A stretch of 64,000 nt of DNA from an uncultured Actinomycetes bacterium (lineage in GTDB: Bacteria; Actinomycetota; Coriobacteriia; Coriobacteriales; Atopobiaceae), in assembly GCA_900314685.1 (NCBI GenBank), contig OMWE01000006.1, positions 1-64,000 on the forward strand. Direction: 5' to 3'. This document shows, one piece after another, positions 1 through 64,000 of the stretch (its first letter is position 1; the number at the start of each line of letters is the position of its first letter). The notes below the pieces were generated by a model that was given only the letters and a program-made list of their open reading frames with translations, had not been told where the DNA came from and searched no databases. The position numbers were made by a program, and so were the translations under genes.

Positions 1-1565
1 TACAGGGCGTTTTTGCCCTGGGCAGGGAAACTGTCCGCCGTCGGCGTGTCGGCAAGGCTGCGCACCCAGGTCTCGGCCAGTTTGCCCGAGGGGTTCACGC
101 GGCCGGTCACGGCATCGAGTGCGGCCGCCGCCCCGGCCTGGCCGCCCAGGCACAGGTAGAGCACGGCGCGGGCATCGCCCAGCCAGCCCGTCTCCATCGA
201 GCTGCCACCGACCAGCAGCACAACGACGTTGGCGTTGACTTGGGCAACCTGATGGAGCAGGTCGATCTGATTCTGTTTGACGGCCGTCGTCGTGCGGTCG
301 GCGCCCTCGGACTCGGACTGCTCGTCCAGGCCCATACAGAAGAGCACGACATCTGCCTGTTTCGCCAGGTCGAGCGCGGCCGCTGCCTTGCTCGCGTTGT
401 CACCGCCGTGACGCTCGAAGCCCGGCTCGTAGCCCACGCAGGCAAGCCCGCTGCCTGCGACCGAGCCCAACAGGGTGTCCAGTTGAGTCGGGTTCACGAG
501 GGAGGAGCCCGCGCCCTGATAGCGCGGCGTGTCCGCAAAGTCACCGATCAGGGCGACGCGGGTACCTGCAGCCAAAGGCAGCGCCGGCGCACCGTCTACC
601 TGCTCATTCTTAAGCAACACGATCGAGGCTGCAGCCGCTGCTCGCGCCACATCGTGGTGTGACGTACGGTCGAACTCGTCGCCCGCCGCTCGTGTGGCCG
701 CCGTCGTGCGCATGATCAGCGTCAGCGCCTCCTCCACGCGGGCGTCCACGTCCTTCTCATCCAGGCGGCCGTCTCGCACCGCGGCCATCAGCTCACGCAC
801 GGGCGACAGGCCGGGGTCGGGCATCTCGAAGGTTGAGCCCTCGCGCACACCCGCCACATGGTCGTTGGAACCGCCCCAGTCGGTAACGACTGCGCCCGTA
901 TAGCCCCACTCGTCACGCAGGATCTCCTGCAGGAGGTGATGGTTCTCGTTGGCATAGATGCCGTTCACGCGGTTGTAGCTGCTCATAATGCAACCGGGCT
1001 TGCCCTCACGCACCACATGCTCGAACCCCGTCAGATAAATCTCGCGCAGCGTGCGCTCGTCCAGCACGGAGTCCGAAGCCTGACGGCGCGTCTCCTGCTG
1101 GTTGGCGGCAAAATGCTTGGGGCAGGAAGAGACACCCGTCGACTCGATGCCGCGCACCATACCCGCCGCCATCTTGCCGGCTAGATAGGGGTCCTCCGAG
1201 AAGTACTCGAAGTTGCGACCGCACAGCGGGCTGCGCTTGATGCACAGGCCGGGCCCCAGCACGACGTCGACCTTCTCTGCAAGCGCCTCTTCGCCCAACG
1301 CCCGCCCCACGGTCTCAGCGACGTCGGGATCCCAGCTGTTGGCGACCGTGGCGGCAGACGGGAAGCAGGTGGCCGGCAGGCTGCCGCCGATACCCAGGTG
1401 ATTGGCACCCTCGCCCTGCAGGCGCAGGCCGTGGGGGCCGTCCGAAAACTGCATTTGCGGAATGCCGTACTTCTGCATCCCGCGCGTCTTGAAAGGCTCC
1501 GCGCCGGAAAGAAGCGCGCACTTCTCCTCCAGCGTCATCTGCTTTATCAGGTCCTCGTATGCCAT
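1..1565 (-). CDS. Glycoside hydrolase family 3 beta-glucosidase (C-terminus cut by window edge)
   Basis: Intracellular GH3 beta-glucosidase-type enzyme that releases terminal beta-linked glucose or a related sugar. The frame runs from an ATG at 1565, preceded by a GGGAG ribosome-binding site, to the left edge without a stop, so about 521 N-terminal residues are visible. The start MAYEDLIKQMTLEEKCALLSG is typical of the family. The catalytic (beta/alpha)8 domain follows, with CPKHFAANQQET and the nucleophile motif GAVVTDWGGSND, whose Asp corresponds to the GH3 nucleophile. The start of the second alpha/beta domain (ALIGDFADTPRYQGAGSS) is also present. There is no signal peptide, which suggests action on imported glucosides. 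The substrate cannot be read from the sequence. The rest of the gene lies outside the window. Confidence 0.93.
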   Translation of the reverse strand, partial: MAYEDLIKQMTLEEKCALLSGAEPFKTRGMQKYGIPQMQFSDGPHGLRLQGEGANHLGIGGSLPATCFPSAATVANSWDPDVAETVGRALGEEALAEKVDVVLGPGLCIKRSPLCGRNFEYFSEDPYLAGKMAAGMVRGIESTGVSSCPKHFAANQQETRRQASDSVLDERTLREIYLTGFEHVVREGKPGCIMSSYNRVNGIYANENHHLLQEILRDEWGYTGAVVTDWGGSNDHVAGVREGSTFEMPDPGLSPVRELMAAVRDGRLDEKDVDARVEEALTLIMRTTAATRAAGDEFDRTSHHDVARAAAAASIVLLKNEQVDGAPALPLAAGTRVALIGDFADTPRYQGAGSSLVNPTQLDTLLGSVAGSGLACVGYEPGFERHGGDNASKAAAALDLAKQADVVLFCMGLDEQSESEGADRTTTAVKQNQIDLLHQVAQVNANVVVLLVGGSSMETGWLGDARAVLYLCLGGQAGAAAALDAVTGRVNPSGKLAETWVRSLADTPTADSFPAQGKNAL

Positions 1566-1740
1566 GTCGTCTCCCTCTCATACCTCTTGCCATGATGAAG
1601 GTACGGCAGCTCGAGGGCCGACGCCGCACTTTGACGCAACTTGCGCGCCTGGCGGCGTAAACAGCAACAGCATCGCGACTTATCCGGCAAACCCCGCAAA
1701 GCCGAGAGCCAAAACCCATAAGGGCACCCAGGGGAGCTAT

Positions 1741-3078
1741 TTACCAGATCTCATTGAAGGCAAGCTCGCCGGACAGAACCGTCGCCGCACAGGTTCCGGC
1801 CCCTTCGCGCACAAAGCGCTCAAGAGTCTCCTCGACGCCGATGGGCGACGAGACATCCACGGGGATATCGAGGAAGGCGAGGTCGGCAAGGGCGCCCGGG
1901 TTGATCTGCCCCACGCGGTCGGGCCCGCAGTTGAGACCCATCGCCTCGGCGCCGCCCAAGGTCAACGCGCGAATCAGGCGATGGCTCAGGTCATCACTGT
2001 CGTAGCCCTGCTCAATAGCGAGCTCGTAGAGCATGGCCGCGTCATCGAGCACGTCAAGTGAGGGCGAGCTGCTGAGCGAGTCCGTGCCCACCGCGACCAT
2101 GTTGCCCTCCTCGAGGTAGCGGGCAACAGGGGCGTCCTTCTTCGTGCAGGTAACGCGATTGGAGCGGGGGCAGAGCGCCACGGCGGCACCGCGCTGGCGT
2201 AGGATGCGACGGTCCTCGCGCGATGCGTAGACGCCATGCGCGATGTGGACGTCGGGGCCGAGCACGCCGAGTTGGTCGACGAACTGGATGGCGCTCGCAT
2301 CCGAGCCCGCCTGTTTGAGCGCCAGGTAGCTCTGCCACGCACGGTGGCTCCAGCTCCACGAGGTGAGGTTGGTGAGCTTGGAGGGGATGGCGCCTCCCTC
2401 GATCGGCGTCTCACCCAGGTGTATATGCAGGCGCATGCCCAGGCTGCGCGCGATGTCGGGCAGGTCGAGCAGGGGGTCCGACTCCAGCGAGTAAGGAGCG
2501 TGGGGGCTGATGCCCAGGCGGATGCCCTTGGTCTGGCCGGCTTCTGCCAGCTGACTCAAGAGAGTGCGGGCCCCCTCGCGCGTCCAGCGGTCGTTCTCCC
2601 AGTCCATGACCTCCCAGTAGGTGATGCCGTGCAGGCCCAGGGAGCTCAACGCGGGAACAGCCTCCATGTCGGTGGCGATATCTGCCGCCGAGGTCGTACC
2701 GGCCCGCAAGAGCTGTCGGGCGCCGTCCTGGGCCCACTGCCCCCAGGGTTTTTGCTCCGGACTGTCGTAGATCTCATTGAAGGCCAGCTCCCACGCCCGA
2801 AAACTCTCGTAAGCCCTCTGTCCCACCGGTGCCATCCCGGTGTACTGGAGGTGCGTGTGAGCGTTGACTAGGCCAGGCGTGAGGAGACCGTCCCAATGGC
2901 GCTCGACCATATCCGCGAGCTCCGCCGCGTCGAGCTCTTCTTGCAGTATCTCGAGCACCCATGTGCGGGTACCCACGTGCAGCACATGCCCCTCGCACAC
3001 GGCGACGGCGCCGTCCAGGATGACGGGCGCCGTGACGGGCACGACGATCGGAGCGGAATAGACAACCACCTGAGCCAT
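1741..3078 (-). CDS. Zinc amidohydrolase, SAH/MTA/adenosine deaminase-like (TrzA/MtaD group)
   Basis: A 445-residue metal-dependent deaminase of the amidohydrolase superfamily. The metal and catalytic residues are all visible: HxH in VNAHTHLQ (His74, His76), ISPHAPYSL (His193), LHIHLGE (His220, Glu223), IAHGVY (His281) and VAVGTDSLSSSPSLD (Asp333). This pattern fits S-adenosylhomocysteine/methylthioadenosine deaminases and also aminodeoxyfutalosine deaminases; the CPRSN motif (from about residue 303) is common in the latter. I place the start at 3078, where AAGGAGAG precedes the ATG by six bases; upstream in-frame codons have no such site. It begins 10 bp after the S-adenosylhomocysteinase-like gene, so the two are very probably one operon acting on one nucleoside. 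The exact substrate is an inference. Confidence 0.85.
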   Translation of the reverse strand: MAQVVVYSAPIVVPVTAPVILDGAVAVCEGHVLHVGTRTWVLEILQEELDAAELADMVERHWDGLLTPGLVNAHTHLQYTGMAPVGQRAYESFRAWELAFNEIYDSPEQKPWGQWAQDGARQLLRAGTTSAADIATDMEAVPALSSLGLHGITYWEVMDWENDRWTREGARTLLSQLAEAGQTKGIRLGISPHAPYSLESDPLLDLPDIARSLGMRLHIHLGETPIEGGAIPSKLTNLTSWSWSHRAWQSYLALKQAGSDASAIQFVDQLGVLGPDVHIAHGVYASREDRRILRQRGAAVALCPRSNRVTCTKKDAPVARYLEEGNMVAVGTDSLSSSPSLDVLDDAAMLYELAIEQGYDSDDLSHRLIRALTLGGAEAMGLNCGPDRVGQINPGALADLAFLDIPVDVSSPIGVEETLERFVREGAGTCAATVLSGELAFNEIW

Positions 3079-3088
3079 AGAACTCTCC

Positions 3089-4513
3089 TTAGGCCTCGTC
3101 GGCAAATCGGGTGAGCTTCCAATCCTGGACTATGGCGTCCGACTCCCCCGCTACGGAACTCGCCGCATATCCACGTGTGGAAAGAGCCAGCCGGGCGATG
3201 CGGGCGTCGACATCCTTGCCCAGGCGCATGACATGACTGGGCAACTCGCCCCGATGTGCAAGCAGGTACTCGACTGCCGAAAGCTGCACGGCAAAACTGA
3301 GGTCCATGACCTCGATTGGATTACCTCCGCCTGCCGTGTAGTTGACGCCGTCGCCATCCGCGAGCAATAGCAGCCTTGGTCCGTCTGGGACGCAAAGACG
3401 ATCGATCCCCTTCCGGCCCGTCGGGTTAGCGGGCGGCAGCTCGTCGAGTGCCACCTCGTTTGCGATGCCGCCGATGACGGCTACCACGGCATCGTCGCGC
3501 ATGCGACGCAGGCAGTCGGCTGTCAGGGTATGACGGACGCCCGTCGCCGATACTACGATATCGGCGTCGCCCACGGCGTCCAACAAGTCGCATGCCGCAA
3601 AGCCCGCAAACACCGCCTGCAGCGCGCGCGTCGGATCGGTGTCGCAGACCGTGACATCCGCGCCGAGGGCGCGCACGCGCAGGGCAAACCCCTCGCCCAC
3701 AGGCCCATAGCCGACCACAGCCACGCGTGCGCCGTCGAAGCAGGTCGGACCGAGTAGGCGCTGCATGGTTGTAACGCAGGTCTCGCCCGTGCCGTGTCGG
3801 TTGTCAAAGCAGGTCTTGAGGAGGGAGTCGTTGGCGGCGACCACGGGCCAGGGCAGCTCATCCGCCTCGTCCATCGCGGCAAATGCCCGCACGCCCGAGG
3901 TCGTCTCCTCGGCAACGCCGCACATGCCCGAGGCGAGCTGAGGCCGTTCGAGCGCTGCCAGGCGCGCAAAGCTCGCCCCGTCGTCGATGATCAGATCGGG
4001 CTGCAGCCCATCGAGCAACCGCAACGCGCCCGCATGGTCCGCGGCCGCGTCCCATCCGGCATCCGCCTCGACAAAAAACCCGCGTCTCCGCAGCTCGTCG
4101 GCCACGCGCCGGTCCACCTCCGCCGCAGGGGCAAAGACGCCCACCTCGGCTCCGGCATCGCGCAGTAGCTGCATCAGCACGCTCGTCTTTGGCTCGAGAA
4201 CCAGGCACACGCCGATACGGATGCCGTCAAGCAGCCCCGTCTCGCCGAGCTCCCGCGCGAGCGTCGATGAGACCGGCATGTACGAGGCGGCACGGTCCAT
4301 AAGCTCCACACCCGTCAGGCTGTGTTCCTCGGGTAGCTCGCCCCAGACATAGTCTGCCGCGTCGCGATTGCGTACCGGCACGAGACCCCACGCGCACAGC
4401 CTCAGCAACAGGTCGGCATCGGCGCGCGCCGGGACCGGCACATACACGCGGGCACCGGCAAGCGACCTATTGGTCCTCTGGGACAACTCGCATATCCACT
4501 CGGCAAACCTCAT
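3089..4513 (-). CDS. Divergent S-adenosylhomocysteinase-like protein
   Basis: A 474-residue homologue of S-adenosylhomocysteine hydrolase. Visible family features are DDG (177-179), EETTSG (202-207), NDSLLKTCFDN with the Lys233/Asp237 pair matching human Lys186/Asp190, a Rossmann motif VVGYGPVG (266-273), and a C-terminal segment GGGNPIEVMDLSF. Several residues of the true enzyme are missing by my alignment by eye. The substrate-binding His of LHMT (human His55) falls on Val or Leu in LVLEPKTSVL. The His of NIGHFD (human His301) is Gly in VIGGIAN. The His of GHP (human His353) is Asn. It probably binds NAD and a nucleoside thioether other than SAH, or has lost the reaction. Start 4513 has GGGGAG seven bases upstream; longer versions lack a site. 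It forms an operon with the downstream deaminase. Confidence 0.8.
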   Translation of the reverse strand: MRFAEWICELSQRTNRSLAGARVYVPVPARADADLLLRLCAWGLVPVRNRDAADYVWGELPEEHSLTGVELMDRAASYMPVSSTLARELGETGLLDGIRIGVCLVLEPKTSVLMQLLRDAGAEVGVFAPAAEVDRRVADELRRRGFFVEADAGWDAAADHAGALRLLDGLQPDLIIDDGASFARLAALERPQLASGMCGVAEETTSGVRAFAAMDEADELPWPVVAANDSLLKTCFDNRHGTGETCVTTMQRLLGPTCFDGARVAVVGYGPVGEGFALRVRALGADVTVCDTDPTRALQAVFAGFAACDLLDAVGDADIVVSATGVRHTLTADCLRRMRDDAVVAVIGGIANEVALDELPPANPTGRKGIDRLCVPDGPRLLLLADGDGVNYTAGGGNPIEVMDLSFAVQLSAVEYLLAHRGELPSHVMRLGKDVDARIARLALSTRGYAASSVAGESDAIVQDWKLTRFADEA

Positions 4514-4683
4514 ACAGACACTCCCCATGCCTCGCCGCTTTTCACCATTATCTTGGGGCTCCCCCGCTATTGCCATGGTAACGATATGCGCAGACACGAG
4601 GCCTTCTTCGTTTAGAAAGTCTGGCTGTAGGGAACCATGCAGACATGGCAATGAACCAATCGCCATGTCGTACGGAGGACATT

Positions 4684-5202
4684 ATGCAAGATAAAAAACC
4701 AAGCAGGCTCTCACTCATCCTTACGGGAATCGCATCCATCGCACTCGGATGTATCTTCTTTGCCAACCCCACCGGAGTCACCGTGAGCATCGTTCAGCTC
4801 ATAGGCTGGGTCGCGGTCATCAGCGGCGTCGTGGGCATCCTCGGCGCCTGGCGCAGCCCCGGTCCCATCACCGCCGGCCTCGATCTCTACCTCGGCATCA
4901 TGGCCGTACTGTTCGGCATCCTCCTTGTCTCAATGCCGGGCTTCTTTGTGAGCTGGCTCATCGTCATCCTGGGCATCTTTGTGACCGTCAGCGGATTCGC
5001 GTCCCTGAGCACTGCAAACGCAATGCGCGCCGCCAGCATCGTCGGCGGGGGCGGGCAGACGGTCGTGTCCGTCCTGCAGATCGTGCTCGGCATCGTGCTC
5101 ATCTGCTCCCCCTTCGCTCTCGTCAACGTCGTGGGCACGGTTGCGGGCGTCGTCCTTATCTTCAACGGCGCGGGCACCGTCTGGCATGCCCTCGCGGCGT
5201 AA
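4684..5202 (+). CDS. HdeD-like DUF308 membrane protein
   Basis: A 172-residue integral membrane protein of the HdeD/DUF308 family. It has a short charged N-terminus (MQDKKPSRLS) followed by about six hydrophobic segments, arranged as the two three-helix repeats usual for this family. Motifs include LGCIFFANPTGVT and a second copy-like segment LGIVLICSPFALVNVV. HdeD of enterobacteria is linked to acid stress, but most members have no known function. The start at 4684 is chosen because GGAGGACATT precedes that ATG; an earlier in-frame ATG at 4645 would only add hydrophilic residues with a poor site. It is divergent from the SAHH-like gene and 70 bp ahead of the Ser hydrolase. Confidence 0.85.
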   Translation: MQDKKPSRLSLILTGIASIALGCIFFANPTGVTVSIVQLIGWVAVISGVVGILGAWRSPGPITAGLDLYLGIMAVLFGILLVSMPGFFVSWLIVILGIFVTVSGFASLSTANAMRAASIVGGGGQTVVSVLQIVLGIVLICSPFALVNVVGTVAGVVLIFNGAGTVWHALAA

Positions 5203-5272
5203 CACCGGCAGACCGCCTGTCGAAGCCGTCGTCGGACCCATGTCGCGTTAGCCGCGGCAGATTGGAGCATTT

Positions 5273-6736
5273 GTGGCAAACCTCTTCGACTACTTGGACT
5301 GGTACGGCGACTTTGACTTTCAGACCGTCCCCTTCAACGAAGTGGACAACCTTGTCCTCGCCCAGCTCAGCTATATGAAACTTGACGGGGCGATTGGTCC
5401 CGACGACCTGATGCCGGCCTATGAGGCGCAGGCGCGTTTCCTGCAGGCCCATGGGTTGGAAACGCCGTCCGACAATGAGAAACGCCAGGCCGAACTCGTG
5501 CGTCTCGGCGAGGCGGTCGCCACGCCCGGCGTGCAGCTCCCCGACAACGGCCCTCTCATATCCGAGCGCACCAATGACCTCCTCGATTACCTGGCCACAT
5601 CCGGCAAGCGCTACCGTAATGCTCGCGTCGGTTACTATGAGTCCGTACTCGACGAAGACACACACGAGCAGTTTGCGGCCCTCACGGTGCTGCTTCCCGA
5701 CGGGACAGTCTATGTAAGCTACCGTGGTACCGACGACTCAATCGTCGGCTGGGTTGAAGACTGCGAGATCAGTTACCGCATCATCCCCTCACAGGAGCAC
5801 GCGCTGCGCTATCTCAGGCGCGTGGCCAATAAAACCGTCGGCCCCCTGCGCATCGGTGGCCACTCGAAAGGCGGCAACCTCGCAGCGTATGCCGCGGCCA
5901 TGGCCCCGGAGCTCGACAATCGCATCATCGACGTTTGGTGCAACGACTCCCCTGGATTTGAGGACAAGGTCGTGCCCCTCTCATCCTTCGACCGCCTGCT
6001 AGATCGCACTCATATCTTCACCCCCGAGTACAGCGTGGTCGGCGCCATCATGGAGCACGCGCTCGAGCCCACGATCATCAAGTCCGCCGGCGACGGAGTG
6101 ATGGAGCACAGCGAGGTCGACTGGCAGGTCATGCGCGGATCCATCGTCCGCGGCAGCGAGCAGCGCACCGGCAGCATCAACGTGAACCGTGCCTTCAGCG
6201 ACCTGCTCGCCAGCCGAGACCTCGAGGGGCGCGAGAAGTTCATCAACGAGCTCTATCAGTCCTGTCTGGACCATGGTCTGCACACCGTGTCGGACATGAT
6301 GGGGTCGGGCGCGGCGGGATTGCGCGCGGTCACGGACTCCATCAACTCGCTCGACGAGAGCGACCGCGACACCATGTACAACTTCATCTGGAGCGCAATG
6401 GGCGGGGCGATGCGGGGCGCCGCGGCCGACGCCACCGCCAGCACCGCCGCCGCCCTGGCCCCCGTCACGAAAGCCGTCAACGAAGCCGTGACCACGGCTA
6501 TGGCAAAGGTGGAGACAGGCGCAAAGGAGCTCATCAAGAAGACCGCGGATCCAAAGACGGTCGAGTTCCTCGCCGACTTACGCGACAGGACACAGGAGCG
6601 CCTCGTTGCCGCTGGATCCGGCGAGACAGCCGTCCCCGATGAGGCGGCCACGTCCGACAGCTCCGAGCAAGACAGCCTCCCCTCCACTCAGTCAGATATG
6701 CCAGCGGGCAGGAATGACGCCGAGCAGTCACGCTAG
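5273..6736 (+). CDS. Mbeg1-like (DUF2974) alpha/beta hydrolase
   Basis: A 487-residue cytosolic protein of the DUF2974/Mbeg1-like family, related to lipases. It has VYVSYRGTDDSIVGWVED (about 147-163), resembling the class 3 lipase oxyanion region, and the nucleophile elbow IGGHSKGGNLAAYAA with Ser198. The family N-terminus (NLFDYLDWYGDFDF) is intact. The last ~130 residues are Ala/Thr/Ser/Glu rich and probably disordered. Translation starts at a GTG (5273) after TTGGAG; no better ATG exists. Members are common in Firmicutes and Coriobacteriia and their substrate is unknown. The TAG stop overlaps the stop codon of the convergent downstream gene within a single CTAG palindrome at 6733-6736. Confidence 0.85.
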   Translation: MANLFDYLDWYGDFDFQTVPFNEVDNLVLAQLSYMKLDGAIGPDDLMPAYEAQARFLQAHGLETPSDNEKRQAELVRLGEAVATPGVQLPDNGPLISERTNDLLDYLATSGKRYRNARVGYYESVLDEDTHEQFAALTVLLPDGTVYVSYRGTDDSIVGWVEDCEISYRIIPSQEHALRYLRRVANKTVGPLRIGGHSKGGNLAAYAAAMAPELDNRIIDVWCNDSPGFEDKVVPLSSFDRLLDRTHIFTPEYSVVGAIMEHALEPTIIKSAGDGVMEHSEVDWQVMRGSIVRGSEQRTGSINVNRAFSDLLASRDLEGREKFINELYQSCLDHGLHTVSDMMGSGAAGLRAVTDSINSLDESDRDTMYNFIWSAMGGAMRGAAADATASTAAALAPVTKAVNEAVTTAMAKVETGAKELIKKTADPKTVEFLADLRDRTQERLVAAGSGETAVPDEAATSDSSEQDSLPSTQSDMPAGRNDAEQSR

Positions 6737-7851
6737 GCCACCTCGTCGACAGCAAACGTCTGCCTCACAAGCTGTAGCACGCGGGGCAAGTCATGCCTAC
6801 CGCATTCATAGAGCCTGAAATCCTCGTGCTCGGGCATCTCCAAGTCCGGGGGCAGCCTCACGCGGCTGAGATCGACCCCCTCGTGTCCGAGCAGCCAGGC
6901 TACCGCCGTGTCGGACCCCTGCAAGGCGGTCGGGTCCCCCGACGCCGAGACCACACGATGGCTCGGGATGACAATGGGCAAGGGGTTGTGCTCCGCTACG
7001 GTGCGCACGACAGCCGCCGATACACGCTTGCCTCGCTTCGCGCTGGCAACCTTTGCGACCTCGCCGAACGTCGCGAGCTCCCCGTAGGGAATCTCGCGGA
7101 TTGCATCGAGTATGGCCAGCTTTGCCTCCGTCCCGAAAGGGTCGATGGGCAGTTCGGACGCATCGGGCTCCTCGTCGAGAAAGTAGGCGTTCAGCCATTC
7201 GCGCAACTGGGGAAACGGCTCTGTTTCTCCGTCCGGATACCAGCCGGACCTCCCCGCGGGCACCGGTGCCAACAAGTCGTCAAAGTTGAAATACGGGTCC
7301 GCGTCGCCCAGCTTGATTCCACAGAGCGACGTACCGTCACTGACCGGGATGAGATAGCCGAGCGGCGACTCAATCAGGTCCGAGTACGCCCCGCACCGAT
7401 GCTCGCCAGGGCCGAGCTCCCCCGCATAGTCCGGCCGTCGCGCTACCAGACGCCCGCCTTCACGCTCGTCTTCCCGCCTCATCTCCTCATCCGCCGAGCG
7501 CAGATACGCGACCATCTTTGCCCGCGCCTGAAACATCTCCGACAGGTGCCTGGGCACGTCGGCGACCACTTCGGTCTCGGGCAGGTCCTCGAAAAGCTCG
7601 GAGTAGTCGCGACCGTTCACCCAGCCCAACAGGTCGTCCAGGTACTGCATCTGAAAAGGCCCGCGCACCGATTGGTAGGGATAGCGATCGCCGCCCACGC
7701 AGGCGTACAGCTGGGTACCCATCTTGTCGCGTGCGGCGCAGTAGTAGAAAAGGCCTCCCCCGTGAACTCGTCTATACGACTCAATCCCGTCCTTGATGCC
7801 CTCCGCCTCCGCCAGACACGAGATCGGGATCAGGCTTTCCTGGTAACCCAT
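6733..7851 (-). CDS. MGMT-fold DNA alkyltransferase-like protein, active-site Cys replaced by Ser
   Basis: A 372-residue protein. The N-terminal ~155 residues (with a Cys/Tyr/Gly-rich segment such as GGGLFYYCAARDKMGTQLYA) match no family I recognise. Residues ~158-225 look like the N-terminal alkyltransferase subdomain (ESPLGYLIPVSDGTSLCGI). Residues ~241-325 are the DNA-binding and catalytic MGMT domain: IREIPYGELATFGEVAK, then NPLPIVIPSHRVV. In O6-methylguanine methyltransferases the last motif is PCHRV, whose Cys accepts the alkyl group. Here position 297 is Ser, encoded by AGC. It cannot act by the normal Cys mechanism and may resemble alkyltransferase-like proteins, which bind damaged bases and call in excision repair. 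Start 7851 has AAGGAG just upstream. Confidence 0.85.
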   Translation of the reverse strand: MGYQESLIPISCLAEAEGIKDGIESYRRVHGGGLFYYCAARDKMGTQLYACVGGDRYPYQSVRGPFQMQYLDDLLGWVNGRDYSELFEDLPETEVVADVPRHLSEMFQARAKMVAYLRSADEEMRREDEREGGRLVARRPDYAGELGPGEHRCGAYSDLIESPLGYLIPVSDGTSLCGIKLGDADPYFNFDDLLAPVPAGRSGWYPDGETEPFPQLREWLNAYFLDEEPDASELPIDPFGTEAKLAILDAIREIPYGELATFGEVAKVASAKRGKRVSAAVVRTVAEHNPLPIVIPSHRVVSASGDPTALQGSDTAVAWLLGHEGVDLSRVRLPPDLEMPEHEDFRLYECGRHDLPRVLQLVRQTFAVDEVA

Positions 7852-8100
7852 GGCACTCCTTTCGTCGCCGTTGCCGTGGGCGCAGCATAGGGCCACCCGC
7901 CACAGAAGGCCGCGGGAATCTCAGGAAGACTTGCATGCAGCTTGTCCCAAACTTGCGGGCAGCTGCAGAGTTTTCATCAAACCGCACGACCCGGGGACCG
8001 TGCTGCGGCCTCAATTTCGTGACTAGCAAAACGTGTAAATCAGGCTCCATCCGCTTCCGTCACGAAGGCTCCACATCATGTTCGCCCGAGATATCTGTCG

Positions 8101-8240
8101 CTCGCCCCACGCACTCACCGCTCATCCCACGCATCAGCTGCCCGCGCCACGCATCAGCCGCCAGCGCCATACATCAGCTGCCCGCGCCACGCATCAGCTG
8201 CCAGCACCACGCGTCTGCCGCTCGCCCTGCGCACCTGCCG
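8101..8240. repeat. Seven 20-bp tandem repeats
   Basis: Seven head-to-tail units of exactly 20 bp, close to CCCGCGCCACGCATCAGCTG, with one to several changes each. They fill the upstream half of the long intergenic region before the GH32 gene and stop 20 bp before the operator. Open frames crossing them are a by-product of the repeats. Confidence 0.85.
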
Positions 8241-8260
8241 CTCACCGTGATGTGGGCAGA

Positions 8261-8297
8261 TGTGGAATCGTTCTCGCATACGATAAAAGCGTATGCG
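8261..8297. promoter_or_regulatory. Putative LacI-family operator and adjacent palindrome upstream of GH32
   Basis: The sequence TGTGGAATCGTTCTCGCATA (8261-8280) is nearly the same as the site at 19696-19715 in front of the sucrose PTS gene; both share TGGAATCGTTCTC. It contains GAA-TCG-TTC as an inverted core. It overlaps a perfect 8-bp inverted repeat, CGCATACG (8275-8282) and CGTATGCG (8290-8297), around an AT-rich ATAAAAG. It lies about 80 bp before the GH32 start, as expected for a repressor site at a promoter. The likely ligand is the LacI protein at 19808-20794 (inference). Confidence 0.55.
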
Positions 8298-8374
8298 ACC
8301 ATGCCGGACGCCCTGCGCATGCCTACCCGGACGGTTTGTCTTGCGCACCCGCGCGGCCAGAGGAAAGGACCCTC

Positions 8375-9856
8375 ATGAGCAACGATTCCTGGCGCCCCAA
8401 GCTGCACCTCGCCCCGTACAACGGCTCGATCAGCGACCCCAACGGCCTCTGCCAGTTCCGCGGGACCTACCACATCTGCTGTCAGAATGCGCCTGAGTAC
8501 CCCGGCAACTACGACAGTCCGCACGGCTGGGGCCACTATGTGAGCCGCGACCTCGTGAATTGGGTCTTCCTGGGCTGCCATGTGATGCCTGACGCCCCCA
8601 GCGACAAGGACGGCTCCTACTCGGGCGGCGCCTACGTGGCCGGTCCCGACGAGGCCCCGCACGGCGGCGAGGTCTGGTACTACTACACGGGCAATATCCG
8701 CTGGCCCGCAGGCGACGGCACCTACGACGGCCGTCTGGCCAATCAGACCCGCATGCGCTCCTACAACGGCATCAACCTGGGTCCCAAGGAGGTCGTCGTC
8801 ACCAACGCCGACTACCCCTCCTACTGCTCCAACCACGTCCGCGACCCCAAAGTCTGGCGTCAGGACGGCCGTCTCCACATGCTGCTGGGTGCCCGCACGC
8901 GTCAGGACTCCCGCGGCTCCGTCATCTGCTATGGCTCCGACGACGGCGTGCATTGGGCGCTCGAGGGCTCCGTCACCAATACGGGCGCCGAGCCCTTTGG
9001 CTACATGTGGGAGTGCCCGGATCGCATCGTCCTGGCGGACGCCGAGGGCGCGGAGCACCAGTTCCTGGCCACCTGCCCGCAGGGTACCGACGAGCTGGGC
9101 TTGCCCTACAAGCTGCAAAACGTCCACGGCAACGGCTACTTCCCGCTCGAGGGCGACCTGCTGGACCTCCTGCACCAGGACACCGAGCTCATGGCGGCCA
9201 AGGCACCGCATCCCGCCATCGATCAGGAGACCTTCGTCGAGTGGGACCATGGCTTTGACTTCTACGCCTGCCAGACCCTTGCCGCCGAAGACGGCCGCAT
9301 CATGCTGATCGGCTGGATGAGCCTGCCACACGACAAGAACGATGTCCGTCCCTACGACAATCCCACCGACACTTGGCGCGGCTGCCTCACCGTCCCCCGC
9401 GTGCTCAGCCTGGGCGCAGACGGCCGCATCCTCCAGTGGCCCGCAGAGGAGATCACCGCGCTGCGCGGCGATGCCCAGGCTTTCGACGGCACCGCGGCCA
9501 CTATGCCCAAGTGCGCTGACGTCGAGATTGCCGGCATCACGGGCGACGGCACGCTGCGCTTCGACGACGCCCTCGAGCTCCGCATCGCCGACGGTGTGGC
9601 CGAGCTCGTCTTTACCGACGACACGGTCGGCCAGGGTCGCAAGGTCCGCCGCACCCTCTGCGGCGACGTCCACGACATCCGCGTGATCGTGGACACCTCT
9701 GTCCTCGAGATCTACCTCAACGGCGGCGAGACCGTCTTTGGCACACGCTATTTCGCCGAGACCGACGAGCTCACCGTGACCGCCGACCTGCCTGGCGCGC
9801 AGGGCACCTGGTACCCGATGGATCCCATCACGATCAACTACGTCGTCGACCGTTAA
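8375..9856 (+). CDS. Glycoside hydrolase family 32 (sucrose-6-phosphate hydrolase / beta-fructosidase), copy 1
   Basis: A 493-residue GH32 enzyme that should cleave a beta-fructosyl bond in sucrose, sucrose-6-phosphate or a short fructan. The nucleophile motif is SISDPNGLCQF with Asp21; Ser replaces the usual Asn before Asp. RDPKVW carries the transition-state Asp157 and MWECPD the acid/base Glu213. A C-terminal beta-sandwich ends near DTSVLEIYLNGGE. There is no signal peptide, so it works on imported, probably phosphorylated, sugar. The start at 8375 follows AGGAAAGG; the open frame extends further upstream only through tandem repeats. It is first in a rightward unit with the GH13 phosphorylase and a HAD phosphatase. 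It is one of three GH32 genes in this locus and most resembles the copy at 14899-16422. Confidence 0.92.
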   Translation: MSNDSWRPKLHLAPYNGSISDPNGLCQFRGTYHICCQNAPEYPGNYDSPHGWGHYVSRDLVNWVFLGCHVMPDAPSDKDGSYSGGAYVAGPDEAPHGGEVWYYYTGNIRWPAGDGTYDGRLANQTRMRSYNGINLGPKEVVVTNADYPSYCSNHVRDPKVWRQDGRLHMLLGARTRQDSRGSVICYGSDDGVHWALEGSVTNTGAEPFGYMWECPDRIVLADAEGAEHQFLATCPQGTDELGLPYKLQNVHGNGYFPLEGDLLDLLHQDTELMAAKAPHPAIDQETFVEWDHGFDFYACQTLAAEDGRIMLIGWMSLPHDKNDVRPYDNPTDTWRGCLTVPRVLSLGADGRILQWPAEEITALRGDAQAFDGTAATMPKCADVEIAGITGDGTLRFDDALELRIADGVAELVFTDDTVGQGRKVRRTLCGDVHDIRVIVDTSVLEIYLNGGETVFGTRYFAETDELTVTADLPGAQGTWYPMDPITINYVVDR

Positions 9857-9863
9857 AGCACTG

Positions 9864-9899
9864 GACCCGGACGCCCGCAACAAAGCGCCCGGGTCTTTT
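9864..9899 (+). terminator. Rho-independent terminator (possibly partial) after GH32 copy 1
   Basis: GACCCGGACGC (9864-9874) can pair with GCGCCCGGGTC (9885-9895) with one bulge, followed by TTTT. It lies right after the GH32 stop and before the GH13 gene, so it may lower rather than abolish read-through. Confidence 0.6.
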
Positions 9900-9952
9900 C
9901 CGCCGTCCGCCCAGGACACCCGTGCCATGCCATCGAAAGGAGCACGCCGCCC

Positions 9953-11374
9953 ATGGAGTTCCAAAACAAGATCATGCTGATCACCTACGCCGACAGCATG
10001 GGCACCAACCTCAAGGACCTCAAGCACGTGATCGACACCTACTACGACAAGGCCGTCGGCGGTGTGCACATCCTGCCCTTCTTCCCCAGCTCCGCCGACC
10101 GCGGATTCGCCCCCATGCGCTACGACGTCGTGGACCCCAAGTTCGGCACCTGGGACGACGTGGCCGCCATCGGCCGCGACCGCTACATGATGTACGACTT
10201 CATGATCAACCACATCAGCCGCCAGAGCCCCTATTTCCAGGACTTCCTGGCAAAGAAGGACGAGTCGGAGTTCGCGGACTTCTTCATCCGCTACAAGGAC
10301 TTCTGGCCGGGCGGCGAGCCCACGCAGGAGCAGGTGGACAAGATCTATAAGCGCAAGCCGCGCGCGCCCTACATCGACGCCGAGTTCGCCGACGGCACCA
10401 CCGAGAAGGTCTGGTGCACCTTCACGGAGGAGCAGATCGACATCAACATCCGGTCTGCGCGCGCCCAGCAGTTCTTCCGCGACACGCTCAACCAGATGGG
10501 CCGCAACAACGCCAGCATCGTGCGCCTGGACGCCTTCGCCTACGCGGCCAAGAAGCCCGACACCAACTGCTTCTTTGTCGAGCCCGAGACCACCGAGCTG
10601 CTCCAGGACATGCAGCACGTGCTCGACCCCTACGGCGCCATGGTGCTGCCCGAGATCCATGAGCACTACACCATCCAGTTCCAGGTGGCGGACAAGGGCT
10701 ACTGGATCTACGACTTTGCCATCCCCGTGCTCACGCTCTACGCGCTCTACTCGGGCGACGGCCAGTACCTGGCCAAATGGCTGGAGATGAGCCCCAAGCA
10801 CCAGTTCACGACGCTCGACACCCACGACGGCCTGGGCATCGTGGACGTCAAGGACCTCATGCCCGACGACCGGATCGAGTACACCAAGGACAAGATGTTC
10901 TCCGAGGGCGCCAACGTCAAACGCGTCTACAATACCGAGGCCTACCATGTGCTCGACGTCTACCAGGTCAACACGACCTACTACTCGGCCCTGGGCAACG
11001 ACGACGACGCCTACCTGCTGGCCCGCGCCATCCAGTTCTTTGCCCGCGGCGTGCCGATGGTCTACTACGTGGGCGCGCTCGCCGGCGTCAACGACATCGA
11101 GTTCCTCGAGTCGTCCAAGGAGGGCCGCAACATCCTGCGCCACTACTACTCCCTCGACGAGATCGACCGCGAGGTGCAGCGCCCGGTGGTCCGGGACCTC
11201 ATCAGCCTGATGGAGTTCCGCAACAGCCATCCCGCCTTTGACATCGAGGGCGACCTCGACGTGGTGAGCGAGGGCTCGCACCTGGTGATCAAGCGCACGT
11301 CCTCCGACGGCTCCGCCTGGGCCACGCTCGACGCCGACCTCGCCGCACACACCTTCGAGATCACCCACTCCTAG
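9953..11374 (+). CDS. GH13 sucrose phosphorylase family, probably sucrose 6F-phosphate phosphorylase
   Basis: A 473-residue GH13 subfamily 18 enzyme. It should use phosphate to split sucrose (or sucrose-6F-phosphate) into glucose 1-phosphate and fructose (or fructose 6-phosphate). Family marks are the N-terminus KIMLITYADSMGTNLKDL, GGVHILPFFPSSADRGFAP, the nucleophile Asp193 in IVRLDAFAYAAK, the acid/base Glu234 in VLPEIHEHY, and TLDTHDGLGIVDV. Length matches known sucrose phosphorylases. I lean towards the phosphorylated substrate because the only sucrose transporter nearby is a PTS permease, which delivers sucrose-6-phosphate; this is inference, since substrate residues were not checked against a structure. 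Start 9953 follows AAAGGAG. It precedes a HAD phosphatase by 15 bp. Confidence 0.88.
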   Translation: MEFQNKIMLITYADSMGTNLKDLKHVIDTYYDKAVGGVHILPFFPSSADRGFAPMRYDVVDPKFGTWDDVAAIGRDRYMMYDFMINHISRQSPYFQDFLAKKDESEFADFFIRYKDFWPGGEPTQEQVDKIYKRKPRAPYIDAEFADGTTEKVWCTFTEEQIDINIRSARAQQFFRDTLNQMGRNNASIVRLDAFAYAAKKPDTNCFFVEPETTELLQDMQHVLDPYGAMVLPEIHEHYTIQFQVADKGYWIYDFAIPVLTLYALYSGDGQYLAKWLEMSPKHQFTTLDTHDGLGIVDVKDLMPDDRIEYTKDKMFSEGANVKRVYNTEAYHVLDVYQVNTTYYSALGNDDDAYLLARAIQFFARGVPMVYYVGALAGVNDIEFLESSKEGRNILRHYYSLDEIDREVQRPVVRDLISLMEFRNSHPAFDIEGDLDVVSEGSHLVIKRTSSDGSAWATLDADLAAHTFEITHS

Positions 11375-11389
11375 AGGGGAAGACGGACC

Positions 11390-12289
11390 ATGCTACCTGC
11401 AAATCCCCGGTGTCCCCACGGAGTCGGCGCCGCCTTTTACGACCTCGACGGTACCATCCTGGACCTGGACTACATCTCGCCGCGCACCATCGCGGCCATG
11501 CAGGCGGTCCACGAGGCAGGTTGTGCCAACGTGATCAGCACGGGTCGCAACCTGCCCATCGTGCCTGAGGCCATCAAGCTACCCTGCGTGGACTACTACA
11601 TCACCGTCAACGGCGGTCAGATCCTCGACGCGGCAGGCAACCACCTCGTGAGCAAGGCCATCCCGCAGGACCTCGCCCTGGAGCTCGCGAAATGGCTGCA
11701 CGAGGAGGGTGCCGGGCTCAACTGCCTGACCTCCACCGGCGCCTATTTCGAGAACCGCCTCGTGAGCTACATGACCCAGGCGGTCCACCGCATCGACACG
11801 GCCAGTACCCTCACCGACGACGGCCTGGACAAGGAGATCACCAGCCAGCCAAACAAGTTCACCGTCGACGACATCACGCCGGAGCTCATGCGCATCGACG
11901 GCAAGACCAACTTCGTCGAGAAGATGGGCGCCTGCTTCGACACCCGCGCCGACCTCGAGCGCGACCTCGCGATCCTGAACGAGCGGGGCGACCTGCAGAT
12001 CGCCGTGGTCACCCCCACCGAGATCGAGATCACGCTGGTGGGCGTGGAGAAGGGCTCGGGTGTCGAGTGGATCACCGACCACCTGGGCCTCACGCGCGAC
12101 CAGACTGTCGCCTTTGGTGACTCGGGCAACGACCTGCCCATGCAGCCCGCCGTCGGCACCTTCGTGGCCGTGGGCAACGCCTCCGATCTCGTGAAGGAAA
12201 AGGCCGACGCAATCGTGGACTCCATGTGGGACGACGGCGTGGCCAAGTGGCTCGAGGCGGCTTTGCGCGGGGAGTTCTATCAGGCGTAG
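11390..12289 (+). CDS. HAD superfamily phosphatase, Cof type
   Basis: A 299-residue member of the Cof-like HAD phosphatases, which remove phosphate from sugar phosphates and other small metabolites. Motif I is FYDLDGTILDLD with the nucleophile and acid/base Asp pair. Motif II Ser/Thr lies in NVISTGRN, and motif IV is VAFGDSGNDLPM, preceded by a Lys in EKGSGVEWI. It starts 15 bp after the GH13 gene, so it is probably co-transcribed and may hydrolyse a hexose phosphate formed by this pathway or protect against sugar-phosphate excess; the substrate is not readable from sequence. The opposite arm of the sucrose locus also ends with a Cof-type phosphatase (12434-13258), and the two genes converge. 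Confidence 0.85.
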   Translation: MLPANPRCPHGVGAAFYDLDGTILDLDYISPRTIAAMQAVHEAGCANVISTGRNLPIVPEAIKLPCVDYYITVNGGQILDAAGNHLVSKAIPQDLALELAKWLHEEGAGLNCLTSTGAYFENRLVSYMTQAVHRIDTASTLTDDGLDKEITSQPNKFTVDDITPELMRIDGKTNFVEKMGACFDTRADLERDLAILNERGDLQIAVVTPTEIEITLVGVEKGSGVEWITDHLGLTRDQTVAFGDSGNDLPMQPAVGTFVAVGNASDLVKEKADAIVDSMWDDGVAKWLEAALRGEFYQA

Positions 12290-12306
12290 CGACTCACAAA
12301 CACAAA

Positions 12307-12354
12307 CCGCGCCGGACGTGCGCCCATTTGGGCCCGTCCGGCGCGGCGTTTTTT
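12307..12354 (+). terminator. Strong rho-independent terminator between convergent arms of the sucrose locus
   Basis: A perfect 12-bp stem, CCGCGCCGGACG (12307-12318) with CGTCCGGCGCGG (12335-12346), followed on the plus strand by TTTTTT (12349-12354). On the other strand the stem is followed by a weaker T-rich stretch, so it may also stop the leftward HAD gene transcript. Confidence 0.85.
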
Positions 12355-12433
12355 CTTGTCACGGCATTTTTATCGCAGGCGCTTTCCTTTTCGCGGCGTT
12401 CTTCTTGTCTCCGTTTTTCTTATCGCGCGAGCC

Positions 12434-13258
12434 CTACCGATTGAACCAGTGGTCCTCGAAGTAGCGGCCAAAGCCGTCCTCATCGACCCCGTACTCCGTG
12501 ACGGCGTCGGCCACGGCTTTGCTGGCCTCGCAGCCATTGGCCATGCAGACGCCCCAGCCCGCCGCCTCAATCATCGCGGTGTCGTTGTCCATGTCGCCGA
12601 TCGCGAGAATCTCGCTCACGGGGATGCCGTTGCGCTCCGCATAACGGCGTAGGCCCACGCCCTTGTTGAGGCCCGGCAGCACAAACTCCACCGTACCGGG
12701 GAAGGTCCGCACGCTATCCCACTTGTCTGAGGGATGGGCGTTGACGACCGCCATGATCTCCTCGTCGAGCTCGGGCTCATATTGGACCTCGACCTTGCCT
12801 GTGTCCACCTCAGCCATCTTCTCGGGCATCACATATTCGACGCGCGAGTGGTTGCGACCGACGCTCTCCTGCAGCTTGCGGTCGTTGCGCTTGGCGTATA
12901 CGAGATCGTAGGCGTCGCGGTACACGATGCAGTCGCAGTCGAGCGGCCACATGAACTCGAGGATCTCGCCGATGGCGTCGGCGGGCAGCAGCATGCTATG
13001 CTCCACGCCCTCGTGGTCCTTGTCCCAGATGTCGCCGCCGTTCATGCCGATCGCGAGGTCGAATTCAAAGCTCAGGCCCCACTCCTTGGCCTTGTCGAGG
13101 GAGCGGTGGTCGAGCGGTCGGCCCGACGCGGTGCCAAAGAGCACGCCCTCCTCGTGCAGGCGCTCAATCGCCGCCTTCGTGCGCGGCATCAAGCCCTGTC
13201 CCTTGGGCGTGAGCGTCCCGTCGACATCGGCCAGCACTGCGGTGAGTTTTTCGATCAT
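12434..13258 (-). CDS. HAD superfamily phosphatase, Cof type (second)
   Basis: A 274-residue Cof-type HAD phosphatase. Motif I is AVLADVDGTLTPKGQ, motif II TASGRPLDHRS, the conserved Lys lies in LPGLNKGVGL, and motif IV is LAIGDMDNDTAM. The start at 13258 is chosen because GAGAGG lies seven bases upstream; the ATG six bases earlier would sit on that site. It is the last gene of the leftward sucrose operon, about 90 bp after GH32 copy 2. Like its counterpart on the rightward arm it is expected to act on sugar phosphates in the cytosol, but the substrate is unknown. The two phosphatases share only family motifs and are not recent duplicates. Confidence 0.85.
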   Translation of the reverse strand: MIEKLTAVLADVDGTLTPKGQGLMPRTKAAIERLHEEGVLFGTASGRPLDHRSLDKAKEWGLSFEFDLAIGMNGGDIWDKDHEGVEHSMLLPADAIGEILEFMWPLDCDCIVYRDAYDLVYAKRNDRKLQESVGRNHSRVEYVMPEKMAEVDTGKVEVQYEPELDEEIMAVVNAHPSDKWDSVRTFPGTVEFVLPGLNKGVGLRRYAERNGIPVSEILAIGDMDNDTAMIEAAGWGVCMANGCEASKAVADAVTEYGVDEDGFGRYFEDHWFNR

Positions 13259-13349
13259 ACGCATTCCTCTCGTATCAAATGTTCGCCCTATTGTGCATAG
13301 GGCGAACGCAGACTCATACACAAGGTCCTTGCCTTGTCGGGGTCAGTCC

Positions 13350-14831
13350 TTATTCGACCATGAAGCCCTTCTTTGCCGCCTCGGCAGCTTCCCTAGCCTC
13401 CCAGACGTCAGCCATGCCGTCGTCCATCTTCCAGCCCTTGCAGGTATCGGCCTCGCCGACCGTCTCGACGCGCAGTTCGTCGGCCGTCGGGAACCAGCGC
13501 GTCGCAAAGGCGAGCAGGCCGTCGTTGACAAAGACCTCGACCGCGCTGGAGTCGACCAGCAGGCGGATGTCGTCGGCTTTTGCGCAATCACAGTGGTGCT
13601 CGACGCGCCCGCCTGCGATGGCCGGGTCGCCCACGAAGCGCAGCGTCGCGCGCCCGTCCGCCACCGTGAACTCCAACGCGTCGTCCAACATGATGCGGTA
13701 GTCTCCCTTGATGCCCTTGACGCGCAGGTCGGCACGGTGCCGGGGGAAGGTGAAGACGCCGTTTACCGGCTTGACCTTGCCGTGGCGGAGCTTCTTCATC
13801 TCGGGCACGGGGTAGTTGCGCAGCAGGTTGTCTTCTCCGCGCGTGATGATACGCGGCACGGTCAGGCATTGCCAGAAATCAAGGCCGCCGGGCTTGGTCT
13901 CGTACGGCTGGTCGGGCACGCCCATCCAAGCGAGCATGATGGTGCGGCCCCGCTCGTCCACAAACGCCTGTGTGGCGTAGAAGTCGAAGCCGTGGTCCCA
14001 CAGGATGAACTCATCCGTATCGACCGTCGTCGCGTTGAGCACACGGCCCGGCATGGGGATGTAGCCCGTGATGTGGTTGTTCTCCCAGTCGGGCACCTCG
14101 TCGCGCCGACGCTGCGGGCAGAATACCAGGTACTCGTGGAGTTTGCCCCGCGCATCGGGGAAGACGAGCCGGTCGGGGCACTCCCACATGTAGCCGAAGT
14201 GCTGGCGCGCGCGGATGGTGGAGCGCAACTGCCAGTGGAGTTTGTCGCGGCTGTCGTACAGCATGATGAAGCCGTTGTCGCTCTTGTCGCGCGCGCCGAG
14301 GATCATGCGGTAGGGCCTGCCGTCGCCATTGTCCTCGATCCACACCTTGGGGTCGCGGACGTGGCAGGTCACATAGTCGGGGTAGTCACGCGGCATCAGC
14401 AGCACGTCTTTGCGGGTGAAATGCAGCGCGTCCTGGGACGTGGTCGTGATCTGGCTCTCCCAACGCCCCTCGTAATCGTAGTCGTGCGTGCCCGGCTCCT
14501 TGAAATTGCCCGTGAAGAAGAGCCGCATCGTCTGGCCACCGTCCTCGAGGAAGGCACAGCCGGAGAACGACCCGTGCGCGTCGAAGGGCGAGTCCTCGTG
14601 GATCGAGAGTCCCGTGTGGTGCCAGTGCACCAGGTCCTCGCTCCACGCATGGCCCCACGCGCGGGGGAACATATCGGGATAGTTGGGCATGTACTGGTGA
14701 TACACGTGGTAGATGCCCTTGAATTGACAGCAGCCGTTGGGGTCGTTCAACCAGCCCACCCCGCCCGGGGGCATCAGGTGAAAGCCCAGGCGCCAGCGCT
14801 CGTTGTCGTCCTTCGCAGCCTTACCGGTCAT
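13350..14831 (-). CDS. Glycoside hydrolase family 32 (sucrose-6-phosphate hydrolase / beta-fructosidase), copy 2
   Basis: A 493-residue GH32 enzyme with the most canonical active site of the three copies: WLNDPNGCCQF (Asp30 nucleophile), HVRDPKVW (Asp160) and YMWECPD (Glu218 acid/base). A C-terminal beta-sandwich contains LLVDSSAVEVFVNDG, the usual GH32 signature. There is no signal peptide, so cytosolic action on phosphorylated or imported sucrose and short fructans is expected. The hydrophobic residues near the active site (MPPGGVGWLND, YHVYHQYMPN) match sucrose-6-phosphate hydrolases. It lies 67 bp downstream of GH32 copy 3 in the leftward operon that begins at the PTS permease. The likely role is to give glucose 6-phosphate and fructose from the sugar brought in by ScrA. 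Confidence 0.92.
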   Translation of the reverse strand: MTGKAAKDDNERWRLGFHLMPPGGVGWLNDPNGCCQFKGIYHVYHQYMPNYPDMFPRAWGHAWSEDLVHWHHTGLSIHEDSPFDAHGSFSGCAFLEDGGQTMRLFFTGNFKEPGTHDYDYEGRWESQITTTSQDALHFTRKDVLLMPRDYPDYVTCHVRDPKVWIEDNGDGRPYRMILGARDKSDNGFIMLYDSRDKLHWQLRSTIRARQHFGYMWECPDRLVFPDARGKLHEYLVFCPQRRRDEVPDWENNHITGYIPMPGRVLNATTVDTDEFILWDHGFDFYATQAFVDERGRTIMLAWMGVPDQPYETKPGGLDFWQCLTVPRIITRGEDNLLRNYPVPEMKKLRHGKVKPVNGVFTFPRHRADLRVKGIKGDYRIMLDDALEFTVADGRATLRFVGDPAIAGGRVEHHCDCAKADDIRLLVDSSAVEVFVNDGLLAFATRWFPTADELRVETVGEADTCKGWKMDDGMADVWEAREAAEAAKKGFMVE

Positions 14832-14898
14832 TGCGGCCTCCTATCGGTCGTCACGGCCTTTTGTCGACTATTGCGACCCTATCGGTCGCCACGGATCG

Positions 14899-16422
14899 CT
14901 ATCCGACGTTTGCGAAGGTAAAGGCACCCATCTCCCATGCGGTGTAGCGCGCCTGCAGCGTAGAGGTCACGTGCAGGTTGGTGATGTCGAGCGGATACCA
15001 ACGCGTGGTCATGGTCTTCTCGCCGCCGTTGATGTAGATTTCGACGACCGAGGTATCCACCATGATACGCAAATCGGTCACACGGCCAGCGGAGAGGTCC
15101 GAGAGGAGCAGGCGGCGGTTGGTGCGCCAGCGGCCCGACGGGCTCTGGAAGTCCAGCTCGAGCATATCGCCGTGGATGAAGAGCTCCAAGTCCGCGCCGA
15201 TGATCACGCGACCCTCACCTTGGATGCCCTCGATCAGCGTGTCGCAGGTCCCGTTGGGGAAAAGCGCGCTCACGGCGCCGTCGATATCGAACATGTCGCA
15301 GGTGGTCTGCGAGCCGACGTAGCCTGTGGCACCGGGCGCCGCCTCCGCCGTGAACTCGACGGGCGTCTCGCGCAGCGCCTCGATCTCCTCCACAGGCCAG
15401 AAGCACACGCGGCCCGCCTCATTGAGGGAGAGCACGCGCGGCAGGGTCATCGTGTGCATCCACTCGCGCGTGGGCGTCTCGTACTGGAACTCGATGTCGG
15501 GCAGACCGACCCAGCCGCCCAGGATAGAGCGGCCGCGCTCGTCCACAAAGATTTGCGGGCAGTAGTAGTCAAAGCCGTAATCCGTCTCGACGAAGTCCTT
15601 CATATCGAAGCAGGCGTAGGGACCGTCGGCCTCCATCAGACCAGGGTCCTGGGACAGCAGGTCGATGACCTTGCCCTCCACGGGGAAATAACCGCAGTTG
15701 TGGATGTTTTGGAACTTGAAGGGCTGCTTGGGCACGCCCTGCGGGCAGACAAAGAGGAACTCACGCCCGTCGATCTGGGCGACGTTGGGGCACTCCCACA
15801 TGTAGCCGAAGGCCCGCTCGCCCCGGTTGGTGGCCGAGCCCTCGAGCTCCCACGCATAGCCGTCGTCGGACTTGTAGAGCAATACGCCGCCGCGGCTGTC
15901 CTTGGTGCGAGCGCCGAGCAGCATGTGCAGGCGGCCGTCCTGCTCCCAGACCTTGGGGTCGCGCACGTGGTTGGAGCAGTAGGCGGGGTAGCCGTCGTTG
16001 CCCAGCACGCAGACCTTGTCGGTGAAGTGGTCGCCGTCCTCGGAGATCACGAGGTTCTCGTTGGCCAGACGCCCCGCAAAGTCGTAGTCGTAGTCACCGG
16101 GCATCAGGACGTTGCCGGTGTAGTAGCACCAGAGCTTGCCGTCACGCACAAGCGCGGAGCCTGAATAAGAACCGTTGCGGTCGAGCTCGCAGTCCGGACG
16201 GATGGTCTCCCCGTGGAAGGTCCAGTTCACAAGGTCGGGGCTGGACCAATGCCCCCACCCGTGCCCGACCGCCGGCCACTTGGGCGTGTACTGGTGGAAG
16301 AAGTGATACACGCCGTCCAGCTGCGACAAACCGTTCGGATCCGTGAGACCGCCCGTCGGCGTCTGCAGGTGATACCTCAGCCGCCAATTGTGCTTGGGAT
16401 TCCAGTTGATATCGACCGCCAT
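14899..16422 (-). CDS. Glycoside hydrolase family 32 (beta-fructosidase), copy 3
   Basis: A 507-residue GH32 enzyme with GLTDPNGLSQL (Asp28; Thr instead of Asn before the nucleophile), HVRDPKVW (Asp155) and YMWECPN (Glu210, with Asn instead of the final Asp). It ends with a beta-sandwich containing MVDTSVVEIYINGGE. The changes around the nucleophile resemble those in copy 1 (SDPNG), so copies 1 and 3 may share a substrate range different from copy 2. There is no signal peptide. It is separated from the upstream fructokinase by 177 bp that hold a large inverted-repeat structure, which may set the level of read-through into the two GH32 genes. Confidence 0.91.
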   Translation of the reverse strand: MAVDINWNPKHNWRLRYHLQTPTGGLTDPNGLSQLDGVYHFFHQYTPKWPAVGHGWGHWSSPDLVNWTFHGETIRPDCELDRNGSYSGSALVRDGKLWCYYTGNVLMPGDYDYDFAGRLANENLVISEDGDHFTDKVCVLGNDGYPAYCSNHVRDPKVWEQDGRLHMLLGARTKDSRGGVLLYKSDDGYAWELEGSATNRGERAFGYMWECPNVAQIDGREFLFVCPQGVPKQPFKFQNIHNCGYFPVEGKVIDLLSQDPGLMEADGPYACFDMKDFVETDYGFDYYCPQIFVDERGRSILGGWVGLPDIEFQYETPTREWMHTMTLPRVLSLNEAGRVCFWPVEEIEALRETPVEFTAEAAPGATGYVGSQTTCDMFDIDGAVSALFPNGTCDTLIEGIQGEGRVIIGADLELFIHGDMLELDFQSPSGRWRTNRRLLLSDLSAGRVTDLRIMVDTSVVEIYINGGEKTMTTRWYPLDITNLHVTSTLQARYTAWEMGAFTFANVG

Positions 16423-16451
16423 GCCTACCTCCTCAATTCAGCGACGAGGAA

Positions 16452-16583
16452 GGGTGGTGCGGCGCGGGGGCAGTTTTTGCGAGTTGCGAAACTATATTAA
16501 TTTTCAAATAGTTGAGCAAGCGAGCAAAAGCGTCCTTCTTTTGCGAGCGCCGAGCGAATAACTGCCCCCGCGCCGCACCACCC
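16452..16583. repeat. 24-bp perfect inverted repeat enclosing two smaller hairpins
   Basis: Two identical 24-bp arms in inverted orientation, 16452-16475 (starts GGGTGGTGCGGCGCGG) and 16560-16583, enclose 84 bp. Inside, ACTAT/ATAGT with flanking bases can form one hairpin (about 16480-16528) and GCAAAAG-CGTCCTT-CTTTTGC (from 16524) another, giving a three-way or cloverleaf shape in RNA or single-stranded DNA. It lies between the fructokinase and GH32 copy 3. No poly-T follows, so it is not a standard terminator. Confidence 0.8.
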
Positions 16584-16599
16584 CTCCCCTCATCAACAA

Positions 16600-17556
16600 T
16601 TAGTGCGCGTTGAGCACAGCCTCGACCTCGACGCGGGTGGGCATCGCGGGGATGCCGCCGCGCTTGCGGACGCAGAGTGACGCCACGGCGTTGCCCACGC
16701 GGGCCATCATCTTGGCGTCCTCGAGCGTCAGCTTGTCGGGGGTCAGGCCGGACTCGAGGAAGGACGAGAGGAAGCCGCCCCAGAAGGAGTCGCCCGCGCC
16801 GGTCGTGTCCAGCACGCCTGCGGGGAAGGGCGGGACGACCTCGCCGCCCTCAGCGGTGCGCACGTAGGCGCCGTTGCCGCCGAGCGTCACGACGCAGACG
16901 GAGGCGCCCTGCCCGACGATAGCGGCGGCCGCGGCCTCGGGCTCGTCGAAGTCGGTCAGCAGGCCGCACTCCTCGTCGCTGATCTTCACGAGGTCCATCA
17001 TCGGCAGCACGGAGCGCATCTGCTCCATCGCGGCGCCGACGTTGGGCCACAGGTTGGCACGGTAGTTGGGGTCGTAGCTCATCACGCAGCCGGCGTCCTT
17101 GGCGATCTCCAGCGCGCGGTGCGTCGCGGAGCGTGCTGGCTCGTCGGTCAGCGAGAGCGAGCCGATGTGGAAGATGCGGCTGTCGCGGATGATGCGCTCG
17201 TCGATCTCCTCGGGACGCAGCTGGGTGTCGGCACCGGGCTTGCGCGCGAAGGAGAAGGTGCGGTCGCCCTGTTCGTCCAGGGCGACGAAGGCGAGCGTCG
17301 TGAAGTAGTCGGGGTCGGTGATCAGGCCGTCGCAGTTGATGGCGTTGGACGTCAGCGTCCCGCGCAGGAACTCGCCGTGCATGTCGTTGCCGATCTTGCC
17401 GATGAAGGCGGTCTCAAAGCCCAGGCGCTCCAACGCAACGAGCACGTTTGCCGGCGCGCCGCCGGGGTTGCGCTCAAAGAGCTTCTGGCCTCCCTCGGAG
17501 ACGCCTGCGTCTGTGAAGTCGATAAGTACCTCGCCCAGTGCGGTAACGCTGATCAT
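16600..17556 (-). CDS. scrK: Fructokinase, PfkB family
   Basis: A 318-residue ribokinase/PfkB-family sugar kinase that phosphorylates fructose to fructose 6-phosphate. The N-terminus (VTALGEVLIDFTDAG) and NPGGAPANVLVALERLGF are typical of fructokinases. The ATP and catalytic motif is VLDTTGAGDSFWGGFLSS, which includes the general-base Asp. AFIGKIGNDMHGEFL is the usual lid-side motif. It starts at 17556 after AAGGAGCG and is the second gene of the leftward sucrose operon, right behind the sucrose PTS permease. This is the normal position for ScrK, which uses the fructose released by GH32 enzymes. A second sugar kinase of the unrelated ROK family lies at 34241-35119. Confidence 0.92.
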   Translation of the reverse strand: MISVTALGEVLIDFTDAGVSEGGQKLFERNPGGAPANVLVALERLGFETAFIGKIGNDMHGEFLRGTLTSNAINCDGLITDPDYFTTLAFVALDEQGDRTFSFARKPGADTQLRPEEIDERIIRDSRIFHIGSLSLTDEPARSATHRALEIAKDAGCVMSYDPNYRANLWPNVGAAMEQMRSVLPMMDLVKISDEECGLLTDFDEPEAAAAAIVGQGASVCVVTLGGNGAYVRTAEGGEVVPPFPAGVLDTTGAGDSFWGGFLSSFLESGLTPDKLTLEDAKMMARVGNAVASLCVRKRGGIPAMPTRVEVEAVLNAH

Positions 17557-17632
17557 CGCTCGCTCCTTCTCCGTCGTGTGTCTTGCCCCGTCGGGTTTGT
17601 CCCGCTCGGTCTTGTCTCACTCGAGATACATG

Positions 17633-17661
17633 AAGGGGCGACCGTCGGACGGCCGCCCCTT
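17633..17661 (-). terminator. Hairpin between PTS gene and fructokinase (weak terminator or processing site)
   Basis: AAGGGGCG (17633-17640) pairs with CGCCCCTT (17654-17661) around CCG/CGG, giving a GC-rich stem just after the PTS stop codon. On the minus strand it is followed by TTCATG rather than a run of T, so it probably weakens or stabilises the transcript instead of ending it. Confidence 0.4.
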
Positions 17662-17686
17662 GTACGGTACATGGTGCTGCGATTAG

Positions 17687-19630
17687 CTACTTGACGTCGA
17701 TAACCGCATCGCCCGGGGCCACGTCAGCGCCGACATGAGCGTCGACCGAGGCGTAGTCGTCGGTATTGGTGATGATGACCATGGTGGTCGTGGCCTTGCC
17801 GGCGGCCTTGACGGCGGCCAGGTCGACGTCCATCAGCAGGTCGCCCTTCTTGACCTCCTGCATCTGCTTGACATGCGCGGTGAAGGGCTCGCCCTTGAGC
17901 TCGACCGTGTCGATGCCGATGTGCAGCAGGATCTCGGCGCCGTCGTCAGACAGCAGGCCCACGGCGTGGCCGGTCTCGGCGAGCACCGTGATGGTGCCGT
18001 CGACGGGGGCAAAGACCTTGCCCTCGGTCGGCTCGATGGCCATGCCCTTGCCCATCGCCTCGGAGGCGAAGACGGGGTCGGCGACGTCGGTCAGCGCGAT
18101 GGCCTTGCCAGCCATCGGGGCGACGATTGTCTCGGGGGTCGCGGCGGCAGCGGGAGCAGCCTCGGCCTCGGAGGCGGCCAGGACGGCCTCCTCGTCAGCG
18201 GCGGCCTTGGCCGTAGCGACGGCCTTGGGAGCCTTCTCGCCCTCGTACTTCTCGGAGTAGATGGTCCAGGTGATCGCAAAAGCGACGCCGAAGGCGACGG
18301 CGAACATCAGGATGTACTGGATCGGCTGGGCGATGCAGAGCAGCAGGCCGAAGATACCGGTGACACCGGTGCCCGTTGCGCCGAGGTTGGTCATGTAGCA
18401 GATGAAGGCACCGCAGGCGGAACCGATCATGCCGGCCACAAAGGGCTTGACCTTAGGCAGGTTGACGCCGAAGATGGCAGGCTCGGTGATGCCGAGCAGG
18501 CAGGAGACGCCCGAAGGAACGGCCAGGGACTTGGTCTTGACCGACTTGGTCTTGAGAGCGACTGCCAGGCAGGCACCGCCCTGGGCAATGTTGGCCGCCG
18601 AGGCGATCGGCAGCCAGTAGGTCACGCCGTACTGGCCGAGCAGCGAGACATCGATGATGGTGTACATCTGGTGCAGACCGGTAACGACCGACGGACTGTA
18701 GATGAGACCGATAACGATGTAGCCGAGGCCCAGGGGCACGGAGAGCAGAGCCATGAGCAGGCCGATGATGTTGTTCTCGAGCCAGACAAAAATCGGGCCG
18801 ATGAAGAGAATCGTGATATAGGCGGCTCCGGAAACGGACAGCAGCGGCGTCAGGAAGAGGTCGAACATCTCGGGGATGACCTTGTGCAGGCGCTTCTCGA
18901 AGAAACACAGGATCCAGACGCCCACGATGATGGGGATGACGTGGCCCTGGTAGCCGATCCAGTCGATGCTGTAGACACCAGGGATCACATCATAGGTAAT
19001 CATGGTGCCGTCAGTGATCGCGGTGGAGGCGCTATAGGCGTTGATGAAATCACCGCTGATGAGAAGCGCGCCGAGCGAGGCACCCAGATAGGGATTACCG
19101 CCGAAGACGGTCGCCGCGGAGAAGCCGATCAGAATCTGCAGGTTGGCCAGGGCGCAAGCGTTGATGAGGCCAGCGATCTTCCAATAGACGTTGGCCGAGA
19201 GGTCGACGTCGGGGAAGAGGTAGGGCACGGCGCTCATGATACCCATGAGCATGCCGGAGGCGACGATTGCTGGGATGATCGGTACGAAGACGTCGGAGAG
19301 GACCTTGATGGCCGCCATGAACTTGTTCTGGTTCTGGGCGGCAGCCTCCTTGACCTCGGCCTTGCTAGCGGCGGTGATGCCGCCCTGGCTGATGAACTCG
19401 TCGTATACTTTGTCGACCGTACCGGTGCCAAAGATGATCTGGAGCTGACCGGATGCCTCGAAATTGCCCTTGGCGCCGGGAATCTCCTCGAGAGCGTCCT
19501 TGTCGATCTTGTCGTTGTCGGCGATGACAAGGCGCAGGCGCGTGGCACAGTGCGCAGCGCTGACGACGTTCGACGAGCCGCCAATCGCCTCCAATGTGGC
19601 CTTTGCCGCCTCAGCGTAGTCTAAAGCCAT
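17687..19630 (-). CDS. scrA: Sucrose-specific PTS enzyme IIBCA
   Basis: A 647-residue three-domain PTS permease that imports sucrose and phosphorylates it to sucrose-6-phosphate. The N-terminal IIB domain has the phosphorylated Cys28 in VSAAHCATRLRL and continues with FGTGTVDKVYDEF. The IIC domain (~100-480) has about ten membrane helices and the conserved GITEPAIFGVNLP. An Ala-rich linker leads to a C-terminal glucose-type IIA domain with LLHIGIDTVEL, where the His accepts phosphate. The start at 19630 follows GGGGGAA; the open frame continues upstream into the promoter region. It is first in a leftward operon with fructokinase and two GH32 genes. A putative LacI operator lies 66 bp ahead of the start. 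Confidence 0.92.
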   Translation of the reverse strand: MALDYAEAAKATLEAIGGSSNVVSAAHCATRLRLVIADNDKIDKDALEEIPGAKGNFEASGQLQIIFGTGTVDKVYDEFISQGGITAASKAEVKEAAAQNQNKFMAAIKVLSDVFVPIIPAIVASGMLMGIMSAVPYLFPDVDLSANVYWKIAGLINACALANLQILIGFSAATVFGGNPYLGASLGALLISGDFINAYSASTAITDGTMITYDVIPGVYSIDWIGYQGHVIPIIVGVWILCFFEKRLHKVIPEMFDLFLTPLLSVSGAAYITILFIGPIFVWLENNIIGLLMALLSVPLGLGYIVIGLIYSPSVVTGLHQMYTIIDVSLLGQYGVTYWLPIASAANIAQGGACLAVALKTKSVKTKSLAVPSGVSCLLGITEPAIFGVNLPKVKPFVAGMIGSACGAFICYMTNLGATGTGVTGIFGLLLCIAQPIQYILMFAVAFGVAFAITWTIYSEKYEGEKAPKAVATAKAAADEEAVLAASEAEAAPAAAATPETIVAPMAGKAIALTDVADPVFASEAMGKGMAIEPTEGKVFAPVDGTITVLAETGHAVGLLSDDGAEILLHIGIDTVELKGEPFTAHVKQMQEVKKGDLLMDVDLAAVKAAGKATTTMVIITNTDDYASVDAHVGADVAPGDAVIDVK

Positions 19631-19695
19631 GCAGTTCCCCCTTCTTGCCCTTGTGGTCGGACGATCCGGCCCTTGTCTCCGAATGCAGAACAATG

Positions 19696-19715
19696 TATGG
19701 AATCGTTCTCACATG
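19696..19715. promoter_or_regulatory. Putative LacI-family operator before the sucrose PTS gene
   Basis: TATGGAATCGTTCTCACATG matches 16 of 20 positions of the site at 8261-8280 before GH32 copy 1. It has the core GAA-TCG-TTC and sits between the end of the LacI gene and the start of the PTS gene, where a promoter is expected. Binding by the neighbouring LacI protein is inferred. Confidence 0.55.
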
Positions 19716-19807
19716 CTTCACACTCAGGATAATCTCGGGCCGAAGATAAAACTCCGTCAGATATGGAGAAGAGTCGAGCGGTAGGAATTCGACGGCGAGC
19801 GGCAACC

Positions 19808-20794
19808 CTACGCGTCGGACGAGGTGCTCTCGCGCAGGACGAGCTTGTAGCCCATCTTGGTCTCGCGTACCGCGGCGTTGCCCTGCTCCAGAGCTTCCAC
19901 CAGCATGCGGGCAGCCTCGACACCGCTTGTGCGGTAGTAGTAGTGCACCGTCGTCAGCTGGGGCTTCACGACCTGGGCCAGCATCGAGTCGCCCAGGCCT
20001 GTGACGTGCACGTCCTCGGGTACCCGCAGCCCCAGTTGATCGAGCTGCTTGCAGACGCCCGCCGCTATCTCGTCGGTCGCGCACACAATCGCGTCGGTCT
20101 CGGGATGCTCCCGCATGATCTTCCCGGCCAGCGAGACGCCGGACTCCACATTGAAGAGCCCCCGCTCCACCACAGGGTCGGTGTGCCCGAGCTGTGCGGC
20201 GGCATCGATAAATGCCTGCGTGCGTAGGTGCCCGGCGGCGAAGTCGCGCTCATAGACACCGATGTAGGCGGGATGCGTGCGTCCCGTGGCGCAACACAGC
20301 GTGAGGTCGTACATGGCATTGTAATCGTCGAAATAGACGCAGCTCACGCCCTCGACGTGCTGCCCCATCACCACGACCGGCACGTTGAGCTCCTCAAAGA
20401 CCCGCCGGTGCGCATCCGTGACCACCGTGCCGATCAGGATGATGCCGTCCACCTGGCCCTGTTCGTGGAAGGCCTTGAGGTAGGCGACCTCGGCATTCTC
20501 GTCGTTGTCCGTATTGGCAAGCAGCGTGCGGTAGTCCGAGGCGCCGAGCACCGATGTGATACCCGCGACCTCGCGACCGACCGTTTCCGAGCTGATTTTG
20601 GGGATGACCACGCCCACAAACCGCGTCTTGCCCGTGCGCAGGGTGCGGGCCTGCTGGGAGGGAACGTACCCCGTCTGGGCAATGACCTTGGCGATGCGCT
20701 TCTTCTTTTCCTCGCTCACATAGCCGTCGTTGAGGTAGCGCGACACCGTGGCGCGCGACACGCCTGCCAGCTGTGCGATCTCGTTGATGGTCAT
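19808..20794 (-). CDS. LacI family transcriptional regulator of the sucrose locus
   Basis: A 328-residue LacI/GalR repressor. The N-terminal helix-turn-helix is MTINEIAQLAGVSRATVSRY, followed by the hinge-helix region PSQQARTLRTGKT. The rest is a periplasmic-binding-protein-like sugar sensor with VGVVIPKISSETVGREVAG, VDGIILIGT and DAIVCATDEIAAGV. The start at 20794 follows GGAGG; a longer open frame (to 20824) lacks a site. It lies directly upstream of the sucrose PTS gene in the same orientation, with 177 bp between that hold an operator-like sequence. By position it should repress both sucrose arms and respond to sucrose-6-phosphate, fructose or a derivative; the effector is not known. Confidence 0.9.
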   Translation of the reverse strand: MTINEIAQLAGVSRATVSRYLNDGYVSEEKKKRIAKVIAQTGYVPSQQARTLRTGKTRFVGVVIPKISSETVGREVAGITSVLGASDYRTLLANTDNDENAEVAYLKAFHEQGQVDGIILIGTVVTDAHRRVFEELNVPVVVMGQHVEGVSCVYFDDYNAMYDLTLCCATGRTHPAYIGVYERDFAAGHLRTQAFIDAAAQLGHTDPVVERGLFNVESGVSLAGKIMREHPETDAIVCATDEIAAGVCKQLDQLGLRVPEDVHVTGLGDSMLAQVVKPQLTTVHYYYRTSGVEAARMLVEALEQGNAAVRETKMGYKLVLRESTSSDA

Positions 20795-20894
20795 GGATTC
20801 CTCCGCCCTCGTCTCGTCCACCACACGCTAGCAGAAAACACGCCGCAGGCGCACCGCATCTCACATCGCCTTCGCCAATGCACTTTTTTCAGTA

Positions 20895-20926
20895 CAAAAA
20901 GAGGGCGACGCCGGAGCGCCGCCCTC
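20895..20926 (-). terminator. Rho-independent terminator of hsp20
   Basis: GAGGGCG (20901-20907) pairs with CGCCCTC (20920-20926), with further GC pairing inside. On the minus strand the stem is followed by TTTTT (complement of 20896-20900), about 55 bp after the hsp20 stop. Confidence 0.85.
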
Positions 20927-20981
20927 ATGCCTACATTCCCTGGAGGAGGAACGATCGAGGCTGTGTTTGATCGAATGAGTG

Positions 20982-21413
20982 CTAGTCGATCGTGACCTTG
21001 GTCACGTTGGCCTGCTCGACCTGCTTGGGCACGTTGACCGTGAGCACGCCGTCGGCGAGCTTGGCTGTGAGGCCCGCGGTCGCCGCGTCCTTCAGGTAGA
21101 CGCCACGCGTTGCCTGCCACTCGCTGGTCTCCTTGTGCAGGTAGTTCTTGTCCTTCTGCTCGTCGGACTCCTTGTGGTCCACGGAGACGGACAGACGGCC
21201 CTCGTTGAGCTCGACGTCGATCTCGTCCTTGGTGACACCCGGGACGTGTGCGCTCACCACGTACTTGTCACCCGCGTCCTCGACGTCCATCTTGAAGGCG
21301 CCGGCGTCTGTCATCTCGGTCGGCCACTTGAAGAGGTCGTCCCAGTCGGAGCTGAAAGGCCACATAGAGCGGGCGAGCCTGTTGTAACGATCATACGGAA
21401 CCATGGTAGTCAT
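20982..21413 (-). CDS. Small heat shock protein, Hsp20 family
   Basis: A 143-residue small heat shock protein that holds unfolding proteins in solution without ATP. The alpha-crystallin domain spans about residues 40-135: FKMDVEDAGDKYVVSAHVPG, then KDEIDVELNEGRLSVSVDHK, and the closing strand GLTAKLADGVLTVNVPK, with the usual A-x-L-x-(D/N)-G-V-L motif. The N-terminal arm (WPFSSDWDDLFKWP) is aromatic, as is common. It is monocistronic: a promoter region with an inverted repeat resembling those before clpB and dnaK lies about 125 bp upstream, and a strong terminator follows. Regulation by the HspR encoded at 39263-39679 is likely. Confidence 0.93.
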   Translation of the reverse strand: MTTMVPYDRYNRLARSMWPFSSDWDDLFKWPTEMTDAGAFKMDVEDAGDKYVVSAHVPGVTKDEIDVELNEGRLSVSVDHKESDEQKDKNYLHKETSEWQATRGVYLKDAATAGLTAKLADGVLTVNVPKQVEQANVTKVTID

Positions 21414-21537
21414 GATGTGCTCCTTACCTTGCGTGCGGAGCTCCTCTGGAGCTCCCTTGATGTCAATCTCTATTGTCCCCAGACGCTAGGGTTTTATACC
21501 GAAGAGCCAAGATTTTCTCAGCTTCACAAACGCAACA

Positions 21538-21562
21538 AATCTAAGCGTATTTCGCTTAGATT
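21538..21562. promoter_or_regulatory. Putative HspR operator upstream of hsp20
   Basis: AATCTAA (21538-21544) and TTAGATT (21556-21562) are separated by 11 bp; here the symmetry extends inward (AAGCG/CGCTT), making a near-perfect palindrome. The same half-sites with the same 11-bp spacing occur before clpB and dnaK. It sits about 125 bp before the hsp20 start. Confidence 0.65.
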
Positions 21563-21785
21563 TGCCGGCACGCCCTATCGTATCCATCCGGTGGGGCGCA
21601 CACAATCCTGCGACGCGCACGCTACCTGCATGCTCTGCGCACGCGAATATTCTTTGGACGTAGCCCACCTCGGAAAACACGCGTGTATAGAGCCAGCGGG
21701 CTGGGTTATCATATCGGCTGTGACCCTAACGACCAGCAAACGCACACCCGGCTCACCGTCCCGGTTCACTGCAGGAGGATGCTGC

Positions 21786-22238
21786 ATGGACAATTTCGAT
21801 AACGATCGGCCCTACGATTTCGACACCCCTGATTTCGATGCCCAAGGTGGGCCGGCGGACGGCCCCGCCCTCACGCCGACGTCCGCGCCGGCACCCTCGG
21901 AGTCGTCGTACCGCCCCGCCTACGTACGCCCCGCCAAGCCCCGCCGCACGGTCGAGGCCATCGACGATGATGACCAGGACGCCTTTGACGCCCGCGGCAA
22001 CTACACGCACGACTCGAATTTCACCGTGTCCGGCCAGCGCCGCATCCGCCAGGGCGACCGCCTGCAGCGCGACTCGCAGTACGGCCAGTACCTGCAGGTA
22101 CCCAAGGGCAAGAAGAGCATCTTCTCCTCGCGTCAGCAGGCCAAGCAGCGCCGCTCGGCCATTGTGATGGTCGTGATCGTCGTGATCCTCGCCGTGCTGC
22201 TGATCTTTGCGGTGCGCCTCATCGCGAGCGCCGCGTAG
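21786..22238 (+). CDS. Small tail-anchored membrane protein, unknown function
   Basis: A 150-residue protein I do not recognise. The first ~115 residues are hydrophilic, acidic and Pro/Ser-rich near the start (DNFDNDRPYDFDTPDFDAQG), becoming Arg/Gln/Lys-rich in RRIRQGDRLQRDSQYGQYLQ and SSRQQAKQRRS. A single C-terminal hydrophobic segment (AIVMVVIVVILAVLLIFAVRLI) ends the protein, so the bulk should face the cytosol. The ATG at 21786 has a strong AGGAGG site. It converges with the small protein at 22287-22565 and faces the PASTA gene beyond. The acidic N-terminal stretch could be a protein-binding tail, but no role is known. Confidence 0.75.
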   Translation: MDNFDNDRPYDFDTPDFDAQGGPADGPALTPTSAPAPSESSYRPAYVRPAKPRRTVEAIDDDDQDAFDARGNYTHDSNFTVSGQRRIRQGDRLQRDSQYGQYLQVPKGKKSIFSSRQQAKQRRSAIVMVVIVVILAVLLIFAVRLIASAA

Positions 22239-22286
22239 GAATCCGACTGGCCGCGCGACACACCTACCCGCAAAGCGGAGACTAGG

Positions 22287-22565
22287 CTAAGCCCAGGGAT
22301 CCCGCGAAAAGAGCGGCTCGCGCTCGGGCGGACGGTCCGAGTAGGGGTCGTACCCGTCGTCGTCCTCGTTCTCGGGACGCAGGTACGGGTCGTCCTTGTG
22401 TGCCCGGCGCTGCTTCTCGCGCGCCTTTTTTAGCTGCATCCGGCTGGGCGCCTTGTTTGTCTTCGTTTGGTCGGACGCCTTGTGTGTCTTTGCCCCGTCA
22501 GATGCACCGTTTGTCTTGGCCTGGCCGGGCACCTCGCCCGGTTGGGCGCAATCGTTGTCTGCCAT
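22287..22565 (-). CDS. Small hydrophilic protein, unknown function
   Basis: A 92-residue, highly charged protein without hydrophobic segments, probably largely disordered. The first half carries loose repeats of the type TNGASDGAKTHKASDQTKTN, the middle a basic stretch (QLKKAREKQRRAHKDD), and the end is acidic and Pro-rich (DPYSDRPPEREPLFSRDPWA). It begins 8 bp after the PASTA gene, with GAGG before the ATG, so it is probably the second gene of that operon. I recognise no family; the protein may simply be a lineage-specific accessory of the PASTA protein. Confidence 0.6.
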   Translation of the reverse strand: MADNDCAQPGEVPGQAKTNGASDGAKTHKASDQTKTNKAPSRMQLKKAREKQRRAHKDDPYLRPENEDDDGYDPYSDRPPEREPLFSRDPWA

Positions 22566-22572
22566 AGCAACC

Positions 22573-24420
22573 TCAGCTGTAGAGATACATATAGGCGACG
22601 TAATCGCAGATCCTGCCGCCCGTCGACTCGAGGTTGGCGGCGTCGTAGATCGACTTGGGCGCGTAGGTCACGACGGTCGTGGTCCCGCCCTCGGTCGCCT
22701 CGATGAGCACGGTCCAGCAGTTGTCCCCCATCTCGCCGTATGCGCAGACGAAGGTGTGCCCCTCGGCCGTCGCCGGCTCGGGCAGGATGACCGAATCCTC
22801 CGTGCAGGCGTCGGTCATGTTGTCGAGGCCGCACGTCGCCATGACCTCGCGCACCGCGTCGTCCGAGAGCTCGGAAGCGCCGCTCGGCTGCTCGTCCGTG
22901 CCGAGCTCGTAACGCACGCCCTTGAACCACTTGCCCTTGGCGAGGACGTCGCCCTGGTTGCCGTCGGAGAGGTCGATGGAGTTGACGAAGGGCGTGGACG
23001 TGAGGGCGATCGCGGCGCTGCCGTCCGAAAACGTCGCCGCGGCATAGCCGGAGCTGTCGACGGTACCGCCCTGGCAGCCAAAGCCCTGCTTGCCGAGCCA
23101 TTTGGAGATGTCCGCCGGCGCGTGCGTCGTGTAGTCGGCGAGGTCGTGGATGTCGTCGGGATAGGGCTGCGCCACTTCGAGCTCGACCTCGGACCCCTGC
23201 GTGATCTCGCTGCCTGCGGCGGGGTCGAGCGAGAGCACGGTGTGGTCGTCTTTGTCCGACTCGGTGTAGGTCACCTTGGCGGTCAGGCCCAGGGACTCGA
23301 GGGCCGCAACGGCATCGGAATCCTTCTGACCGACGAGGTCGGGCACAGTATAGGCCTGCGCGACGATGATCGTGATGGTGTCGTGCGACTTGAAGGCGGC
23401 GCCCGCCTCGGGCTGCGTCCCCAGCACGGTGCCCGCCGGCTGGTCGGACGAGACGGCCGACGTGGCAAACTCCGTGGCTCCCGCCTCACGCAGGGCGGCT
23501 TCGGCGTCCGCAACCGACATGCCCGTCACATCGGGCATCACGCGCGCCACGGCCACCTCGATGGTAACGGTCTCGCCCCGGTCGAGGCGCTCCCCCGCCT
23601 TGGGCGATTGCGAGAGGACCTTGCCGATCTGCTCGTCGGATGCCGTCTCGGTCACGGAGACCTGGAAGCCCTTGTCGGCGAGTGTCGCCGTCGCCGCCTC
23701 CTGGCCGCGGCCCACGACGTTGGGCACCGACTTGCCGCCCCACAGCTCCGCCCCGTAGGAGACAAAGGCCGCGGCGGCAGAAATAAGCACGATCATCAGC
23801 AAAAAAACGGCGATCAGACGGCGATGGGATTTCTTCTTTTGCTCCTTGACCTCCTCGTTGTAGAGGGCGTCGCGGGTCGCCGGGATCATGCGCATGGTCT
23901 GCACACGCGGGTCGCTCGCGTCCTCCTCGATGGGGGTGGGCATCAGCTCGGTCTCGCCGGCGCCCTCGCCGATGCGATCGAACCGCCCGGCATCGGGTAC
24001 CAGCCGCGTCTCTTCCTCATCGTCGGGAAGAAGGACGGTCTCGTCCTCCTCACTCGGCAGGAGGACGGTCTCGCCCTCGGGCATCAGCTGTGTCTCATCA
24101 TCGCTCTGCAGGAGGACGGTCTCGTCGTCAGGCATCAGCCGCGTCTCATCGTCGCTCTGCAGGAGGACGGTCTCGCCCTCGGGCATCAGCCGCGTCTCAT
24201 CGTCGCTCTGCAGGAGGACGGTCTCGTCTTCTGATGCTGGGCTCGTCTCGTCGTCAGCAATCAGGCGGGTAGCGTCCTCGGGCATCAGGCGGGTGGCGCC
24301 CTCGGGGTCGACGTCCCTACCCGCACGTTCGTCTTTGCTCAGCGAGGGCTCCCCCGGTTCGGGCTGCATCCCGTCGTCCAATGTCGAGTCGTCAAACCCC
24401 TCAGCCATGTGACGTGCCAT
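22573..24420 (-). CDS. Membrane protein with cytosolic Thr-rich tandem repeats and three external PASTA domains
   Basis: A 615-residue single-pass protein. Residues ~40-163 form an acidic region with twelve short motifs of the type (A/E)T-x-L-(L/M/I/V), such as ATRLMP, ETVLLQ and ETRLMP. A basic stretch (KEQKKKSHRR) and a membrane helix (about 201-223) follow. Outside come three PASTA domains: SVPNVVGRGQEAATATLADK, RVMPDVTGMSVADAEAALRE and YTVPDLVGQKDSDAVAALES. A unique C-terminal domain of ~180 residues has several Cys. PASTA domains bind peptidoglycan fragments and are usual on PknB-type kinases, but no kinase domain is present here. The Thr motifs look like possible kinase targets or FHA-domain ligands (inference). 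Start 24420 has GGAG five bases upstream. Confidence 0.85.
   Translation of the reverse strand: MARHMAEGFDDSTLDDGMQPEPGEPSLSKDERAGRDVDPEGATRLMPEDATRLIADDETSPASEDETVLLQSDDETRLMPEGETVLLQSDDETRLMPDDETVLLQSDDETQLMPEGETVLLPSEEDETVLLPDDEEETRLVPDAGRFDRIGEGAGETELMPTPIEEDASDPRVQTMRMIPATRDALYNEEVKEQKKKSHRRLIAVFLLMIVLISAAAAFVSYGAELWGGKSVPNVVGRGQEAATATLADKGFQVSVTETASDEQIGKVLSQSPKAGERLDRGETVTIEVAVARVMPDVTGMSVADAEAALREAGATEFATSAVSSDQPAGTVLGTQPEAGAAFKSHDTITIIVAQAYTVPDLVGQKDSDAVAALESLGLTAKVTYTESDKDDHTVLSLDPAAGSEITQGSEVELEVAQPYPDDIHDLADYTTHAPADISKWLGKQGFGCQGGTVDSSGYAAATFSDGSAAIALTSTPFVNSIDLSDGNQGDVLAKGKWFKGVRYELGTDEQPSGASELSDDAVREVMATCGLDNMTDACTEDSVILPEPATAEGHTFVCAYGEMGDNCWTVLIEATEGGTTTVVTYAPKSIYDAANLESTGGRICDYVAYMYLYS
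24061..24213. repeat. Three 51-bp in-frame tandem repeats inside the PASTA gene
   Basis: Three consecutive 51-bp units (24061-24111, 24112-24162, 24163-24213), each encoding 17 residues of the DETRLMP/ETVLLQSD type, nearly identical in DNA. Partial units continue on both sides. Recent duplication is likely and copy number may vary between strains. Confidence 0.85.
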
Positions 24421-24465
24421 AGCAGCTCCGTTCCTGGTCCGTTTTGCTGGCACAACTATAGCCGA

Positions 24466-24605
24466 GACGCCGACGGAAAGGGACCGACTCCTCCCCGTCG
24501 CGCCGGGACGCCACCGGAAGGGGTGCATTCCCAACCAGGTCGCGTCAAGACGCCATCGGAAGGGTTCCGATGGCGTCTCTTGGAGCCGGAGGCTTTCCGT
24601 CGGCG
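24466..24605. repeat. Nested palindromic repeats between clpB and the PASTA gene
   Basis: Three direct copies of GACGCC(G/A)NCGGAA start at 24466, 24507 and 24549. CGCCGACGGAAAG (24468-24480) has a perfect inverted partner at 24593-24605. Inside, a perfect 14-bp stem AGACGCCATCGGAA (24548-24561) closes on GGG with its complement at 24565-24578. No open frame here looks coding. Confidence 0.75.
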
Positions 24606-24666
24606 TGACCTGGCGCAATCGCACCAGGTCAATGGCCACACAGCGGGCGGAGAAGACAAGACCGAC

Positions 24667-24706
24667 AAAAAGGCCGGGGCGGGTAGGTCGATGCCTACCC
24701 GCCTCG
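24667..24706 (-). terminator. Rho-independent terminator of clpB
   Basis: A perfect 10-bp stem, GGCGGGTAGG (24678-24687) with CCTACCCGCC (24694-24703), followed on the minus strand by GGCC and TTTTT (complement of 24667-24671). It lies about 155 bp beyond the clpB stop. Confidence 0.75.
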
Positions 24707-24860
24707 GGGATGTACCGCTCACCTATCGCTCGGGCAGCCTGTCGGGACACGACTCGACGCAGCCCGCCCGGCGAAACCATGCCCGGCAGTCGTCGCACGA
24801 TGGGTCCCGCGCGGCAACCACGCCTTCAGCGAGGTCAGGCCCGACCGCCTACTCGACCCC

Positions 24861-27494
<2,634 letters not shown>

Positions 27495-27589
27495 GGTTTC
27501 CTCCGCTTCCGCCGCACCGCTCCCGCGGCACGGCCAAGCCCTCGCTTTTTGTCTCTGTTATTCTTCCCACGCGCACGAGGCTTAAACAA

Positions 27590-27614
27590 AATCTAAGTCT
27601 CTACATATGAGATT
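27590..27614. promoter_or_regulatory. Putative HspR operator upstream of clpB
   Basis: AATCTAA (27590-27596), 11 bp, TGAGATT (27608-27614). It differs from the dnaK site only in one base of the right half-site and in the spacer; both spacers begin GTCT. It lies 96 bp before the clpB start. Confidence 0.65.
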
Positions 27615-27703
27615 TTCTCACACGGAGCATGAGAGCTGCGGCGCGCTAAGACGAACGTGCCGCTCGGGAGCGGGCCGGCAGACGTGCAGTGTGCGCGCTT
27701 GTC

Positions 27704-29296
27704 TTATATGCGGCGGCCGAGGAGGTCCAGGCCGTACTCTATGGAGTCCACCAGGGCGTTCCAAGAGGCCTCGATGATGTTCTCGCTCACGCCGACGGTG
27801 CCCCAGGTACGCTCGCCGTCCGAGGTCACGATGGTCACGCGCGTCACGGCGCCGGTGCCCACGCTGCCGTCGATGATGCGGACCTTGAAGTCCACCAGCG
27901 AGAACGCCCCGATCTCCGAGTACGACTTGCCCAGCACCATGCGCAGCGCGGTGTCGAGCGCGCCGACCGGGCCCACGCCCTCGCCTGTCGCCACGTAGCG
28001 CTCGTCGCCCACGTGGATCTTGATCGTGGCCTCGCTCTCGGCGCCGGCCGCCCAGGCGTCGGCGTCCTCGCGGTCGTCGACGATCACGCGGAAGCTCTCG
28101 AGCGTAAAGTGCGGCTTGCGCAGACCGAGGTGCCCCAGGATGAGCAGGGCGAGCGAGGCGTCGGCCACCTCGAAGGAGTAGCCGCGCGACTCGCGCCGCT
28201 TCACGTCGTCCAGGATCTCCTGCACCAGCTCGGGCCGATCGGACAGGTCGTAGCCCAGGCGGCGGGCCTTGGCCAGCATGGACGCGCGGCCCGCGAGCTC
28301 GCTCACGAGCACGCTCTGCCTGTTGCCGACGACCTCGGGCTCGATGTGCTCGTAGGCGCTCGGGTAGCGCGCGATCGCGCTCACATGCAGGCCGCCCTTG
28401 TGCGTAAAAGCCGCGGCACCCGTATAGGGGGTGTTGGCCGGCAGCGTGACGTTGCAGGTCTCGGCCACAAAGTTGGCGACGTCGGTCAGCTGCGAGATGT
28501 CGGGCACGCAGTCGTACCCCATCTTGAGCTGGAGGTCGGCGACCACGGTCAGCAGGTCGGCGTTGCCCGCACGTTCGCCGAAGCCGTTGACGGTGCCCTG
28601 GACCTGGGTCGCGCCCGCCTTGACGCCCGCCAGGGTGTTGGCGACGGCGCAACCCGTGTCGTTGTGGCAGTGGACGCCGATGGCAGCATCGGGCAGCGCC
28701 GCGACGGTCGCGGCCACGATGTCGCGGACCTGGTCCGGCAGCAGGCCGCCCTTGGTCTCGCAGAGGCCCAGCGCGCTGGCGCCGGCCTCGTGGGCCGCGC
28801 GGACCACGGCCAGCGTGTAGTCGGGATCGAGCAGGTAGCCGTCGAAGAAGTGCTCGGCGTCGAAGACGACCTCGGCACCACCGGCCACCAGATACGCCAC
28901 GGAGTCCCGCACCATGCGGAGGTTTTCCTCGAGCGTCGTCTGCAGCGCATGCTCCACGTGGTCCGCCGCCGCCTTGCCTACGATCGTCACCACCGGCGCT
29001 CCGCTGGCCAGCAGGTCGGCGAGGCCCTGGTCCCGGTCGGCGGGTGTGTCTTTGCGGCAGGTGGAGCCAAAGGCGGCGATGCGTGCGTGCGTGAGCGGCA
29101 TCGTGCGCATCCGGCGGAAAAACTCGATGTCCTTGGGGTTGGACGCCGGGAAACCGCCCTCGATGATATCGATGCCAAACGAGTCGAGGCGCTGCACCAC
29201 CGCGAGTTTGTCTTCCAGGGAAAAAGAGATGCCCTCCCCCTGCTCGCCGTCGCGCAGGGTCGTGTCGTAGGTGATGATGTGCTGCCGAGTATTCAT
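27704..29296 (-). CDS. cimA: Citramalate synthase
   Basis: A 530-residue member of the isopropylmalate/citramalate synthase family, most like CimA, which condenses pyruvate with acetyl-CoA to (R)-citramalate and opens a threonine-independent route to isoleucine. The catalytic barrel has YDTTLRDGEQGEGISFSLED and the metal-binding HCHNDTGCAVANTLAG, followed by GTVNGFGERAGNADL. GAAAFTHKGGLHVSA is the usual linker motif. The C-terminal LeuA-type dimer domain (~390-530) provides feedback control. The length and the GFPASNPKD motif favour citramalate synthase over 2-isopropylmalate synthase. The start at 29296 is preceded by AAGGAC. No leader peptide or riboswitch is seen upstream. It appears to be transcribed alone. 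Confidence 0.88.
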   Translation of the reverse strand: MNTRQHIITYDTTLRDGEQGEGISFSLEDKLAVVQRLDSFGIDIIEGGFPASNPKDIEFFRRMRTMPLTHARIAAFGSTCRKDTPADRDQGLADLLASGAPVVTIVGKAAADHVEHALQTTLEENLRMVRDSVAYLVAGGAEVVFDAEHFFDGYLLDPDYTLAVVRAAHEAGASALGLCETKGGLLPDQVRDIVAATVAALPDAAIGVHCHNDTGCAVANTLAGVKAGATQVQGTVNGFGERAGNADLLTVVADLQLKMGYDCVPDISQLTDVANFVAETCNVTLPANTPYTGAAAFTHKGGLHVSAIARYPSAYEHIEPEVVGNRQSVLVSELAGRASMLAKARRLGYDLSDRPELVQEILDDVKRRESRGYSFEVADASLALLILGHLGLRKPHFTLESFRVIVDDREDADAWAAGAESEATIKIHVGDERYVATGEGVGPVGALDTALRMVLGKSYSEIGAFSLVDFKVRIIDGSVGTGAVTRVTIVTSDGERTWGTVGVSENIIEASWNALVDSIEYGLDLLGRRI

Positions 29297-29378
29297 GCGG
29301 GTCCTTCTCGTAGCCATGCGTTTCCCAGCCGTAGCTTCCACGGCGATGCTTCTATAGCCGTGCGGATGATTGTAGGGC

Positions 29379-29418
29379 AAAAAGAGAGGCCCGGCGGGCT
29401 GTGGGTCCCGTCGGGTCT
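29379..29418 (-). terminator. Rho-independent terminator of the beta-glucoside PTS operon
   Basis: AGACCCGACGGG (minus strand, 29418-29407) pairs with CCCGCCGGGCCTCT and is followed by TTTTTG (complement of 29379-29383). It lies about 30 bp after the permease stop codon. Confidence 0.75.
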
Positions 29419-29448
29419 GCTGGAGGAGGTAACTCTTGTCGGGGAGGG

Positions 29449-30807
29449 CTACTCGGCGTCCTCGCCGTCGAGCTCGGCCTGCTTGGCGGCGACGCGCTCG
29501 GAGATCTTCATGAAGGGCAGGTAGAGGGCCACGCCGATCACGAGGATGATCGCCTGTACGACGATCGCGCGCCAGTCACCGCCGGTGGCCAGGAAGCCGG
29601 AGATGAAGACCGGCGTGGTCCAAGGCACCATGGCGACGCAGGGGTTCATCAGGCCGAGCGCGGTGGCGCCGTAGGAGATGAGCATGCCGATCGTCGGGGT
29701 GAGCAGGAAGGGGATGAACATCGGGAGGTTAAAGACGATCGGGTAGCCAAAGATGATCGGCTCGTTGATGTTGAAGATGGAGGGGATGGAGGCCATCTTG
29801 ATGATGTCCTTGCTGGACTTGTCGTGGCTAAAGAGCAGGACGGCAATCACGAGGCACAGGGTGCAGCCGGAGCCGCCGAAGAGGGCGAACTGGTTGACGA
29901 TGTCCATGTTCATGATGTTGTAGCCACCCGCGGCGGAGCCGGCGAGGTTGGTCAGGGGCACACCGGCGGCGAAGGTCGCCATATTGTCGGTGATGTTGAT
30001 GGTCAGCAGGGGCTCGGCGAGGACGCCCGTGATCGTGGACTGGTGGATGCCCAGGCAGAAGAGCAGGTTGCCGAGGAAGTAGAGCAGGATGGTGCCGGGC
30101 AGCGAGGTATTGACGTTGCGCAGGGGCTCCTGGATGAGCCACTTGATGGTGGAGATCAGGTCGGAGCCAAAGGCGGAGAAGACCGCGGCGAAGACGCCGA
30201 AGACGGACAGGGTGAGCAGCATCGGGATCATGACGTTGAAGGAGTCGTTGACCGCGGGCGGCACCTCGTCGCCCAGGTTGATCTTGAGCTTGTCGATGCC
30301 GGAGAGCTTGATGAAGAGCTCGGTCGCGAGCAGGCCGACGATGATGCCGGAGAACATCGAGCTCGTGCCCAGGTTGCCGAAGGAGAGCGCGCCGTTCACG
30401 AGCGCGGTGTCGCCGGAGCCGTCGGCCAGCGAGGCATCGATGGCGAAGGGCATCATGGCGATCAGGGCCGCGACGCTGGTGACGCCGGCTGCCAGCGGGT
30501 TGCTGAAGACCTTCTGCTCGGCCAGGCGGTAGCCCGCGACGCAGGCGATCAGCATACCCGAGATGTTGAGCGTGCCGTTGGTCAGCGCGTTGCCCCAGGC
30601 CTGGACGTTGGTCAGCGCATCACCGGAGAGGAAGAGGGGGAAGAGGACGTTGTTCACGAGGACCGCGACGCCCGCGAGGATGTAGAGCGGGGTCAGCGTG
30701 GCGAAGGCGTCACGCAGGGCCATCAGATGGACCTCGGAGCCCACCTTTGCCGAGACTTCGGCGAACTTCTCGAGGAAGCCGCTCTTGTTTTCTGTTGCTT
30801 CTGCCAT
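29449..30807 (-). CDS. PTS lactose/cellobiose-family enzyme IIC
   Basis: A 452-residue membrane permease of the lactose/N,N'-diacetylchitobiose/cellobiose PTS family. It starts MAEATENKSGFLEKFAEVSA and has about ten helices, with GIHQSTITGVLAEPLL and the substrate-site motif IPSIFNINEPIIFGYPIVFN typical of the family. It carries no IIA or IIB domain, so it must use soluble IIA/IIB from elsewhere, for example those encoded at 38240-38932. The start at 30807 has AAAGGAGAG upstream and follows the GH1 stop by only 2 bp, so it is the second gene of that operon. The likely substrate is a beta-glucoside such as cellobiose, arbutin or salicin. Confidence 0.9.
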   Translation of the reverse strand: MAEATENKSGFLEKFAEVSAKVGSEVHLMALRDAFATLTPLYILAGVAVLVNNVLFPLFLSGDALTNVQAWGNALTNGTLNISGMLIACVAGYRLAEQKVFSNPLAAGVTSVAALIAMMPFAIDASLADGSGDTALVNGALSFGNLGTSSMFSGIIVGLLATELFIKLSGIDKLKINLGDEVPPAVNDSFNVMIPMLLTLSVFGVFAAVFSAFGSDLISTIKWLIQEPLRNVNTSLPGTILLYFLGNLLFCLGIHQSTITGVLAEPLLTINITDNMATFAAGVPLTNLAGSAAGGYNIMNMDIVNQFALFGGSGCTLCLVIAVLLFSHDKSSKDIIKMASIPSIFNINEPIIFGYPIVFNLPMFIPFLLTPTIGMLISYGATALGLMNPCVAMVPWTTPVFISGFLATGGDWRAIVVQAIILVIGVALYLPFMKISERVAAKQAELDGEDAE

Positions 30808-30809
30808 GG

Positions 30810-32216
30810 CTACTCTCCTTTGCACTCGTGGGTCTGCGCGACCTGGCGAAGCCACGCGGCCGACTTCTTCTCACGACGTTCGAGCCCGTGCTCGAGGTCG
30901 ACTTCCACAAATCCGTAGCGGTTCTTGTAGGCGTGGGCCCACGACCAGTTGTCGATCACGGCCCAGTAGTGGTAGCCGCGGCAGGGCGAGCCGTCCTGGA
31001 CGGCGTGCGCGACCTCGGCCAGGTGCTGGCTCACAAAGTCGATACGGTAGTCGTCCTGGATCTGGCCGGACGCGTCGCGGTAGGCGCCCTCGCCCTCGAC
31101 GCCCATGCCGTTCTCCGAGACGAACCACTCAAGCCCCGGATACTCGTTCTTGATCTTCATGCCAAAGTCGTAGAGGCCCCGCGGGTAGATCTCCCAGCCG
31201 CGGCTCTCGTTCATCACGGCGTCGGGCCAGACGTAGGGGTCGGCGAAGACGGGCTGGCCGTCCTCGGTCGTGTCGTGCGCGGGCGCCTGCACGCGCTCGG
31301 GGTGGTAATAGTTGAAGCCCAGCCAGTCGACCTTGCCCTCCGCCAGGATGGCCTCGTCGCCGGGACGGGTCTCCAGCGCCACGCCTCGCTCGGCCAGCGT
31401 CGCGAGCACGTCCGCAGGCAGCTCGCCGCGGGTCACAAGGTCCAGCCACCAGCGGTTGGAGATGCCGTCGGTCATGCGCAGCGCCTCGAGGTCGGCGTCG
31501 GTCGGGTCCTCGCGCGTATAGGGCGGCGCGAAGCAGTTGATGAGGCCGATGCGGGCGTCGTCGCGCATGAGGCCCTCGGCCTGCGCGAGACGGAACTCAC
31601 GGACGGCCAGGCTGTGAGCCAGCGAGATGTTGTACTGGGTGTTGGTGCCGCGGGTGAAGTTCTTGACGAAGGGGTACCACCAGCCCATGCGGTAGCGGTT
31701 GTCCGGTTCGACGATCGGCTCGTTGAAAGTGAACCAGCAGCGCACCTCTTGGCCGAACTCGCGGAACGCGAGACGCGCATAGTGGGCGTAGGCCTCGACG
31801 ACCTCACGGGACTCCCAGCCGCCGCGCCAGAAGAGGTAGGCCGGCATATCGAAGTGGTAGAGGTTGACGAAAATCTCGATGCCGATCTCGCGCGCCGCAG
31901 CAAAGACGCGATGGTAGAAGGCCGCGCCCTCGGGGTTGAGCCGGCCGTTCTGATCGACCAGGCGGGTCCACTGGATGGACGTGCGGTAGGAGTCGAGGCC
32001 AAGGGACTTGAGCAGGCGCAGGTCGTCCTCGTAGCGGTGGTAAAAGTCGTTGCCCATGTAGCTGCCCACGCAGTTGTGGAAGTCGGTCAGGCGCTCGTCG
32101 CTCCAGAGGTCCCAGACGCTCGCGATCCTCCCGTCGGCCTTGTAGGCGCCTTCCGTCTGCGGGCCGGATGCCGCGGCGCCGAAGAAGAAGTCGCGCGGGA
32201 GTGTGAAGCTCTCCAT
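30810..32216 (-). CDS. Glycoside hydrolase family 1, 6-phospho-beta-glucosidase type
   Basis: A 468-residue GH1 enzyme. The acid/base Glu166 is in FTFNEPIVE and the nucleophile Glu368 in WFVSENGMG. Near the C-terminus, NWSWAHAYKNRYGF has the Lys and Tyr that contact the 6-phosphate in phospho-beta-glucosidases, though the preceding DNW resembles plain beta-glucosidases. The coupling to a PTS permease makes a phosphorylated substrate likely: it would split a 6-phospho-beta-glucoside to glucose 6-phosphate and an aglycone or glucose. No signal peptide. The start follows GAAAGGGGAG. It is the first gene of the operon and is divergent from the GntR regulator at 32449. Confidence 0.92.
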   Translation of the reverse strand: MESFTLPRDFFFGAAASGPQTEGAYKADGRIASVWDLWSDERLTDFHNCVGSYMGNDFYHRYEDDLRLLKSLGLDSYRTSIQWTRLVDQNGRLNPEGAAFYHRVFAAAREIGIEIFVNLYHFDMPAYLFWRGGWESREVVEAYAHYARLAFREFGQEVRCWFTFNEPIVEPDNRYRMGWWYPFVKNFTRGTNTQYNISLAHSLAVREFRLAQAEGLMRDDARIGLINCFAPPYTREDPTDADLEALRMTDGISNRWWLDLVTRGELPADVLATLAERGVALETRPGDEAILAEGKVDWLGFNYYHPERVQAPAHDTTEDGQPVFADPYVWPDAVMNESRGWEIYPRGLYDFGMKIKNEYPGLEWFVSENGMGVEGEGAYRDASGQIQDDYRIDFVSQHLAEVAHAVQDGSPCRGYHYWAVIDNWSWAHAYKNRYGFVEVDLEHGLERREKKSAAWLRQVAQTHECKGE

Positions 32217-32257
32217 TCGTCTCCCCTTTCATTACATATCTGCTAACCATGTTGGTA

Positions 32258-32276
32258 TATCTTGTTTATTAAGATA
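32258..32276. promoter_or_regulatory. Candidate operator in the GH1/GntR divergent promoter region
   Basis: TATCTT (32258-32263) and AAGATA (32271-32276) form an inverted repeat with a 7-bp spacer, in a 230-bp AT-rich region between divergent genes. A related TATCTTCTTAAGACA stretch occurs upstream of the ROK kinase near 35168. GntR/HutC repressors often bind such short palindromes, so control by the adjacent GntR protein is plausible. Confidence 0.35.
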
Positions 32277-32448
32277 GCATATATGTTTAGAAGAAGAGCG
32301 AGTCTCTTACCTTTCCTTGTAAATATGGGTGAACGGTCAGGTTCACGCGCTTAATGGTATTTCTGCTATATGTTGTTTATTATTTATATATACTATCTTT
32401 CGACTCTTACGGAAAAGCTGGTATGTGCACGCGCGATAAGGAGCAAGG

Positions 32449-33165
32449 ATGCTGAAGTACGAGGTGGTCCTCAACGACCTGGCCGGAAAGATCGACAACG
32501 GGGTCTACAAGCCCAACCAGCAGCTCCCCACCATCGCGGAACTCTGCGATATCTATGCCGTGAGCAATATCACGGTCAAGAAAGCGCTCGACGAGCTAGC
32601 GCTGCGCGGCATGATCTCCAAGCGCAAGGGTTCGGGTTGCTATGTGAAGGGTGTTTTTGCCAAGACCGCGTCGGTCGGCCAGATGAGCGGGCAGATGAGC
32701 GGCTTCTCCGCCGAGGTCGCCTCGAAGGGCGGCACGCTCGTCTCGAAGGTGCTCGATTTCTCCGTCGTGCATCCCGACGTGGCCGTCGCCGAGAAGCTCG
32801 GCATGTCCGAGCAGGACTTCGTGTACTACATCAACCGCGTGCGCGTCCTGGACGGGGAGCCGCAGGTCATCGAGTACACCTACATGCCCATCGCCAAGAT
32901 CCCCGGCCTGCGCCTGGAGCACGTGCAGTCCTCGATCTACCAGTACATCGAGCGAGACCTGGGGCTCAAGATCGACAGCGCCCACCGCGCGGTGCGCGCC
33001 AAGATGCCGACCGTCGAGGAACAAAAAGAGCTCGACCTCGACGGGCAGACGCCCGTGCTCGAGGTCGAGCAGGTAGGCTTCCTGGATGACGGCGAGCCTT
33101 TTGAGTACAGCATCTCGCGCCACGCTGGCAATAGGTACGACTTCTATACCGTCGCCAAGCACTAG
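32449..33165 (+). CDS. GntR/HutC family transcriptional regulator
   Basis: A 238-residue GntR-family regulator of the HutC subgroup. The N-terminal winged helix (about 3-70) has YEVVLNDLAGKIDNGVYKPN and SNITVKKALDELALRGMI. The C-terminal UTRA ligand-binding domain (about 90-235) contains YYINRVRVLDGEPQVIEYTY and a late PTVEEQKELDL. Such proteins commonly control PTS beta-glucoside operons and sense the sugar phosphate. It starts at 32449 after AAGGAG and is divergent from the GH1-PTS operon, its most likely target. The last codons and the stop lie in a 23-bp unit that is then repeated twice downstream, so the 3' end has been duplicated without changing the protein. Confidence 0.9.
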   Translation: MLKYEVVLNDLAGKIDNGVYKPNQQLPTIAELCDIYAVSNITVKKALDELALRGMISKRKGSGCYVKGVFAKTASVGQMSGQMSGFSAEVASKGGTLVSKVLDFSVVHPDVAVAEKLGMSEQDFVYYINRVRVLDGEPQVIEYTYMPIAKIPGLRLEHVQSSIYQYIERDLGLKIDSAHRAVRAKMPTVEEQKELDLDGQTPVLEVEQVGFLDDGEPFEYSISRHAGNRYDFYTVAKH

Positions 33166-33212
33166 GCTATACCGCCGCCAAGCACTAGGCTATACCGCCG
33201 CCAAGCACCAGG
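33144..33212. repeat. Three 23-bp tandem repeats at the 3' end of the GntR gene
   Basis: Three consecutive 23-bp units (33144-33166, 33167-33189, 33190-33212), beginning CTATACCG and differing at one or two positions. The first unit contains the stop codon of the GntR gene. Confidence 0.85.
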
Positions 33213-33260
33213 CGCGGGAAGACAGGCGGTGCGGGCAGACGAGTGGCGCGGGCAGACGGA

Positions 33261-34232
33261 CTATGCCGCCGGCACTGTCACGCGCAGGAGGGTGCAGCCG
33301 TTCGCACCAGGGGTTACGTGAAGTTCGGCATCCTGCGCCGGGACGAAATAGGTCTCCCCTGCCTTGCCCGCGGCGGTCTGATCGCCGAGCGTGAGGTCGG
33401 CGCTGCCCGCGAGCAGGATGACCGCCATGAAGCTGTCGGCCGAGACAGGCAGGTCCGCGGCGCCGTCCAGCACCCAGCGCTCGGTACGGAAGCAGCTGCC
33501 CTGGCCGACCATCTGGCGCGTGCCGCCGGGCACCGCCTGCGGGTCTTCCAGGTCGCCGAGGCCGGCCAACGGCGCGAGGTTGGCGACGTCGCAGGCCTGC
33601 GGGATGTGCAGCTCACGCGGCTTGCCGTCGGCGCCCACGCGGCCAAAGTCCCACACGCGGTAGGTGGTGTCAGAATTCTGCTGCACCTCAGCCAGGAGGA
33701 TGCCGCCGCCGATCGCGTGCAGGGTCCCCGCCTGGATGAAGTACACATCGCCCGGCTTGACGGGCACGCGGTTGAGTTTGTCTTCGATGAAGCCGTCGGC
33801 GATTGCCGCCGCAAACTCCTCCGGCGTCATCTGCTCGCGGACGCCCAGGTAGAGGAAGGCGCCTGGGTCGGCGGCCAGGATGATCCACATCTCGGTCTTG
33901 CCGTAGGGCATGCCGTTGGCGCGCGCGTAGGCGTCGTTGGGGTGCACCTGGATGGAGAGCGGAGTCGCAGCATCGATGAACTTGATGAGCGTCGGGAAGG
34001 CATCCATGACCTCGGCGTTCTTGCCCAGGCCCGCGGGACCGAGCTCGTTCACGTAGTCGAGGAAGCTCTCCCCCGCGTGCGGGCCCGAGGCGACGATGCT
34101 CGGATTGTCCTCGCGTGCGGAGAGGATCCAGGCCTCACCGACGCCCTCGCCCACCTCGTTGGGCTCGCCGAGGCGCTTGCCGCCCCAGATCTTGTGGACA
34201 AGAGCCGGCTCAAGACGAACAAATGCAGACAT
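33261..34232 (-). CDS. manA: Mannose-6-phosphate isomerase, class I
   Basis: A 323-residue type I phosphomannose isomerase of the short bacterial form, interconverting mannose 6-phosphate and fructose 6-phosphate. The zinc-binding cupin shows IKFIDAATPLSIQVHPNDAYA, GKTEMWIILAADPGAFLYLG and VYFIQAGTLHAIGGGILLAE, matching the His/Glu ligands of the family. A smaller second cupin-like half ends with GETYFVPAQDAELHV. It starts at 34232, 8 bp after the ROK kinase, in one operon. Together the two would convert free fructose or mannose to phosphates that enter glycolysis. This ManA-ROK pairing is common in Firmicutes. Confidence 0.93.
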   Translation of the reverse strand: MSAFVRLEPALVHKIWGGKRLGEPNEVGEGVGEAWILSAREDNPSIVASGPHAGESFLDYVNELGPAGLGKNAEVMDAFPTLIKFIDAATPLSIQVHPNDAYARANGMPYGKTEMWIILAADPGAFLYLGVREQMTPEEFAAAIADGFIEDKLNRVPVKPGDVYFIQAGTLHAIGGGILLAEVQQNSDTTYRVWDFGRVGADGKPRELHIPQACDVANLAPLAGLGDLEDPQAVPGGTRQMVGQGSCFRTERWVLDGAADLPVSADSFMAVILLAGSADLTLGDQTAAGKAGETYFVPAQDAELHVTPGANGCTLLRVTVPAA

Positions 34233-34240
34233 GCTTCCTC

Positions 34241-35119
34241 CTACTTTTCCAACGCTCGGCGGCCGAGCTCAAGGCAACCGAGGATGCCCTGGTTTTCGTG
34301 CAGGCTGTTGGGCACGATGTAGCTGTCGAGGTCCTCGAGCTCGGCCGTGCGGATGTACCCGGCAAGACAGCGCATGGTCGCCTCACGCACCAACGGGAAG
34401 AGCTGCTCCTGCTTCATCACGCCGCCGCCGAGGATGATCTTCTGCGGCGAGTAGCACAGGATGTAGTCGCAGAGCGCCTGGCCCAGGTACTCGGCCTCCA
34501 GCTCCCAGACCTCGGGGCGGTCGGCCAGCTCGACGCCCTTGGCACCCCAGCGCGCCTCGATCGAGGGGCCGGCAGCCAGACCCTCCAGGCAGTTGGGGTG
34601 GAAGGGGCAGACGCTCTTACCGGGGTCCTTTGGCAAGGGCGTGAGCAGGATGTGGCCCGCCTCGGGGTGCAGCATGCCATGGAGCAGATGGCCGCCGACC
34701 ATCACACCCGCGCCGACACCCGTACCGATGGTCAGATAGACGACGGTATCTAGCCCGCGGGCGCACCCGTAGGTCGCCTCGCCCAGGCAGGCAACGTTGA
34801 CGTCGGTATCATAACCCATGGGCACATCGCAGCCCGCGCGCATAGTGCCCAGGAAGTCGTAGCCGCGCCAACCCGGCTTGGGCGTGTCGAGCACATGGCC
34901 GTACAGCGGGCTCGCGGGGTCCACGGCCGTGGGGCCAAACGCGCCGATGCCCACAGCGTCGACCTGCCGCTCGGCAAACCACGCCGCCATCTGAGGCACC
35001 ACCTGCTCGGGGGCCGTGGTTGGTATCGACTCGCGCTCCAGTATCTGACCGTCCTCCGTTCCCACCGCCAGCACCATCTTGGTGCCGCCTGCCTCCAATG
35101 CGCCGATTCGCTTGCTCAT
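34241..35119 (-). CDS. ROK family fructokinase/hexokinase
   Basis: A 292-residue ROK kinase. The phosphate-binding motif is GALEAGGTKMVLAVG, followed by GIGAFGPTAVDP. The ROK signature with the zinc site is HPEAGHILL followed by CPFHPNCLEGLAAGPS. The catalytic Asp lies in YDTDVNVACLGE. The sequence is closest to ROK fructokinases (GmuE/ScrK type) rather than glucokinases, which fits the adjacent ManA gene; mannose or fructose is the likely substrate. The start at 35119 is chosen over the ATG just before it because AGGGAG then stands at a normal distance. An AT-rich upstream region with a TATCTT-type motif may place it under GntR control. Confidence 0.88.
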   Translation of the reverse strand: MSKRIGALEAGGTKMVLAVGTEDGQILERESIPTTAPEQVVPQMAAWFAERQVDAVGIGAFGPTAVDPASPLYGHVLDTPKPGWRGYDFLGTMRAGCDVPMGYDTDVNVACLGEATYGCARGLDTVVYLTIGTGVGAGVMVGGHLLHGMLHPEAGHILLTPLPKDPGKSVCPFHPNCLEGLAAGPSIEARWGAKGVELADRPEVWELEAEYLGQALCDYILCYSPQKIILGGGVMKQEQLFPLVREATMRCLAGYIRTAELEDLDSYIVPNSLHENQGILGCLELGRRALEK

Positions 35120-35199
35120 CATGACTCCCTTTGTCGTTTGATGTTATGTCTACTTTATTATTATATATATCTTCTTAAGACATACCGACATTCGGCAAA

Positions 35200-35276
35200 C
35201 GGTAAGAAATCCCCGTGCTGCGGTACATGGGAACTATCGGTAAAGAAATCCCCGCGCTACGGTGCACGGGGATTAT
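35200..35276. repeat. Two ~38-bp hairpin-forming tandem repeats
   Basis: Two diverged copies (35200-35237 and 35238-35276) beginning CGGTAA(A)GAAATCCCCG. In the second, AATCCCCG pairs with CGGGGATT. They lie in the 270-bp gap upstream of the ROK kinase and downstream of nothing recognisable. Confidence 0.6.
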
Positions 35277-35391
35277 CGTCACATAGCGTGTCTGACCTAT
35301 GCAGGCTCTACTGGCGGGCGCATGATGTGACGACTGTCCAATAGCATTCCGTGGCATCAAAATGCCGTGCCTGCCGTGCTCCGCTTGCTCG

Positions 35392-35985
35392 CTATTCGTC
35401 CACTAGCTTGATCTGGTCCATCACGGCGTCGCGGTATTCCTGCGACCATCCACGAATCGTGATTTGATAGACCCGGTCACCCTGTCCGTCGGAGACCACC
35501 ATGTCGATGATCTTGCGCGGCTCGTCCTCGGTCTTGCCGCTACCGAAGGTCACATATTGGTCGGCGCTCGTAATGACATGGCCGCCAATCTTGTCTTCCA
35601 CGACATTTTCGAAGTGGTAAGAATTGCCGTCGCGCTCCAGGTCGTTGAAGCCGTTCTCAAAACTCGCGTCGGCCTGATCGGCATCATCAGCAGCCATGAC
35701 CTCGATGCGTATCACATTGGTATCCATGGAGACGTGTTCGTCGTCCGTCTCGGGAATCCAGTTGAGGATGTCGGTATTGAGCTTGTCCTCGACGACGCGC
35801 GTATCCGCGGGCAGAGGGATGGTGAATGTGCCGGAAATGACGTGAGTGACGCACTCGACGCCGCCCACTTCGGTCTTGGAATCGTCGGCGATCGCATCTT
35901 TGACTTTGGGGTTGCAACCCGTCAGCGATACCGCCATTGCGAGGCCTGCCATGGTAAGACAAGCGATTCGCAGCCACTTCTTCAT
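35392..35985 (-). CDS. Lipoprotein of unknown function
   Basis: A 197-residue secreted lipoprotein. It has a basic start (MKKWLR), a hydrophobic stretch and the lipobox SLTGCN, so the Cys at about 24 should be lipid-modified at the outer face of the membrane. The mature part is acidic, with no Cys or repeats, and ends in a beta-rich segment (RVYQITIRGWSQEYRDAVMDQI). I recognise no domain; the pattern resembles small actinobacterial lipoproteins of about this size, and the lipoprotein at 44758-45414 has a similar C-terminal end (a few strands, then a helix with Gln and Lys). Good ribosome-binding site (GAGAGGAG). It is not clearly part of an operon. Confidence 0.8.
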   Translation of the reverse strand: MKKWLRIACLTMAGLAMAVSLTGCNPKVKDAIADDSKTEVGGVECVTHVISGTFTIPLPADTRVVEDKLNTDILNWIPETDDEHVSMDTNVIRIEVMAADDADQADASFENGFNDLERDGNSYHFENVVEDKIGGHVITSADQYVTFGSGKTEDEPRKIIDMVVSDGQGDRVYQITIRGWSQEYRDAVMDQIKLVDE

Positions 35986-36145
35986 AGCACTCCTCTCAAA
36001 ATCACACGAGCAATAATTGTACCAAAGAGCCTCATTGGTGTGGTGGATATGGCGGCAGGCGAATTCCCAGCATGCTGCTGGCGTACACCCTCATCTGCGA
36101 CATACATCCAGACCGGATTCAGACCTGTCTGGATTGCACGCGACA

Positions 36146-36182
36146 CAAAAAGCGAGGCCGCCCAATCGGACGACCTCGCTTT
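36146..36182 (-). terminator. Rho-independent terminator of the PTS A-B-C operon
   Basis: AAGCGAGG (36150-36157) pairs with CCTCGCTT (36174-36181) with further internal pairs. On the minus strand the stem ends in TTTTTG (complement of 36147-36151), about 50 bp after the permease stop. Confidence 0.85.
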
Positions 36183-36232
36183 GTCACACCCGGCACAGGG
36201 AGGTAAGCCGGGCATCATGTAAGAACCTGCTC

Positions 36233-37615
36233 TTAGGCCTCGGCAGCCTCGGCAGCGGCGATCTCCTGCTCCTCAGCGTAGAGCTCAGCGTCATAGCGCT
36301 TGAAGAACGGGAAGTAGATGGCCGTAGCGACAGCGGCGCACAGGAAGGCGAGGATGATCGACTTCCAGTCCATCGTGGACAGGAAGGCGCAGACGCCGAT
36401 GGGGGTGCACCAAGGAGCGTTGGCGATGATCGGGGTCACGATGCCGGTGGAGATGGCAAGGTAAGCGATGCAGGCGGTGGCCATAGGAGCCAGGAAGAAC
36501 GGGATGGCCATGTTGGGGTTGTACACGATAGGCAGACCGAAGAGGATCGGCTCGTTGATGTTGAAGAACGCAGGAGCGATCTCAGCGCGACCGATGGCCT
36601 TGAGCTGCTCGGACTTGGCCAGGAAGAACATGCAGAGGGTCAGGCCGAAGGTAGCGCCGGAACCACCGATGATAACGAAGGCGTTCTGGAACTGGCCAGC
36701 GAAGACGTTCTTGGCACCCTCGTCAACGTTCTGAGCGAAGTTGATCAGGGCGATAGGATCGGAGAAGGCACCGATGATGGAAGCGCCGTGGATGCCGACG
36801 AGCCAGAGGAGGTGAATCAGGAGCTCGATGACGATGACGCCGCCGAGGGAGCCGACCAGGTTGGTGACGAAGCCGAACGGCACGGACAGAATCTCATAGA
36901 AGTCGTAGCCGGTCATGTTGAGGACGCCCTGGAGCACCATGGAGATGAGGGCGATGAAGGTAGCGGGGACCAGCGAGGTGAAGGAACGGGCAACGCCGTC
37001 GGGCACGACGTCCGGCAGCTTGATGACGATGTTCTTCTGGACGCAGGTCTTATAGATGGTGACGGCGAGCCAAGCGATGATGATGGCCTGGAAGATGCCC
37101 GAGGAGCCCATGCGGCCGATGCCGGAGGCGGAGATGTCCCAGCCAGCGACCTTGAGGCCAGAGAGGGAACCGGCCTCGAGGGCGGCGTTGACGGCGTCAG
37201 CGTCGGACTCGGCCATGACGAAGTTGCCGTCGACGATGTCGAGCTGCGGCATCATCATGAAGTACATGAAGATGGTCAGCAGGACGCCGTTGAGCGGCTT
37301 GATGTCCACGTCTTCCTCGTCGGCCCAGATGCGGGTGTACTCAAAAGAGATGCCGATCAGGAAGTAGATGGACAGGATGCTCATAGAAGCGGAGTTTGCG
37401 ATGCTGTACAGGTTGGTGATGTGGTCCAGGGAGACCGCATAGATACCCGTCAGGAACGGGAAGACCTGGGGCAGAATCGCGATAATCAGGAACGCAGAGC
37501 CGACGATCGTGAAGGCGATCGAGCTCATGCCCGCGGCCTGAATGGCGCGGACCATCTTATAGGACGCAAACTTCTGCATGGGTCCCATAAGATTCTTTTC
37601 AATCCACTCAAACAC
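36233..37615 (-). CDS. PTS lactose/cellobiose-family enzyme IIC
   Basis: A 460-residue PTS permease with about ten membrane helices. It begins (V/M)FEWIEKNLMGPMQKFASYKM, carries VGIHGASIIGAFSDPIALIN and the conserved AEIAPAFFNINEPILFGLPI, and ends in an Ala/Glu-rich tail. Translation appears to start at a GTG (37615), because GGAGGAGGT is placed 6-8 bases before it and no ATG is close. It is the last gene of a leftward operon of IIA, IIB, a 174-residue membrane protein and this IIC. A second, stand-alone IIC of the same family lies at 29449-30807 and may share the same IIA/IIB. Confidence 0.9.
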   Translation of the reverse strand: MFEWIEKNLMGPMQKFASYKMVRAIQAAGMSSIAFTIVGSAFLIIAILPQVFPFLTGIYAVSLDHITNLYSIANSASMSILSIYFLIGISFEYTRIWADEEDVDIKPLNGVLLTIFMYFMMMPQLDIVDGNFVMAESDADAVNAALEAGSLSGLKVAGWDISASGIGRMGSSGIFQAIIIAWLAVTIYKTCVQKNIVIKLPDVVPDGVARSFTSLVPATFIALISMVLQGVLNMTGYDFYEILSVPFGFVTNLVGSLGGVIVIELLIHLLWLVGIHGASIIGAFSDPIALINFAQNVDEGAKNVFAGQFQNAFVIIGGSGATFGLTLCMFFLAKSEQLKAIGRAEIAPAFFNINEPILFGLPIVYNPNMAIPFFLAPMATACIAYLAISTGIVTPIIANAPWCTPIGVCAFLSTMDWKSIILAFLCAAVATAIYFPFFKRYDAELYAEEQEIAAAEAAEA

Positions 37616-37681
37616 AGTGTTACCTCCTCCAGTGAAACCTGCTTGTCCGCACGGTTGGGGACGACGCCCTCCCACAGCGCA

Positions 37682-38206
37682 CTAATATTTGTACTCGCCG
37701 TCGACAACCTTGCGGTAGAGCGCGTATTGCTTGTCGGTATTGGTGCTGATGAGATAGAGCCTATAGAGCAGAAACGCGCGCACACCAATACCAATTGCGA
37801 GCGTGACATAGGCCGGAAGGACGTCCGCGTAGTAGAAGAAGAAAACCTCTTTGCCCGCAACCAGCGTGACGCCAGCCGCAGCGAGGTACAGCAGGATGCC
37901 GACCTCGACGCCGATCTCAGTCCACTTCAGGCGCTTGACGCCATACGTCATCATGCGGGACTGCTCGACAACGCCGACCGCGTCCGCGATGGCGCAGGCG
38001 AAGGGCAGGAGACCGGACAGACCGATGCCTTGGTCTGTGGCGCCCATCCAAAAGAGCCAGTAGAGATCGATGCACAGCACGATGGTGCTCGTAATGCGCA
38101 CGGGCAGCAGACGGGTGCCGCGGGCGCCACGCAACTGCATGTCGCGACGGCTATTGCGGGTCTTCCGCTGCTCTACTCGCTTCTCTTTGTCCTTCTTGCT
38201 TGCCAC
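37682..38206 (-). CDS. Membrane protein of unknown function within a PTS operon
   Basis: A 174-residue membrane protein I do not recognise. A very basic N-terminus (MASKKDKEKRVEQRKTRNSR) is followed by about four hydrophobic segments: STIVLCIDLYWLFWMG, GLSGLLPFACAIADAVGV, VGILLYLAAAGVTLVAG and YVTLAIGIGVRAFLLYRLYL. By charge the N-terminus should be inside. It lies between the IIB gene (34 bp away) and the IIC gene (66 bp away), so it is co-transcribed with a complete PTS. No PTS motif is present. It might help the permease assemble or sense its state; this is only a guess from position. Confidence 0.75.
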   Translation of the reverse strand: MASKKDKEKRVEQRKTRNSRRDMQLRGARGTRLLPVRITSTIVLCIDLYWLFWMGATDQGIGLSGLLPFACAIADAVGVVEQSRMMTYGVKRLKWTEIGVEVGILLYLAAAGVTLVAGKEVFFFYYADVLPAYVTLAIGIGVRAFLLYRLYLISTNTDKQYALYRKVVDGEYKY

Positions 38207-38239
38207 TCGGACGTCCCTCTCAAATCAATCCGGGTAAAA

Positions 38240-38539
38240 CTACTTGCCGATGAGCTCGTCGATCTGCTTGAAGATGGCGGGGCAGTTCTGACGGCCGTAA
38301 TCCTTCATCTGCATGACGCCGACGGGAATCCTGTTGCCCGTCTTCTTGACGACAGCATCCTTCTGGAAGGAGACCTGGGGGCCAAGCATGATAACATCGA
38401 CGTCGATGTCAGCCTTGACCTCAGGCACGGAACGGGCCGCAATCTCCAGAGGGATGTTCTGCTCCTCGGCATACTTCTGCATCTTCTTCATCAGCATGCT
38501 GGTGGACATACCAGCGTTGCACACAAGCAGAACCTTCAT
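38240..38539 (-). CDS. PTS lactose/cellobiose-family enzyme IIB
   Basis: A 99-residue soluble IIB phosphocarrier. The N-terminal P-loop VLLVCNAGMSTSML holds Cys7, which takes phosphate from IIA and passes it to the incoming sugar. The rest (DVIMLGPQVSFQKDAV and IPVGVMQMKDYG) matches the cellobiose/lactose IIB fold, and the length is usual. Genes for IIA (37 bp upstream) and a membrane protein and IIC downstream are in the same direction. It may also serve the IIC at 29449-30807, whose operon has no IIB. Confidence 0.93.
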   Translation of the reverse strand: MKVLLVCNAGMSTSMLMKKMQKYAEEQNIPLEIAARSVPEVKADIDVDVIMLGPQVSFQKDAVVKKTGNRIPVGVMQMKDYGRQNCPAIFKQIDELIGK

Positions 38540-38575
38540 TACTTTCCTCCTGTTTGATGGTACGTACTGGCCAAA

Positions 38576-38932
38576 CTAGGCGTTGACCTTGGCTTCGAGC
38601 TCAGCGAGCTTCTTGTAGAGCGCGATGATCTCGACTGCGAGGTCGCCAACCGCGATGGAGTCCATCAGGTGGTCCTGAGAGTGCACCAGAAGCACGTCCA
38701 CGGGAATGTGGTGGCCCTGAGCCTCGGAGACCAGCAGCTTGGTCTGCGTGTTGTGCGCCTCGAGCGACGGCTCCTCGGCCTGCTTCATCAGGTCGTCAGC
38801 CTCGTCGAAGTTGCCCTCGCGAGCGGCCTTCATAGCGTTCATGTACAGGCTGCGCGCGGTGCCGGCGGTGGAGATAAGACCGAATGCGATCTCCTCGGAC
38901 TCGCTCATCTCCTCATCTTCCTCATCTGCCAT
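38576..38932 (-). CDS. PTS lactose/cellobiose-family enzyme IIA
   Basis: A 118-residue all-helical IIA protein. Conserved residues are clear: FGLISTAGTARSLYMNAM at the start and VDVLLVHSQDHLMDS, where His84 corresponds to the phosphorylated His78 of lactococcal IIA-Lac and Asp87/His88 to its metal and support residues. An acidic stretch (ADEEDEEMSESEE) precedes the fold. The start at 38932 is set by GGGAGGTG eight bases upstream; the GTG three codons earlier would overlap it. It is the first gene of the operon, behind a promoter-like TATACT box and an inverted repeat. Confidence 0.93.
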   Translation of the reverse strand: MADEEDEEMSESEEIAFGLISTAGTARSLYMNAMKAAREGNFDEADDLMKQAEEPSLEAHNTQTKLLVSEAQGHHIPVDVLLVHSQDHLMDSIAVGDLAVEIIALYKKLAELEAKVNA

Positions 38933-39041
38933 GCGAATCACCTCCCTGGTGAAATCAGGCCTCCCGGCCTACCCTGTGATGCAAACCCGTTTTTCGTCTG
39001 CGTTACACACAGACTTTTCACGGGGCGTTCAACGTCCCTCC

Positions 39042-39085
39042 AGTATACACACACTTTTCCTTCACATTTCTCAGAACGAGAGAAA
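39042..39085 (-). promoter_or_regulatory. Promoter region of the PTS A-B-C operon
   Basis: On the minus strand TATACT (complement of 39042-39047) fits a -10 box about 110 bp before the IIA start. No clear -35 is seen. Just upstream, TTTCTC (39067-39072) and GAGAAA (39080-39085) form an inverted repeat with a 7-bp spacer that could be an operator. No regulator gene lies next to this operon. Confidence 0.4.
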
Positions 39086-39131
39086 ATTTTTCCCTGTAGC
39101 GGGCCGACTTTTTTGCATGTGTTTATGGTCC

Positions 39132-39172
39132 AAAAAAATGCCCCCGTCCGCACTATTTTTTCGGACGGGGGC
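39132..39172 (-). terminator. Rho-independent terminator of the dnaK-grpE-dnaJ-hspR operon
   Basis: A perfect 11-bp stem, GCCCCCGTCCG (39140-39150) with CGGACGGGGGC (39162-39172), followed on the minus strand by ATTTTTTT (complement of 39132-39138). It lies about 90 bp after the hspR stop. Confidence 0.92.
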
Positions 39173-39262
39173 ACAGGGTGTCTTTTCCTGTAGGAATCTT
39201 ACAAATGGTCTTGCAATCAAGCAGCGCCGACCACCGGGCTCGCTTGCTGCTGAGAGCCGCCG

Positions 39263-39679
39263 CTAGTCCTGCGGATCGCCGCTGGAGAGCAGGCCACGCA
39301 TCAGCTGCTCGGGCGTCCCGCCGTCGTAGCGGGCCAGGGCCGTGATCTTTTCGCGCATGCGGAACTCGTGCACTTCCTCCTCGAGCTCGCGCACATGGTC
39401 GCGGAGGTCGTCGTTCTCGGCCTGGAGCTTGTCCATCCGTTCACGCATGTCGAGGATGCGCACCACGCCAGCGAGGTTGATGCCCTCGTCGGTGAGCTTG
39501 CTGATCAGGTTGAGGCGCTCGATGTCGTGCTGGGAATACAGGCGCGTGTTGCCGCGGGAACGCCCCGGGGTCACCAGGCCCTTTTGCTCGTAGACGCGCA
39601 GCGTCTGGGGGTGCATGCCCGTGAGCTCCGCCGCCACGCTAATCATGTAGAGCGGCTGGTCCTTGTCGCTACGAGGCAT
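39263..39679 (-). CDS. hspR: MerR-family heat shock regulator HspR
   Basis: A 138-residue HspR repressor. The MerR-type helix-turn-helix is [20 protein letters not shown] followed by [20 protein letters not shown]; the sequence of the recognition helix region is that of HspR rather than of metal-sensing MerR proteins. A Glu/Leu-rich coiled coil ([20 protein letters not shown]) allows dimerisation. In actinobacteria HspR represses dnaK and clpB by binding an inverted repeat and uses DnaK as co-repressor. It is the last gene of the dnaK operon and overlaps dnaJ by 11 bp. The canonical box (CTTGAGT-N7-ACTCAAG) is not seen; a different inverted repeat stands before hsp20, clpB and dnaK. Confidence 0.93.
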
Positions 39680-40631
39680 AGCGCTCCACGTCCTTTCGGT
39701 ACTCGCGCGTGTCGGCGTCGTGCAGCGCGGCCAGCGCCTTGCGCTCGGCGTCGGTCAGGTGCGTCGGCACCTGCACTTTGACCGTCACGTAGAGGGCGCC
39801 TTGCGCGCCCTTGTTCTTGACGTCAGGAGCCCCAAGGTCGCGGAAGCGGAACGTCTTGCCGTCCTGCGTGCCCGCCGGCACCTTGAGCCGGACGACCTTG
39901 CCGCCGGGGGTCGGCACGTCGACCTGGGCGCCGAGGGCCGCCTCGTAGACGGAGACGGGCAGGTCCATGCGCACGTCGGCACCATCGCGCTTCCAGAGCG
40001 GGTGCTCTGCCACGCGCGTCGTGATCACGAGGTCGCCGCGCTCGCCGCCGTTGACGCCGGCCTCGCCGCGGCCGCGGTAGCGGATCTTGCCGCCGTCCAC
40101 CGCGCCTGCGGGGACCTTGACCGTGAGCGTCTGGCGCTCGCCGGTCGACGGCACCGTGAAGCTCACCTTGCGCTGTGTGCCCGCAAAGGCCTCCTCGGCC
40201 GACACGCTGATCTCGAGCGTCAGGTCGCTGCCCTTGGCTGGTCGGTTGACGGGACGCCCCTGCCCACCGGCACCGCCAAAGATGGACGAGAAGTCGAAGC
40301 CGCTGAAGGCACCGTCACCGTTGCGCATGCTGCCCAGGATGTCGTCCCAGTTCATGCCGCCGGTGTAGGTGTAGGTACGGTTGCGGCCGCCCGAGCCGCC
40401 GAAGTCGGCGCCGGGGATGCCGCCGAACATCAGCATCTGGTCGTACTCCTTGCGCTTGTCCGGGTTGGACAGCGTGTTGTACGCCTCGCTGATCTCCTTG
40501 AACTTCTGCTCGTCGCCGCCCGCATCCGGGTGGTACTTGGCCGCAAGCTTGCGGAACGCCTTGCGGATCTCCTCCTCAGAGGCGTTTTTGCTCACGCCGA
40601 GCACATCGTAAAAGTTTTTCTTGTCAGCCAT
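39669..40631 (-). CDS. dnaJ: DnaJ co-chaperone without zinc-finger domain (CbpA type)
   Basis: A 320-residue type II J protein. The J domain has [20 protein letters not shown] and the HPD tripeptide in [11 protein letters not shown], which stimulates the DnaK ATPase. A Gly/Phe-rich linker (~75-125, GGSGGRN and [16 protein letters not shown]) leads to the two C-terminal substrate-binding domains ([20 protein letters not shown] and [20 protein letters not shown]). The four CxxCxGxG repeats of classical DnaJ are absent. Its place between grpE and hspR makes it the main DnaK partner of this operon. It starts 95 bp after grpE and overlaps hspR by 11 bp. Confidence 0.93.
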
Positions 40632-40726
40632 GGCGAACCCGCCTCCCCTCTTGCCGCGCCGGGTCCGAGAGCCCGTCGCGCTGATATCGCACCGGGATGC
40701 GTGGCACCCCGGTGCGCTCGTTGGTC

Positions 40727-41482
40727 TTACTTGTCTGCCTTTGCGGCCTCGCGTTTGGGGCCGCCGTAGGTCACCTGCACCATAGCCTCGCGGATGACCT
40801 TGCCGCCCATGCGGTAGCCGCGCATGTAGACGGCCGCCACCGTCTCGTCGGGCTGCTCGGTGTCTTCCACGCGCCCGACCGCCTGGTGCTCCATCGGGTT
40901 GAAGGCCTCGCCCGCCGGGTCGATGACCTCCACGCCCTCCTTGGCCAGGATGGACAGCATCTTGTCGTGGACCGCCTGGACGCCGGCGACGAACTGGTCG
41001 AACTGGTTGTCCTCGCCGTCGGAGGCCGCGGCGCCGGAGGCATGCTCGATCGCACGCTCCATGTCATCGAGCACCGGCAGCAGGCTGGTCACGAGCTTCT
41101 CGGAGGCACGCTCTTTCTCGTCCAGACGCTCCTGGGCGGTGCGGCGGCGGTAGTTGTCCCAGTCCGCCTGCAGCCGGAGAAGACGATCCTTCGCCTCGGC
41201 AGCCTGCTTCTTTGCGGCCTCGGCAGCGTCCTGCGCCTCGGTCAGCTGCGCCTGCAGCTCGCCTTGCCTCTTTTCGGCTTCGGCCTTGATGTCTGCCTCA
41301 GCCGCGGCCTCGCCGGCTCGTTTCGCGGCCTCGACCATGGCCTCCTCGTCGTCGGCCTCGGTCTCGATCGGCACTTTCACGTCGCTCTCCTCGGGGGTCT
41401 GGGTGCCTGCGTCCTCGGGGGTGGCCCCGGGGGCGGCCTCCTCGGTCGCCTCCGGGTCCTTCTTCACATCCGTATCGGACAT
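40727..41482 (-). CDS. grpE: Nucleotide exchange factor GrpE
   Basis: A 251-residue GrpE that releases ADP from DnaK. A long, acidic, Ala/Glu-rich N-terminal helix (~40-115, with [20 protein letters not shown]) is followed by the conserved core [20 protein letters not shown] and the C-terminal beta-domain with [14 protein letters not shown] and [15 protein letters not shown]. The N-terminal acidic extension makes it longer than the ~200 residues of Escherichia coli GrpE. The start at 41482 (MSDTDVKKD) is preferred over a GTG three codons upstream, since AAGG then has normal spacing. It begins 11 bp after dnaK. Confidence 0.95.
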
Positions 41483-41493
41483 GTCAATCACCC

Positions 41494-43413
<1,920 letters not shown>

Positions 43414-43518
43414 TGTGTTTCCTCTCTTTCGCTCCCGGCCTCACGGCACTGCGCCGGGAGGGTCACACCTTTACTGCGGGTCTTTGTATTTGTTCCCCTG
43501 CGTTGGAATTCTATACAT

Positions 43519-43543
43519 AATCTAAGTCTTCACACATTAGATT
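43519..43543. promoter_or_regulatory. Putative HspR operator upstream of dnaK
   Basis: AATCTAA (43519-43525), 11 bp, TTAGATT (43537-43543), a perfect 7-bp inverted repeat. On the minus strand TATAGAAT follows within ten bases and may be the -10 box, so a bound repressor would block the polymerase. Confidence 0.7.
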
Positions 43544-43667
43544 TTTTGCAGTCCTCCATATAGGGGTCACAGATGCGGCGGGGCGTGTGCTGCGCGGCCA
43601 CCGGTCGCCCACCATCTGCCGTGCACTCCACTGCCAACCTCTGCCCGCGCCACCCACGCTGGTCACA

Positions 43668-43718
43668 CTGCCCGTCGCCGTGCGTACCGCCTGCGCTGCC
43701 CGTCGCCGTGCGTGCCAC
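43668..43718. repeat. Two 23-bp direct repeats with 28-bp period
   Basis: CTGCCCGTCGCCGTGCGT at 43668 and again at 43696, in a GC-rich stretch between the dnaK promoter and the YfcE-type gene. Less perfect related sequence precedes them. No open frame in this stretch looks coding. Confidence 0.65.
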
Positions 43719-43774
43719 CGAGCGCGAGTGCGTGTATTCTGCAGGTAGTTGGCCACACCCGCAAAGGAGTACCC

Positions 43775-44362
43775 ATGAAGCTGCTGATTGCCTCCGATAT
43801 CCACGGCGCCGCGCGGTGGTGCGAGCGTCTCATGCGCGCGATCGACGCGGAGCGGCCCGACCGCGTGGTGCTGCTGGGCGACCTGCTCTACCACGGCCCG
43901 CGCAACGACGTGCCCGCCGACTACGCGCCCAAGCAGGTCATCGCGATGCTTTCCGCCATCGCGCCGCAGGTCATCGCCGTGCGCGGCAACTGCGAGGCCG
44001 AGGTCGACCAGATGGTGCTCCCCTTCCCCTGCCTGGCGGACTACGCCGTGATCCTCGACGAGGCGGGCGCCCCCGTCGCGGCGGGCGGCGATGCCGGCGG
44101 CCGTCAGCTCCGCGAGCTGTTCTGCACGCACGGGCACGTCTTTGGCGCGGGGCGTGACAACTCCGTCGACAACCTGCCGCCACTTGCCCCGGGCACTACG
44201 CTCGTGTACGGCCACACGCACATCAAGGCGTACGAGGAGAGCGCACTGCACCCGGGCGTCTGGATCTTTAACCCCGGCAGCGTGGGCATCCCCAAGGACG
44301 GCACCCACAGCTACGGCATCTACCAGGATGGACGTTTCGAGCACCGCCTGCTGGAGGAGTAG
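43775..44362 (+). CDS. YfcE-type metallophosphoesterase
   Basis: A 195-residue calcineurin-like phosphodiesterase of the YfcE/MJ0936 group. Metal-binding motifs are in order: LIASDIHGAARW (D-x-H), VVLLGDLLYHGPRN (GD), AVRGNCEAEVD (GN-C; most members have GNCD), FCTHGHVFG (H) and VYGHTHIKAYE (GHTH). These enzymes hydrolyse phosphodiesters in vitro and their natural substrate is mostly unknown. The start at 43775 follows AAAGGAG. It is transcribed alone, away from dnaK, and its 3' side is followed by a ~230-bp inverted-repeat element. A second, only distantly similar phosphodiesterase is at 61882-62370. Confidence 0.9.
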   Translation: MKLLIASDIHGAARWCERLMRAIDAERPDRVVLLGDLLYHGPRNDVPADYAPKQVIAMLSAIAPQVIAVRGNCEAEVDQMVLPFPCLADYAVILDEAGAPVAAGGDAGGRQLRELFCTHGHVFGAGRDNSVDNLPPLAPGTTLVYGHTHIKAYEESALHPGVWIFNPGSVGIPKDGTHSYGIYQDGRFEHRLLEE

Positions 44363-44513
44363 GGCTGCCGGTGACGCATCCATCATCGCGTGCCCACGCC
44401 TGCACCGACAGAAATCCCAACCCAAGTGCTTGGCTAGGACCACGCCACCTGCGTTCATGTTGCCCGGGGCACGCACGGGCATCTGCCGGACGGCCCGCAG
44501 TGGCCCGCCTATC

Positions 44514-44743
44514 GACCCCCCATTCGAAGATATGACCCTTTTGAGTCATCCGCGGAGCAAGGCAACCTCACAAAGCCGCTGGTAGAGGAGTCATCGTCTC
44601 GGCCCGAGAAAACACGGCGCTTTTTTGTTTGTTGCAAAATATATATCCGCTGGTAGATGAACCGTAAAAGAGGCTCGCTCGGCCCACGTATCACCAAAAA
44701 CCGGCTCAATGACTCAAAAGGGTCATGTCTTCGAAGAGGGGTC
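44514..44743. mobile_element. MITE-like element, copy A (230 bp)
   Basis: Terminal inverted repeats of about 35 bp: the left end (44514-44549) contains TTCGAAGATATGACCCTTTT and the right end (44709-44743) its near-perfect complement. The same ends, length and several internal blocks (CTCACAAAG-CGCTGGTAG, GAAAACACGGC, GTATCACC) occur in the element at 61122-61350, in the opposite orientation. It has no coding capacity for a transposase. It lies between the converging ends of two genes, close to the stop of the lipoprotein gene, and could act as a two-way hairpin terminator. No clear target-site duplication. Confidence 0.75.
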
Positions 44744-44757
44744 CGGCGCAAAGCCCT

Positions 44758-45414
44758 TTACGCTTGCGTTTTGTACGAGCTCTGGACGAGGCCCAAGTAC
44801 GTGTTCACGGCATCGGAGTCGGTGGCCGAGATGATGATGCCGATGAGGTTGCCGCCGTTCTTCACCAGGTACATCGCGCCGGGGTTGCCCGAGCCCAGCG
44901 TCATCGTGTAGCACTGGGACGAGACGCCGTCGATCGGCAGGTCCACCTGCGCGATATCCGTGTAGCCCATGCCCTCGAACGAGGTCACGAACTCGTCGGC
45001 GACCTTGTCGTCCAGCTCGTGGTCAAACGCGCCGTAGCTCAGCATGCCCATCATAGCCGTGGCGTCCGCGCCGTCGGAGTCGGCGTAGTAGATGCCCTGC
45101 GAGAGGCTGTCCGCCGTGCTGCCGTCGCCGCTCGAGACCTCGCGCGTGTCGATCTCGACCCAATCCTTGGGCACGCTGATGTAGCCAAAGGTCGGATTGC
45201 CGATCTGCTGGTATTTGGCCGCCTCGGCCGCCGCGGAGCCGTCCGAGCCAGCAGCCGCGCCGTTCGTCTTGCCGCAGGCGGGCAGCGCGCAGGCGCACAC
45301 CGCCAGTACGAGCGCGACCAGGGGAAGAAGGACGCGCTTCTTCGCCGCCCGATGGGTGCGGGCAACCCCAGCGGGAGCGGACGCGGGGGCGACGGGACGA
45401 TGCGCTCGCCTCAT
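44758..45414 (-). CDS. Lipoprotein of unknown function
   Basis: A 218-residue secreted lipoprotein. A long basic N-terminus (about 27 residues) leads to the hydrophobic stretch VLLPLVALVLAVCACALPAC with lipobox LPAC; the Cys at about 47 should be lipid-modified. A Gly/Ser/Ala-rich linker follows, then a domain with NPTFGYISVPKDWVEID, DHELDDKVADEFVTSFEGMG and a C-terminal IIGIIISATDSDAVNTYLGL, a layout seen in actinobacterial lipoproteins of the PsbP-like or LpqN-like kind. That assignment is tentative. It starts 2 bp after the DedA gene stop, so the two are translationally linked. Confidence 0.8.
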   Translation of the reverse strand: MRRAHRPVAPASAPAGVARTHRAAKKRVLLPLVALVLAVCACALPACGKTNGAAAGSDGSAAAEAAKYQQIGNPTFGYISVPKDWVEIDTREVSSGDGSTADSLSQGIYYADSDGADATAMMGMLSYGAFDHELDDKVADEFVTSFEGMGYTDIAQVDLPIDGVSSQCYTMTLGSGNPGAMYLVKNGGNLIGIIISATDSDAVNTYLGLVQSSYKTQA

Positions 45415-45416
45415 CG

Positions 45417-46064
45417 CTACGCCGCCTTCTTAGCCAGGCGGCTGCGGAGCAGGCCGACGACCGTCGGCACCAGCGACACGACGATGATGGCGATGATCAG
45501 CAGCTCGAAGTGCTTCTGGACAAAGGGGATGCCACCGAAGAAATAGCCCAGCAGCGTGAAGAGCGTGGACCAGGTGATGCCGCCCAGGATGTTGAAGGCG
45601 AAGAAGTGGTGCCAGGCCATGCCGCCCATGCCCGCGAGGAAGGGCACAAAGGTGCGGATAAAGGGGAAGAAGCGCCCGAGGAAGATGGCGAGGCGGCCCC
45701 ACTTGTCGAGGAAGGCCTCCGATTTGGCGATGCGCTCGGGGGTCATGGCCTTGACCTTGCCGGAGTCGATGATCTTGCGGCCGAGGAAATGGCCGATGAA
45801 GAAATTGCACTGGTCGCCGAGGATGGCCGCCGCCCACGCGACGCCCAGCAGCACAAAGATATTGAAGTCGCCTGTCGCGGCGAAGAAGCCCGAGGCAAAG
45901 AGCAGGGAGTCGCCCGGCAGGAAGGGGAAGAAGACCACGCCCGTCTCGACGAAGATGATCAGGAAGATGAACCCATAGGCCGCGACCGGGCCCATCGCGA
46001 TGGCGGCGGCGATGGCACCGCGGGGGTCGTGGAGGAGGTCGGCGATGAAGTTGATGAAGGTCAT
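45417..46064 (-). CDS. DedA/SNARE-associated family membrane protein
   Basis: A 215-residue DedA-family integral membrane protein. It has the reentrant, Gly/Phe/Pro-rich motif FVETGVVFFPFLPGDSLLFA with the conserved acidic Glu, and the second half motif GRFFPFIRTFVPFLAGMGGM with the essential Arg residues. About five membrane segments. DedA proteins support lipid-carrier recycling (undecaprenyl phosphate flipping has been shown for some) and membrane potential. It is co-transcribed with the lipoprotein at 44758. Its start at 46064 lies about 20 bp before the SRP RNA terminator region. Confidence 0.92.
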   Translation of the reverse strand: MTFINFIADLLHDPRGAIAAAIAMGPVAAYGFIFLIIFVETGVVFFPFLPGDSLLFASGFFAATGDFNIFVLLGVAWAAAILGDQCNFFIGHFLGRKIIDSGKVKAMTPERIAKSEAFLDKWGRLAIFLGRFFPFIRTFVPFLAGMGGMAWHHFFAFNILGGITWSTLFTLLGYFFGGIPFVQKHFELLIIAIIVVSLVPTVVGLLRSRLAKKAA

Positions 46065-46085
46065 GCAGCTCCGATGTCCGTCTTA

Positions 46086-46120
46086 CAAAAAGACCCCGAT
46101 GTCGGCGGGCGGCTTCGGGG
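46086..46120 (-). terminator. Terminator of the SRP RNA gene
   Basis: CCCCGA (46094-46099) pairs with TCGGGG (46115-46120). On the minus strand the stem is followed by TTTTT (complement of 46087-46091), about 30 bp after the SRP RNA 3' end. Confidence 0.65.
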
Positions 46121-46149
46121 CGTGATGTGCGCTTGTGCAAGTGCGCTGC

Positions 46150-46236
46150 GTGGGAACGGGCGCCCGCCCGAGGCTCCTTATGGCTGCTGCCTCCCGGCCC
46201 TGACCAGGTTCGGAACAGTACGTCGCCCGAACCCAC
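46150..46236 (-). ncRNA. ffs: Signal recognition particle RNA (4.5S, small bacterial type)
   Basis: The minus strand carries the conserved SRP core: CCTGGTCAGG, then CCGGGAGGCAGCAGCCA, matching the tetraloop and the symmetric/asymmetric internal loops bound by Ffh. The ends pair: GTGGGTTCGGGCG at the 5' side (46236 inwards) with CGCCCGTTCCCAC at the 3' side (46162-46150), two mismatches in 13. About 87 nt, so it lacks the Alu domain. The RNA works with Ffh and FtsY in targeting of membrane proteins. Ends are estimated from pairing and could be off by a few bases. Confidence 0.9.
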
Positions 46237-46452
46237 GAAGCGCGCTTGCGAAGCGACAGTATACGTGATGCCCGCGCGGCGCGCGACCGCTCGCGCACAT
46301 TTCCACGAAAACCCGATGAGGGTGTCCGGTCGCCTGAGTACCATGGGGGTGTGAAGAAGAACGGCGTCGGCCGGGCGAGACGCACGGGCAGACGCACGCG
46401 CGGTAGACGTGCGCGGCTGACCGCACGGCGGCCCCGCCAGATCGGAGGAACC

Positions 46453-47898
46453 ATGGCCATCCTTGCAGCATACGCGGTACCGCATCCCCCGCTGATCATC
46501 CCCGGCGTCGGGCGCGGGCGGGAGCGCGGCATCCAGGCGACCATCGACGCCTACGAGGAGGTCGGGCGCCGCATCGCCGCGCTCGCCCCCGAGACGCTCG
46601 TGATCTCCACGCCGCACAGCGTGATGTACCTGGACTACAACCACATCTCCCCCGGTCGGCATGCCGAGGGCTCCTTTGCCGAGTTCGGCGACCCGCGCGA
46701 CCGCTACGAGGTCGATTACGACGTGGACTTCGTCCGCTCGCTCGAGGCGGCGGCTGGCGCCTACGGCCTGGCCGCAGGCACGATGGGCGAACGCGACCCG
46801 TCGCTCGACCACGCCACGATGATCCCGCTGCACTTTGTGCAGACGCATTGGGGCGAGGCGGGCACGGCGTCCGAGGGCCGGCCCTTCCCGCGCGTCGTGC
46901 GCATCGGCCTCTCGGGTCTCTCCCCCGCCGTCCACTACCAGCTGGGCATGGCCGTCCAGCGCACGGCCAGCGTGCTCGCGCGCCGCGTCGTCTACATCGC
47001 GTCGGGCGACCTCTCGCACAAGCTCGCGCAAGACGGACCGTACGGCTTCGCGCCTGAGGGGCCCGTCTTCGACGAGCGGATCGGCGAGATCTTCCGCACC
47101 GGCGACCTGCTCGGGCTGCTCACCATGGACCACAGCCTGGCGGAACGGGCGGCCGAGTGCGGCCTGCGCAGCTTCCAGATCATGGCCGGCGCGCTGGACC
47201 GCACGCCCGTGACCAGCGAACTCCTCTCCCTGGAGGGCCCCTTCGGCGTGGGGTACGGCGTGGGCTGCTTCACGCCGACCGGCCCTGAGGGCTCCGACTA
47301 CACCCGCGACTACCTCACGCGCTACGAGGAGTGGCACGCCGCCGACATGGCCGCGCGCAAGGCGGCGGAAGACCCGCTGGTCCGTCTCGCGCGCCGCAGT
47401 CTGGAGACCTACGTACGCACGGGCCTGCCGCTGCAGCTGCACGACCCCGACGAGGAGCTTGCGGCGATCCTCGCACAGATTCCCGACGGGCGCGCGGGCT
47501 GCTTTGTCTCGCTGAAGAAGGACGGCGAGCTCCGCGGCTGCATCGGCACCATCCTGCCCACCAGCCCCAGCCTGACCGACGAGATCGTTGGCAATGCGAT
47601 CAGCGCCGGCACGCGCGATCCGCGGTTTTCGCCCGTGACCGAGGACGAGCTGCCCGAGCTCGTGTACGACGTGGACGTGCTCACGACACCCGAGCCAATC
47701 GACGGGCCCGACCAGCTGGATGTCCGCCGCTACGGCGTGATCGTCTCGACCGAGGACGGGCGGCGCGGCCTGCTCCTGCCCGACCTCGACGGCGTCGACA
47801 CCGTGGACGAGCAGATCCACATCGCCACGCGCAAGGGCCACATCGGCCCCGACGAGGAGGTCTCGCTGCAGCGCTTCGAGGTCGTGCGGCATGTGTGA
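46453..47898 (+). CDS. AmmeMemoRadiSam system fused MEMO1-like / AMMECR1-like protein
   Basis: A 481-residue two-domain protein. Residues ~1-280 are a MEMO1-like domain, related to extradiol dioxygenases and binding metal with His residues: AYAVPHPPLIIPGVGRG, VISTPHSVMYLDY and VYIASGDLSHKLAQDGPYGF. Residues ~300-481 are an AMMECR1 domain: LARRSLETYVRTGLP, GCFVSLKKDGELRGCIGTI and the closing DEEVSLQRFEV. The two domains are separate proteins in many organisms. The start at 46453 follows GGAGG. The next gene is the system's radical SAM enzyme and overlaps it by 8 bp. This three-part system is widespread, including in archaea, and the reaction it performs has not been established to my knowledge. 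Confidence 0.92.
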   Translation: MAILAAYAVPHPPLIIPGVGRGRERGIQATIDAYEEVGRRIAALAPETLVISTPHSVMYLDYNHISPGRHAEGSFAEFGDPRDRYEVDYDVDFVRSLEAAAGAYGLAAGTMGERDPSLDHATMIPLHFVQTHWGEAGTASEGRPFPRVVRIGLSGLSPAVHYQLGMAVQRTASVLARRVVYIASGDLSHKLAQDGPYGFAPEGPVFDERIGEIFRTGDLLGLLTMDHSLAERAAECGLRSFQIMAGALDRTPVTSELLSLEGPFGVGYGVGCFTPTGPEGSDYTRDYLTRYEEWHAADMAARKAAEDPLVRLARRSLETYVRTGLPLQLHDPDEELAAILAQIPDGRAGCFVSLKKDGELRGCIGTILPTSPSLTDEIVGNAISAGTRDPRFSPVTEDELPELVYDVDVLTTPEPIDGPDQLDVRRYGVIVSTEDGRRGLLLPDLDGVDTVDEQIHIATRKGHIGPDEEVSLQRFEVVRHV

Positions 47899-48748
47899 GG
47901 CGGATGCCGGCACCATCGTCTGCCCCGTCTGTCCGCGGCACTGCCATCTGCGCGAAGGTGCTCTCGGCACCTGCCGTGCCCGCCGCTGCGTAGGCGGCAC
48001 GGTGGTCGACGACAACTACGGGCGTCTGACCTCGATTGCGATGGACCCGATAGAGAAGAAGCCCATCGCCGAGTGGCACCCCGGCGGCACCGTGCTGTCC
48101 GTCGGCAGCTACGGCTGCAACCTGCGCTGCCCCTTCTGCCAAAACTGGGAGATCTCGCAGGCGAGTGCGGAGGAGGTCCCCTGGCGCGAGGTCGGCCCCG
48201 AGGAGCTGGTCGCCCTCGCCGTGGAGGCTCGCCACCGCGACCCTCGCGTGCTGGGCATCGCCTACACGTACAACGAGCCGCTCGTGGGCTGGGAGTACGT
48301 ACGCGACACGGCCCGCCTCGCGCACGCAGCCAGCCTCGCCAACGTCCTCGTCTCCAACGGGTGCGCCTGCGAGCCGATCATCGACGAGCTCGCCCCGCTG
48401 ATCGACGCGGCCAACATCGACCTCAAGTCCTTCTCGCCCGATTTCTACCGGACGTGCGGCGGCGACCTCGAGCAGGTCAAGCAGACCATCGCCCGCCTCG
48501 CCGCCAAGCCGACCTGCCACCTGGAGGTCACCACGCTCGCCGTCACGGACGCCAACGACTCCGAGGCCGAGATGGATGCCATCGCCACCTGGCTCGCCGA
48601 CGTCGACCCCCAGATCGTGCTGCACGTCACGCGTTTCTTCCCCCGCTGGCGCATGCAGGACCGCGGCCCCACGCCCGTCGCCCGCGTCTACCGGCTGGCC
48701 GACGTCGCCCGCAGCCACCTGGCCCACGTCCACGTCGGCAACTGCTAA
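47891..48748 (+). CDS. AmmeMemoRadiSam system radical SAM enzyme
   Basis: A 285-residue radical SAM protein of the PflA-like AmmeMemoRadiSam family. The N-terminus has a Cys-rich motif VCPVCPRHCHLREGALGTCR, possibly a second metal site. The iron-sulfur signature is GSYGCNLRCPFCQNWEIS (CxxxCxxC), followed by the SAM-binding ITYTYNEP-like segment AYTYNEPLVGWEY and ANIDLKSFSPDFYRTC. It should cleave S-adenosylmethionine to start a radical reaction on a small molecule or a protein. The start overlaps the end of the MEMO1/AMMECR1 gene by 8 bp, so the two are translated together. No maturase or substrate gene is visible next to it. Confidence 0.93.
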   Translation: MCEADAGTIVCPVCPRHCHLREGALGTCRARRCVGGTVVDDNYGRLTSIAMDPIEKKPIAEWHPGGTVLSVGSYGCNLRCPFCQNWEISQASAEEVPWREVGPEELVALAVEARHRDPRVLGIAYTYNEPLVGWEYVRDTARLAHAASLANVLVSNGCACEPIIDELAPLIDAANIDLKSFSPDFYRTCGGDLEQVKQTIARLAAKPTCHLEVTTLAVTDANDSEAEMDAIATWLADVDPQIVLHVTRFFPRWRMQDRGPTPVARVYRLADVARSHLAHVHVGNC

Positions 48749-48762
48749 AGATAGTCGAGCTA

Positions 48763-49104
48763 TCAAATAAACCGCTCGACCTGATGCCCGCCATATACAA
48801 AGCGCGCAACGATTACCCGGCGCTCCACGTCGTCCACCCAATACAGCAGCAGGTAGTCACCGACGCAACCGAAGCGCACCTCGCGATCGGTGGGGTGTGT
48901 CGCGGGGTAGATACGATGGCGGTACGGCATACGCTCAAGCGAGCGCAGCGTTTCTTCGACCTGATCGACAAGGCGATTTGCCACCCGCGGCGCCCCGAGC
49001 CTGCCCGCTATGTAATCGCGCGCTTCGAGCAGGTCCTCCGCGGCAACAGGAAGCACACGCACCTCATAACCGCCACCTTGCGAGGTCTCCGGGGTATCTG
49101 CCAT
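48763..49104 (-). CDS. ParE/RelE-type toxin
   Basis: A 113-residue toxin of the RelE/ParE superfamily. Characteristic stretches are VRVLPVAAEDLLEARDYIAG at the start, RLVDQVEETLRSLERMPYRH in the helical hairpin and the beta-strands VGDYLLLYWVDDVERRVIVA. Family members either cut mRNA on the ribosome (RelE) or poison gyrase (ParE); the arrangement of residues here is closer to ParE. The gene follows the antitoxin in the same direction, with the antitoxin's stop overlapping this start by one base, as usual in such modules. It converges with the radical SAM gene 14 bp away. Confidence 0.9.
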   Translation of the reverse strand: MADTPETSQGGGYEVRVLPVAAEDLLEARDYIAGRLGAPRVANRLVDQVEETLRSLERMPYRHRIYPATHPTDREVRFGCVGDYLLLYWVDDVERRVIVARFVYGGHQVERFI

Positions 49105-49328
49105 TAGGCCACCGGTTCTTGCTTGCCGCGAAGAAGCGCCAGCGTCTCGTCTATGGAGTAGCTCTCCCCCGACAGCCGAGCTTGTTGCTCGGCTTCCAAT
49201 ATCGCGTCGGCGACCCTGGAGTCAAAGGCACGATCCTCGTAGGCCTCCATGCTCATCACCACCATGTCACCCACGCCATTGCGCGTGAGAAAAACAGGCT
49301 CGTTGGACTCGTGCATATCGCGCGACAC
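49104..49328 (-). CDS. Phd/YefM-type antitoxin (start uncertain, possibly further upstream)
   Basis: At least 74 residues of a Phd/YefM-family antitoxin: SRDMHESNEPVFLTRNGVGD, VVMSMEAYED, and a C-terminal toxin-binding tail. The coding frame plainly continues upstream of the first ATG (49328): the preceding codons read IRPVSDLRNRFAEV, the normal N-terminus of the family that holds the DNA-binding part. That stretch is open back to a TGA but contains no usual start codon except an internal GTG and CTG. An ATA at 49367 or a nearby ACG, behind GGGAGGGG, may serve as start, or the original start codon has been lost. A perfect 22-bp palindrome lies just upstream. Confidence 0.8.
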   Translation of the reverse strand: MSRDMHESNEPVFLTRNGVGDMVVMSMEAYEDRAFDSRVADAILEAEQQARLSGESYSIDETLALLRGKQEPVA

Positions 49329-49392
49329 CTCGGCGAACCGATTGCGCAGGTCCGAAACCGGCCGTATCCGTTCCGTAGCCCCTCCCGTCCGT

Positions 49393-49414
49393 TGCTCTCA
49401 TAATTATGAGAGCA
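49393..49414. promoter_or_regulatory. Perfect 22-bp palindrome, operator of the toxin-antitoxin module
   Basis: A fully symmetrical 22-bp sequence centred on CATAATTATG, about 25 bp upstream of the antitoxin coding region, with CATAAT on the minus strand able to act as a -10 box. Phd/YefM antitoxins repress their own operon through such sites. Confidence 0.75.
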
Positions 49415-49478
49415 GTGGTATCCCGGCAGTGCCTTCGGAGGTACGCCCAACACCTACCCCATTCAAGTGCCGCGTGGA

Positions 49479-49555
49479 GAAGCAGAACATCCACAAAGCA
49501 CTCCACGCCCATACCCATATAAAGAAGCAGAACATCCACAAAGCACTCCACGCCC
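49479..49555. repeat. 32-bp direct repeat, two copies with 45-bp period
   Basis: Identical 32-bp copies at 49479-49510 and 49524-49555, beginning GAAGCAGAACATCCACAAAG. They lie between the toxin-antitoxin module and a large palindromic region and are not part of a recognisable gene. Confidence 0.85.
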
Positions 49556-49570
49556 CACATAAGCATACGG

Positions 49571-49830
49571 ACCCGACAACAAGTACGTTGCCGTCCGCGA
49601 AAAATACGCCACCCCGCAACAAGTACGCTGCCCTGCAACAAGTACGCAGCCATAGACAACTAGTACGTAGGGGCTGACAAAGAATCCGCTGAAATGTGGG
49701 CTAGCGAGCAACAAAATCGGCCGTAGTTCACACTTCCGCGGTTTTGTTGTTCGGCTCTACGTATTTATTGTCAGCGACAACGTACTTGTTGCAGGGCGGC
49801 GTACTTGTTGCAGGGCGGCTACGTACTGGA
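49571..49830. repeat. Large imperfect palindrome built of CAACAAGTACG units
   Basis: Four forward copies of CAACAAGTACG or close variants (about 49577, 49618, 49636, 49656) face inverted copies CGTACTTGTTG (about 49781 and 49800). The centre has CAACAAAATCG (from 49709) opposite CGGTTTTGTTG (from 49739). The whole ~260 bp can fold as a long nested hairpin. All open frames across it are low-complexity by-products. I see nothing else in 49831-50129 except GC-rich sequence with short repeats (GACGGAGCATGCAG twice). Confidence 0.7.
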
Positions 49831-50129
49831 TGGCAGCGAATCGCGCTTGCCGCCCAGCGCCCGTTCGAACCCGCGGGATCCGACGGAAACGCATGGACGG
49901 AGCATGCAGGACGGAGCATGCAGGACGGGGCATGCAAAGAAAAGCGCTGCGCTGCCATCGCATGTACGCCGATGGCAGCGCAGCACATTGCGCCTACGAT
50001 CTCTACGCCTACGGCTCGTGCTCGCGCCTGCGACCCTCGTCAGACGCTTGTGTCAAATGCCCGCGTCAGACGCTCGCGTCAGGGGCTTGAGCTCATGGTC
50101 CGCGCGCGAGCCCACACTCCGGTGAGTCG

Positions 50130-52613
50130 CTAGTCGGTGTGCTTCTTCTTGCGCAGGTACACGCCGACGCATACGGCCGCGACGCCGACCAGGCCGACGC
50201 CCACGACGGGGACGGCGCTGAACTCGTCACCCGTCTGGGGCATGAGGCGTCCGCCCGTCTTCCTCGCGGTCGCCGCCTTGCCGGATGAGGGCGTCTTGCC
50301 CGAGGAGATCGAGTCATCCTTGGCGGATGCCGGGGACTTCTTGACCGTCACGGTCACCTGGTCGGAGTCGGTGTGGAGACCGTCCTCGTCGGTCACGCGC
50401 ACCATATAGGTGCGGGTACCCACCTGCGAGATATCGGGCGTGTACTCGGTAGTGGTGCCCAGCGGGACCATGTTGGTGGCGCCCTCGTCGGCGAAGGCCA
50501 TGGTCGCGAAGATGCTGCCGGTGGCCGTCGGGGTCGGCGCGGAGGCGGAGTCGTCCGTGACCAGCTCGTACCACTGGTAGGTCAGCTTGGCATCGTCGCC
50601 GTCGGGGTCGGTTGCCTCGACGGTCAGGGGCAGAGCCGTGTCGCCCAGGGTGTAGGTGGCAGACTCGGGCTGCAGGGTGATCACAGGCGCCACGGGGTCG
50701 ACGACCGTGACGGTCACAGGGTCGGAATCGGTGGTAAGGCCGGCGCCGTTGGTCACGCGCACCAGGTAGGTGTGAGTGCCCGCCTCGTCGGTGCCAGGCG
50801 TGAAGGAGTCACCGGTGCCCACGGAGGTCAGGGTGCCGTCGGCCGCCTTCTCGAACCACTCGTAGGTGAGCGCGTCGTCGCTGCCCTCGACGCCGTCCTT
50901 CTCGGTGGCCTCGACGGTCAGGGGCTGGGCCTCTTCGCCCGTTTTGTAGGTGGCGTCGGCGGGAGCCGTCGTGATCTCGGGGGCGATGAGCGCCGTGGAG
51001 TAGGCCAGCGGGGTCGCGAGGTCGCCGTCGAAGCCGAGGTCGCTGGGTGTGAAGGGCTCGGACTGGTCGCCCTGGAGGTATTCGCGCAGCTCGGTGCGGA
51101 GCTGGTCGGCCTTCTTGTACACCTCGTGCGAGACCGCGTCGAAGGCCTTGTTGGCCAGCTCGGTACGGTCGGCCTCGGGCGTCGACTGCATGAGACCGTC
51201 CACCGTGGCCTGCTGGGCGTTGACCTGCTCCTGCAGGGCCTTGAGGTAGGCCGCCACACCGTCGCCGCAGGTGGAGCGGTTGTTGTAGGCGAGCGTGTTG
51301 ATGTCCATGAAGACATAGCCCATGATGTCGTCGTCGGAGTCGGTCATGGCCTGAGTCACGCCCTTTGAGCCGCGGCCGCCAGCGTGGGCCTCGCTGACCT
51401 CGTCGTAGTCGTCGTAGATGTCGTCGGGCACCTCGGTCAGCAGCGCCGAGTAAGAAGGCACGTACACGTTGAACTCGGTGCAGGAGAGGGCCTCCCACTG
51501 GATGGTGGCGATGTCGGCGCTCATGCCCTTGCGGGTCTGGAAGAGGTGCGACTCGACGCCGCGGTTGTTGCCGATGGAGTAGAGGGCGGTGTTGGCGTTG
51601 GCGTCGAAAGCCGTGCCCTCGCCGCGGGCAGCCAGCGCGCGCTGCACGTCGTAGAGGGAGTAGTCGCTGCGGCCCGGCGTGAAGAAGAGCTGGCGCGCGT
51701 CGGCGGCGACCTGGGTCACTTGGCCGGAGTCGTTGGTCGTATAGTCGCCCTCGCCCAGCGCGGCGCCCAGGTAGGCGCGGCCCTGCGCATAGCGGGTGTT
51801 CTGTCCGGTGCCGGAGTTATCCTCACCGTAGGAGGCGGCCACGTTGAAGGTGCCGTCGTCGTAGTAGACGGCCGTGCCGGCGTCGATGGCGGTCTGCTCC
51901 ATATTGGCGGAGTGCAGGCACACGCTGGTATCGTCCAGGTCGACCTTGAACTGCAGGTTGCCCATATTGGGATTCACGGACGCCACGTCGTCCGGCATCT
52001 TGATGGCGCACCACTGGTGGCCGGAGAGCTGCATAAAGACCCACACCTCGTTCGGGTCGCCGATGAGGATCTGGTTGTGCTCGCCGGTACCCACGTCGTC
52101 CATGATGGAACCGACGATCTGCACGCCTTCGCGCGCCGTCGCGGCCTCGCCCAGGATCACGTCGGTCAGGTTGTACTCGCCCAGGCCGGCGTCGGTGCCG
52201 GGGTCGGTGGAGTCAATCGCGTCGTTGGCCGCAGTCGTCAGCGTGGCCGAGCAGGTCACACCCTTCTCGTTGATACCCGCCTCGGAGTAGGGCGGGAAAC
52301 CCATCTCCCACTCGGACTCGGCGTCGCGGACGTAGGTGTAGCGGTAGGTGTGGCCCACGGTACGGCTGAAGTCGCTCTCGCCCGAGATGTAGGTGCGGCC
52401 GTCGGTGGCCTCCTGCACGCCGAAGCTCTTCACGTAGCGCGGGCCGTAATCCTCCTCGCGGCCGTAGATGGCCTCGCCGTTCGCCGTGAGGCTCGAGCCC
52501 ACGTACACCTGGGTGCACGCCAGCGCCAGCCCCGGGGTGGAGAGGACCAGGGACGCTGTCGTTGCCATGGCGACGACCAGCTTTGCGACCTCCCCCGACT
52601 TCTTTCCAAACAT
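50130..52613 (-). CDS. Cell-wall-anchored C69 family dipeptidase with Ig-like repeats
   Basis: An 827-residue surface protein. A signal peptide (MFGKKSGEVAKLVVAMATTA and onwards) ends before Cys33 in LALACTQVYVGSSLTANGEA, which is the N-terminal nucleophile of C69 (PepD-type) dipeptidases. Family motifs YGREEDYGPRYVKSFGVQEA, GINEKGVTCSAT and LGEAATAREGVQIVGSIMDD follow. Residues ~560-755 contain two Ig-like repeats (ITTAPADATYKTGEEAQPLT and ITLQPESATYTLGDTALPLT). A Ser/Lys linker leads to a sorting signal LMPQTG (790-795), a hydrophobic stretch and RKKKHTD, a variant of LPxTG. The enzyme should trim dipeptides at the cell surface. The start at 52613 follows GGGAGG. Confidence 0.92.
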   Translation of the reverse strand: MFGKKSGEVAKLVVAMATTASLVLSTPGLALACTQVYVGSSLTANGEAIYGREEDYGPRYVKSFGVQEATDGRTYISGESDFSRTVGHTYRYTYVRDAESEWEMGFPPYSEAGINEKGVTCSATLTTAANDAIDSTDPGTDAGLGEYNLTDVILGEAATAREGVQIVGSIMDDVGTGEHNQILIGDPNEVWVFMQLSGHQWCAIKMPDDVASVNPNMGNLQFKVDLDDTSVCLHSANMEQTAIDAGTAVYYDDGTFNVAASYGEDNSGTGQNTRYAQGRAYLGAALGEGDYTTNDSGQVTQVAADARQLFFTPGRSDYSLYDVQRALAARGEGTAFDANANTALYSIGNNRGVESHLFQTRKGMSADIATIQWEALSCTEFNVYVPSYSALLTEVPDDIYDDYDEVSEAHAGGRGSKGVTQAMTDSDDDIMGYVFMDINTLAYNNRSTCGDGVAAYLKALQEQVNAQQATVDGLMQSTPEADRTELANKAFDAVSHEVYKKADQLRTELREYLQGDQSEPFTPSDLGFDGDLATPLAYSTALIAPEITTAPADATYKTGEEAQPLTVEATEKDGVEGSDDALTYEWFEKAADGTLTSVGTGDSFTPGTDEAGTHTYLVRVTNGAGLTTDSDPVTVTVVDPVAPVITLQPESATYTLGDTALPLTVEATDPDGDDAKLTYQWYELVTDDSASAPTPTATGSIFATMAFADEGATNMVPLGTTTEYTPDISQVGTRTYMVRVTDEDGLHTDSDQVTVTVKKSPASAKDDSISSGKTPSSGKAATARKTGGRLMPQTGDEFSAVPVVGVGLVGVAAVCVGVYLRKKKHTD

Positions 52614-52897
52614 GCCGCCTCCCGTCCTTGGGGCCCTTTCGGGACCATGCTTTGCTGGACACCCTCGCGTCGCGCGAGCAACTGCCGCCACCGCTCGGAC
52701 GGCCCGTCGCGCTCCGCCGCGGCCTCCGCGTGCGACGGCGTTCAGGGTATTTTCAGCATTGCATTACATGGTCGGTCGTTCTTGTTTCCATTGTGTTTTC
52801 TTATGGCAACATACAGTTTTCTGCATAAGAAAAGATTGCGGCGATTCCACATGCGGACACCTGCCGCCCAGCTGGGCATCCTCGGACATTTCCCATT

Positions 52898-53097
52898 ACC
52901 CTCTTGCGCGCGGTTTCGAGCAAATCTTCGGAAAATGGCGGGCAAGAGGGCAACCGCCAAAATACACACTACCCTCCCACCCGCTATTTTCCGCGGACCT
53001 GCAGAAAACCATGCCTGAGAGGGCAATCGCCCACAAGCGCTTCACCCTCCAACACGGGGTTCTACGCAAATTTGCAGAAAACAGCGGGTAAGAGGGC
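52898..53097. repeat. Array of three 73-bp palindromic repeat units
   Basis: Three diverged units with an exact 73-bp period: ACCCTC at 52898, 52971 and 53044, and GAGGGCAA at 52946, 53019 and 53092. Each unit is an imperfect hairpin (ACCCTC...GAGGG) with a shared inner block TTGCAGAAAAC. Related units with an ~83-bp period occur at 61621-61845. They fill much of the 740-bp gap between the C69 gene and pgi. The remaining part (52620-52890) is AT-rich and probably holds the C69 promoter. Confidence 0.7.
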
Positions 53098-53192
53098 AAT
53101 GCGGCGATAGCTGTTCAGCTATGACAATGCGCCATGGGGCGACGCGGGCAGCGATGAGCAGCAAATCACAGATTTACGACGATTGCCAAGAA

Positions 53193-53220
53193 GAAGGGCG
53201 GCCCCGGAGGACCGCCCTTC
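53193..53220 (-). terminator. Probable terminator of pgi
   Basis: GAAGGGCGG (53193-53201) pairs with CCGCCCTTC (53212-53220), with CC/GG inside. On the minus strand it is followed by TTCTTGG, a modest T-rich tail, about 130 bp after the pgi stop. Confidence 0.6.
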
Positions 53221-53351
53221 TGGTGCTTATGGATTTTTGCGTGCGGTTGGCACCACCCGCATGCTGCCAGACCAGCCGCATGCTGCCAGATGACGTCGAG
53301 CGCGCTGCCTGGTGACACCGAGCGACGCGCGTCGTCCGACCGCGGGGCGCC

Positions 53352-55043
53352 CTACTCGCGGTGCGCGCGGTAGTACGCGATGAGCGCCTGGGTGGAGGCG
53401 TCCTGCTTCTCGAGCGCCGCGTCGTCGTGGAAGGCGGGCGTGATCTGCTTGGCCAGCTGTTTGCCCAGCTCGACGCCCCACTGGTCATAGGAGTCCAGAC
53501 CCCAGACCGTGCCCTCGACGAAGGTGATGTGCTCGTAGAGCGCGATCAGCTCGCCCAGTGCGTGCGGCGTGAGCGCCTCGCCGAAGATCGAGGTCGTCGG
53601 GCGGTTGCCGGTGAAGACACGCGCGGGCACCATCCACTCGGCCGTGCCCTCGGCGCGGACCTCGTCGGCCGTCTTGCCAAAGGCCAGTGCCTTGGTCTGC
53701 GCCAGGAAGTTGCCCAGGAAGAGCTCGTGGATGTCCTGGTCGCCGTCCTTGGTGGGGTTGGGCGTATTGACAAAGGCGATGAAGTCGGCCGGAATCATCT
53801 GCGTGCCCTGGTGGATCAGCTGGTAGAAGGCGTGCTGGCCGTTGGTGCCGGCCTCGCCCCAGAAGATCTCGCCCGTCTCGGTGGTCACGGGGGTGCCGTC
53901 CCAGCGCGTGGACTTGCCGTTGGACTCCATCGTCAGCTGCTGCAGGTACGCGGGGAAGCGGTGCAGGTACTGGTCGTAGGGCAGCACGGCGTGGCTCTTG
54001 GCCTTGAAGAAGTTCACGTACCAGACGTTGATCAGGCCCATGAGGGCGACGACGTTCTCCTCCAGCGGGGTCTCGGCGAAGTACACGTCCAGGTCGTGGA
54101 AGCCGGCCAGGAACTCCTCGAAGACCTCCTTGCCGTAGGCAAGGATGATGGAGAGGCCCACGGCGGCGTCCACGGAGTAGCGGCCGCCGACCCAGCTCCA
54201 GAAGCCAAAGGCGTTCTCGGGGTCGATGCCGAATTCAGCGACCTTCTCGTGGTTGGTGGAGACGGCGACGAAGTGGTGCAGGATGGCGGCGGCGTCATGC
54301 TCGGCGGAGCCGTCGATGGCGCCCTGCTCGCGCAGGGTCGCAAGCAGCCAGGTCTTGACCTCGCGCGCGTTGGTCAGGGTCTCGAGCGTCGTGAACGTCT
54401 TGGACACGATGACGACCAGCGTGGTCTCGGGGTCCAGGCCCTTGAGCTTCTCTGCCGCGTCGTTGGGGTCGATGTTGGAGATGTAGCGGACGTCGACCGC
54501 GCGCGGGTAGGACTTGAGCGCCTCGTACACCATGACCGGGCCCAGGTCGGAGCCGCCGATGCCGATGGAGACGACGGTCTCGATGGCCTTGCCCGTCACG
54601 CCCTTCCACTCGCCGGAGCGCACGCGGTCGGCGAAGGCGTACATGCGGTCGAGCACCTCGTGGACATCCTTGACGGTGTCCTGGCCGTCCACGACAAACT
54701 TGCCCTCGTCGGACACCGGGCGGCGCAGCGCGGTGTGGAGCACGGCGCGGTCCTCGGTGGTGTTGATGTGCACGCCGGCGTACATGGCGTCGCGGCGGGA
54801 CTCGACGCCCACGGCGCGGCCCAGGTCGGCCAGGAGCTTGACCGTCTCGTCGGTCACGAGGTTCTTGGAGAGGTCGAAATGCAGGTCGGAGGTGTCGAAG
54901 GAGAGCTTCTTCACGCGGTCGGGGTCCTCGGCGAACCACTGCTTGAGGCTGATGCCATCCGCCTGCAGCTGGTCGTAGTGCGCCTGGAGGGCCTTCCACT
55001 CGGGGGTCTGGGTCGCGTCAATCGGTGCGGGAATTGCTGCCAT
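53352..55043 (-). CDS. pgi: Glucose-6-phosphate isomerase
   Basis: A 563-residue phosphoglucose isomerase, interconverting glucose 6-phosphate and fructose 6-phosphate in glycolysis. Clear signatures are [20 protein letters not shown] (sugar-phosphate binding), [34 protein letters not shown], the catalytic-Glu region [20 protein letters not shown] and [17 protein letters not shown] with the conserved Lys. The length matches the long (eukaryote- and proteobacteria-like) form rather than the short ~450-residue form of Firmicutes. The start at 55043 follows AGAAGGAG; the open frame upstream has no such site. It stands alone. Its product joins the sugars from the PTS and GH genes of this window to glycolysis. 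Confidence 0.97.
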
Positions 55044-55206
55044 AGCTGCTCCTTCTGTCCACCGCGGGTCCGTACCTGCGGTCATACCCTGACACAGTCG
55101 TAAATAGCGTACCACCACGGCGGGCGCATCACGTGTAAATGCTCGGTCACGGTACGTATGGCAAGACGAACGGGCCTCTTGGCAGCCAGGCGGCGGACTG
55201 CCGGAC

Positions 55207-55276
55207 AGGAAGACAAACGGTCCGCAGGCAGGAAGACAAACGGTCCGCAGGCAGGAAGACAAACGGACCGGCAGGC
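55207..55276. repeat. Three 23-bp tandem repeats
   Basis: AGGAAGACAAACGG plus TCCGCAGGC repeated at 55207, 55230 and (variant) 55253, ending just before the stop codon of the histidine kinase gene. Similar GGAAGAC-AACGG motifs are scattered through other gaps (e.g. near 33220 and 63230). Confidence 0.85.
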
Positions 55277-55279
55277 GCT

Positions 55280-56677
55280 CTACAGCAGCCCGGCGTCCTC
55301 CGCGACGGGACCGCCCTTCTTGGGCGCGGCGTTGACCAGGCGCAGCGTGACGACCGTGCCCTCGCCCGGGCGGCTCATGATCTCGACGCCCGACCCCACG
55401 CCAAAGAAGTGCTCCACGCGCTCCGCGACATTGGCGAGGGCGACGCCGGCCCCGCGCACGCTGCCGTCGGGGGCGACGATGGGCCGCTTGTCGTCCGCCG
55501 CGAGCGTGCGCCGCTGGCCGTCGAGCAGGCGCTGCGCCGCGCCCTCGTCCATGCCCATACCGTCGTCAGCCACGGAGATCATCACGTCGTCGCCATCGGT
55601 CACGACCTGCACGTCGATGTGGAGCGGACCCTCGTCGCGCATCGCGTGGCGCACGGAGTTCTCGACGATCGGCTGGATCAAAAAGCCGGGGACCAGTATG
55701 TTCTCGCAGCCGGACTCGATCGTCTTGCTCTCGATGATGCGGTCCTCGCCGAAACGCGCCTTCTCGATCTGCAGGTAGCGGCGGGTCTGCTCGATCTCCG
55801 CCGACAGGGGGATCAGCGACTGCGAGCTCTGCAGCGTGGCGCGGTAAAAGGCCGAGAACTCGCGCAGCAGATTGCGCGCCTTGGTGGGATCGGTGCGCGT
55901 GAAGCTCGCGATGGTATTGAGCGTGTTGAAGAGGAAATGCGGGTTGATCTGCGCCTGCAGCGCCTTGACCTCGGCGCGGGCGGTCAGCTCGGCCTGGCGG
56001 TCGAGCTCGTAGGACGACAGCTGCGTGGACAGCAGCTCCGAGAAGCCGCGCGCGATCGCCAGCTGCGTGCGGTCGACGTCGTAGCCGTGACGGAAGTAAA
56101 ACTTGATGGTGCCTACCGCGCGGTCCGAGACGATCAGCGGCACAAAGACGCCCACGGGAAACGTCACGAGGTCCTTGGGCGGCATCGCCCCGGCCGCCGC
56201 CGCGCCGCTCCACTCGTCCTTGCCGATGTTGGCGAAGGTCTGCATGTGCATGCTCTGGAGCACCTCCTGCGTCTGCTCGGAGATCGGCTCGCCGGGCGGG
56301 CAGAAGTTGAGGTTCTCGCCCACGTAGGCAAGCGTGTTGCGCGTGTCGGTCATCGCGACGGCGGCCGCCTGGGTCTCGGGCAGCAGCAGCTGCGAGACGT
56401 GGCGGCAGTTCTCGGCGGTCAGGCCGTCGTGCATCAGGTCGAGCGTCTGGGAAGCCAGGCGCAGCGTGCGCTCGGTCGCCTGCGAGCGCAGGTTGTCGGG
56501 GATGGTCGTGGCCGAGCCGATCAGCACGATCGCGACCGCCAGGCCGCCGCCCGCCACCATGGTCGCGGCCAGGCTGCCGACCGTGAAACCCCAGGCCAGC
56601 AGCACGACGAGCGCCACCATCCCGAGCGCGAAAAGTATGTTGTTGAGTAGGGTCCTGTGCCTGTTTGTATTCCTCAT
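55280..56677 (-). CDS. LytS-type sensor histidine kinase
   Basis: A 465-residue membrane histidine kinase. Two N-terminal membrane helices ([20 protein letters not shown] and [18 protein letters not shown]) precede a GAF-like sensor region (~85-235). The phosphoacceptor motif of the LytS/YehU class is [20 protein letters not shown]. It is followed by the ATPase with [16 protein letters not shown] (N box) and [14 protein letters not shown] (G1). Kinases of this class pair with LytTR regulators; one such regulator lies at 62393-63148, about 6 kb away and not in the same operon. The start at 56677 is one base past the stop of the upstream glycosyltransferase, so the two are translationally coupled. 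Confidence 0.9.
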
Positions 56678-56678
56678 G

Positions 56679-57902
56679 CTATGCTTCCCGCCCCGGCAGC
56701 GCCGGCGGCGTCCCCATCCGTACGAGCTTGTCCGCGAGCAGCTCATTATCCCACAGCATCGCCATCACGCGCGGCCAGTAGGTCTGGAAGGCGAGATAGC
56801 TGTCGTTCATCTGCAGCGCCCAGTCGCGCGCCTGGCGGCAGCCTGACGCCCACACGTAGAAGTACGCGAAGTGCTCCTTGCAGGTGATCGCGCGCCGCAG
56901 CGCCGTGCGCCGGATGCGGTCGAGCACGTCCTCCGAGATCCATCGCGCCGGGTAGGGCATGAGCGCGGACGGGCGCACCTGGCGCAGGCCGATGGTCCTG
57001 TTGCACTGGTCGAGCTTGGCGACCTCGTAGGTCCACCGGTAGGCGTCCTGCAGGAAGCGCGCGGCATGAGAGGGTGTCTTGGGCGGCATGTGCTTGACGC
57101 ACCAGTCGCCGTCGAACCACACGTCGATACCGTTCATCCGCAGGTTGAAGAGGTAGTCCAGATCCTCGCCGCGCGTGATTGCGGGGTCGAACGCCACGCG
57201 GGTGTACGCGTCGGCCGCCACAGCGAAGCAGCCGCCGCACAGCACGTTGGACCGGCAGATGCGCGTGCCGCCCAGCGCGTGGCGCATCCACTCGTTGAAC
57301 TCCGAGCGCTTGGACCAGTAACGGTCGCACCAGCGCGGCCGGCTCTCGTCGGCGTACGGCGAGCCGTCGCGCAGCACGAAATAGCCCGTCTTCGCCATGA
57401 TGGGCAGGCCCTGGCGGTTGGAATTGCCCAGGCCGTAGACCGCCTTGATCAGGAAGTCCTCGTCCTCCACCACCTCGTCGTCGTCCAGGAAGACGACCAC
57501 GTCGTGGCCGAGCGTCGCGGCGACGGCCAAGCCCATGTTGCGGATCGCGCCGTAGCCGCGCAGGGAGAGCGCCTCCTGCTGCAGGGTCGGGGCGATGTGC
57601 TCGACCGCGCGGCAGATCGCCTGGGCCTCGGGGTCGCCGACGATCATCACACCCAGGCTGGGGTGCTGGCGGCAGATGCTCTCGACGCGGGCGCGGGCGC
57701 CGTCGCGGCAGGCGCGCGGGGCCACCAGCAGGACGATCACGCGCAGCACGCCGCGGACCTTCTCCAGGGAAGACAAACATATCTCGAGCTCGGGCATCGG
57801 CTTGGTGATGGGCGTCGCATGGTCGTAGACGCCGATCTCGCCCAGGGCGGGCAGGTACTCGGCGTCGGTCCAGTACGAGGGTATGACGATGACCGGGTTC
57901 AC
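56679..57902 (-). CDS. Glycosyltransferase family 2-like protein
   Basis: A 407-residue cytosolic glycosyltransferase with a GT-A fold. The N-terminus (M/V)NPVIVIPSYWTDAEYLPAL and the nucleotide/metal-binding VVVFLDDDEVVEDEDFLIKA are visible, followed by GGCFAVAADAYTRVAFDPAI and a GEDLDYLFNLRMNGIDVWFD region similar to the acceptor motif (ED) of GT2 enzymes. No membrane helices. The donor and acceptor are unknown. Translation likely begins at a GTG (57902), with AGGAGG about 12 bases ahead. It is co-transcribed with the LytS-type kinase, an unusual pair. Confidence 0.8.
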   Translation of the reverse strand: MNPVIVIPSYWTDAEYLPALGEIGVYDHATPITKPMPELEICLSSLEKVRGVLRVIVLLVAPRACRDGARARVESICRQHPSLGVMIVGDPEAQAICRAVEHIAPTLQQEALSLRGYGAIRNMGLAVAATLGHDVVVFLDDDEVVEDEDFLIKAVYGLGNSNRQGLPIMAKTGYFVLRDGSPYADESRPRWCDRYWSKRSEFNEWMRHALGGTRICRSNVLCGGCFAVAADAYTRVAFDPAITRGEDLDYLFNLRMNGIDVWFDGDWCVKHMPPKTPSHAARFLQDAYRWTYEVAKLDQCNRTIGLRQVRPSALMPYPARWISEDVLDRIRRTALRRAITCKEHFAYFYVWASGCRQARDWALQMNDSYLAFQTYWPRVMAMLWDNELLADKLVRMGTPPALPGREA

Positions 57903-58117
57903 GGTGCTGGTGCGCCTCCTCTGACGTGCACGTACCTACGTTATTCTACGGCAATCGCGATGTGGGCTGGCGCGCACGCTCCCGTTCCCAGGACGGCCGC
58001 GCGGCACGGGACGAGCGCCGTCTGCCCGTCCTCTCAGACTATGCTACTCCCCCGTGCGGACACGTTCTTCTGGCCCGGCGCCGCTGCGCTCCGTTGCGCT
58101 GCCCCGATACGCCACGT

Positions 58118-58744
58118 CTAGTACGGCTCGGCCAGGGGCGGCACGCGTTTGAGGCAGGCCCAGGCCCACTGCTTGCGCTGCGGGTCGGCGAGGCCGGCCG
58201 CAAAACCGCCCAGGTGGAGCACGCGCATCCCCAGCACGTCGGTCACCACGCCCGGCTCGAGCGGTTGGATGGCGTACGCCGCGCAGAATGTCGCCGCCGC
58301 CACATCGTCGCAGATGAGCACCGTAGCGGGCCCGAGCGCCGCGACCGCCGTCCGGAAGAGCCCGGGCGTGAGGGGTGTCTTCGCATCCGCCGCGAGCGCG
58401 GAGAGGCCCGCCCAGTCCTCGGGCGCGTAGCCCAGCGCGGTCAACGACTTGCGCAGCGCGTCGCCGTCGGGCCCGGCCAGCAGCGGGCCGCCCGCCAGCT
58501 CGTCGGCAGAGAGCTCGCCCTTGACGATCAGGACGGATGAAAAGGCGTTGCCGCACACCACGACCCCGCGCGCCGCCAGCATCTCGAGCTCCATGCGTGT
58601 CTTTGCGACGTAGGCCGCGCGGCGCTCCTGCCCGCCCGTGTGCGCCGCCACCCGAGCCTGCGCAGCCGTTGTCGCCTGCGCCGACGCAGTTACATTCGCC
58701 TGCGCCGCCGTAGCGGCCGCCGACCGCGCCCGTCCGTCTTGCAT
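58118..58744 (-). CDS. Uracil-DNA glycosylase-like superfamily protein (divergent)
   Basis: A 208-residue protein. After an Ala/Gln-rich first 35 residues comes a fold that resembles family 4/5 uracil-DNA glycosylases by pattern: NAFSSVLIVKGELSADELAG followed by GPDGDALRKSLTALGY, then LGPATVLICDDVAAATFC, and near the end VLHLGGFAAGLADPQRKQWA. However the catalytic GEAPG-type motif is KGELS, the Cys cluster for the iron-sulfur cluster is missing, and the C-terminal His motif is degenerate. It is therefore probably not an active glycosylase; the assignment rests on pattern only. The open frame starts at 58744, divergent from thioredoxin. Confidence 0.5.
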   Translation of the reverse strand: MQDGRARSAAATAAQANVTASAQATTAAQARVAAHTGGQERRAAYVAKTRMELEMLAARGVVVCGNAFSSVLIVKGELSADELAGGPLLAGPDGDALRKSLTALGYAPEDWAGLSALAADAKTPLTPGLFRTAVAALGPATVLICDDVAAATFCAAYAIQPLEPGVVTDVLGMRVLHLGGFAAGLADPQRKQWAWACLKRVPPLAEPY

Positions 58745-58872
58745 GACCCCTCCTTCGCGGTGGCTGATTCATCCACTTACCACATAGTAACTGCAACGAT
58801 GCGCCCGAAATGGGTATAGAGCACATCAAGAGTGACGCAATCGCAAACCCTTACCGGGAAATGAGGTACATC

Positions 58873-59190
58873 ATGGCTTCCAAGGAACTCACGTCTGCCA
58901 ACTTCGACGCGGCGGTCTCCGGCGGCAAGGCGACGCTGGTCGACTTTTGGGCGAGCTGGTGCGGGCCCTGCCGCGCGATGGGCCCCGTGGTCGAGGAGAT
59001 CTCCGACGATATGGCCGACCAGCTCGACGTCTACAAGTGCAACGTCGACGAGCAGGGCGAGCTGGCACAGCGCTTCGGCATCGTCTCGATCCCGACGCTC
59101 ATCCTCTTCAAGGACGGGCAGCCCGCGCAGCAGTTCGTCGGCGCGATGCCCAAGCCCACGCTCGTGAGCCAGCTCAAGGCCGCGCTGTAA
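58873..59190 (+). CDS. trxA: Thioredoxin
   Basis: A 105-residue thioredoxin. The active site WASWCGPCRAMGPVVEEI has the redox pair Cys30/Cys33, and the cis-Pro motif is in GIVSIPTLILFKDGQPAQQF, followed by the usual Gly (VGAMPK). This is the standard single-domain form that reduces ribonucleotide reductase, methionine sulfoxide reductase and other proteins. The start at 58873 follows GAGGTACATC. It is monocistronic, with a strong terminator downstream, and divergent from the UDG-like gene. No thioredoxin reductase is next to it. Confidence 0.96.
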   Translation: MASKELTSANFDAAVSGGKATLVDFWASWCGPCRAMGPVVEEISDDMADQLDVYKCNVDEQGELAQRFGIVSIPTLILFKDGQPAQQFVGAMPKPTLVSQLKAAL

Positions 59191-59275
59191 GAAAGGCGCG
59201 CTGCAATAGGCGCGCTGCAAGCGGGACGCGAGATTGGTATTGAGCCAGCGATAGGTACGTCTTCCGAACGTACAT

Positions 59276-59310
59276 CGAGGGCGAGGAACACACCCTCGCC
59301 CTCGTTTTTT
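59276..59310 (+). terminator. Rho-independent terminator of trxA
   Basis: CGAGGGCGAGG (59276-59286) pairs with CCTCGCCCTCG (59294-59304), followed by TTTTTT, about 85 bp after the trxA stop. Confidence 0.92.
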
Positions 59311-59446
59311 ATCCCAGCATGCTCATCACAGCCGCTTTTTCCCGAGAGCCGCCGGCGCGTTTCCCGCCCCCGAATCGGCGCGCGACGCCGCCGCAGCGAC
59401 GCCGAGTAGCCCGTCGCCCCGCATCACTGATTCGCTCGTGATGCCC

Positions 59447-59482
59447 AAAGCCCCCTGCGGGCCCAGTCCGCAGGGGGCTTTT
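59447..59482. terminator. Bidirectional hairpin terminator, serving the ATPase gene
   Basis: A perfect 14-bp stem, AAAGCCCCCTGCGG (59447-59460) with its complement at 59468-59481, flanked by T-rich ends on both strands. It lies about 110 bp after the ATPase stop (minus strand). The rest of the gap 59311-59594 shows no gene. Confidence 0.75.
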
Positions 59483-59594
59483 CCGCGAGACGATTATTCG
59501 TGAGGTAAAACCCAAGTCTATCTGGCCCGCCAGTTCTCTGGTGAAACCCCTGCCGGGTCTCTCTCAAGCCCTCGCCGGACCCGCGTCCCGCATA

Positions 59595-60998
59595 CTACGC
59601 ATAGAGATCGGCCGCCGTCACGATTCTCAAGTTGCCCATCGCGGCGGCCTTCTTCGCAGTGGCCTCGCTCACGCCATGCTTTGCAAAAAGCATAAGCGTG
59701 CGACTGGTGTAGCCCTCGATAAGCTCGGCCCGATGGGCGAGGATGCGGATGGCCTCCGTCTCGTCGAAAGAGTTCCGCCACTTGCATTCCCCAGCCACCA
59801 GAGCTTTTTCGTACTTGTTGCCCACAAGCACGTCAACGTCCACCTGCTCGCGCGCCTCCGGATCGGGCCCCCACCACGTACCGAACTCCGTCGGCACGAA
59901 GGGCAGCCTCCCCTCCCGAGCCTCGCCCACCAGCCATTGCAAGCATATTGACTCGAACTGTTTGCCGACATAGGTCGAAAGGGCGTCCCCCAGCGCAAGT
60001 TGAGCCGCCGCGCCGCCGAGACCGTTTTCGACCATGTCCGCATACGGGCTCACGAATCGATACCAGTACGCAAAGAACGGGTCGGCAAGACGATAGATGC
60101 TTTTTCTCCCCCGCTCGCTCTCGCCGAATGGCCTCACCCGCTCGACAATCCCCAGGTCAGTGAGGGTCTTGAGGTAACGTCCCACCGTGCCCTCTTCGAC
60201 GCCGGAACGGTCCGCGATACGTTTGGGGACAGTCGCGCCAGAGGCGACGGCATCGAGGATAGAACTATAGAGGGCGGGCTCGCGCAGCTCTTGACGCAGC
60301 AGCATCTGTGGCTCGGCATACAGGGCGCCAGCCATATCGAAGCAGAGGTTTCGCACGTTGTCCTCGTACGGCAAGGACGGATCGAGTTGGAGCAGGTAGT
60401 AGGGCGTCCCGCCAAAGGTCGCGTAGTAGGTGACCAAGGACTCGGGGTCGTCGGTGGGCATCAATCGCGCCGCCTCGCGATATTCCAGCGGGCGCAGGCG
60501 CACCTGTCCCGTGCGCCTGCCATACAGCGGGCTTTTCGCGCCGAGGACTTCGCTCTCCATGAAGCCCTCGTTGCTCCCGCAGACAATCATGAAGATTCCC
60601 GTTTGTTTGAAGCTGTGGTCGATGGCTATCTGGAGCGTGGACGGCAGCGACGGATTGGCCTGTGCAGCATAGGGAAATTCGTCGAAGGCAAAGACAAAGG
60701 GGTCGCGCTGTCGGGCCTGCGCCGCCACGAATGAGAATGCAGAGGCCCAGTCATCGAAGGCCCCCGCGGACTCCGGGACCCCAAAGAAGCGATAGGCCTC
60801 GCGCGAAAATGCGCGAAGGTTGAGTGCGTCGCTTTTCTGCTGAGCCGTGAAGAAGAGCGTCGGCTTGTCCCTGGCAAACTCCTGAATCAGCGCTGTCTTG
60901 CCCACGCGGCGACGGCCGTAGACGACCACCATCTGGAAGGTGCCCCTTGCGGCGAGCCTGTTCAGACTCTTGAGCTCCTGTGACCTGCCGACGAACAT
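59595..60998 (-). CDS. Archaeal-type ATPase with C-terminal DUF234 nuclease-like domain
   Basis: A 467-residue AAA/STAND-type ATPase of the archaeal ATPase (MJ/SSO) group. MFVGRSQELKSLNRLAARGT is the typical start; Walker A is VYGRRRVGKTALIQEF (28-35); Walker B lies in FVFAFDEFPYAA. A winged-helix region follows (SGATVPKRIADRSGVEEGTV). The C-terminal DUF234 domain has VDVDVLVGNKYEKALVAGEC then KW, a pattern of restriction-endonuclease-like folds (D...ExK). The cellular role of these proteins is unknown; a defence or stress role has been suggested for relatives. The start at 60998 follows AAGGAC. The 5' region is AT-rich with three GTAAGT half-sites. Confidence 0.9.
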   Translation of the reverse strand: MFVGRSQELKSLNRLAARGTFQMVVVYGRRRVGKTALIQEFARDKPTLFFTAQQKSDALNLRAFSREAYRFFGVPESAGAFDDWASAFSFVAAQARQRDPFVFAFDEFPYAAQANPSLPSTLQIAIDHSFKQTGIFMIVCGSNEGFMESEVLGAKSPLYGRRTGQVRLRPLEYREAARLMPTDDPESLVTYYATFGGTPYYLLQLDPSLPYEDNVRNLCFDMAGALYAEPQMLLRQELREPALYSSILDAVASGATVPKRIADRSGVEEGTVGRYLKTLTDLGIVERVRPFGESERGRKSIYRLADPFFAYWYRFVSPYADMVENGLGGAAAQLALGDALSTYVGKQFESICLQWLVGEAREGRLPFVPTEFGTWWGPDPEAREQVDVDVLVGNKYEKALVAGECKWRNSFDETEAIRILAHRAELIEGYTSRTLMLFAKHGVSEATAKKAAAMGNLRIVTAADLYA

Positions 60999-61022
60999 TG
61001 CCGTCCTTCTTTCATACTGCTG

Positions 61023-61051
61023 ACTTACGAGTAAGTTATTTACACGTAAGT
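61023..61051. promoter_or_regulatory. ACTTAC/GTAAGT half-site cluster upstream of the ATPase gene
   Basis: ACTTAC (61023-61028), GTAAGT (61031-61036) and a second GTAAGT (61046-61051) lie 25-50 bp before the ATPase start in an AT-rich stretch. The first two form a palindrome with a 2-bp centre, as expected for an operator, possibly of self-regulation. Confidence 0.4.
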
Positions 61052-61121
61052 CATTGTACCTCAGATACGCAAACACAATGCCTTCTCAGGGCCTCGAGGA
61101 TATAGTTTGGCGTACGGTCGG

Positions 61122-61350
61122 GACCCCTCTTCGAAGATATGGCTCCTTTGAGTCATCAGGGCGTTTCCGGGACTCCCGCGGGGTGATCCGCCGATTCTCG
61201 CGACGCGTCTACCTGCTCATATATGTTTTCGTATCACCGGTTTTGTGCCGTGTTTTCCCGGGGTTTGACGGCGGGCCTCCTACCAGCGCCTTTGTGAGAG
61301 CTCTCTCGTTGCGGAGTGACTCAAAAGGGTCATATCTTCGAATGGGGGTC
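61122..61350. mobile_element. MITE-like element, copy B (229 bp)
   Basis: Terminal inverted repeats of about 34 bp: left 61122-61156 (CCCCTCTTCGAAGATATGGC), right 61317-61350 (ends ATCTTCGAATGGGGGTC). Same ends and internal blocks as copy A at 44514-44743, in reverse orientation, with about 70% or less identity inside. No transposase gene. It has been inserted next to, or into, the 3' part of a small open frame (61209-61532). Confidence 0.75.
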
Positions 61351-61532
61351 CATCCGGCGCGTCTCCCGGCCCTGGATCGGCGCGCGACCATGGCCTCAAT
61401 CGGCGTGGTGTCTATTTCGCCGCCATCCTCACGGTAGGTCTCCGCAAGTAGATAGACCGGTGGGTTGCAGACAACCCTCATGCTCCCGTCTACCCATGCT
61501 TCCAATGCAGCTCTCTCAATCCTTGTCGGCAT
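61209..61532 (-). CDS. Small open frame, possibly a gene fragment truncated by the MITE-like element
   Basis: A 107-codon frame whose first ~60 residues (MPTRIERAALEAWVDGSMRV and VYLLAETYREDGGEIDTTPI) look like real protein, with even composition. The remaining residues are read from the inverted-repeat element (61122-61350) and are surely not original. The ribosome-binding site is poor. It is either a decayed gene whose end was replaced by the element or chance coding. I recognise no family. Confidence 0.3.
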   Translation of the reverse strand: MPTRIERAALEAWVDGSMRVVCNPPVYLLAETYREDGGEIDTTPIEAMVARRSRAGRRAGWTPIRRYDPFESLRNERALTKALVGGPPSNPGKTRHKTGDTKTYMSR

Positions 61533-61620
61533 ACCTTAGAAACGATAGGCCGTACTTATTTCGCCAACCCCAGGGATTCGCTTGCCTCCTTGCGACAGCC
61601 CATCGCATTGAGATGCGTCG

Positions 61621-61845
61621 CCCCCTTTGGCGGGATTTCCGTAATCTTGCAGAAAACACCGTCCGAGAGGATACGCTGCCGCAGCAAGCAGGATACAGTC
61701 GCCCCTCCCAAGTAGGGTTTTCCATACCGCTGCAGAAAACCCCGCACCAGAGGGCAGTTTCGGACTCACGGGTCCTCTCGAATTCCCCTCCAGCATGGCA
61801 TTCGCAGTAGATTCGCGCAAAACCCTGCATCGGAGGGGTAATGCG
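61621..61845. repeat. Array of three ~83-bp palindromic repeat units
   Basis: GAGG/GAGGG blocks at 61667, 61750 and 61833 (period 83) follow TGCAGAAAAC or variants at about 61648, 61731 and 61814. Unit structure and inner block match the 73-bp array at 52898-53097, so both belong to one repeat family. Open frames across it are not convincing genes. Confidence 0.6.
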
Positions 61846-61881
61846 CCTTCGCAGCGAGGTGTGCGTAGAACCGACGACCGT

Positions 61882-62370
61882 CTAGAAGGAGAACCAGCGG
61901 CTCGCAGGCTTGATCTCGAGCGGCACGATGCGTGCGTCGACGACCTTGCCGTCCTCCACCAGGATGCGGCCCATCGTGGCGCCGTTGCCGCCGCGCGGGT
62001 AGGTCGGGCTGCCCGGGTTCATGATCAGCGTACCCGTGCGAGCGTCGCGCTGGACCAGCGAGCGATGCGTGTGGCCGCAGATGGCGATGTCGCATTTACC
62101 CAGCTTGAGACGCTGTTCGTAGTGGCAGATCTGCCAGCGCAGCCCTTCGGAGCGGAAGGACACCAGCGTATCCACGTCGGGTGGGTAGGCATAGCGGTCG
62201 TAGTCGTTATTGCCCAGGCACATGTGGACGGGCGCGATCTTGGCGAGCTGCCTGTAGTCGTCGGGATTGCAGCAGTCGCCCGCGTGCACGATCACGTCGG
62301 CACCCTGCAGCGCGTCGAGCAGCTCGGGCGCCAGCCAGCCGTGCGTGTCGGAAATGACGTCGTACCTCAT
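61882..62370 (-). CDS. YfcE/MJ0936-type metallophosphoesterase
   Basis: A 162-residue calcineurin-like phosphodiesterase. Motifs in order: YDVISDTHGWLAP (D-x-H), VIVHAGDCCNPDDY (GD), MCLGNNDYDRYAY (GNND), an internal His in WQICHYEQRL and AICGHTHRSLVQ (GHTH). NPGSPTYPRGG before the end is typical of the MJ0936/YfcE group. The natural substrate is unknown. It lies 22 bp after the LytTR regulator gene in the same direction, so the two may be co-transcribed. The YfcE-like protein at 43775-44362 has the same motif order but little other similarity. Confidence 0.9.
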   Translation of the reverse strand: MRYDVISDTHGWLAPELLDALQGADVIVHAGDCCNPDDYRQLAKIAPVHMCLGNNDYDRYAYPPDVDTLVSFRSEGLRWQICHYEQRLKLGKCDIAICGHTHRSLVQRDARTGTLIMNPGSPTYPRGGNGATMGRILVEDGKVVDARIVPLEIKPASRWFSF

Positions 62371-62392
62371 CGCGCGCCCCGTAGCCGGCAGC

Positions 62393-63148
62393 CTACAGGC
62401 CCAGCATGCGCTTGACGGCCACGACGCGGCGGCGCGAGACCGGGATCTTCTTGTCCTCGACGCCGCGCAGGCCCAGCTGCACCACGCCGCCCGAGACGGT
62501 CACGAAATCCTGCACGTACTCGAGGTTGACGATGTAGCCGCGGTGCACGCGGTAGAAGCCGTGCGGGGTGAGGCGCTGCTCGAGCTTGGCGAGCGAGATG
62601 GTCGACAGGAAGCGGTCGTCGGCCGTGTAGATGCAGGAGTAGTCGTCCTTGGCCTCCACGTAGCGGATCTGGTTGATGGGGACGAGGACCTTGTGGCCGC
62701 CCTTCTCCACGGGGATGCGCTCGGAGCCGGCGGCGGGCGCGCTGCTGACGGCGGGGGCCGCGGCGACCTTGAGGCGCTGCTCGACCTTGGTCAGGGCCTG
62801 CTGCAGGCGGTCCATCTCGACGGGCTTCATCAGGTAGTCGACCGCGTCGACGCCAAAGGCCTCCAGCGCGTACTCGCTGTACGCGGTCACAAAGACGATC
62901 GCGGGAGGGTTCTTGAGCTTGTGCAGGGCGTCGGCCAGCTGCATGCCGCTCGTCTTGGGCATCGACACGTCGAGGAAGATCACGTCGATGCCGTCGGTCA
63001 CGTGCTCGCGGCTCTTCACGAGGCTGGTCACGGCGTCGCGCGCGCTCGAGGCCTCGGTAATCGTCCCCACGCGCCCCGTCTCCTCCAGCAGCGAACGGAG
63101 CTCGAAACGGGCAGGGGCCTCATCATCCACAATCAGCGCGCGCAACAT
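62393..63148 (-). CDS. LytTR-family response regulator
   Basis: A 251-residue response regulator. The receiver domain has LIVDDEAPARFELRSLL, the phosphorylated Asp60 in DVIFLDVSMPKTSGMQLADA, the Thr in IVFVTAYSEYALEAF and the Lys in YLMKPVEMD. A short Pro/Ala/Ser linker precedes the LytTR DNA-binding domain (~148-251) with IRYVEAKDDYSCIYTADDRF and FYRVHRGYIVNLEYVQDFV. Such regulators bind direct repeats and pair with LytS-type kinases; the kinase at 55280-56677 is a candidate partner. The start at 63148 follows AAGGGTGATCGC. Probably co-transcribed with the phosphodiesterase at 61882. Confidence 0.93.
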   Translation of the reverse strand: MLRALIVDDEAPARFELRSLLEETGRVGTITEASSARDAVTSLVKSREHVTDGIDVIFLDVSMPKTSGMQLADALHKLKNPPAIVFVTAYSEYALEAFGVDAVDYLMKPVEMDRLQQALTKVEQRLKVAAAPAVSSAPAAGSERIPVEKGGHKVLVPINQIRYVEAKDDYSCIYTADDRFLSTISLAKLEQRLTPHGFYRVHRGYIVNLEYVQDFVTVSGGVVQLGLRGVEDKKIPVSRRRVVAVKRMLGL

Positions 63149-63292
63149 GCGATCACCCTTCTAGTCGAGTCAACGATGTCCATTTTACGACAAGAAGGGC
63201 AATCAGAAAAATCGACGATGCGGGACGTACTGGCCGGGCCGGGAAGACGAGCGGACAGGCCGGATGGCTCACGTGCGAGCGGCACGCGTCTC

Positions 63293-64000
63293 TTATCCCT
63301 CCACGGGCTTGTCGGCGGGCAGGCGGAGCAGCAGCACAAAGCCGACCACCAGCAGGATGCCCACGGACAGCACGCCGAGCGACGAGTTGCTCGTGGCCGC
63401 CGTGACGCCGGAGACGATCGCAGTGCCCATGACCGAGGCGTAGCGGCCGAAGATATCGAAGAAGCCGTAGTACTCGTTGGACTTGTCCTTGGGGATGATC
63501 TTACCGAAGTAGCTGCGGCTGAGCGCCTGGACGCCGCCCTGGAAGAGGCCCACGGTGATGGCCAGGATCCAGAACTCGGTCGCGGTCTTGAGCATAAAGG
63601 CGGCGAAGAGCACGATGCCGCAGTAGGCCACGACGGCGATGCGGATCATCTTGAGCGTGCCGTACTTTCCGGCCAGGCGCCCGTACGCGATGGCCGACGG
63701 GAAGGCCACGAACTGCGTCACCAGCAGCGCGAGCACGAGCTGCGTGGAGCTGATGCCGAGCGCCGTACCGTAGCTGGTGGCCATGCTGATCACGGTGTGC
63801 ACGCCGTCGATGTAGAAGAAGAACGCGATCATGTAGGTCAGGACGACTTTGTCCGCCTTGATCTCGCGCATCGTCACGCCGAGCTCGCGGAAGGTCGCGC
63901 CGACGCTCGTGTCGCCGGCGTCGCGCCAGTGGGTCTGCTTGTAGGACTTGACCAGGGGCACCGTGAAGGCCAGCCACCACGCGGCGGTGATCACGAAGGC
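63293..64000 (-). CDS. MFS transporter, UMF1/Atg22-like (N-terminus cut by window edge)
   Basis: The last ~235 residues of a major facilitator transporter; the frame stays open to the right edge. About six membrane helices are visible, for example VVLTYMIAFFFYIDGVHTVI, LVLALLVTQFVAFPSAIAYG and IVLFAAFMLKTATEFWILAI. The stretches FFFYIDGVHTVISMATSYG and GLFQGGVQALSRSYFGKIIP, followed by NEYYGFFDIFGRYASVMG, are diagnostic of the UMF1 family (related to yeast Atg22, an amino-acid exporter). The substrate in bacteria is unknown. The start and first half lie outside the window. Confidence 0.88.
   Translation of the reverse strand, partial: AFVITAAWWLAFTVPLVKSYKQTHWRDAGDTSVGATFRELGVTMREIKADKVVLTYMIAFFFYIDGVHTVISMATSYGTALGISSTQLVLALLVTQFVAFPSAIAYGRLAGKYGTLKMIRIAVVAYCGIVLFAAFMLKTATEFWILAITVGLFQGGVQALSRSYFGKIIPKDKSNEYYGFFDIFGRYASVMGTAIVSGVTAATSNSSLGVLSVGILLVVGFVLLLRLPADKPVEG

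Follow-up and report, generated by a model that had tools for sequence, protein, structure and literature searches.

A divergent S-adenosylhomocysteine hydrolase-like family that lacks three catalytic-site histidines and is paired with a deaminase may serve nucleoside salvage

What can an enzyme of the S-adenosylhomocysteine hydrolase (SAHH) family do once the histidines of its active site have been lost, and why is its gene accompanied by that of a deaminase? The question is raised by two genes of the window, that is, the whole stretch of 64,000 nucleotides analysed here, which belongs to an uncultured member of the Atopobiaceae. Both genes are intact and, as an earlier note on this DNA had described, adjacent, with 10 bp between the stop of the SAHH-like gene and the start of the deaminase gene:

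3089..4513, minus strand: SAHH-like gene, 474 amino acids; start ATG at 4513, with GGGGAG 7 nt upstream.
1741..3078, minus strand: amidohydrolase gene (predicted deaminase of 5'-substituted adenosine), 445 amino acids; start ATG at 3078, SD AAGGAGAG.

The most likely start of the SAHH-like gene is the ATG at 4513; an ATG at 4666 was considered and is unlikely, because the conserved N-terminus of the family (MxFAxW) begins at 4513. The protein consists of an N-terminal extension of about 65 amino acids followed by the two-Rossmann SAHH fold, and it is matched in Pfam by AdoHcyase_NAD and AdoHcyase, the deaminase being matched by Amidohydro_1. In three other loci a free-standing Rossmann-like protein (GxGxxA; TNLSFAxTRV) without a Pfam match is encoded just upstream of the SAHH-like gene (L117, 9318-9965; L118, 9291-9965; L105, 9411-9965) and resembles the start of the extension in the window protein (TNRSLAGARV). 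Upstream of the pair, at 4645-7896 of the window, a DUF308 membrane protein and an Mbeg1-like hydrolase, the latter also kept in Olegusella and Atopobium, are encoded on the other strand and are followed, on the minus strand, by the gene of a protein that contains O6-methylguanine-DNA methyltransferase domains.

The mechanism of SAHH provides the frame in which the residues of the window protein can be read. A set of Lys, Asn and Glu residues serves the oxidation of C3', an Asp takes the proton of C4', the catalytic His (human His55) protonates the leaving sulfur, and His301-Phe302 of the human enzyme form a gate for homocysteine (PMC13406329). Furthermore, the motif HxExK marks the enzymes that prefer S-inosylhomocysteine (SIH), its Lys contacting O6 of hypoxanthine (PMC10978960). 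Positions were assigned by MAFFT alignment with human SAHH and the canonical SAHHs of the same genomes, in which the canonical SIH hydrolases (SIHHs) of the same genomes served as a reference independent of the human sequence:

4199..4201, minus strand: Val105, aligned with human His55 and followed by E107 and K109, which belong to the hypoxanthine motif ExK.
3803..3817, minus strand: Lys233 to Asp237, corresponding to human Lys186/Asp190; these NAD-redox/3'-oxidation residues are kept.
3467..3469, minus strand: Gly349, where the human enzyme has the gate residue His301; in place of the adjoining Phe302 stands Ile350.
3320..3322, minus strand: Asn398, aligned with human His353, so that GHP reads GNP here.

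The loss of the residues matching human His55, His301 and His353, which the earlier note had seen in an alignment by eye, is borne out by this alignment and recurs across 81 relatives: position 55 is occupied by Val in 39, Ile in 34 and Phe in eight of them, position 301 by Gly and position 353 by Asn in all 81, the last count being biased by the presence of GNP in one of the two scan patterns, while the nine members found by profile search also have Asn. No column of conserved His was found over the 81 relatives, so the histidines have not moved elsewhere, and misalignment was rejected as an explanation. The motifs said to be kept, Lys233/Asp237, DDG (D178), EETTSG (E203) and GYGPVG, are all present, and each of E57, K59, D131, E156, N181, K186, D190 and N191 (human numbering) occurs in 81 of 81 members of the divergent family, which has gained an invariant Arg at human position 137 (Arg184 in the window protein). 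By contrast, HxExK or HxTxE, GHF and GHP are retained in those canonical enzymes of the class that were inspected. In the divergent family the HxExK fingerprint is incomplete, ExK being present and the His lost throughout the 81, and the STQ loop on the homocysteine side (human 83-85) is replaced in most members. When the published residue roles (PMC13406329) are mapped on the alignment, the oxidising half of the active site is intact, with the leaving-group acid and the gate gone; an SAHH-like precedent from herbicidin is cited in the same source. The retained ExK, in turn, predicts the binding of a hypoxanthine nucleoside.

The AF2 model of the SAHH-like protein (mean pLDDT 93.6) has the SAHH fold, in agreement with the kinship noticed earlier, and gives Z scores of 42-48 against SAHH structures, the top ones being those of P. 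furiosus (Z 47.9), T. maritima and M. maripaludis. With these SIHH/archaeal-type enzymes (7r37, 3x2f and 7r3a, respectively) the family shares the two-Rossmann fold (Z ~48; 32-35% identity), the ExK motif, the Lys/Asp/Glu/Asn set for NAD-linked 3'-oxidation and a partner deaminase, but it has V/I/F, G-I/V and N in place of the HxExK His, the gate His-Phe and the GHP His, as well as the invariant Arg184, the N-terminal extension and a clade of its own. In fact, in a tree of 42 proteins it forms a clade with branch support 100/100, apart from HxTxE/Q SAHHs and HxExK SIHHs and outside the six HxExK rows included. The NCBIfam model NF004009, 'adenosylhomocysteinase', matches the window protein with 605 bits against a cut-off of 485, yet its name asserts ordinary hydrolysis of S-adenosylhomocysteine (SAH), which the residue evidence does not support. 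To judge from residues and tree, the family is a widespread, mis-annotated and newly recognised variant within the SAHH family; the literature searched on this family, on SAHH in Bifidobacterium, on DUF985 partners and on SAM/SAH uptake there yielded nothing specific.

The loss of three catalytic-site histidines might also indicate that the protein has no catalytic role and acts in regulation or sensing by binding NAD together with an inosyl ligand, in the manner of the AHCYL1 proteins. The mammalian AHCYL1/IRBIT is an SAHH-fold paralogue thought not to hydrolyse SAH, but it is a eukaryotic regulator without a deaminase, importer or cupin partner, whereas here an enzyme partner is always present, importer genes usually are, and the 3'-oxidation residues are all invariant in 81 distant sequences; we regard a purely regulatory role as very unlikely.

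The partnership with the deaminase is strict. When 298 genomes of the window's class were surveyed by profile search with a family cut-off, the SAHH-like family exceeded the cut-off in nine, from four genera of one family, and the deaminase was present in exactly those nine. When the family alignment was used to scan 84,980 species genomes, with patterns that favour members with GNP and FDNRHGTG, 457 candidate relatives came up, and 80 loci were kept, among them Bifidobacterium, Gardnerella, Alloscardovia, Parafannyhessea, Olegusella, Curtobacterium, Leifsonia, Mycolicibacterium and two Clostridiales MAGs, so that the hosts of the pair comprise Bifidobacteriaceae, Atopobiaceae, Microbacteriaceae and others. 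All 80 loci contain the deaminase gene. In 76 it is the next gene downstream of the SAHH-like gene, in three the two are separated by an ECF importer, and the remaining locus is that of Amnibacterium. The co-occurrence is far beyond chance, and the earlier expectation of a pairing conserved in other genomes is confirmed.

The AF2 model of the deaminase (pLDDT 92.1) is nearest to MTA deaminases, MTA/SAH deaminases, the aminofutalosine deaminase (AFLDA) of H. pylori and TM0936, no NCBIfam equivalog above cut-off was found for it, and its best sequence match in the PDB is DR_0824, reportedly an aminodeoxyfutalosine deaminase (Goble 2013, cited in PMC6302742). With DadD and the MTA/SAH deaminases (MJ1541, TM0936, PA MTA deaminase) and with aminofutalosine deaminase it shares the amidohydrolase fold and the residues of the mononuclear metal site and the proton shuttle (H75, H77, H219, E224, H282 and D334), which are invariant in an alignment including two MTA/SAH-type deaminases. 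However, window-type deaminases are 23-27% identical to MTA/SAH-type deaminases of the same genus, and the motifs CPRSN and GTDSLSSSPSLD set them apart from the enzymes just named.

The resemblance to DR_0824 and AFLDA would suit a futalosine-type route, also envisaged in the earlier note, in which an aminodeoxyfutalosine deaminase would act together with a futalosine-processing SAHH homologue. In the window's own genome, however, which is estimated to be 91% complete, PF02621 found one weak match (32.7 bits) instead of the two expected from MqnA and MqnD, and the futalosine pathway appears to be absent from it. Menaquinone synthesis, moreover, fits neither the gene cluster nor the hosts (bifidobacteria are not known to make menaquinone), and the C-C bond at C5' lies beyond elimination by SAHH chemistry. 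Such a substrate is, in our opinion, barely credible.

Another candidate is SAH: the earlier note had suggested that the pair may be a bacterial version of the route of Methanocaldococcus, where SAH is deaminated and the resulting SIH is split by an SAHH homologue. The SIH route has been placed in Euryarchaeota and related thermophilic bacteria (PMC10978960). A full set of its genes was found in the window's own genome at another place:

Contig C46 (L037), 12551-16091 and 16350-17063: SIH route, back to back with an amino-acid SBP gene.

This route comprises an MTA/SAH-type deaminase, an HxExK hydrolase with all three His and a DeoD PNP; by its gene content, a Methanocaldococcus-type route is present in a mesophilic actinobacterium, at C46 and not at the window locus. 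The same genome also contains an MTA/SAH nucleosidase, and LuxS was not found in it. Furthermore, another SAH-disposal route was found in 29 of 31 sampled hosts, whose genomes may be incomplete (LuxS in 17, canonical SAHH in eight, HxExK SIHH in four), and the pair therefore probably handles something that the other enzymes do not; housekeeping SAH removal as its main role was rejected on the same count. The proposal of a bacterial Methanocaldococcus-type route from SAH to SIH at this locus is not supported, while the pairing of a deaminase with an SAHH relative stands, with the pairing conserved and binding of a hypoxanthine nucleoside expected; the suggestion of another purine nucleoside is the best part of the idea.

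A plain SIHH might nevertheless be at work if catalysis had been rearranged, for example through Arg184 and Asn398, so that the deaminase would turn SAH into SIH and the SAHH-like protein would turn SIH into inosine and homocysteine. The fold and ExK are common to SIHHs, the deaminase model is closest to MTA/SAH-type deaminases, SAH-cycle genes adjoin some copies, and no other SAH route was found in Aeriscardovia and Leucobacter. But none of the 81 relatives has kept the sulfur-protonating acid or the homocysteine gate, the STQ loop is replaced in most, and the other route present in nearly all sampled hosts is sometimes a true SIHH; we consider this explanation rather unlikely. Aeriscardovia (L075) and Leucobacter (L121), in which the divergent gene is present and neither LuxS nor canonical SAHH was found, could show what the SAHH-like enzyme can replace.

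Clues to the substrate come from the other genes of the operon. A probable polar amino-acid-type (PAAT) ABC importer is represented by its SBP in 70 of the 80 loci, with permease and ATPase, and its class points to an amino-acid-bearing ligand. The SBP (SBP_bac_3) has Arg at the alpha-carboxylate-binding position in 70 of 70 cases and the partner Asp in only 50; we take these two residues to bind the carboxylate and to be the alpha-amino partner, respectively, as in amino-acid SBPs. In about 16 loci an MTAN-like nucleosidase distinct from Pfs is encoded nearby (L056, 14784-15791; L070, 13216-14046; L076, 13472-14371; and about 13 others), and its residue 197, a catalytic, purine-contacting Asp in true Pfs, is Asn in all 16 adjacent copies, a change that separates 6-oxopurine from adenine enzymes in this nucleosidase superfamily. 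A hypoxanthine nucleoside as intermediate is thus indicated by three independent signs, namely the deaminase, ExK and this Asn-type nucleosidase. The operon of Parafannyhessea has a luxS-pfs pair back to back with it, and in Olegusella and Atopobium sp. oral taxon 810 the pair and the importer are separated by a canonical SIHH and an MTA/SAH deaminase; such neighbours, which represent three unrelated systems of SAH disposal, suggest a link with the SAM/SAH circle, and in the window's own genome the SBP gene of the importer adjoins the canonical SIH route. An Rfam search of seven loci for a riboswitch as ligand clue found none.

A DUF985 (PF06172) cupin is encoded in 72 of the 80 loci and follows the deaminase in most operons (for example L104, 12747-13178, and 71 other loci); the solved DUF985 members 1yud and 1znp are deposited as hypothetical proteins. 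Its presence would be in keeping with NAD-dependent chemistry without 5' elimination, in which 3'-oxidation would be followed by base loss, by epimerisation or by delivery of a 3'-keto nucleoside to the cupin. The 3'-oxidation residues are kept where the 5' acid and gate are lost, and free base is a side product of SAHHs (PMC10978960); yet the invariant C4' base Asp131 points to C4' deprotonation, and several operons have a separate nucleosidase, so that we judge such chemistry improbable.

Pairing, residue changes, operon and transporter class, all read from the sequences, lead us to propose, tentatively and with a probability of roughly 45%, that the pair supplies the core enzymes of an operon for nucleoside salvage, in which an imported nucleoside of the S-adenosyl-amino-acid type would be deaminated and then cleaved in an NAD-dependent manner without His acid catalysis. 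We infer the substrate, the order of steps and the leaving group as follows. The amino-acid-type ABC importer of most relatives would take up an adenine nucleoside with an amino acid on C5' (SAM/SAH class), and the amidohydrolase would convert it by deamination into the inosyl analogue. This hypoxanthine nucleoside would be bound by the SAHH-like protein, whose bound NAD+ would oxidise C3', Asp178 (human Asp131) would make the C4' anion, and the 5' group would be expelled without the His55 acid and the His301-Phe302 gate; where present, the MTAN-like nucleosidase and the DUF985 cupin would process the product. Because that acid and gate are absent, the 5' group is likely to be larger than the neutral homocysteine thiol or to leave more readily.

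Against this salvage role it must be said that, in the region of the two arginines of TM0936, which presumably bind the homocysteine part, the deaminase reads YWEVM in the alignment and both Arg appear to be absent, so that an amino acid on C5' would have to be bound in a different way, and that the partner Asp of the SBP is not universal. In addition, an ECF importer with a riboflavin-type S component replaces the ABC importer in Mycolicibacterium, Rathayibacter and Cryobacterium, and in the window's own genome the SBP of the operon importer lies divergently beside the SIH route, on another contig than the pair, and the DUF985 cupin was not found.

On chemical grounds, a sulfonium, for example S-inosylmethionine, could be cleaved without an acid and would best explain the loss of His55. 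A specific and quite unlikely form of the salvage proposal is therefore that the His-free SAHH-fold enzyme acts on a sulfonium nucleoside: SAM, or else its inactive epimer, would be imported and deaminated to S-inosylmethionine, from which methionine would be eliminated via a 3'-keto intermediate; if this were true, bifidobacteria and other Actinobacteria would possess a so far unknown pathway of SAM salvage.

The divergent gene or a relative occurs in hundreds of genomes (the 457 candidates), including those of gut bifidobacteria, vaginal Gardnerella and plant-surface Curtobacterium. If the name 'adenosylhomocysteinase', which the window member bears, is wrong, the models of the methyl cycle and of SAM/SAH in these bacteria are wrong as well, and a conserved nutrient-uptake pathway goes unseen. 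The family also tests the reach of SAHH chemistry once the acid catalyst and the molecular gate have been removed, and its conserved operon suggests an unrecognised route for the uptake and breakdown of a nucleoside of the SAM/SAH class.
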